DNA from: Nitrospirota bacterium
GTDB taxonomy: Bacteria; Nitrospirota; Thermodesulfovibrionia; Thermodesulfovibrionales; UBA1546
DNA: 33,465 nucleotides
Direction: 5' to 3'
NCBI GenBank assembly: GCA_021824065.1
Contig: JAKALU010000013.1
Coordinates: 1-33,465 of the forward strand
The notes under the pieces were generated by a model. The model had not been told where the DNA came from and ran no database searches. It saw nothing but the letters and a program-made list of their open reading frames with translations. Shown one piece after another: positions 1 to 33,465 of the stretch (its first letter is position 1; each line of letters opens with the position of its first letter). A program made the translations under genes and the position numbers.

Positions 1-2
1 AT

Positions 3-1019
3 CTAATAACAGAAGGGCTGCTTTCAAGGCTTACAAGGCCGCAGCTTGAAGCTGTCCTGGCACATGAGGCATATCACATCCTTTCAGGAGATTGTCTTGA
101 GGCTACAGTTGTAACAAGCCTCTTCGGAATGTATTCCTCCATGCTTGATAAACTTCAAAATCTTGCAGAGGAAGACACCGCTGGGTTTCATCCAGCATTC
201 ATACCTTTCTGGATTTTTCTGAAGCTAAGCAACCTGCTCAATCTATTCATCTCGCGTGAGCGGGAATACAGGGCAGATGCAGGTGCTATACGCATGACAC
301 GCAATCCTCTCGCAATGGCCGAGTCATTATACCTGATTTCAAAAAACTGGAGGGGCTCAGGATTTATAGGACGCGGCATTGAGATGCTCTGTATAGTTAA
401 TCCTCAGGTGAACTCATTAGACGAATCAGAAGGATGGTTAGCAGACATGATGTCAACACATCCTCCTTTAAGGAAGAGGATAGGGATATTATTAGATATG
501 GCCCATGCCAGTATGTCATGGCTTGAGACAAGGGCAAATTTAAAGACCGGGGTCTCTGATGTCTCGGAAGGGTTAAGCCAGAGAGAAGGGACACTCTCAG
601 AATTTATGTGCCCTTATTGCAGACAGCCTTTGTATGCAATATCATATGAAAAGACAAAGGTCTACCAGTGCAATTCGTGCAGGGGCGTTATGGTAGATAA
701 TGATAGGATTCCGAGAATAATCGTGAGAAGAGAGATCCCCTGTCCGGAAAGGATTAAGGCACTTGCAAAGGCAGTGATAATGGATAATCAGAGAAATCTG
801 ACGATAAGAAAACTAAGAGGTGCCGGGACAGGAATTAAGTCAGGCGTACTCTGTTTAAAATGCAATAACCCCATGTTCAGGACTTTTTACAGCCTTGCGT
901 ATTTGGTTGAGATAGACAGGTGCGGCATATGCGGTATCACATGGTTTGATAAAGATGAACTTGAGATGCTTCAGTGTTTGATAGAAAACCGGATAACTGC
1001 TGATAAGAACCTATCATGA
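3..1019 (+). CDS. M48-family metallopeptidase (5'-truncated by window edge) with C-terminal zinc-ribbon region
   Basis: Frame is open upstream of the listed ORF: LITEGLLSRLTRPQLEAVLAHEAYHILSGDCLEATVVTSLFG, with an HExxH motif (HEAYH). Later REREYRADAGAIRMT fits the M48 third-ligand region. C-terminus has CPYCRQPL..CNSCRGVMVD..CLKCNNPMF..CGICGITWFDKDELE (zf-TFIIB-like). Confidence 0.85.
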   Translation, partial: LITEGLLSRLTRPQLEAVLAHEAYHILSGDCLEATVVTSLFGMYSSMLDKLQNLAEEDTAGFHPAFIPFWIFLKLSNLLNLFISREREYRADAGAIRMTRNPLAMAESLYLISKNWRGSGFIGRGIEMLCIVNPQVNSLDESEGWLADMMSTHPPLRKRIGILLDMAHASMSWLETRANLKTGVSDVSEGLSQREGTLSEFMCPYCRQPLYAISYEKTKVYQCNSCRGVMVDNDRIPRIIVRREIPCPERIKALAKAVIMDNQRNLTIRKLRGAGTGIKSGVLCLKCNNPMFRTFYSLAYLVEIDRCGICGITWFDKDELEMLQCLIENRITADKNLS

Positions 1020-1546
1020 AAATGAAAGGCATTGCACTCTGGATAACAGGTCTTCCAGGAAGCGGCAAAAGCACCATTGCTGATGAGATTAAAAAAGTCT
1101 ATCCGAAGTTTATTGTATTAAGGATGGATGAGTTCAGAAAGATTGTAACACCAAAGCCTACCTATTCAGATATTGAAAGGGATATTGTTTATCGCTCACT
1201 CGTTTATCTTGCAAAGATAATGACAGAGCAGGGGCATAATGTAATTATAGATGCAACAGGAAACCTGAGAAAATGGAGAGACCTTGCAAGGAAACTCATA
1301 CCAAGATATGCAGAGATATATCTGAAATGTCCGATTGATGTCTGCATGAAAAGAGAAAGAAAAAGAATTTTTACGCATAAAGCTCCAAAGGGCATTTATA
1401 AAAAAGGCAAGGCTGGCTGGCCTGTGCCCGGAGTAAGAGTTCCATACGAAGAACCAAAAAAGCCTGAGGTCGTAATAGAGACAGATAAGGTCCCGCTAAG
1501 GGAGAGCATAAGAATTCTTAAGAATGTAATAAAAAGTTTTAGGTAA
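1016..1546 (+). CDS. Adenylylsulfate (APS) kinase-like P-loop kinase
   Basis: GLPGSGKST Walker A; C-terminal PVPGVRVPYEEPKKPEVVIETDK resembles CysC; overlaps the upstream gene by ATGA. Confidence 0.75.
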   Translation: MKMKGIALWITGLPGSGKSTIADEIKKVYPKFIVLRMDEFRKIVTPKPTYSDIERDIVYRSLVYLAKIMTEQGHNVIIDATGNLRKWRDLARKLIPRYAEIYLKCPIDVCMKRERKRIFTHKAPKGIYKKGKAGWPVPGVRVPYEEPKKPEVVIETDKVPLRESIRILKNVIKSFR

Positions 1547-1554
1547 TTAGAATT

Positions 1555-1734
1555 ATGGGCTTAATGTCGTTTACTTTTGCAATGTCGTTGTTACTTGTAA
1601 TCTTAGGTCGTGTTCTAAGAGCTAAGAAAAAAAGTTTGTTATATAAAGTCTTTTTGGTTCTTGGTATTGTAATATTCTTAACCGGCATATTAGAGGTTGT
1701 CTCTATTCTGATTTTCTTTGGAGGCTATAGATAG
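1555..1734 (+). CDS. Small hydrophobic membrane protein (59 aa)
   Basis: ATG at 1555: MGLMSFTFAMSLLLVILGRVLRAKKKSLLYKVFLVLGIVIFLTGILEVVSILIFFGGYR*; two predicted TM segments. Absent from the ORF track, probably for length. Confidence 0.4.
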   Translation: MGLMSFTFAMSLLLVILGRVLRAKKKSLLYKVFLVLGIVIFLTGILEVVSILIFFGGYR

Positions 1735-1785
1735 TTCCTGATTAAAAACATATCCCTCCGACAAAAAATAAGTTAAAATTTGTTT

Positions 1786-2793
1786 ATGGAAAAAATTGAT
1801 AGGGCATTTCTGAGATACATAAGATACACAGTCCAGTGGGCTATATTCTTTTTTCTTATCTACGCGGGGTACAAATTCTATTTATTTGTAGACTATTTCA
1901 CCTCCGGAAACATATCTGCACCCGCAGTCAGCAGACCACCGTCAGTTGAAGGATTCCTTCCCATAGGCGCTTTAATGTCATTAAAACTCTGGATTACAAC
2001 AGGTATATTCGACCGAATCCATCCCGCGGGGCTTGTGATATTTGTTGCAGCCCTTTTAATGGCATTGCTCCTCAAGAAAAGTTTCTGCGGGTGGATATGC
2101 CCGGTTGGTGCATTGTCTGATGCAGTATGGAAACTCGGCAGAAAGATATTCGGCAGGAACTTCATGCTAAAACCATACGCTGATTATCCTTTGAGGTCTT
2201 TGAAATATATCCTGATGGCATTTTTCATCTATGTAATTGTTGTAAAGATGCCACCTTTAGCAATCCTGCGATTCCTTGAAGGCGATTACTATAAGATTGC
2301 AGATGTAAAGATGCTCTATTTCTTTACAAAGATGACAGAAGCAACGTTTATCTCACTCCTGCTATTATTTATTCTTTCACTGCCATTTAAAAATTTCTGG
2401 TGCAGGTATCTCTGCCCGTATGGCGCTTTGCTCGGTCTTGTAAGTTTCTGCAGTCCATTGAAGATAACAAGGAACGTAGATGCATGCATTGACTGTGGGA
2501 AATGCACAAAAAACTGTCCCTCACTTCTGCCTGTTGATAAGAAAATAAGGGTGAGGTCTCCTGAATGTACAGGCTGTTTGACATGCGTTAGCCATTGCCC
2601 TGCAAAAGGGGCGCTTGATGTAGCGTTCACGAAGAAAAAGGTCTTAAATCCAGTATTATTCGTAGTCCTTATTTTAGTTCTGTTTTTTGGCGCAATAGGT
2701 ATCGGGAAACTGACAGGCAAGTGGAATTCAGTAGTCACTTATGAAGAATATAAGCAGATAATACCTCAGGCATCAATCCTCGAACATCCATAA
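1786..2793 (+). CDS. 4Fe-4S polyferredoxin membrane protein (NapH/NosR-like)
   Basis: Multiple TM helices, FCGWICPVGALSD and CRYLCPYGALLG motifs, two ferredoxin clusters CIDCGKCTKNCP and CTGCLTCVSHCP. Confidence 0.85.
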   Translation: MEKIDRAFLRYIRYTVQWAIFFFLIYAGYKFYLFVDYFTSGNISAPAVSRPPSVEGFLPIGALMSLKLWITTGIFDRIHPAGLVIFVAALLMALLLKKSFCGWICPVGALSDAVWKLGRKIFGRNFMLKPYADYPLRSLKYILMAFFIYVIVVKMPPLAILRFLEGDYYKIADVKMLYFFTKMTEATFISLLLLFILSLPFKNFWCRYLCPYGALLGLVSFCSPLKITRNVDACIDCGKCTKNCPSLLPVDKKIRVRSPECTGCLTCVSHCPAKGALDVAFTKKKVLNPVLFVVLILVLFFGAIGIGKLTGKWNSVVTYEEYKQIIPQASILEHP

Positions 2794-2817
2794 GGCTTGC
2801 CAGTGCTGCCATTTCGA

Positions 2818-2886
2818 GCCCAGGATGTGTCATGCTGAACTTGGTTCAGCATCTCGTGAGACCCTGAAACGAGTTCAGGGTGACAA
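2818..2886. repeat. Dispersed double-hairpin intergenic repeat
   Basis: TGCTGAAC-TTG-GTTCAGCA followed by ACCCTGAA-ACGAG-TTCAGGGT. Its antisense translation gives the familiar spurious string CHPELVSGSHEMLNQVQHD. Confidence 0.8.
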
Positions 2887-2890
2887 CTAA

Positions 2891-3253
2891 TTATTTCAGG
2901 CGCTCTAAAACCTTCTGTATCTGCTTTTTGTGATGTTCTATGATATCTTCCGGAGTGCCCCATGATGCTGATTTTTTTGCCAGAACGCCAACCACATTCA
3001 TAAGGCTCTCTTTTGTCGGCTTATCAAAATCTCCATCAGCCTCTTTAAATGCCAATCTCACACCTGAAACTACACTGGCATGTATGTCCTCATCGCTTGA
3101 ACGAATGCCTAACTGTTGCCTCGACCTCAGAAACGTCTCTTTTTGTGCCTCATAAAAGCATTTTACGATCAGGTCCCTTGCCTTGGACGGGGTGAGATCC
3201 GATAGATCGCTTTCACTAATACTCCACCTTTTGAATTCCTTAGGCTTTTTCAT
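2891..3253 (-). CDS. Hypothetical soluble protein (120 aa)
   Basis: Intact ORF with an AGGGAGG-like SD upstream on the minus strand. Confidence 0.65.
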   Translation of the reverse strand: MKKPKEFKRWSISESDLSDLTPSKARDLIVKCFYEAQKETFLRSRQQLGIRSSDEDIHASVVSGVRLAFKEADGDFDKPTKESLMNVVGVLAKKSASWGTPEDIIEHHKKQIQKVLERLK

Positions 3254-3407
3254 GCAAGCCTCCCTTCATGTTTTTGAATTGATGTAGGGAAAAAGTCAAG
3301 CATGGAGAGAAATTCCCTCGAAGGTCAAGAAAGCAGGCAGGCGTTGCTACTAATGCTTACCTGCTTTCTATGGATTAAACTATAAACTATTACCTGCTCT
3401 TACCTGT

Positions 3408-3737
3408 CTAACTTAAATGTTTGTTAACCAGCTTGGTCATCTCAAACATTGATACTGTCTTTTTCCCTCCAAATACTGCCTTTAAATTTTCATCGGCATT
3501 GATATTCCGTTTGTTCACTGTATCCTGCAGTTTATTCTTCTTGATGTACTGCCACAGTTTCTTGGTTACCTCAGTCCTCGGCAACGGTTTGCTGCCGACT
3601 ACCTTTGCCAGGGCATCACTAATCTTCATGGCTTTCATGAATGCCGGATTTGGTTTCCTTTTAGTCTTAGCCTTTGCAACTTTCTTCTTTGCTACCTTCT
3701 TCACTACTTTTTTCTTTGCTGCTTTTTTCTTTGCCAT
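3408..3737 (-). CDS. SWIB/MDM2-domain protein with Lys/Ala-rich histone-H1-like N-terminus
   Basis: Likely start is the internal Met at 3737: MAKKKAAKKKVVKKVAKKK...; C-terminal SDALAKVVGSKPLPRTEVTKKLWQYIKKNKLQDTVNKRNINADENLKAVFGGKKTVSMFEMTKLVNKHLS is a SWIB domain. Confidence 0.85.
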   Translation of the reverse strand: MAKKKAAKKKVVKKVAKKKVAKAKTKRKPNPAFMKAMKISDALAKVVGSKPLPRTEVTKKLWQYIKKNKLQDTVNKRNINADENLKAVFGGKKTVSMFEMTKLVNKHLS

Positions 3738-3946
3738 CTTTACCCCCTTTATATTTTTTAGCATCCTAACGATGCTATTACATCCTGATTCAGAAGCCAA
3801 GAAAATCCTACCAAACCTCGTTACTATTGTCAATTAATTTTTCTCTATCCTTTAAGGGGGAAAAGCCTCCGGGAATAGCTAAAGTGGGTTCCGATAAAGG
3901 ATATAAGACTGCTTTATGTTAAAATAAACGATTTATAGGAGAAAAA

Positions 3947-5032
3947 ATGAAAGTAGCTATTATCGGACTTGCGAATTCGGGAAAGACAACGATCTTTAAT
4001 GCCTTAACAGGGTTGAACCTTGAGACAACTATATATCCGACAGTAACTGCAGAGCCACATATCGGAGTGGTAAAGGTTCCGGATGCGAGGGTGGAAAAAC
4101 TCGCAGAGATTTACAAACCAAAAAAGACAACGCATGCAACTGTGGAATATATCGACTACATCGGCCTCACAAAAGGCGATGTGGAACAGAACAAAAAGGT
4201 CTTTGACCTTATAAAGGACGCTGATGCGGTTGTGAATGTTCTAAGAGGGTTTGAAGATGAGACAGTAATTCATCCATTGGGGAATGTTTATCCCCGGCGT
4301 GATGCAGAGACAATAGAGCTTGAGATGATATTCGGCGATCTGGAGCTTGTGGAGAAAAGACTTGAAAGGATGGAGCAGGGTTTAAAGAGAGGGAAGAAAC
4401 CCGATGAGACAGAGAAGAAGCTGCTTATTAAATGCAAGGAGGCATTAGAAAAAGAGACTGCCCTCAGGGATATGGAGTTTTCAGATGAAGAACAGAAGAC
4501 TATGAAACATTTACAGTTTATGTCAATAAAACCTGAAGTAGTTGTGCTGAATGTAGATGAGCATGAAATAAATTCTGAAAAAACCCGGGCAACGACTTCA
4601 GAATTGAAAACATTTTTCAAAGGGAAACAGGTAAAGATTTTGAATCTATGCGGAAAGATCGAGATGGAAATAGCCCAGCTTCCTCCCGATGAGGCAAAGG
4701 CATTTCTTGATGACCTCGGCATTGAAGAGCCTGCACTTAATAAACTAATACATGTAAGCTATGACCTATTAGGCCTTATCTCTTTTCTCACTGTCGGAGA
4801 AGACGAGGTAAGGGCATGGACGATTAAGAAAGGTACGAATGCACAAAAGGCAGCAGGCAAGATTCACTCCGACATAGAACGGGGATTTATCAGGGCAGAG
4901 GTCGTCTCATTTGATTATTTTATTAAATACGGTGATATGGCAGGTGTTCGCGAAAAAGGGCTTTTAAGGCTTGAGGGGAAGACTTATGAAGTAAAAGACG
5001 GAGATATAATAAATTTCAGGTTTAATGTGTGA
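3947..5032 (+). CDS. ychF: Redox-regulated ATPase/GTP-binding protein YchF
   Basis: GLANSGKTTIFNALTG P-loop; C-terminal TGS-like AWTIKKGTNAQKAAGKIHSDIERGFIRAEVVSFDYF. Confidence 0.93.
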   Translation: MKVAIIGLANSGKTTIFNALTGLNLETTIYPTVTAEPHIGVVKVPDARVEKLAEIYKPKKTTHATVEYIDYIGLTKGDVEQNKKVFDLIKDADAVVNVLRGFEDETVIHPLGNVYPRRDAETIELEMIFGDLELVEKRLERMEQGLKRGKKPDETEKKLLIKCKEALEKETALRDMEFSDEEQKTMKHLQFMSIKPEVVVLNVDEHEINSEKTRATTSELKTFFKGKQVKILNLCGKIEMEIAQLPPDEAKAFLDDLGIEEPALNKLIHVSYDLLGLISFLTVGEDEVRAWTIKKGTNAQKAAGKIHSDIERGFIRAEVVSFDYFIKYGDMAGVREKGLLRLEGKTYEVKDGDIINFRFNV

Positions 5033-5033
5033 C

Positions 5034-6515
<1,482 letters not shown>

Positions 6516-6674
6516 TTATCATTTTAGCATTTCTTTATTAAACAACGCAATCAGAGTAGCTTTTGGTAAGTAGCAAAACGTTTTTGTGGGTTGTCATGGG
6601 GATCGCCCTTCCTAAAGATTTGCTACATCTATCCTTTTATTGATTAAAATATTGTGTACAGTTTATAGTTTCCT

Positions 6675-7484
6675 ATGGATAAAACATGGAGATTTATTAA
6701 CTCAGGGCTGTGCAGTGCATCTTACAACATGGCACTCGATGAGGCGATTGCAGCCTCTGTTAGAAAAGGCGATTCGCCTCCAACGCTGAGACTATATGCA
6801 TGGGACAGGCCATCTGTAAGCCTCGGATGTTTTCAGAAAACCAGAGATGTAAACATTGAATACTGTCAGAATAGAGATATCCCGATAGTGCGGAGACCGA
6901 CAGGCGGCAGGGCAATACTCCATAGCAAAGAGCTCACTTATAGCTTCTCTGCGAAAACAGATAATGAGCTGTTTTCAAAAGGTATCTTTGACAGTTATAA
7001 AAAGATAAGTGCAGCACTGCACCTCGCCCTGTCAAAAATCGGGCTTTCAGCCGAATCAAGATTAATCAGAGAAAATCACCAATTGTCAATCGCCAATCGC
7101 CAATCAAAAAGTCCCCTCTGCTTTCAATCAGCATCCTATGGCGAAATTACAATTAATAAGAGGAAGGTAGTAGGTTCTGCCCAGAAGCGCTGGTCTGATG
7201 GGCTTCTGCAGCAGGGGTCAGTCCCTTATTCTATTGAGGAATCAGAGATACAGAAAATATTCAGGATTCAGTCTCCCAAGGATATAAAGGTGGCAATGGC
7301 AGGATTAAAAGATATGATTCCTGATTTAAACGACAAAGAGTTTAGAGAGATTATAAAAGCCTCTTTTGAGAAGACCTTCGATATACAGTTTATTTCGGCT
7401 CTTCCCTCTCAGGAGGAGGCGGCCCTTGCTCTGAAACTTGAGTCGGAGAAGTATCGGGCACCTGAGTGGAACTTTCGGCAATAG
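6675..7484 (+). CDS. Lipoate-protein ligase A family protein
   Basis: MALDEAI, RRPTGGRAILHSKELTYS, KVVGSAQKR, C-terminal KYRAPEWNF. Confidence 0.88.
   Translation: MDKTWRFINSGLCSASYNMALDEAIAASVRKGDSPPTLRLYAWDRPSVSLGCFQKTRDVNIEYCQNRDIPIVRRPTGGRAILHSKELTYSFSAKTDNELFSKGIFDSYKKISAALHLALSKIGLSAESRLIRENHQLSIANRQSKSPLCFQSASYGEITINKRKVVGSAQKRWSDGLLQQGSVPYSIEESEIQKIFRIQSPKDIKVAMAGLKDMIPDLNDKEFREIIKASFEKTFDIQFISALPSQEEAALALKLESEKYRAPEWNFRQ
7078..7118. repeat. Short AATCGCC-type repeat inside the lipoate ligase CDS
   Basis: caccaattgtcaatcgccaatcgccaatcaaaaag encodes HQLSIANRQSK in frame. Confidence 0.6.
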
Positions 7485-8427
7485 GTTCTAATTTCATCTC
7501 TGTTGTCTCATGAGGCTTAACCTCTGTAGAGAAATAGTAGATAAATGTTGTAGCAATTATAACAAGTCCTAAATAGCTCTGAACTGCGTAAGAAAAAAGC
7601 TGATACGGGATGGCGATAATGGTGCCTACTATTGGAATTAAACTGAATGGGGTACCAAAAAGAATAAGGAGAAAACTTACAGTTATGTACCCTGCAAAGA
7701 TTATGCAGTAAAGCCATAACGCAGCAGGATGATGATAGAGATATCTTATCGTCTCCTTTGTGGATCTCAAAGGCCCTTCCCCTTTAAACACAACCGCTGC
7801 CACGCCATATAAAGTAAGTGCAATTGTGCAGGCAATGAGGATAAGCCCAACGCAGAACAATAACAGCGAAAAGAATATCCCGAGGAAAAGGGCGAGGGTT
7901 GCTTCATGCTCTCTCGCAATAGATATAATGGCTGCTATTCCTCCTCCAAATATGCCGAGTATAAAGGCAACCCCTATAAATATCACACCTATTATTGCGG
8001 TAAACCCAACCAGAGGGAAGAAAAGCCTCTTACCCTCTGAAAAAAATATATTCAGATCAAACCTGACGGTATTATCTCTAACAGCCCTGCCTATCAAACC
8101 TGCAGAACCACCAAAGACATAAAGCCCTATGGATGCCACAACAAGCAGATAGATTATAAAGCTGACTAAAAACACAAGAAATAACCCCAGATACCTGGAA
8201 ATAATTTCTGATGGCTCTCTCATTGCTCCGAGAAGGTCCTTGAGCCTTGTTAACTCTGTCAGGTCAAGCCCGAACATCACAAAGGCAACCGCAAGCGGAA
8301 CCCCGATAAACACAAAAAAGCCTATGCAGCTTATAACCATCATGCCAAGTTGAATGAGCACAAGCTGCCAGTTCTTATTCACAAGCCTGAAACCGTTTTT
8401 TATAGCATCACTGTAAGTCATATGCAT
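7390..8427 (-). CDS. Polytopic membrane protein with Pro/Glu-rich C-terminal tail
   Basis: Several hydrophobic segments; 3' end overlaps the convergent lipoate ligase gene by 95 bp. Confidence 0.75.
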   Translation of the reverse strand: MHMTYSDAIKNGFRLVNKNWQLVLIQLGMMVISCIGFFVFIGVPLAVAFVMFGLDLTELTRLKDLLGAMREPSEIISRYLGLFLVFLVSFIIYLLVVASIGLYVFGGSAGLIGRAVRDNTVRFDLNIFFSEGKRLFFPLVGFTAIIGVIFIGVAFILGIFGGGIAAIISIAREHEATLALFLGIFFSLLLFCVGLILIACTIALTLYGVAAVVFKGEGPLRSTKETIRYLYHHPAALWLYCIIFAGYITVSFLLILFGTPFSLIPIVGTIIAIPYQLFSYAVQSYLGLVIIATTFIYYFSTEVKPHETTEMKLEPIAESSTQVPDTSPTQVSEQGPPPPEREEPK

Positions 8428-8503
8428 TTTAAGCCCGCAGATATTTTAGCATTATTTGACGTTATAGTTTACAAACATTTATAATTTTTGTTAACAAAAA
8501 AAA

Positions 8504-9280
8504 ATGGAACACAAAAAAATGGACGCTTTAACAAAAAAGATAATACTCAAGATTTCTGGCAACTCTATTAAAGAGGCGGATGATTTCATTGCTGTAGAGA
8601 AAAGACTGAGGATATTTATCAACAAAGAAGAGGTTATCAGCCTCTATTGCACACTTTCCATGATAAGAGAGCTTGTAGTCGGCCTGCTCATGACAGAGGA
8701 TATTATTAAAGGGGAGTGGTGTTCGGACAGAATGAGCATCGAATACGGTGAGGAGGTAGTTGTTAATATACAGGCAGCAGATATTGTCATATCTAAAGAA
8801 GGCAGGGTTATAACTTCAGGCTGTATAGGCGGAATAACATTCGCTAAAAAACCAGAGACTGAAAAGATAACAGATACATTTTCAATAGATACAAAGAGTC
8901 TTTTTAATATATTCAAAGAATTTCAGAGCCGCTCCGAGCTTTATCGGCTTACAGGTTGTGTTCACAGCGCTGCTTTATCAGATGGGAGGAATATCATTGC
9001 ATTTGCAGAGGATATAGGGAGGCACAATGCTGTTGACAAGGTTATAGGGTATTCACTGCTCGAGAACATAGCGTTTTCAGAAAAGATAATGCTTGCAAGC
9101 GGACGGCTTTCATCAGAGATAGCATCAAAGTGCTCGAAATGGGGCATCCCTGTACTTGCAAGCAGGACGGCTCCGACAAACCTTGCAATAGAAATTGCTG
9201 AATTGAGAGGGATAACACTTGCTGGATTTGTCCGTGGTGACAGGCTGAACGTATATACACATCCGCATAGGATTAGATAA
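8504..9280 (+). CDS. fdhD: Formate dehydrogenase accessory sulfurtransferase FdhD
   Basis: TSGCIGGITF, TGCVHSAALSDG, AEDIGRHNAVDKVIG, SGRLSSEIASKCSKWGIPVLASRTAPTNLAIEIAE. Confidence 0.9.
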   Translation: MEHKKMDALTKKIILKISGNSIKEADDFIAVEKRLRIFINKEEVISLYCTLSMIRELVVGLLMTEDIIKGEWCSDRMSIEYGEEVVVNIQAADIVISKEGRVITSGCIGGITFAKKPETEKITDTFSIDTKSLFNIFKEFQSRSELYRLTGCVHSAALSDGRNIIAFAEDIGRHNAVDKVIGYSLLENIAFSEKIMLASGRLSSEIASKCSKWGIPVLASRTAPTNLAIEIAELRGITLAGFVRGDRLNVYTHPHRIR

Positions 9281-9349
9281 ACAAAATAAAGCGGTTCTGC
9301 CTACAAAAGCCTTTATATCTGAATCCGGGTAATATATAATCAAAAATAC

Positions 9350-10384
9350 ATGTTCCCATTTGAAGCGCTGATAAACAGCATTGAAGAGACTATAGTACTG
9401 TTCGACAAAAAGGCTGTGGTAAAGTTCGTAAACAGGGCTGGAGAAGAGCTTCTTGGGAAGAGCCTGAAAGAGATAAGCGGGAAAAAATTTAAAGAACTAT
9501 TCCCCGAGGAAAAAGCCATGTCAGGATTCATAAGAAAGACCATATCCGAAGAACGGCCTTTCAGTGGTAAGAGTGTAGATATAAACATTGGGAGAATAGT
9601 AAATGTTGATTTCAACCTTTCACCTTTTTTTGTGCAGGATGAAACAAAGGGCGCTGTTCTTTCACTCAGAGAAAATATCGCCATTGTAGAGAGAGAAGAT
9701 TATCAGTTCGACTCCCTAATATATCTTTTGGGCACCATAGCACATGAGATTAAAAACCCTCTCGGCGGTATAAAAGGAGCAGCACAATTGCTGCGCGATA
9801 AGACACAGACTGCGGATATTGGCGAATATATAAACCTGATAATCAGAGAGACTGACAGGTTAAATTCGATACTTCAGAATTATTTAACCATCTCTAAGAG
9901 GCCATCATTCCACTCAATAAATATCCATGAGGTTCTTGAAAAAGCTCTCTCGATTTTAGATATTCCAATGAAAAACAAGAAACTTATTTTACATAAGATA
10001 TACGATCCGAGTCTTCCGAAGGTAATGGGAGACGAGGGGAAATTGCTCCAAGTATTCTTAAATATAGCAAAAAATGCAATAGAGTCAATGCAGGAAGGAG
10101 GAAGGCTGACAGTATCGACAAGGGTTTCAAGAGAATACGTCAGACAAAGGGGGAAACCCAAGCGCTGGGCTGTCATATCCATCAAGGATACAGGTGAGGG
10201 AATTCCCTCTGAGGACATATCAAAGATATTTCTGCCTTTTTATACAAAAAAGAAGCATGGAACTGGTATAGGCCTTGCATTGTCGAAAAAGATCATCCTT
10301 GACCACAGGGGATTCATAAAGGTCGAAAGCAAACTTAATGAAGGCACAACATTTAATATTTATCTGCCGTTTAAGGAGAAATGA
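9350..10384 (+). CDS. PAS-domain sensor histidine kinase, NtrB-like
   Basis: N-terminal PAS, HEIKNPLGGIKGAAQLL H-box, IKDTGEGIPSEDISKIFLPFYTKKKHGTGIGLALSKKII. Confidence 0.88.
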   Translation: MFPFEALINSIEETIVLFDKKAVVKFVNRAGEELLGKSLKEISGKKFKELFPEEKAMSGFIRKTISEERPFSGKSVDINIGRIVNVDFNLSPFFVQDETKGAVLSLRENIAIVEREDYQFDSLIYLLGTIAHEIKNPLGGIKGAAQLLRDKTQTADIGEYINLIIRETDRLNSILQNYLTISKRPSFHSINIHEVLEKALSILDIPMKNKKLILHKIYDPSLPKVMGDEGKLLQVFLNIAKNAIESMQEGGRLTVSTRVSREYVRQRGKPKRWAVISIKDTGEGIPSEDISKIFLPFYTKKKHGTGIGLALSKKIILDHRGFIKVESKLNEGTTFNIYLPFKEK

Positions 10385-10386
10385 TA

Positions 10387-10403
10387 AACATGCTTTGCAT
10401 GTT
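10387..10403. other. Short hairpin in the ntrB-ntrC intergenic gap
   Basis: AACATGC-TTT-GCATGTT, perfect 7-bp arms. Confidence 0.6.
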
Positions 10404-10417
10404 GCTTAGTAAAATCT

Positions 10418-11809
10418 ATGGATAAAGAAGTTTTAATAATCGATGACGATGAGAGTATAACATGGGTTGTTCAAAAAGCCCTTGAACCAATCGGCTATAA
10501 AGTTGTTTCACATACAAAACTCTCCTCAGGGCTGAAGGCAGTAAAAGAGGACTCTCAACTCATCCTCCTCGACCTTATCCTGCCTGATGGGAATGGCCTC
10601 GACGGTTTGCGCGACATAAAATCATCCAACCCCGATGCAACAGTAATAATGATAACAGCACATGGAAAAATGGAAAGCACTATAGAGGCTATGAAAGAAG
10701 GGGCATACGACTATATTGAAAAACCATTTGATATTGATGAACTCAAGATAGTTGTGGAAAAGGCATTCAAAGATATGTCCCTGAGAGAAGAACTCAAGAG
10801 ACTGAAAGAGACAACATCCGAGACAGAGGCACCACAAATAATCGGCAGAAGTGAAAAGATAATGAAGGTATTTAAAGAAATCGGCAGAGTCGCAACAAAA
10901 GACATAACAGTGCTCATAACAGGCGAGAGCGGGACAGGGAAAGAGCTTGTTGCAAAGGCAATACAATATAACAGCAAGCGCAGTTCAGGACCATTCGTTG
11001 CAATAAATTGCGCCTCCATCCCAAAAGACCTCATTGAGGCAGAACTTTTTGGCTGGGAAAAAGGCGCATTTACAGGTGCAAAAGAAAAACGCATAGGCAA
11101 GATCGAATCAGCAAATGGAGGGACGTTATTCCTTGACGAAATCTCTGAACTTGATCTAAACCTGCAGGCAAAGCTTCTCAGATTTTTGCAGGACAGGGAA
11201 TTCAGCCCACTGGGAAGCAATAAAGTAACAAAGGCAGATGTCAGGATAATAGGCGCAACTAACAAAAATCTGAAAGAGGCTGTTGCCAAAGGCTCGTTCA
11301 GAGAAGACCTCTACTACAGATTCAATGTTATACAGATAAAGCTTCCGCCTTTGAGAGACCGGAAAGAAGATATTCTCCCACTTGCAAAACACTTCCTCAA
11401 AGAGGCTCAGGCGAAGTTTGAAACAGGCCAGAAAGAGCTTTCAAAAGAAGCAAAGGATTTTATAATAAAATATGACTGGCCGGGCAATGTAAGGGAATTG
11501 GAAAATACAATCAAGAGCGCGTGCATCCTCTCTGATGGGACAGCAATAGAAAAACGCGACCTGCATGTAGAAGAAGGGAATTCGTATTCTATAAAGGAAT
11601 TCCTTGAGGATAAGTTGAAGCGATATTTAAAGGACATGACAAAACTCGAGACAGGTAATCTTCACACCGCTGTGATGTCTGAAGTTGAAAAAGCTTTGAT
11701 AAGCATCGTACTGAAAGAAACAAAAGGCAACCAGCTCAAGACAGCAAGAACCCTCGGCATTAACAGAAATACCCTGAGGGCGAAGATAAAAGAGTATAAG
11801 ATAAAGTAG
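10418..11809 (+). CDS. Sigma-54-dependent response regulator, NtrC-like
   Basis: REC domain; AAA+ with GESGTGKE, GAFTGA, and a Fis-type HTH (NQLKTARTLGINRNTLRAKIKEYKI). Confidence 0.93.
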   Translation: MDKEVLIIDDDESITWVVQKALEPIGYKVVSHTKLSSGLKAVKEDSQLILLDLILPDGNGLDGLRDIKSSNPDATVIMITAHGKMESTIEAMKEGAYDYIEKPFDIDELKIVVEKAFKDMSLREELKRLKETTSETEAPQIIGRSEKIMKVFKEIGRVATKDITVLITGESGTGKELVAKAIQYNSKRSSGPFVAINCASIPKDLIEAELFGWEKGAFTGAKEKRIGKIESANGGTLFLDEISELDLNLQAKLLRFLQDREFSPLGSNKVTKADVRIIGATNKNLKEAVAKGSFREDLYYRFNVIQIKLPPLRDRKEDILPLAKHFLKEAQAKFETGQKELSKEAKDFIIKYDWPGNVRELENTIKSACILSDGTAIEKRDLHVEEGNSYSIKEFLEDKLKRYLKDMTKLETGNLHTAVMSEVEKALISIVLKETKGNQLKTARTLGINRNTLRAKIKEYKIK

Positions 11810-11871
11810 CTCTGAACTTTGAAGGCTATTTAATATTAGTTAGTTAATTTTTATATATTGAGAGGTGTATT

Positions 11872-12546
11872 ATGACTATAAAGGTTCTTATTGTCGACGA
11901 TCTGAAAAACTTTCTTGACCTTGAAACATCATTTCTAAAGAGGACTGAATGTATTGTCCTGAAGGCTACAAACGGGCTTGAAGCGCTTCGTATTGCCAAG
12001 TCTGAAAGACCGGACATAATATTCCTCGACCTGGAGATGCCTGTTATGAACGGAATCGAATGCTGCAGGTTTGTAAGGTCAGATGTTGAATTAAAGGACA
12101 CCCCAATTGTGATTGTGACCGCCTCTCCCAAAGAAGAGGAGTGTCGCAGTGCAGGGTGCAGTTCTTATCTCCGGAAGCCGATAGACGAAGATATTTTCCT
12201 CGCTGAAATTAAAAAATTTGTTCGAATAAAAGAAAGAAATGAGCCAAGATTGGATGTGGCGATACCCGCAGATGTAGCTTTCAAAGGAACCATGACTTCA
12301 GGCACAGTTCGGAATATCAGTAAGAGCGGTCTTCTGCTTGAAACCGAAGAACCATACGGAATCGGCTCAATGCTTACAATTGATTTTTCTTTCCCTGATA
12401 GAAAAATCAAAGTAAAAATAAAAGGTATAATTGTAAGAGATGCAACAGGCAGGTCTACAGATAAAGGCTTTGGTCTCAGTTTTTTTGAGGTTGCTGAGAA
12501 ACACCAGTCATCCATTAATTCTTTCATAGACGAACAGATAAGTTAA
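11872..12546 (+). CDS. Response regulator receiver domain fused to PilZ-like domain
   Basis: REC with IIFLDLEMPVMNG; C-terminal RLDVAIPADVAF...TVRNISKSGLLLETEEP...GFGLSF typical of PilZ. Confidence 0.75.
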   Translation: MTIKVLIVDDLKNFLDLETSFLKRTECIVLKATNGLEALRIAKSERPDIIFLDLEMPVMNGIECCRFVRSDVELKDTPIVIVTASPKEEECRSAGCSSYLRKPIDEDIFLAEIKKFVRIKERNEPRLDVAIPADVAFKGTMTSGTVRNISKSGLLLETEEPYGIGSMLTIDFSFPDRKIKVKIKGIIVRDATGRSTDKGFGLSFFEVAEKHQSSINSFIDEQIS

Positions 12547-12599
12547 AAACAGTTAGTAGATTTTCTTAGAGTTTTTGTCAACGGCAGGCAGCTTATCTC

Positions 12600-12648
12600 T
12601 CCCCCTTGCCCAAACTCTCCGCAGTGCATATAATGAAATCATTACATG
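12600..12648 (+). promoter_or_regulatory. Promoter element copy 1
   Basis: TTGCCC (12606-12611), 17-nt spacer, TATAAT (12629-12634), ATG 11 nt later (12646). Confidence 0.65.
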
Positions 12649-12766
12649 AAAATAAACAATTATCATGAAGCAGCAGTAGGTCAGGCTTTCCTTTGTGCAT
12701 AACTGGTCGCAAATGGTCGCAGCTACAACGCTGATTTTAACTTTATAATAAACACCCCATCGCATC

Positions 12767-12802
12767 TTGATGATATCCACTAATTTGGCTATAATATAGC
12801 CA
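12767..12802 (+). promoter_or_regulatory. TA operon promoter with palindromic operator over the -10 box
   Basis: TTGATG (12767-12772), 17-nt spacer, TATAAT (12790-12795); TGGCTATA-A-TATAGCCA palindrome 12786-12802. Confidence 0.7.
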
Positions 12803-12804
12803 GA

Positions 12805-13098
12805 ATGCGATATGAAATCATCTTGTCACCGGAAGCCGTTCAAGATTTGAAATTGCTTGATGCTTACCAAAGGACAAAAATAAAGGATTTGATTGAGGTC
12901 CATTTAAGGCATGAACCGACCAAAACAAGCAAGAGCAGAATAAAGAGACTGCGCGGATTAAGGCATCCTCAATACAGGTTGAAGATAGATGACTTTCGTA
13001 TATTTTATGATCTAGAAAGAAACAGAGTAGAAATACTCTCGATAATTTTAAAATCAAAAGCCGCTGAATGGCTTAAAAAGGTAGGAGAAAGCATATGA
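12805..13098 (+). CDS. RelE/ParE-family toxin
   Basis: MRYEIILSPEAVQDLKLLDAYQRTKIKD...LRGLRHPQYRLKIDDFRIFYDLERNRVEILSIILKSKAAEWL matches the RelE/ParE fold pattern. Confidence 0.88.
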   Translation: MRYEIILSPEAVQDLKLLDAYQRTKIKDLIEVHLRHEPTKTSKSRIKRLRGLRHPQYRLKIDDFRIFYDLERNRVEILSIILKSKAAEWLKKVGESI

Positions 13099-13334
13099 AG
13101 AAAGCAGCTTTGTCAGAAGTTAAAGATGACCTATCCAAATTTCTGCGGTTAGCTGAAAAAGAGGAGATTGTAATAACACGTCATGGGAAACCCGCCGGCG
13201 TTTTAATCGGGTTTGAAGACGAAGAAGATTGGTTTGATTACCGCTTGGAGAATGACCCGCGATTCTTAAAGAGAATCGAACAAGCCCGTAAGAGTCTTAA
13301 ATCAGGCAGGGGGATAAAAATAGAAAATGTTTAA
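13095..13334 (+). CDS. Phd/YefM-family antitoxin
   Basis: ALSEVKDDLSKFLRLAEKEEIVITRHGKPAGVLIGFEDEEDW; ATGA overlap with the toxin gene. Confidence 0.87.
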   Translation: MKKAALSEVKDDLSKFLRLAEKEEIVITRHGKPAGVLIGFEDEEDWFDYRLENDPRFLKRIEQARKSLKSGRGIKIENV

Positions 13335-13335
13335 G

Positions 13336-13391
13336 GCATAACAAATCACTCGTGCGGATGGCGAATAGCCACCGCACAGTTCAGGCGTGGA
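13336..13391 (+). other. attC-like bulged hairpin directly downstream of the antitoxin
   Basis: gcataac...GTGCGG(a)TGGC-GAATA-GCCACCGCAC...gttcaggcgtgga; 10-bp stem 13352-13377 with a single unpaired A. R'/R'' boxes are degenerate. Confidence 0.35.
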
Positions 13392-13410
13392 TATCAGGAA
13401 GAAAGCGTTA

Positions 13411-13445
13411 CCCCCCTTGCCCAAACTTGCCCCAGCGCATATAAA
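13411..13445 (+). promoter_or_regulatory. Promoter element copy 2
   Basis: TTGCCC (13417-13422), 17-nt spacer, TATAAA (13440-13445). Confidence 0.55.
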
Positions 13446-13510
13446 AAGCCTGAAATCGGGCTCGACATCTTGTTTGGATTAGTGTACGATTTAAAAAGGA
13501 GGGGTCAGAA

Positions 13511-13708
13511 ATGAAACACAAGCACAGATATGAAGCTATTTACCATCCTGCCCTTACATCTAAAACAATGGCATTGGGTATCAAGGCTGCTGAAATCAGA
13601 AAATGCGCTACCTGCCAGAAGGAAATGACGTTTGTATTAACAAAGGATGGGTGGTTTCCGCTGTTTGAGGATAAGGAATCTGACAAACAAGACATACTTT
13701 TAGCTTAA
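13511..13708 (+). CDS. Small protein with one CxxC (65 aa)
   Basis: Good SD (aaaggagggg) before ATG; contains KCATCQKEMTFVLTKDGWFPLFE. Confidence 0.6.
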   Translation: MKHKHRYEAIYHPALTSKTMALGIKAAEIRKCATCQKEMTFVLTKDGWFPLFEDKESDKQDILLA

Positions 13709-13781
13709 GTGTATTACTGTGAACCGTTGAGGCACCTTGTCTTCTAAAGGATCGCATATCACCACCTGAAATATACTCGCT

Positions 13782-13827
13782 CCCCCCTTGCCCAAACCTT
13801 CCTTAGTGCATATAATGAAATCAACAC
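13782..13827 (+). promoter_or_regulatory. Promoter element copy 3, upstream of the OmpR-type regulator
   Basis: TTGCCC (13788-13793), 17-nt spacer, TATAAT (13811-13816), CDS start at 13828. Confidence 0.7.
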
Positions 13828-14517
13828 ATGAGCAACGAAAAAATTCTTATAGTTGAAGACGAGAAGAAGATTGCAGACATCGTAAAGTCATACCTTAAAA
13901 GGGATGGGTTTAATGTCAATATTGCAGAAACAGGAGAACAGGCATTAAAGTTAATCAAAAATAAATACGACCTCATAATCCTTGACCTGAAACTTCCTGA
14001 CATTGATGGAGAAACAATATGCAGCACTATCAGGGAATTCTCAGACGTGCCCATAATAATGCTAACCGCTAAAAGCTCAGAAGAGGAAAGAGTGAAAGGC
14101 CTTGGAATAGGGGCCGATGATTATGTGGTAAAACCGTTCAGCCCGAGGGAACTCGTGGCAAGGGTGAAGGCGCATCTGAGGCGGACAAAGAAAGGCGAAA
14201 AAAAGGTTCTGTCTTTTAACAAAGGGGCACTGAAGATCGATACCCTCTCAATGGAGGTTACAAAAAGAGAAACAGTTATCCCTCTTACAATCACTGAATT
14301 CAAAATATTGCTCGGCCTTGCAGAAAGACCGCATGTTATATTCAGCAGGCTTCAGCTTGTAAATATGGTTCAGGGCTATGACTTTGAGGGTTATGACAGG
14401 GTTATAGATGCCCATATAAAAAACATCAGGCATAAGATAGAGGATGACACTCAAAAGCCGATGTTCATTAAAACAGTTTATGGCGCAGGATATAAGTTTA
14501 TAGGGGTTCCTGACTGA
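13828..14517 (+). CDS. OmpR/PhoB-family response regulator
   Basis: REC domain (LIILDLKLPDIDG, GADDYVVKPFSPRELVARVKAHLRR) plus winged helix (VIDAHIKNIRHKIEDD...KTVYGAGYKF). Confidence 0.93.
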   Translation: MSNEKILIVEDEKKIADIVKSYLKRDGFNVNIAETGEQALKLIKNKYDLIILDLKLPDIDGETICSTIREFSDVPIIMLTAKSSEEERVKGLGIGADDYVVKPFSPRELVARVKAHLRRTKKGEKKVLSFNKGALKIDTLSMEVTKRETVIPLTITEFKILLGLAERPHVIFSRLQLVNMVQGYDFEGYDRVIDAHIKNIRHKIEDDTQKPMFIKTVYGAGYKFIGVPD

Positions 14518-14535
14518 TTAAAATAAGGAGTAAGA

Positions 14536-15915
14536 ATGAAAACTAAAATATTCCTTGCCCTCATAGCCGTCATCCTCGCAGCCCTTCTTTCGAATTTCAT
14601 ATTTGAATGGCTGATAATGAGAGACTTTGACAACTATGTTAACGGAGTTAAAGAAGACCAGTTTTACTGGGTACTCGCATCAGTTGAAGGAAGTTACTCT
14701 GACGGAAGATGGGATAAACAGGCGTTATCAGAGTCTATCCACTGGGCCATGATGCTCGGACTCGACATAAAAGTCCTTAATGCCGAGGGGCAAGAGGTTA
14801 TATCATCACATAAGGCAATGGAATCATTGTCTGATACAATGAAGCACCGTATGGAAGGGCTTTTTCATATCCATGAAACAACAGGTAATTTTGACGAATA
14901 TCCCCTTTACATAAAGGGCAAAAAAATAGGAACTATTCTGTCACGTCCATTTCAAAAAGAAAGAATAAAAGAGAAGGAATTCATATTCAAAAAAAGGACA
15001 AAAAATTTTCTTTATGTCTCTTTTTTAATTGCTGGCGGAGGTTCGCTATTAATAGCCCTGCTCTTAAGCCAGTACCTTTCAAAACCTATTACGAATTTAA
15101 AAAAAGCGGCAGAAAAAATTGCAAGTGGAGATTTCACCGTAAGGACAAGTCCTATATCTTATGATGAGGTCGGGAAGCTTGCCGAAACATTCAATAAAAT
15201 GGCAGAATCTCTGCAAAGAGAAGAAGAATTAAGGGAACACCTTCTTTCCAATATCGCCCATGAATTAAGAACTCCGTTAACAATATTAAAAACCCATGCA
15301 GAGGCGATTACGGATGGAGTAATAGACAGAGAAAAAGGACTCGAAAACATAAAAAATGAGATTGACCGATTAATCAGACTCGTGAAAGGCATCGAAGATA
15401 TCACTGCTGCAGAGGCAAGTTTTTTCACAAAAGGTGAGATGACAGAGATAAACCTCAAAGAATTTCTCTCGGGACTCAGCAACGAAATGCTTCCGGCATT
15501 TAAAGAAAAGGGTCTTGATATAAAGGTTGCAAGGGAAGACGACCTGTTTATTGTTACAGATACCGAAAAACTCGAAAGGATAATAAGGAATATAATTTCA
15601 AATTCTCTGAAATTCACAGAAAAAGGCGGCGTCTGGATTGACTACGGGACGGACGGGAAAACGTTCTTCATCGAGATAAAGGATTCAGGGAAAGGCATAC
15701 CCGAAAATGAAATCCCGTTTATATTCAACCGTTTTTACAGAGTAGAAAATCAAATCCCCTCATTAGTGAAAGGGGGTGAGGGGGGATTAGGACTGGGGCT
15801 TGCCATAGTAAAAGAGCTCGCTGATGTAATGGGTGGGAAAATTGAAGTCAAAAGCAAGGCCAATGAAGGGACAACTTTCAGGATATATTTTGTGATGCGG
15901 CCAGCCAATAGATAA
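14536..15915 (+). CDS. HAMP-domain sensor histidine kinase
   Basis: Two TMs, HAMP (YLSKPITNLKKAAEKIASGDF), SNIAHELRTPLTILKTHAEAI, HATPase with LGLGLAIVKELADVMGG. Confidence 0.92.
   Translation: MKTKIFLALIAVILAALLSNFIFEWLIMRDFDNYVNGVKEDQFYWVLASVEGSYSDGRWDKQALSESIHWAMMLGLDIKVLNAEGQEVISSHKAMESLSDTMKHRMEGLFHIHETTGNFDEYPLYIKGKKIGTILSRPFQKERIKEKEFIFKKRTKNFLYVSFLIAGGGSLLIALLLSQYLSKPITNLKKAAEKIASGDFTVRTSPISYDEVGKLAETFNKMAESLQREEELREHLLSNIAHELRTPLTILKTHAEAITDGVIDREKGLENIKNEIDRLIRLVKGIEDITAAEASFFTKGEMTEINLKEFLSGLSNEMLPAFKEKGLDIKVAREDDLFIVTDTEKLERIIRNIISNSLKFTEKGGVWIDYGTDGKTFFIEIKDSGKGIPENEIPFIFNRFYRVENQIPSLVKGGEGGLGLGLAIVKELADVMGGKIEVKSKANEGTTFRIYFVMRPANR
15753..15788. repeat. G/C-run palindromic repeat inside the histidine kinase CDS
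   Basis: aatcccctcattagtgaaagggggtgaggggggatt encodes IPSLVKGGEGG within the ATP-lid region. Confidence 0.65.
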
Positions 15916-16032
15916 TTGCATAATATTATTTTTTAGTTTAAATTTGTAGAGTGCGGTGAAAACGAAATATTAAGGTACAATCCACAAGTTTCGACAGATT
16001 GAGAATAAATCATTTTTATGAAAGGAGTGCAT

Positions 16033-16728
16033 ATGAAATTACATTTGATAGTAGTTTTATGTATTGTGCTTTTGGCAAGCATGGTTTATGCGGGTGAAGA
16101 GTCTGTTCTGAAAACCCAGAAGGATAAGTTGAGTTACAGCATTGGAGTGGATATCGGTAACAGCATGAAAAGGCAATCACTTGATATTGATCCCGATCTT
16201 CTTGCGAAGGGGATCAAAGACGCTTTCTCCGGCAGCAAGCCCTTATTGACCGAGGAGGAGGTTCGCGAAACTCTGATGGCTTTGCAGAAGGAGATGATGG
16301 CAAAGCAGAATGAGCAGGCAAAAATACTTGCCGAAAAAAACAAAAAACAAGGCGAGGCTTTCCTTGCTGAGAACAAGAAAAAGAAAGGTGTGAAAACTCT
16401 GTCGAGCGGTCTGCAATATAAGATAATAACAGAAGGGACTGGTAAGACTCCGAAGGCAACAGATACTGTGACAGTCAATTATCGCGGGACATTGATGGAT
16501 GGAACAGAGTTTGACAGCTCCTACAAACGAGGACAGCCAGCAACATTTCCAGTCAGCGGCGTGATCAAAGGCTGGACCGAGGCATTGCAATTGATGAAGG
16601 AAGGTGCAAAGTGGCAGCTTTTTATCCCTTCTAATCTCGCTTATGGCGAGCGGAGTGCAGGAAGTATCATCGGCCCGAATGCAGTTCTAATTTTTGAGGT
16701 TGAACTGATATCGGTTACAGGGAAATAA
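16033..16728 (+). CDS. FKBP-type peptidyl-prolyl cis-trans isomerase (FkpA/Mip-like), exported
   Basis: Signal peptide; SYSIGVDIGNSMKRQSLDIDPDLLAKGIKDAFSG N-terminal domain; FKBP domain VTVNYRGTLMDGTEFDSSYKRG...GERSAGSIIGPNAVLIFEVELI. SD aaaggag favours ATG at 16033 over 16018. Confidence 0.92.
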   Translation: MKLHLIVVLCIVLLASMVYAGEESVLKTQKDKLSYSIGVDIGNSMKRQSLDIDPDLLAKGIKDAFSGSKPLLTEEEVRETLMALQKEMMAKQNEQAKILAEKNKKQGEAFLAENKKKKGVKTLSSGLQYKIITEGTGKTPKATDTVTVNYRGTLMDGTEFDSSYKRGQPATFPVSGVIKGWTEALQLMKEGAKWQLFIPSNLAYGERSAGSIIGPNAVLIFEVELISVTGK

Positions 16729-16738
16729 AATAACAGCG

Positions 16739-16776
16739 ATAGGGATAGTGACAATAATTATTGTCACTATCCCTAT
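16739..16776. repeat. Perfect 38-bp palindrome
   Basis: ATAGGGATAGTGACAATAA|TTATTGTCACTATCCCTAT; 19-bp arms, no spacer. Confidence 0.9.
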
Positions 16777-16869
16777 ATAACCATAAATTCTCAGTCCAAC
16801 TTCTAAGCCTTCATAATCTTCCTATAAAACCTTCAAAAAATCTTCACACTCTTCTGCTAATTTAAAACC

Positions 16870-17187
16870 ATGAACAGAATGTTAATAGTTATTTTCCCTA
16901 TCCTCGCTTTTGTTTTATCTGCATATGGAGGGGATAACACACAAAAGGAAGTTACTCCTTATGGTGTTTCATGTCATTTGTGCGGCGCATATGGATACTG
17001 TGATAAACAGCCTGCACACAAAAAGGCAGTCAATGCCCTTAAATCGTATTATGAAAAGAAGGGGTTGAAGGCGGTTGTTATAAAGGAAGGCGGAAGGTTT
17101 GTAGAGGCAGACGTTTACAGGAACAAGGAGATAGTTGACAGAGCCCTGTTTGACTGTAGAACAGGACGGATAAGGTCAATATATTGA
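16870..17187 (+). CDS. Small exported Cys-containing hypothetical protein
   Basis: N-terminal signal peptide, then VSCHLCGAYGYCDKQPAHKKAVNALKSYYEKKGLKAVVIKEGGRFVEADVYRNKEIVDRALFDC. Confidence 0.6.
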   Translation: MNRMLIVIFPILAFVLSAYGGDNTQKEVTPYGVSCHLCGAYGYCDKQPAHKKAVNALKSYYEKKGLKAVVIKEGGRFVEADVYRNKEIVDRALFDCRTGRIRSIY

Positions 17188-17326
17188 TGATAATGATGGG
17201 CGCATACACACTTTGAAACCATCGGATTAGCTAAAAATAACTTGGAGAGATTCATAATTTCTTCAAAATTAAATGGTAGCCTTAAGGCTAAAGAAGATTA
17301 AGGGAATTACCAAAGGAGGGAGAAAG

Positions 17327-17734
17327 ATGAAGACATATAGTCTTAAATATATCGCTATCGCCACTATCATGCTCTTTTTTACAATAGGCGTAAGCGAGGT
17401 AATGGCGCAGAAGACAGTAAAAGACGAATCTCTTAGGAGGGGTGAGACAAGGTCTACACTTGACCCGAATATGTTTTCAAATTACGCGACCATAAAAAGG
17501 GCATATCAGATAGCAAAGGAGATCCCGTGGGTTCTGGACAGCATTTACTGTTATTGTTTTTGCGAAGATTCGCCAGCTTTCAAGCATAAGAGCCTTCTCA
17601 GTTGCTATCTTGACAACCACGCTGCGATGTGAGACATTTGTCTTGGGGAAGCCATGAGGGCTTTCGAGCTTTACAAAAAAGGATATTCCGTAAAACAGAT
17701 ACGGAATACAGTTGAAAAAGAATACAAGAGGTAA
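17327..17734 (+). CDS. CYCXC-type exported (seleno)protein with in-frame TGA (17630-17632) read as selenocysteine
   Basis: SD aaaggaggg then ATG 17327; signal peptide MKTYSLKYIAIATIMLFFTIGVSEVMA; YCYCFCEDSPAFKHKSLLSCYLDNHAAM-TGA-DICLGEAMRAFELYKKGYSVKQIRNTVEKEYKR-TAA (17732-17734). The frame stays protein-like after the TGA, and a Cys at the TGA would give CxxC. Confidence 0.8.
17647..17665 (+). promoter_or_regulatory. Candidate bacterial SECIS-like hairpin downstream of the UGA
   Basis: GGAAGCC-ATGAG-GGCTTTC, 7-bp stem with one G-U pair; the first loop G (17656) is 24 nt after the UGA. That G is the third loop base, so it is an imperfect match to the bSECIS rule. Confidence 0.4.
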
Positions 17735-17753
17735 TCAAATGTGGATAAAGTAG

Positions 17754-17825
17754 AGATTCTGAAACAAGTCCGGCATGACAACTAAAAATCGAATAATCTG
17801 TCATTCTGAACTTGTTTCAGAATCT
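17754..17825. repeat. Nested inverted repeat between the selenoprotein and YtkA-like genes
   Basis: AGATTCTGAAACAAGT (17754-17769) and ACTTGTTTCAGAATCT (17810-17825), perfect 16-bp arms, with inner ATGACA/TGTCAT. Confidence 0.8.
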
Positions 17826-17845
17826 AATAACAACAGGAGGAAGAC

Positions 17846-18235
17846 ATGAAAAAATTGGCTGTATTCAGTTTAATCCTGCTTTTAATAGCAGGCATAGCAT
17901 ACGCAAAGGACTACGAGGTAAAGAAAAAGGCAGGGGATTATGATGTCGAAGTAAAGATCGATAAGAACCCGCCTGTTGTTGGTGACAACAACATTAAGGT
18001 TGAGATAAAAGACTCCGCTGGCAAATATGTCACTGATGCAAAAGTAAAGGTTGAATACTCCATGCCAGCAATGCCGGGTATGCCTGCAATGACCTATAAA
18101 ACAGATGCTGCATTAAAGGGCAATGAATATAAGGCAAAGATGAATCTTTCGATGTCAGGTGCATGGAATGTTGCTGTAAAAATAATTCGTGGCGGCAAAA
18201 CAACAACAGTAAAGTTCAATGTGGATGCACATTAG
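17846..18235 (+). CDS. YtkA/FixH-like exported domain protein
   Basis: Signal peptide; YDVEVKIDKNPPVVGDNNIKVEIKDSAGKYVTDAKVKVEYSMPAMPGMPAM...SGAWNVAVKIIRGGKTTTVKFNV. Confidence 0.8.
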   Translation: MKKLAVFSLILLLIAGIAYAKDYEVKKKAGDYDVEVKIDKNPPVVGDNNIKVEIKDSAGKYVTDAKVKVEYSMPAMPGMPAMTYKTDAALKGNEYKAKMNLSMSGAWNVAVKIIRGGKTTTVKFNVDAH

Positions 18236-18248
18236 AAACAGAATAAAG

Positions 18249-19568
18249 ATGCCAGAGCACAGAGCACAGACAAAATCTCTAAAATCACTGGTTAAAAAAT
18301 CTGTGTTCTGTGTTCTGTGTTCTGTGTTCTTGGCTCCTAATGCTTTTGCTGAAGACTTAAAGCTTCAGGATCTGATTGATGAGGGATTAAAAAATAACCA
18401 TGACCTTATTGTTTCTGAGTTCAGGGCCTCTACTTCGAAATACAGAATACCTCAGGCTCAGAGCCTTCCTGATCCAATGTTCATGGTCGGTTATCAGAAT
18501 GAAGGGTGGAGCAGATATACATATGGCGAAATGGAAGGCGCACAATGGATGTTCTCTGCATCTCAGATGTTCCCATTCCCGGGGAAACTCTCATTAAAAG
18601 GAGAGATGGTTGCTAAAGAATCTGAAAGCCTGAAGGCATCGTATGAATCTGCAAAACTTGCAACCATAGCAAAAATCAAAGAACTATACTATGATTTATT
18701 TCTTACATATAAGGATATTGACCTTATCGGAGACAAGACTGCGCTTTTCTCAAAAATAGAGGATGCTGCACTTGCACGATATTCAACTGGCATGGCGCCT
18801 CAACAGGAAGTCCTGATGGCACAGACAGAAAAATACATGCTTCTTGAAAAAGAGGAGATGCTGAAACAAAAAATCCAATCCATCGAGGCAATGCTCAATG
18901 CAACTGTTGGAAGGGATATTAATTCTCCGCTCGGCAGACCGGTTGAGCCTGCTTACACCGCATATGATTATAGTATGGATGGGCTGCTTACGATGTCATA
19001 CGAAAATTCTCCAGAGATAAAATTTAAAGAGAAAATGATTGAGGCAGCAGCAGCAAAGGTTAAGATGGCTGAGAAAGAATATTATCCCGATTTCACACTC
19101 AGTGCGAGCGTATTTAAAAGAAAAGGTGATTTTGAAGACATGTGGAGTCTTACAACCACAATTAATATCCCAATATTTTATAGGACAAAACAGAAAATGG
19201 CTGTGCTTGAGACAGAATCCTCCCTTGCAGAAGCAAGGCATGAACTTGAGGCAACAAGGTTTATGCTGGCTTCTGGCATAAGGGACAACTACTCAATGTT
19301 AAAGACAGCAGATAGATTGATGGAACTTTACAAAAATGGTCTGATACCCAAAACATATCAAGACTATGAATTAGCCTTATCAGGTTATATAACAGGAAAG
19401 ATTGAGGCAATAACTGTTATATCGAGGCTAAAATCTCTCATTGACTATGAACTTTTATACTGGGGACAGTTCGTTGAAAGGGAGAAAGCAATAGCAAGGA
19501 TTGAGGCATTAACGACAGTCAGTAGTCAGCAGTCAGTAGTCAGCAGTCAAGGAGAAAAAGAGAAATGA
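18249..19568 (+). CDS. TolC-family outer-membrane efflux protein (CusC-like)
   Basis: LQDLIDEGLKNNHDL, repeated coiled-coil OMF helices, signal peptide ending NAFA. Confidence 0.88.
   Translation: MPEHRAQTKSLKSLVKKSVFCVLCSVFLAPNAFAEDLKLQDLIDEGLKNNHDLIVSEFRASTSKYRIPQAQSLPDPMFMVGYQNEGWSRYTYGEMEGAQWMFSASQMFPFPGKLSLKGEMVAKESESLKASYESAKLATIAKIKELYYDLFLTYKDIDLIGDKTALFSKIEDAALARYSTGMAPQQEVLMAQTEKYMLLEKEEMLKQKIQSIEAMLNATVGRDINSPLGRPVEPAYTAYDYSMDGLLTMSYENSPEIKFKEKMIEAAAAKVKMAEKEYYPDFTLSASVFKRKGDFEDMWSLTTTINIPIFYRTKQKMAVLETESSLAEARHELEATRFMLASGIRDNYSMLKTADRLMELYKNGLIPKTYQDYELALSGYITGKIEAITVISRLKSLIDYELLYWGQFVEREKAIARIEALTTVSSQQSVVSSQGEKEK
18300..18330. repeat. 7-bp tandem repeat TCTGTGT (4 units plus partial) in the signal-peptide coding region
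   Basis: tctgtgttctgtgttctgtgttctgtgttct read directly from sequence. Confidence 0.95.
19516..19549. repeat. 14-bp tandem repeat at the 3' end of the TolC-like gene
   Basis: CAGTCAGTAGTCAG x2 plus CAGTCA; encodes TVSSQQSVVSSQ. Confidence 0.95.
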
Positions 19569-20866
19569 AAAAGAGAAAGCTGATAATCATCGCTGGATTG
19601 ATTTTAGTAGCTGGGTTTTTATTTTATCTTTCAAAATCAGGCTCGCTTGATAATATTTTAAAAACTAAAGCAGAGAAGTCCGTACAATCATCTCAAGCTA
19701 ATCCAGAACATCAGCAGTCTGCAGAAACCGCAAAACCCGAGGAACAAAGCCAACCTCCGGAGGAGCAAACAGAAGAAGTTCCTACAGTTGAAATACCCTT
19801 AGACAAACAGCAGTTAATCGGGGTTAAGACAACCGAGGTAGCAGTAAAGCCCCTTCAGAAGATTATAAGAACAGTAGGCCGTATTGAATATGATGAGAGA
19901 AGGCTTGCCACTGTTAATACAAAGATTGAAGGATGGATTGAGAAACTCTATGTGGATTATACAGGCAGATATGTAAAAAAAGGAGAACCACTATCTGAGA
20001 TTTACAGCCCTGAGCTCATCGCTACTCAGCAGGAATTCATAAATGCAGTGAAATGGGGTCAGTCTCCTCAGGCGACTCGTCCGCACCCGGGCGGACTCGC
20101 CGAGGAGAGCCGAGGCGAGGGGTCAGGGGTCAGGGGTCAGGAGTCGAAGGTAGTTAGTGAATTAATATCAAAGGATGCCGCGGCAATAGTCGAGGCTGCA
20201 AGACAGAGATTAAGACTCTGGGACATAACAGAAAATCAGATCAAAAAGATTGAAGAAACAGGAAAGCCTATAAGGACATTGACTATATACAGCCCTGTGA
20301 GCGGCTATGTTGTTCAAAAAATGGCATTGCAAGGGATGCGTGTAATGCCTGGCGAAAAGCTTTTTGATGTTGCAGACCTGTCAACAGTCTGGGTAGTTTC
20401 TGATATTTATGAATATGAATTGCCTCTGATAAAAACAGGACAGACAGCAAAAATAAGTCTGAGCTATTTCCCCGGCAAAGAATTTTCATCAGTGATTGAT
20501 TATGTTTATCCTGCACTTGCAGGCGAGACAAGGACTGCTAAAGTAAGATTCTCAATCTCAAATCCCGGCGGGCAGCTTAAACCCCAGATGTTTACCAACG
20601 TAGAAGTAAAGATTGACCTTGGCAGAAAACTTGCCATTCCTGATGATGCTGTAATTGATACAGGCACAAGGCAGATTGTCTATGTGGATAAAGATGAAGG
20701 ATATTTTGAACCGAGGGAGGTAATGCTCGGCATAAGGGCAGAAGGTTTCAGAGAAGTGGTCATGGGATTAAAAGCAGGCGAAAAGGTCGCCTCATCTGCA
20801 ACGTTCCTAATTGATTCAGAGGCACAGCTTAAAGGTGTCACACCGCTGGGCGAACATAAACATTAA
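19565..20866 (+). CDS. Efflux RND periplasmic adaptor (CusB-like)
   Basis: GRIEYDERRLATVNTKIEGWIEKLYVDYTGRYVKKGEPLSEIYSPELIATQQEFI; LTIYSPVSGYVVQKMALQGMRVMPGEKLFDVADLSTVWV. Confidence 0.92.
   Translation: MKKRKLIIIAGLILVAGFLFYLSKSGSLDNILKTKAEKSVQSSQANPEHQQSAETAKPEEQSQPPEEQTEEVPTVEIPLDKQQLIGVKTTEVAVKPLQKIIRTVGRIEYDERRLATVNTKIEGWIEKLYVDYTGRYVKKGEPLSEIYSPELIATQQEFINAVKWGQSPQATRPHPGGLAEESRGEGSGVRGQESKVVSELISKDAAAIVEAARQRLRLWDITENQIKKIEETGKPIRTLTIYSPVSGYVVQKMALQGMRVMPGEKLFDVADLSTVWVVSDIYEYELPLIKTGQTAKISLSYFPGKEFSSVIDYVYPALAGETRTAKVRFSISNPGGQLKPQMFTNVEVKIDLGRKLAIPDDAVIDTGTRQIVYVDKDEGYFEPREVMLGIRAEGFREVVMGLKAGEKVASSATFLIDSEAQLKGVTPLGEHKH
20119..20139. repeat. 7-bp tandem repeat GGGGTCA x3 inside the cusB-like CDS
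   Basis: ggggtcaggggtcaggggtca, next to a GTCCGC/GCGGAC hairpin (about 20079-20096). Confidence 0.9.
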
Positions 20867-20921
20867 AGCAAAAATGATGAATGTCTCTAAAGCAGGGATA
20901 GTATCTTCGCTCATTCTCGCC

Positions 20922-21005
20922 TCCCGACAAAAAGTCGGGGGACTCCGAGGATTTTGCCTCACCCCCCTCATGTCCCCCCTTGGCAAGGGGGGATGTAAGG
21001 GGGGT
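20922..21005. repeat. Double-hairpin G/C-run repeat in the cusB-cusA intergenic region
   Basis: CCCGAC-AAAAA-GTCGGG plus ACCCCCCT...CCCCCCTTG-G-CAAGGGGGG...AGGGGGGT. Confidence 0.85.
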
Positions 21006-21074
21006 TACTGTCGGAATATCAGCAAAATAATCCGCTCAGATACAATCCCTGTTTATCATGATTAGGACTGAAAT

Positions 21075-24000
21075 ATGATAGCAAAAATAATAGAATACAG
21101 CGCAAGAAACAAATTCATAATATTTCTGCTGATCGGATTTCTCTCTGCATGGGGATACTGGTCGCTTAAGAATACACCATTGGATGCAATACCTGATTTA
21201 AGCGACACGCAGGTAATAATATACACTGAATGGCCGGGAAGAAGTCCAGACCTTGTTGAGGACCAGATAACATATCCAATTACATCCACTCTATTGGCAG
21301 CGCCAAAGGTGCAGGTTGTGCGCGGATTTTCCTTTCTCGGCAGTTCATTCATTTATGTCATTTTTGAAGAAGGTACAAATATATACTGGGCAAGGAGCAG
21401 GGTTTTAGAATATCTTCAGGCAGTTAAAAATAAACTCCCGCCTGATGTAAACCCTGTTTTAGGACCTGACGCTACCAGCGTAGGATGGGGCTTCAGTTAT
21501 GCAGTTGTAGATGAAACAGGCGGACATGACCTCTCGCAACTTCGTTCTATCCAAGATTGGAATACCAAACTCGCTCTTGAAAGCGTACCCGGTGTATCGC
21601 AGGTCGCCAGTGTCGGGGGATTTGTAAAACAATATCAGATAAACATCGACCCCAATCGCCTTGCAGCATATAACGTACCTGTTATGAAAATCATGGAGTC
21701 TATCCGCCGAAGCAATAAGGATGTGGAGGGTCGCGTCATTGAGTTTTCAGGTGTGGAATACATGGTTCGGGGCCGAGGGTATATCAAAAGCATTAAGGAC
21801 TTAGAGGATATCCCTGTTGGCACAAATGGTGTCGGGACACCTGTATTCTTACGTGATATTGCTAATATCCAGCTCGGGCCCGAGATAAGGAGGGGACTTA
21901 TTGACCTTGATGGGAAAGGCGAAGTGGCTGGTGGCATTGTTGTTGTCCGTTTTGGGGAGAATGTCCTTAATGTCATTGAACGTGTGAAAGAAAAGATCGA
22001 AAACGACATTCAGCCCAGTCTGCCAAAAGGCGTTAAGATCATTACCACCTATGACAGGACAGATCTTATACACAGGTCAATAGACACCTTAAAAGATGAG
22101 ATAATCAAGCTGTCGGTGGCAGTCAGTGCAGTCTGTGTCGTGTTTCTTTTCCATCTGCCCAGTGCCCTTGTTGTTATATTGACACTGCCTGTCGCCATTA
22201 TTATTTCATTTATTTGTATGTATTACATAGGGGTTACGTCAAACATCATGAGTCTTGGCGGCATCGCCATTGCTATTGGAGCTATGGTGGATGCCTCTAT
22301 TATCATGGTTGAAAATGCCCATAAAAAACTTGAGGACTGGGAACTGCACGGGAAAACTGGAAATCGTTTGGATGTAATTATAGATGCTGCAAAAGAGGTT
22401 GGGCCGTCTCTGTTTTTCTCTCTCCTGGTTATTACGGTTGGATTCCTTCCCATATTTACACTACAGGCACAGTCAGGAAGGCTTTTTAAACCGCTGGCAT
22501 ACACAAAAACATTTGCTATGCTCTTTTCATCCTTTCTTGCCATTACACTGACACCCGTTCTAATGGGTCTTTTCATAAGAGGGAAGATTCGACCTGAAGA
22601 AAAGAATCCGGTCAGTCTGATATTGCACAAACTATACGAGCCGATCGCAAAAATTGCATTAAGGTTCAGAAAGACAGTCATAATCCTTGCAATAATTATA
22701 ATGTTGTTAACAGTTTATCCTTTCATAAAACTCGGCTCTGAATTTATGCCTCCGTTATATGAGGGGACGCTTTTTTATATGCCTGTTACTGTTCCCGCTG
22801 CTTCAATCTCAGAGGTGTCGAAGCTGCTTCAGATACAGGACAAAATTCTAAAAAAAATCCCTGAAGTGACCCATGTCTTTGGAAAGGCTGGACGTGCCGA
22901 GACCGCAACAGACCCGGCGCCCCTCGAGATGTTCGAAACCGTTATTAATCTCAAGCCGGAATCAGAGTGGCGCAAGGGGATGGATGTAGAAAAACTGAAG
23001 AATGAGATGAACGAGGCGCTCACAATCCCTGGGGTTGCGAACTCCTTTACAATGCCGATTAAGGCCAGAATCGATATGCTTGCAACTGGTATAAGAACGC
23101 CTGTAGGAGTTAAGGTCTTAGGACCTAAAATTGATGTAATAGAAAAGATTGCCATGAATGTGGAGAATGCCATAAAAGAGATTAAAGGCACAAGAAGTGC
23201 TTATGCTGAAAGATTAACAACCGGTTATTTCCTTGATATTAAACCAAAGCGCAATGAGATAGCACGTTATGGTCTTTCCATGGATGACGTTCAGGATGTG
23301 ATTGCGAGTACACTTGGCGGCATGACCCAGACAATAACTGTGGAGGGCAGAGAGAGATATCCTGTAAATGTCAGATATTTACGGGAATTGAGAAACGATA
23401 TAGAGAAAATAAAGAGGATACTCGTCCCTGTCAACCTCTCGGGTGGCTCATCCAATATGCAGGGCATATTTACTACTGCTATGGGGACAGCCCAGATACC
23501 ATTGGGAGAAATTGCTGATATAAGCATTGTTAAGGGACCAACATCGATTAAGAGCGAAGAAGGACTTCTCGCAGCGTATGTTTTTGTTGACTTTTCTGGT
23601 CGTGATATTGGCGGTTATGTCGGGGAGGCAAAGAAAAAAGTTGCGTCTACTGTTAAGTTACCAGAAGGCTATAGACTTGAGTGGAGCGGCGAGTACGAAT
23701 ATCTTGTTAGGACACATGAAAGGTTGAAACTCGTTATTCCCCTTACAGCACTTATAATTTTTGTTCTTATTTATTTCAACACCAAGTCAGTGACAAAGAC
23801 AATAATCGTTCTTCTTGCTGTCCCGTTCTCCCTCGTTGGGTCTTTCTGGCTTCTTTATCTTCTTAATTACAACATGAGTATTGCGGTATGGGTCGGTATT
23901 ATAGCTCTTGCAGGTCTTGATGCAGAGACTGGTGTCGTAATGCTACTTTATCTTGAGCTTGCATATGAGAAATGGAAAAAGGAAGGCAAACTAAATTCCG

Positions 24001-24245
24001 GCAGTGATCTAAAAGATGCTGTAATGTATGGCGCTGTAAAAAGGATACGCCCTAAGATAATGACTGTGAGCGTCATCCTTGCCGGGCTTATACCGATAAT
24101 GTTCAGCCATGGCACCGGAGCTGATGTGATGAAACGAATTGCAGCTCCTATGGTGGGCGGTGTTATAACATCCACAATCCTTGAGTTAATAATATACCCT
24201 GCTATTTATATGATATGGAAAGGGAGGGGATTTAACAAACAATGA
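21075..24245 (+). CDS. Heavy-metal RND efflux permease (CusA/CzcA family)
   Basis: NTPLDAIPDLSDTQVIIYTEWPGRSPDLVEDQITYPI; TM4-like GGIAIAIGAMVDASIIMVENAHKKLE; 1056 aa. Confidence 0.95.
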   Translation: MIAKIIEYSARNKFIIFLLIGFLSAWGYWSLKNTPLDAIPDLSDTQVIIYTEWPGRSPDLVEDQITYPITSTLLAAPKVQVVRGFSFLGSSFIYVIFEEGTNIYWARSRVLEYLQAVKNKLPPDVNPVLGPDATSVGWGFSYAVVDETGGHDLSQLRSIQDWNTKLALESVPGVSQVASVGGFVKQYQINIDPNRLAAYNVPVMKIMESIRRSNKDVEGRVIEFSGVEYMVRGRGYIKSIKDLEDIPVGTNGVGTPVFLRDIANIQLGPEIRRGLIDLDGKGEVAGGIVVVRFGENVLNVIERVKEKIENDIQPSLPKGVKIITTYDRTDLIHRSIDTLKDEIIKLSVAVSAVCVVFLFHLPSALVVILTLPVAIIISFICMYYIGVTSNIMSLGGIAIAIGAMVDASIIMVENAHKKLEDWELHGKTGNRLDVIIDAAKEVGPSLFFSLLVITVGFLPIFTLQAQSGRLFKPLAYTKTFAMLFSSFLAITLTPVLMGLFIRGKIRPEEKNPVSLILHKLYEPIAKIALRFRKTVIILAIIIMLLTVYPFIKLGSEFMPPLYEGTLFYMPVTVPAASISEVSKLLQIQDKILKKIPEVTHVFGKAGRAETATDPAPLEMFETVINLKPESEWRKGMDVEKLKNEMNEALTIPGVANSFTMPIKARIDMLATGIRTPVGVKVLGPKIDVIEKIAMNVENAIKEIKGTRSAYAERLTTGYFLDIKPKRNEIARYGLSMDDVQDVIASTLGGMTQTITVEGRERYPVNVRYLRELRNDIEKIKRILVPVNLSGGSSNMQGIFTTAMGTAQIPLGEIADISIVKGPTSIKSEEGLLAAYVFVDFSGRDIGGYVGEAKKKVASTVKLPEGYRLEWSGEYEYLVRTHERLKLVIPLTALIIFVLIYFNTKSVTKTIIVLLAVPFSLVGSFWLLYLLNYNMSIAVWVGIIALAGLDAETGVVMLLYLELAYEKWKKEGKLNSGSDLKDAVMYGAVKRIRPKIMTVSVILAGLIPIMFSHGTGADVMKRIAAPMVGGVITSTILELIIYPAIYMIWKGRGFNKQ

Positions 24246-24655
24246 AACTATCTGCTATTTTTATTAGCCTTTTGTTTTTAATCAGTAGCAACAGAGCCGT
24301 AGCCGAGACCTCTTTACACAAACATGTTATGACCCCTGAAATGAAGAAGCAGCATCAAGCAATGGAAATAATCAACAAACAATGGAATGCTTGCAAAAAA
24401 ACCCTGAATAACAATAACCTTAATGCATCTGACAGGGCAATTGGAAAAATGCTTGAAGCTGCGACCTACATGGAGAAATTTAAATTGCACAGAAATGCAG
24501 ATAAGCATGAGCAGTTTGTTGAACAATGTAAGAACTTCAAAGAAAACCTAATTAACCTGAGAGAAGCCATAAAAACAGGAGATACCAATGCTACAAATAG
24601 ATTCTCAATAAAAGTGCAGGATAACTGCTATTACTGCCACAAGATATTCAGATAG
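24242..24655 (+). CDS. Exported cytochrome c'-like protein with C-terminal CxxCH
   Basis: Signal peptide; helical region; C-terminal DNCYYCHKIFR heme-binding motif. Confidence 0.65.
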   Translation: MKLSAIFISLLFLISSNRAVAETSLHKHVMTPEMKKQHQAMEIINKQWNACKKTLNNNNLNASDRAIGKMLEAATYMEKFKLHRNADKHEQFVEQCKNFKENLINLREAIKTGDTNATNRFSIKVQDNCYYCHKIFR

Positions 24656-24743
24656 GACTCCAGCTTTAAAATCCTAATCCTTGAAAAAATAAGGAAAAAA
24701 TTAGTAAAATTACACTTATTCAAATAGAATCTATAGGAGATTT

Positions 24744-25814
24744 ATGGGAGAGATTGAAAAACTGAGAGACGGGATTGATGCTGTTGATGAAGAGATTCTC
24801 AAGCTCCTCAATAAAAGAGCAACGATTGTACTTGAGATCGCCAGGATAAAACGTAATAATAAAGCAAAGTTTTACTCGCCTGAGCGCGAGCGGCAGATAA
24901 TAGAGAGGCTGACATCTTTGAACAAAGGGCCTTTCCCGAATAATGCGCTTAAAGCCCTTTATAGAGAATTACTTTCTGCCTCTTTGTCACTTGAAGAGCC
25001 TCTGAAGATAGCGTATTTCGGACCTCAAGCTACATTCACACACCTTGCAGCTCTAACACACTTCGGTTCCTCAGCAGCGTTTATACCTATGGAAAACATA
25101 AAAGGCGTATTTGACGCTGTTGACTCAGGAAAAGCTGAATTTGGAGTCGTGCCAATAGAGAATTCAAGCGAGGGAGTGATAAGTTATACACTCGATATGT
25201 TTATGGATTTTGACCTTAAGATTAACGCTGAGATAATGCTTGAGGTATCGCATAACCTGCTTTCAAAAAGCGGGAATAAAAGCAGGATTAAAAAAATATA
25301 CTCTCATCCCCCTGCAACTGCACAGTGCAGAAGATGGCTTGAGGCCAACATGTCTGGCATACCTGTAATGGAAGCCACGAGCACAGCAAAGGCAGCAGAG
25401 CTTGCCTCAAAAGAGGATGATGCTGCTGCGATTGCAAGCGAGCTTGCGGCTAAAGTTTATGCCCTCAACTTTGTGGAAGCTCATATAGAAGACAGCAAGC
25501 ACAACATTACAAGATTCCTTGTAATATCTAAGGAATCTTATCCGAAAACAGGAAAGGATAAGACATCTATAATGTTTTCCATAAAAGACAGGCCTGGCGC
25601 TCTCTATGATATCCTCTCGCCATTCAAGAAGGCAAAGATAAATCTCACCAAGATTGAGTCAAGACCTTCACGAAGAAAGGCTTGGGAATATATCTTCTTC
25701 GTGGATATGGAAGGCCATATAGAGGATAAAAAAGTCAGAAAAGCTATCGAGAACATGAAAGAGGGATGTCTATACCTTAAAATTCTTGGCTCCTATCCTC
25801 ATGGTGGCCAGTGA
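24744..25814 (+). CDS. pheA: Bifunctional chorismate mutase/prephenate dehydratase
   Basis: Chorismate mutase N-terminus, PDT VVPIENSSEGVISYTLDMF, ACT domain DRPGALYDILSPFKKAKINLTKIESRPS. Confidence 0.96.
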   Translation: MGEIEKLRDGIDAVDEEILKLLNKRATIVLEIARIKRNNKAKFYSPERERQIIERLTSLNKGPFPNNALKALYRELLSASLSLEEPLKIAYFGPQATFTHLAALTHFGSSAAFIPMENIKGVFDAVDSGKAEFGVVPIENSSEGVISYTLDMFMDFDLKINAEIMLEVSHNLLSKSGNKSRIKKIYSHPPATAQCRRWLEANMSGIPVMEATSTAKAAELASKEDDAAAIASELAAKVYALNFVEAHIEDSKHNITRFLVISKESYPKTGKDKTSIMFSIKDRPGALYDILSPFKKAKINLTKIESRPSRRKAWEYIFFVDMEGHIEDKKVRKAIENMKEGCLYLKILGSYPHGGQ

Positions 25815-26899
25815 TAAAGGCTCCAGAGCATATAAGGACTATAAAGCCGTATGTCCCTGGTAAACCTATCGAGGAACTTGAGAGAGAGCTTGGGATAAAA
25901 AACTCCATTAAACTTGCATCAAATGAAAATCCAATCGGGCCGTCACCACTTGCCTTAAAGGCAATAAAAAACCGCTCAAACTGTTTAAACAGTTTAAACC
26001 GTTATCCTGATGGTAGTGGATATTATCTTAAGAATGCATTAGCAGAAAAACTATCTGTAAAGCCCGAAGAGATTATACTGGGTAATGGCTCGAATGAACT
26101 CATTGATATAGCAGCAAGAACATTCATGAGTCCTGGTGATGAGGCTGTTATGGCGTATCCGTCTTTTGTTGTTTATTCTATGGCTGTTCAAGCAATGGGC
26201 GGGAGGGCAATTCAGGTGCCATTGAAAGATTATAAACATGACCTTAATGCAATGTTGGATGCAGTGACACCAAGAACAAAGATGCTCTTTATTGCAAATC
26301 CCAATAACCCAACAGGAACTATGAACACCAGGACAGAACTTGACAGGCTTATGAGCAGGGTCAAGGATGGTATTCTTGTGGTTATTGACGAGGCATACTA
26401 TGAGTATGTCACAGACCCTGAATACGCTGACAGTTTTAAACACTTCAGGAATGGGAAGGACATATTAATCCTGAGGACATTTTCTAAGATATACGGGCTC
26501 GCTGGGCTAAGAATCGGCTATGGTATTGCAAGGCAGGACATAATAACTGAGATGAATAAGATACGCGCTCCATTTAACACAAACACAATTGCGCAGAAAG
26601 CAGCAATTGAGGCATTAAAAGACAAGACACATGTAAGGCTGTCACAGAGGATAAATAATAATGGTAAAGAATATCTGTATAAGGAACTATCTTCACTTGG
26701 TATAAAATATGTTCCCACAGAGGCGAACTTTATATATATGATCATGGATAAAGATTCAAAAACAGTCTATGATGCCCTGTTAAAGCAGGGTGTGATAGTA
26801 AGGCCTATGGGTCCAAAAGAACTTAGAGTGACCATAGGACTGCCAGAGGAAAATAAGAGATTTATTGGTGCACTTAAAAAGTCAAGAGTTGAGAGTTAA
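25811..26899 (+). CDS. hisC: Histidinol-phosphate aminotransferase
   Basis: PYVPGKPIEELERELG, KLASNENPIGPSP, NPNNPTGT, RTFSKIYGLAGLRIGYG; GTG start overlapping pheA. Confidence 0.93.
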   Translation: MIKAPEHIRTIKPYVPGKPIEELERELGIKNSIKLASNENPIGPSPLALKAIKNRSNCLNSLNRYPDGSGYYLKNALAEKLSVKPEEIILGNGSNELIDIAARTFMSPGDEAVMAYPSFVVYSMAVQAMGGRAIQVPLKDYKHDLNAMLDAVTPRTKMLFIANPNNPTGTMNTRTELDRLMSRVKDGILVVIDEAYYEYVTDPEYADSFKHFRNGKDILILRTFSKIYGLAGLRIGYGIARQDIITEMNKIRAPFNTNTIAQKAAIEALKDKTHVRLSQRINNNGKEYLYKELSSLGIKYVPTEANFIYMIMDKDSKTVYDALLKQGVIVRPMGPKELRVTIGLPEENKRFIGALKKSRVES

Positions 26900-26964
26900 G
26901 AGTCATTGGTATTTTAATTTTCACCTTTTAACTTTTAACTCTGAACTTACTACTGGAGGAATAG

Positions 26965-27990
26965 ATGGACATAATAGTTTTAAGACCCGATGCCTCAGAG
27001 AAAGACATCGAGCGGATAGTAAAAAAGCTTGAAGGCAAGGGGCTAAAGACAACAGTATCCAAGGGGACTGAAAGGACTGTTATAGGCGTAATTGGCGACA
27101 CCTCAAAGATAACAGAAGAAGAGGAAAATGCAGTACGCGCGATGCGAGGGGTTGAGGAGGTAATGAGAATCCTCAAACCATATAAACTCGCAAGCAGAGA
27201 CTTCAAGGCGCAAGATACAATAGTAAAGGTCAGGGGGAAAGTCATAGGGGGCAAAAAAATACCTGTTATTGCAGGTCCCTGCGCTGTTGAGAACAAAACT
27301 ATGATGATGAATATTGCTGAGAAGGTTAAGGCTGCAGGCGCATCATTTATAAGAGGTGGCGCTTACAAACCAAGGACATCGCCATACTCATTTCAGGGTC
27401 TCGGTGAAGAGGGACTTCAATATCTCGCTGAGGCAAGTAAGAAAACAGGGCTGCCTGTTGTTACAGAGATTATGGATCCGAGGGATTTAGAGACTATTTT
27501 GAAATATACGGATATTATCCAGATAGGTGCACGGAACATGCAGAACTTCAGGTTATTGTTAGAGGTCGGGATGTGCAAAAAACCAGTGTTACTGAAGAGA
27601 GGGCTTTCAGCCACAATCCAGGAATGGCTTATGGCAGCAGAGTATATAATGTCAAAAGGAAACCAGCATGTTATCCTCTGTGAAAGAGGCATAAGGACAT
27701 TCGAGACTGCAACAAGAAATACACTCGACCTGAGTTCTGTGCCGGTTCTGCATCAAAAAACGCATCTGCCCGTGATTGTTGACCCGAGTCATGGTGTTGG
27801 CAAATGGGATCTTGTTGCGCCAATGGCAAAGGCAGCTGTAGCTGCTGGCGCTGACGGCCTTCTAATTGAGGTTCATACAAACCCTGAAGATGCAATGTCA
27901 GACGGAGAGCAGTCATTAAAGCCCGATGCATTCAAAAAACTGATGAGTGAATTGAAGCCAATAGCAAAGGCTGTTGGAAGAGAGATATAA
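26965..27990 (+). CDS. aroF: 3-deoxy-7-phosphoheptulonate (DAHP) synthase
   Basis: N-terminal ferredoxin-like domain; AGPCAVENKTMM, FIRGGAYKPRTSPYSFQGLGEEGL, PVIVDPSHGVGKWDLV. Confidence 0.95.
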   Translation: MDIIVLRPDASEKDIERIVKKLEGKGLKTTVSKGTERTVIGVIGDTSKITEEEENAVRAMRGVEEVMRILKPYKLASRDFKAQDTIVKVRGKVIGGKKIPVIAGPCAVENKTMMMNIAEKVKAAGASFIRGGAYKPRTSPYSFQGLGEEGLQYLAEASKKTGLPVVTEIMDPRDLETILKYTDIIQIGARNMQNFRLLLEVGMCKKPVLLKRGLSATIQEWLMAAEYIMSKGNQHVILCERGIRTFETATRNTLDLSSVPVLHQKTHLPVIVDPSHGVGKWDLVAPMAKAAVAAGADGLLIEVHTNPEDAMSDGEQSLKPDAFKKLMSELKPIAKAVGREI

Positions 27991-28016
27991 TGCTTAAAAG
28001 GCAGGATTATTAACTG

Positions 28017-28874
28017 ATGGCAAAGTTACATTTTAATAAAGTCACTATTCTTGGAGTTGGCCTGATTGGTGCTTCCTTTGCCCTTGCTCTTAAGAAAAAA
28101 AGGCTCTGCAATCAGATAACAGGGTATGGGAGAAGAGAAAATAACCTCAGAAGGGCAAAGGAGATGAAGATAATCGATTCTCTGGAGCTTGATGCCGCTA
28201 ACGCCTGTATAGATTCTGACCTTATTCTGTTTTCTATGCCAGTTGGTTCTTTTACTGAGACAGCAAAGATGATGAAAGGTTCTTTAAAGGACGGTGCAAT
28301 TGTAACAGACGTTGGAAGCGTGAAAGGGGAACTTGTTAAGAAGATGGAGGGATTGATGCCCGGGGGTGTTAGTTTTGTGGGTGGTCATCCAATAGCAGGA
28401 AGTGATAGAACAGGGATAGATACAGCAACAGCAGATTTATTTATTGGAGCAAAATGTATCCTAACGCCAACAGAAAAGACCGATAAGACCGCACTTAATA
28501 AAATTACTGAATTATGGAATGCATTAGGCGCTGTTACCTCGATCCTGAGTCCTGATAAACACGACAGGGTATATGCTGCTGTAAGCCACCTCCCACACAT
28601 TATTGCCTATGCCATTGTCAACACTGTTGCCGATATAGACAGTTCTTATCTTAAGTTTGCAGGTCAGGGTTTTAAAGATACGACAAGGATTGCTTCGAGT
28701 TCTCCAGAACTCTGGCGGGATATATGTTTGATGAACAGGGAAAATCTTCTTGAATTCATAGAGATTTTCAAGAAGAATCTCGATGGTCTTGGCAGATATT
28801 TGCAGGAATCAGATTCCGATGCCCTGGAAAAAGAATTCAATAAGGCCAAGACATTGAGGGAAGATGTCAGATAG
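28017..28874 (+). CDS. tyrA: Prephenate dehydrogenase
   Basis: GVGLIGASFALALKKK, GGHPIAGSDRTGID, HDRVYAAVSHLPHIIAYA. Confidence 0.94.
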   Translation: MAKLHFNKVTILGVGLIGASFALALKKKRLCNQITGYGRRENNLRRAKEMKIIDSLELDAANACIDSDLILFSMPVGSFTETAKMMKGSLKDGAIVTDVGSVKGELVKKMEGLMPGGVSFVGGHPIAGSDRTGIDTATADLFIGAKCILTPTEKTDKTALNKITELWNALGAVTSILSPDKHDRVYAAVSHLPHIIAYAIVNTVADIDSSYLKFAGQGFKDTTRIASSSPELWRDICLMNRENLLEFIEIFKKNLDGLGRYLQESDSDALEKEFNKAKTLREDVR

Positions 28875-30216
28875 AATTGAACTCAAAAGAGCAAAAAAAC
28901 TGAAAGGCGAAATAATACCCCCGCCTGATAAATCAATATCGCACAGGGCAGTAATCCTCTCATCAATATCAAAAGGCAAAAGCATCATAAAAAATTTTTT
29001 GAGGGCTGAAGATACATTAAGCACAGTTAATGCTTTTAGAAGACTTGGGATAGAAATAGAAGAAAAATTACCCCCCCGCCGCCCCCCCTTGCCAAGGGGG
29101 GGATGGGGGGGTAAAGAAGGTACCTCTTCGTGTGAGCTAATAGTTCACGGCAAGGGGTTTCATGGCCTCAAAGAGCCTGAAAATATTATTGACTGTGGAA
29201 ATTCAGGTACAACAATAAGATTGCTCTCAGGGATTCTTTCAGGCAATCCATTTCTCTCAATCCTTACAGGCGATGATTCTTTAAGGAGAAGACCCATGAA
29301 AAGGGTTATAACCCCGTTAAAACAGATGGGAACTGAGATTGCTGCACGGGCTGATGATGCTTATCCTCCAATTGTTATAAAAGGTAAACAGCTAAAACCA
29401 ATCAGGTATGAGATGCCGATTGCGAGTGCACAGGTCAAGTCTGCAATACTCCTTGCAGGGCTTTATGCTGATGGAGAGACAGAAATCATAGAGCCTGTGA
29501 AATCACGTGACCATACAGAAAGAATGCTTCCTTCTTATGGCGCTGAGATAAAGGTTGAAGGTCTGAGTATAAAAATCAAAGGTGGCACCGAGCTGAAAGG
29601 CAGGAATACAGAAGTGCCAGGTGATTTCTCATCAGCAGCATTTTTTATTATTGCAGCCCTTTTGATGAATAACTCTGATGTGATAATAAAAAATGTTGGA
29701 ATAAACCCAACGAGGGTAGGGCTTCTTGATGCCCTGAAGAAAATGGGCGCAGAGATTAAATTAATGAATGTAAGAGATGTTTCAGGCGAGCCGGTTGCAG
29801 ACATACACTGCAAGGGAGCGCAAGGGTTAAAAGCAATAAACATAACAAAAGAGCAGGTCCCATCATTGATTGATGAGTTCCCGATAATATGTATTGCTGC
29901 AACTCAGGCAGATGGTATAACTACTATAAGAGGCTCAGAAGAACTCAGGGTAAAAGAGTCTGACAGGATAAAGGCAATGGCAGAAGGGTTGAGAAAGATG
30001 GCAGCAGAGGTCGAAGAATTCAAAGATGGCCTGAGCATAAAAGGTCCGGCAAAACTTAAAGGCGCAGTAATAGACAGTTATGGAGACCATAGAATTGCAA
30101 TGGCATTTTCCATAGCTGCATTGATTGCAAGCAGGACAACAACTATAAAAGGCGTTTCATCTGTGAATATATCGTTTCCTGGGTTTTATAAGATATTGAA
30201 AGGGCTTACGAAATAA
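28864..30216 (+). CDS. aroA: EPSP synthase (3-phosphoshikimate 1-carboxyvinyltransferase)
   Basis: PPDKSISHRAVILSSI, DCGNSGTTIRLLSG, RPMKRVITPLKQMG, GDHRIAMAFSIAAL. Confidence 0.96.
   Translation: MSDRIELKRAKKLKGEIIPPPDKSISHRAVILSSISKGKSIIKNFLRAEDTLSTVNAFRRLGIEIEEKLPPRRPPLPRGGWGGKEGTSSCELIVHGKGFHGLKEPENIIDCGNSGTTIRLLSGILSGNPFLSILTGDDSLRRRPMKRVITPLKQMGTEIAARADDAYPPIVIKGKQLKPIRYEMPIASAQVKSAILLAGLYADGETEIIEPVKSRDHTERMLPSYGAEIKVEGLSIKIKGGTELKGRNTEVPGDFSSAAFFIIAALLMNNSDVIIKNVGINPTRVGLLDALKKMGAEIKLMNVRDVSGEPVADIHCKGAQGLKAINITKEQVPSLIDEFPIICIAATQADGITTIRGSEELRVKESDRIKAMAEGLRKMAAEVEEFKDGLSIKGPAKLKGAVIDSYGDHRIAMAFSIAALIASRTTTIKGVSSVNISFPGFYKILKGLTK
29068..29114. repeat. Double palindromic G/C-run repeat inside aroA
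   Basis: TTACCCCCCC-gccg-CCCCCCCTTG-C-CAAGGGGGGG-at-GGGGGGGTAA; both arm pairs are perfect. Confidence 0.92.
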
Positions 30217-30481
30217 TAAGCATAGCAATATCTTCATTGGAAAGCCATAGGAACACCAGGCGAAAGTCATAACCTGTTTTACGGAGGTCTGTAATCCATC
30301 GGGCAAAAGTTCGACTTGCCAGTGTTGTTTCAAAGGTAAAATCAACACGTTTTTTTGCAAGATAATGTATGCGCTCAAGCATTACGCGTCCTGCATGAAA
30401 AACTGCGCCTTCAGGCTGAAATTCGGACAGACATTGTGCGATCAAATCTGCATTAACAAACTCGGTAACCTTAATAGTACC
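30206..30481 (-). pseudogene. Truncated zeta-toxin-like AAA ATPase remnant
   Basis: Open frame GTIKVTEFVNADLIAQCLSEFQPEGAVFHAGRVMLERIHYLAKKRVDFTFETTLASRTFARWITDLRKTGYDFRLVFLWLSNEDIAMLIIS*; lacks the P-loop N-terminus and the C-terminal part. Confidence 0.7.
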
Positions 30482-30537
30482 TCAATCATTATCGCTTGCA
30501 TCGAACGGAAACAAAAAGCTTCAGAATGAACGTGCCC

Positions 30538-30708
30538 TCATTTCAGTTCGGATATTTTTTTCTGGAGTCCCCTTACGAGTTCCTCTTCATCATGCAGGGA
30601 AGACGTGCCGCGTTTCGTTGCGGCGACTTCGAGTCTCAACTCTGAAAGGTAGGAATCAAGGATTTTCTTCAACAGGTCCTGCTCTACGGCGCTGAGATCA
30701 ATAATCAT
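30538..30708 (-). CDS. Small hypothetical protein (56 aa), probable partner of the zeta-like remnant
   Basis: MIIDLSAVEQDLLKKILDSYLSELRLEVAATKRGTSSLHDEEELVRGLQKKISELK*; intact frame. Confidence 0.55.
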   Translation of the reverse strand: MIIDLSAVEQDLLKKILDSYLSELRLEVAATKRGTSSLHDEEELVRGLQKKISELK

Positions 30709-30933
30709 GACTATGCACCTCCTTCTTAGCGTACTGTATGATTAAATCATAGCAGAAAAATTGAGAGTGTCAAGGCTGCGAATCCCAGGAACCCGCTTTA
30801 TCTCATTTCGATTAAAAAAGTTGCCCCTTGCTCTTTTCTGCTGACGAGCGCAAGACTTGCCATGTAAATAAGTTTGGGAGCTGGAGGCAATTGAGATATG
30901 CCTTAAAATTAAGTTAGAATCATAGGGTTAACA

Positions 30934-31590
30934 ATGGGTAAGGTCATTGCAATAGACGGCCCTTCAGGCGCCGGGAAGGGGACAATAGCAAAGCTTCTTG
31001 CTAAAGAACTCGGATTCAGTTGCCTTGATACAGGCGCTCTTTATCGGGCAGTCGCACTTGCATTAAGAGAGAAAAGAATCGAACCTGAAGACAGTGATGA
31101 CAAATTAAAAGCTGCTCTAACAAATATAGATGTCAGTTTCGTGGATGGAAGAGTTTTGCTAAACGGGAAAGACGTATCAGAAGAGATACGCACTACTGAG
31201 ATAGGACATTACTCTTCTGTTTTTTCTGCAAGAAAGGTTGTGAGGGATTTTCTCCTTGGCATCCAGAGAAATGCTGCCAAGAATGCTGACATTGTTGCTG
31301 AGGGAAGGGATATGACAACAGTTGTTTTTCCTGATGCATGGAAAAAGTTTTATCTCGATGCATCTCTCAATGAAAGGGCAAAAAGGCGGTATTTACAGCT
31401 GAAAGAACAGGGGGTTGATATAACCGAATCCGAGGCTAAAAACGATGTTGTTGAACGAGATAAAAGAGACTCCAGTCGGGATATCGCCCCGCTCAGGAAG
31501 GCTGAAGACGCTGTTCTTATTGACTCATCAACAATGACATCTGGTGAGGTTTTAGAGTATCTACTTAAAATCATAAGGGCTGACCATTGA
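30934..31590 (+). CDS. cmk: Cytidylate kinase
   Basis: IDGPSGAGKGTIAKLLAKELGFSCLDTGALYRAVAL; AEGRDMTTVVFPDAWKKFYLDAS. Confidence 0.97.
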   Translation: MGKVIAIDGPSGAGKGTIAKLLAKELGFSCLDTGALYRAVALALREKRIEPEDSDDKLKAALTNIDVSFVDGRVLLNGKDVSEEIRTTEIGHYSSVFSARKVVRDFLLGIQRNAAKNADIVAEGRDMTTVVFPDAWKKFYLDASLNERAKRRYLQLKEQGVDITESEAKNDVVERDKRDSSRDIAPLRKAEDAVLIDSSTMTSGEVLEYLLKIIRADH

Positions 31591-32189
31591 GCTTCCTTTA
31601 CCGGATTATCAGACTCTCACTGCTTGTTATCTTTAAAACTTTCTTCAGGCTTGAAGTTATTGACAGCGAGAATGTTCCCGAGAAGGGGGGAGCAATTGTG
31701 GTGACAAATCACGTGAGTTATTTAGACCCCTTAGTAATAGGTTGTGCCATTAAAAAAAGGCAGCCGACATATATGGCAAGGCATGGTCTGTTTAAAATAC
31801 CTTTAATCGGCACATTTGTGAAATTATTCTCGTTACCGGTTGATAGAGATAAAACACAGCCATCCACAATAAAAGATGTTGTAACCCGATTAAAAAACGG
31901 AGAACTCATAGTAATGTTTCCCGAAGGAGGCCGAAGTAAAGACGGAAGCCTGCTCGATGCAAAAAGGGGGACTGGTATGATAGCAGCGTTAGCCAAAGCA
32001 ATAGTTGTTCCTGCGCTCATCGATGGCACTCACAAGGCATTGCCCGCAGGCGCTAAGTTTATAAAACTTTCAAAGATTAGGGTAATCTTTGGGAAACCAA
32101 TAGAGATAAAAGAGGAAGGGACAGGCAAGGATTTCCAGGAGAAGATAGGGAATGATATAATGGAGGCAATAAGGAGATTGAAAGGTTGA
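31587..32189 (+). CDS. plsC: 1-acyl-sn-glycerol-3-phosphate acyltransferase
   Basis: VTNHVSYLDP (HX4D-like), MFPEGGRSKDG; TTG start overlapping cmk. Confidence 0.92.
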   Translation: MSFLYRIIRLSLLVIFKTFFRLEVIDSENVPEKGGAIVVTNHVSYLDPLVIGCAIKKRQPTYMARHGLFKIPLIGTFVKLFSLPVDRDKTQPSTIKDVVTRLKNGELIVMFPEGGRSKDGSLLDAKRGTGMIAALAKAIVVPALIDGTHKALPAGAKFIKLSKIRVIFGKPIEIKEEGTGKDFQEKIGNDIMEAIRRLKG

Positions 32190-32230
32190 GACTGAGGTTA
32201 AGGTAAAGAAAAATCCTTAATCTCAACCTT
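32182..32230. repeat. Inverted repeat between plsC and ispH
   Basis: AAGGTTGAGA-(6 nt)-TTAAGG-(11 nt)-CCTTAA-TCTCAACCTT. Confidence 0.85.
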
Positions 32231-32250
32231 AGCCTTAACGTTTATACTGT

Positions 32251-33084
32251 ATGAAGATAATAGTTGCTAAAACAGCAGGATTTTGTTTTGGAGTAAAAAG
32301 GGCTGTTGATATGGCCTTTGAGATGGCAGAAAAAAAGCAGAAAGGCATATTTACCCTTGGCCCGATAATACATAACCCTCAGGTCATAGAAAAACTCAGA
32401 GCAAAAGGGATTGCACCGATCGATGATATAAATAAACCCGGGATAAATGCCATTATTATCAGGACACACGGGATACCTCTGCAGCTTATGAATAAAATAT
32501 CCGATGCAGGATATAAGATGATTGACGCAACCTGTCCATTTGTAAAAAAAGCTCAGCATTATGCTAAACTTCTTAAGGAAGAGGGCTATCAGGTGATCAT
32601 CCTTGGAGACCGGGAACATCCTGAGGTCAAGGGCTTGATGAGCTATGCAGGTGAAGATGTTTTAGTCGTTGATGATAATGAACCACTTCCGAGAATCAAA
32701 CGCAATGTGGGGATAGTGGTTCAGACTACTCAGCCGATAGAGGCATTAAAAAAATTATTTGGGAAGGTCATAGAACAGGCAAATGACGTAAAAGTATATA
32801 ATACAATATGTAACTCCACAGCCCTCAGGCTGAAAGAGACCGAGGAGATGTCTAAAGGGGTGGATATCATGCTTGTTGTTGGTGGCAAGAATAGTGCAAA
32901 CACAACGCAGCTTGCAAAATTATGCCAATCGATGTCTGTCCCAACTTATCATATAGAGACATCTGATGAATTAGAACCTGAATGGTTTAAGGGCGTAAAA
33001 AAAGTTGGCATAACAGCAGGGGCATCAACCCCTGAGTGGATAATAAGAGAGATAGTGAAAAAGATTAAGGATATAGGAGGATAA
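32251..33084 (+). CDS. ispH: 4-hydroxy-3-methylbut-2-enyl diphosphate reductase
   Basis: AKTAGFCFGVKRAVDMA, GPIIHNPQVIEKL, DATCPFVKKAQ, VVGGKNSANTTQLAKLC, GITAGASTPEWII. Confidence 0.97.
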   Translation: MKIIVAKTAGFCFGVKRAVDMAFEMAEKKQKGIFTLGPIIHNPQVIEKLRAKGIAPIDDINKPGINAIIIRTHGIPLQLMNKISDAGYKMIDATCPFVKKAQHYAKLLKEEGYQVIILGDREHPEVKGLMSYAGEDVLVVDDNEPLPRIKRNVGIVVQTTQPIEALKKLFGKVIEQANDVKVYNTICNSTALRLKETEEMSKGVDIMLVVGGKNSANTTQLAKLCQSMSVPTYHIETSDELEPEWFKGVKKVGITAGASTPEWIIREIVKKIKDIGG

Positions 33085-33091
33085 AAGGGTG

Positions 33092-33465
33092 ATGGAAATT
33101 AAAAACAATGAGATGGAAAGACTCTATGCCGAGACCTTTCATAGTATTGAAGAGGGTTCTATATTAAAAGGAAAGGTCATAGCTGTGAAGCAGGATGGGG
33201 TAATTATTGATATTGGCTACAAATCTGATGGGTTTGTCCCGGTAGAGGAATTTTCCCTGGAAGAACTCTCTGATCTGAAAGAAGGCGACACAATTGAGGT
33301 ATATGTTGAAGGCATCAGGGATTCTAACGGGATAGTCAACCTCTCTAAAAGAACTGCAACAAAGATAAAGGCATGGGACATCATCGAGTCCGCCTTAGAA
33401 AAAGGGGTTCCTGTTGAAGGGAGAATTTCAGGGAAAACAAAGGGCGGCCTTTCAGTAGATATACT
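33092..33465 (+). CDS. rpsA: 30S ribosomal protein S1 (3'-truncated by window edge)
   Basis: MEIKNNEMERLYAETFHSIEEGSILKGKVIAVKQDGVIIDIGYKSDGFVPVEEF...VNLSKRTATKIKAWDIIESALEKG. A GTG at 33089, 8 nt after GGAGG, may be the true start. Confidence 0.92.
   Translation, partial: MEIKNNEMERLYAETFHSIEEGSILKGKVIAVKQDGVIIDIGYKSDGFVPVEEFSLEELSDLKEGDTIEVYVEGIRDSNGIVNLSKRTATKIKAWDIIESALEKGVPVEGRISGKTKGGLSVDI

Follow-up and report, generated by a model that had tools for sequence, protein, structure and literature searches.

An in-frame palindrome within aroA

The window, which here denotes the whole analysed stretch of 33,465 nucleotides, is contig 38 of the host genome G000 (2.73 Mb in 211 contigs). It contains an open reading frame of 450 codons whose product matches the profile TIGR01356 with 421.7 bits (cut-off 287), identifying it as a genuine AroA (EPSP synthase). 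The conserved motifs DKSISHR, GNSGTT, SAQVKSA and KESDR are all present. Within this gene lies a palindrome of the sequence TTACCCCCCCGCCGCCCCCCCTTGCCAAGGGGGGGATGGGGGGGTAA, whose in-frame translation, L69-PPRRPPLPRGGWGG-K84, contributes approximately 16 residues to an otherwise intact enzyme (Table 1). A sequence-only reading of this DNA had claimed both an in-frame palindrome inside aroA and the preservation of its frame; both are borne out. The element has a GC content of 81%, compared to 41% for the window. A plasmid search with the window aroA found no plasmid carriage, and an Rfam scan of the window matched no known RNA.

Table 1 Coordinates of aroA, its insert and the intergenic copy of the repeat in the window
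Feature	Position	Strand	Remarks
aroA (EPSP synthase, 450 aa, intact apart from insert)	28864..30216	+	profile match and motifs
Palindrome including outer T-A pairs, 47 bp	29068..29114	+	encodes residues 69-84, LPPRRPPLPRGGWGGK
43-bp repeat element, subtype A	29070..29112	-	bottom strand is the commoner orientation, with ACCCCCCCATC at left
19-bp core CCCCCCTTGCCAAGGGGGG	29083..29101	undirected (.)	core search
Extra sequence right of palindrome	29115..29135	+	similar in G012, missing from empty orthologues
Intergenic copy, subtype B, 45 bp	20961..21005	.	between efflux adaptor (CusB-like) and CusA-like genes

The insert extends a turn that is predicted to be disordered

In an AlphaFold2 model of the window AroA (17-sequence alignment, mean pLDDT 84.9), residues 71–88 form the only stretch with a pLDDT below 50 and are flanked by strands comprising residues 64–68 and 89–97. 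The solved EPSP synthase structure 5bs5 lacks most of residues 68–91. This low-confidence turn between two strands, together with the gap in 5bs5, indicates that the insert is an extension of a β-hairpin turn, disordered in the prediction.

To place the insert among orthologues, we compared AroA across 60 relatives. In six of them (G009, G008, G010, G006, G003 and G025), AroA is 428–432 residues long and its turn is short, without the insert; the first three share 73–81% identity with the window AroA, the highest value being that of G009 (81%). The net size difference between the window aroA and that of G009 is 60 bp, which is more than the palindrome accounts for, and further sequence has therefore arrived or diverged at this turn. 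The AroA of G012, an independent metagenome-assembled genome (MAG), also contains this palindrome; the unusual GCCG spacer is identical and the right flank similar, so the insertion is probably shared by common descent or exchange, and likely old. The two palindromes differ by a paired change, TTACC..GGTAA in G000 versus TCACC..GGTGA in G012.

Other relatives carry different sequences at the same turn. In G046, the palindrome is nested among GAAGTCA heptamers; GAAGTCA-type repeats are found in G002 (with additional repeats), G005, G011 and G041, CAGAGCAG octamers in G013 and G021, and AAGGGGTC in G001. An AroA tree made without the insert columns requires at least ten state changes at the turn, or seven if sites are scored as empty or occupied, both counts being approximate given the weak nodes of the tree. 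A second AroA loop, near residue 241, contains inserts in G004, G026 and G041.

A dispersed repeat family located mostly in genes

The genome-wide consensus search that the sequence-only reading had proposed as a check finds the 19-mer core, with up to two mismatches, at 36 places in G000, and at none with a reversed control. All 36 copies were retrieved and classified by open reading frame: 28 are in frame within reading frames longer than 200 residues, most of which have recognized family domains. The host proteins include AroA, AroC, GuaA, CarA, CarB, FabF, MetG, PrmC and TsaD; homoserine dehydrogenase, CobA-HemD, KdtA, Mfd, a transketolase subunit and a ferredoxin oxidoreductase subunit; and TatD-radical SAM and heptosyltransferase proteins, among others. 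The copy in the transketolase subunit lies so close to the N-terminus that the real start codon might be downstream of it. The remaining eight copies are intergenic; at each of them, the neighbouring genes are distinct and do not look like halves of one interrupted gene, although this classification could also score a copy as intergenic if its insertion had left the host gene unrecognizable. One of them is in the window, where recurrence of the core CCCCCCTTGNCAAGGGGGG at 20974–20992 had been claimed; the core is indeed part of a full copy, housed in a gap of ~210 bp. The label ‘intergenic-type’ that had been given to the palindrome is nevertheless inaccurate for a family that is mostly genic and, in the aroA subtype, almost exclusively so.

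G012 contains 86 copies, and of the 48 distinct ones analysed, 31 lie within reading frames of at least 200 residues. When compared to random 45-bp windows of the same loci, the genic share is 28/36 versus 83% in G000 and 31/48 versus 80% in G012. Being close to or below the random expectation, these values show that the palindrome does not avoid genes as REPs do.

Two subtypes can be distinguished. Subtype A is often 43 bp long (for example, ACCCCCCCATCCCCCCCTTGGCAAGGGGGGGACAAGGGGGGGT) and its inner stem has seven C and seven G, whereas subtype B is mostly 44–45 bp long and has six of each, with a T at the left boundary and an A at the right. Subtype A is genic in 31 of 33 cases, compared to 22 of 40 for subtype B (Fisher p = 1.8e-4). 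A typical subtype A copy is free of stops in all six frames and encodes a Pro/Gly-rich peptide in every one of them, whereas a typical subtype B copy is open in four frames and has stops in the other two. This split is consistent with selection for readable copies. Subtype A shows a mild bias in its orientation to the host gene (18 to 6, p = 0.02). The palindrome has terminal inverted repeats, ACCCCCC ... GGGGGGT.

Across Nitrospirota, the core is present in 78 of 396 genomes; its distribution is patchy, with a maximum of 86 copies, and it is almost never found in the large family f29. The nearest named relatives of the host are groundwater Nitrospirae MAGs.

Most intergenic copies (L001, L006, L013, L026, L034, L036 at about position 1501, and the one in the window) are embedded in a longer composite repeat, which has GAGGCAAAAGCCCTCGG at one flank of the copy and GCCGATATTC..GCAAAA at the opposite flank. 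This composite may be a separate intergenic element.

Loops of other proteins also hold unrelated repeats

A pattern like that of AroA, in which a loop contains the palindrome, unrelated repeats or nothing, is found in AroC, GuaA, CarA, FabF, MetG, PrmC and TsaD, although some of these loops are naturally variable in length and not every difference need be a repeat. The GAAGTCA repeat, GAAGTCAGAAGTCAG, is present in 21 of 61 genomes; a reversed control gave hardly any matches. Of 44 arrays examined, 40 are on the coding strand of reading frames of at least 200 residues; three more lie in reading frames of 172–182 residues, and one is on the template strand. Whichever forward frame is used, the heptamer encodes the peptide EVRSQKS, whereas in reverse it contains TGA; this rationalizes the coding-strand bias. 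In G046, the palindrome directly follows heptamers in two genes, one of which encodes FabF, where the nested palindrome lies near the site of the FabF palindrome of G000. A further candidate, a AATTCAAA tandem considered as a widespread 21-mer, was rejected after exact matches were found in just 3 of 100 genomes. We conclude that certain protein loops are probably shared landing sites for short DNA, and that this DNA is probably selfish.

Additional repeats were observed in the window. The gene of a CusB-like adaptor contains, at 20063–20155, a GC-rich inverted repeat followed by GGGGTCA heptamers (SPQATRPHPGGLAEESRGEGSGVRGQESKVV), which is probably another in-frame repeat insertion. A histidine kinase reading frame (14536–15915) has QIPSLVKGGEGG between FYRVEN and LGLGLAIVKE (15751–15786), encoded by CCCCTCATTAGTGAAAGGGGGTGAGGGGGG, which resembles a diverged relative of the palindrome. 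Short tandem repeats are found in a lipoate-protein ligase-like reading frame (6675–7484; CAATCGC repeat HQLSIANRQSKS at 7077–7112) and in an outer-membrane efflux reading frame (18219–19568), the C-terminus of which is formed by a GTCAGTAGTCAGCA tandem (VSSQQSVVSSQ, 19518–19550). Outside these genes, a dispersed inverted repeat of the TGTCATTCTGAACTTGTTTCAGAATCT type is intergenic at 2825–2890 and 17753–17825, and a 49-nt direct repeat starting with CCCCCTTGCCCAAAC occurs in three copies near response-regulator genes (12601–12649, 13412–13460 and 13783–13831).

A probable selfish repeat tolerated in protein loops

Our favoured explanation, which we consider probable, is that the aroA palindrome is a short, non-autonomous selfish repeat that inserted into a β-hairpin turn, where its translation yields a disordered, Pro/Gly-rich loop that the enzyme tolerates. 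Such an element would spread by transposition or copying. At the AroA turn, the insert would be translated rather than bypassed and would be neutral for the enzyme. Copies within genes could be deleted only in frame and would thus outlast others. We propose that the absence of stops in six frames, combined with this restriction on deletion, lets copies persist chiefly where a loop encoded by the gene tolerates them, and such survivorship could account for the mainly genic location of readable repeats. These loops are also reused by further short repeats open in every frame of one strand, such as the GAAGTCA heptamers. By eye, we saw no consistent target-site duplication in the flanks of the copies; no mobilizing enzyme was found, and none of 31 loci with a Y1_Tnp gene is flanked by the repeat. 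Transposition is therefore something we only infer. A search of IMG/VR with one specific form of the repeat found no phage carriage.

A broader reading would unite the six-frame-open palindromes and the 7–8-mer tandem arrays, which encode one peptide across all three frames of a strand, in one coding-compatible class whose DNA design would itself let insertions be survived. Its members would be copied preferentially into transcribed genes, at a recurring set of protein loops common to several families of Nitrospirota, by a process that is possibly linked to transcription or RNA. We regard this as doubtful.

The palindrome could instead be a classical REP mobilized by a RAYT (REP-associated tyrosine transposase), its intragenic copies being an occasional by-product. 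Searching 61 genomes for PF01797, we found Y1_Tnp genes, several of them RAYT-like in length, in G000 and most relatives, and genomes of the family that have more of these genes tend to contain more copies of the repeat (Spearman 0.70, n = 16). Intragenic REPs are also known from Opitutus terrae and Rickettsia conorii (PMC3733652). However, a core scan with up to two mismatches detected the palindrome within ~1.5 kb of a Y1_Tnp gene at 0 of 31 loci, comprising both loci of G000 and a single one from each of 29 relatives (including the copy-rich G002, G004, G012 and G046). The foot of the stem has no conserved GTAG or CGTC tag, GTAG being present in occasional copies only; 78% of the copies in G000 and 65% of those in G012 are genic, whereas REPs are predominantly extragenic; and G059 and G051 are rich in Y1_Tnp genes yet have the repeat in few copies or none. 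A REP origin is thus unlikely.

Equally improbable, in our view, is an origin or replacement of the palindrome in situ, in which loops prone to repeats would undergo template switching, slippage or recombination and no mobile copy would arrive. Sister lineages do have different repeats in the same loops, also nested in one another, and the paired change between the aroA palindromes of G000 and G012 suggests arm-to-arm correction. Yet the same 43–45-bp consensus recurs at dozens of unrelated loci per genome, for which local events would need copying from elsewhere.

It is very unlikely that the insert is functional, be it as an mRNA hairpin or G-quadruplex that controls aroA or as a selected protein linker. 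The palindrome is predicted to form a highly stable RNA hairpin (−39.8 kcal/mol, z = −3.1, exceeding all 200 shuffles), seven-G runs occur on both strands, and several genes have insertion sites common to G000 and G012. Against a function, close orthologues are empty or contain unrelated sequence at the AroA turn, the proteins that host the palindrome are functionally unrelated, and the loop is predicted to be disordered.

Finally, GC-rich palindromes with homopolymers are difficult to sequence and the genome is split into 211 contigs, but we give almost no credence to an ancestral AroA loop, given the empty orthologues and the gap in 5bs5, or to an assembly or sequencing artefact, given an independent MAG that carries the insert in the same position, more than 70 like-structured copies in two genomes, and a frame kept in 28 of 28 genic copies, unlike random homopolymer errors. 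These two readings were the refuting outcomes named by the sequence-only reading, and the comparisons made here speak against both.

Implications

The Nitrospirota repeats present a case of in-frame palindromes in core biosynthetic enzymes of groundwater bacteria. A simple design rule, the absence of stops in six frames, predicts which subtype persists in genes, and several unrelated repeats reuse identical loops across genera; together, these two features make the origin of new peptide segments in conserved proteins testable by comparison. They also yield a catalogue of natural insertion-tolerant enzyme loops in AroA, AroC, GuaA, CarA, FabF, MetG, PrmC and TsaD. For genome annotation, Pro/Gly-rich (PPHPPLxKGG) and SEVRSQK-type segments should be expected as inserts and not as functional motifs.

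Comparison with known palindromic elements

Rickettsia provides the best-known palindromic inserts carried in frame by proteins, and scattered cases are known from other organisms. The sequence-only reading had likened the aroA palindrome to Rickettsia palindromic elements (RPEs), a likeness that holds for behaviour but does not extend to membership, given the difference in length and host phylum. As portrayed in PMC10969869 and PMC6649704, RPEs (Ogata et al. 2000, 2002) are dispersed palindromes in and between genes, located in frame in unrelated metabolic genes, where the added peptide is compatible with folding. The Nitrospirota family likewise has many dispersed copies (36 in G000; 86 in G012), in-frame positions in unrelated coding genes (28/36) and empty orthologous sites, the latter for AroA and several of the seven other proteins. 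In contrast to RPEs, for which PMC10969869 gives a length of ~150 bp, the Nitrospirota element measures 43–45 bp. It differs further in its host phylum, in its GC-rich sequence encoding a Pro/Gly peptide, and in the six open frames of subtype A, and relatives of the host fill the same protein loops with unrelated tandem repeats. Our literature search found no earlier description of such repeats in Nitrospirota.

Like the GTAG/CGTC REPs (20–40 bp), of which intragenic examples are described in Opitutus terrae, Thioalkalivibrio and R. conorii, the palindromes are short, present in high copy number, and in some cases located within reading frames, where they encode peptides (PMC3733652). Unlike those REPs, they lack a tetranucleotide tag at the stem foot, are mostly genic, show no RAYT linkage at the 31 loci scanned and have no evident bias towards repair genes. 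A search confined to the Y1_Tnp loci found no parent insertion sequence or transposon with ACCCCCC ends. The terminal inverted repeats of the palindrome are a feature of MITEs, a class that includes QMITE1 and QMITE2 of Coxiella; like these, it is a small non-autonomous inverted repeat for which in-frame fusion to a gene is possible (PMC5896051). Whereas those Coxiella QMITEs that have inserted into functional genes lie at the 3′ ends (PMC5896051), the Nitrospirota inserts occupy internal loops, and they are shorter and GC-rich.
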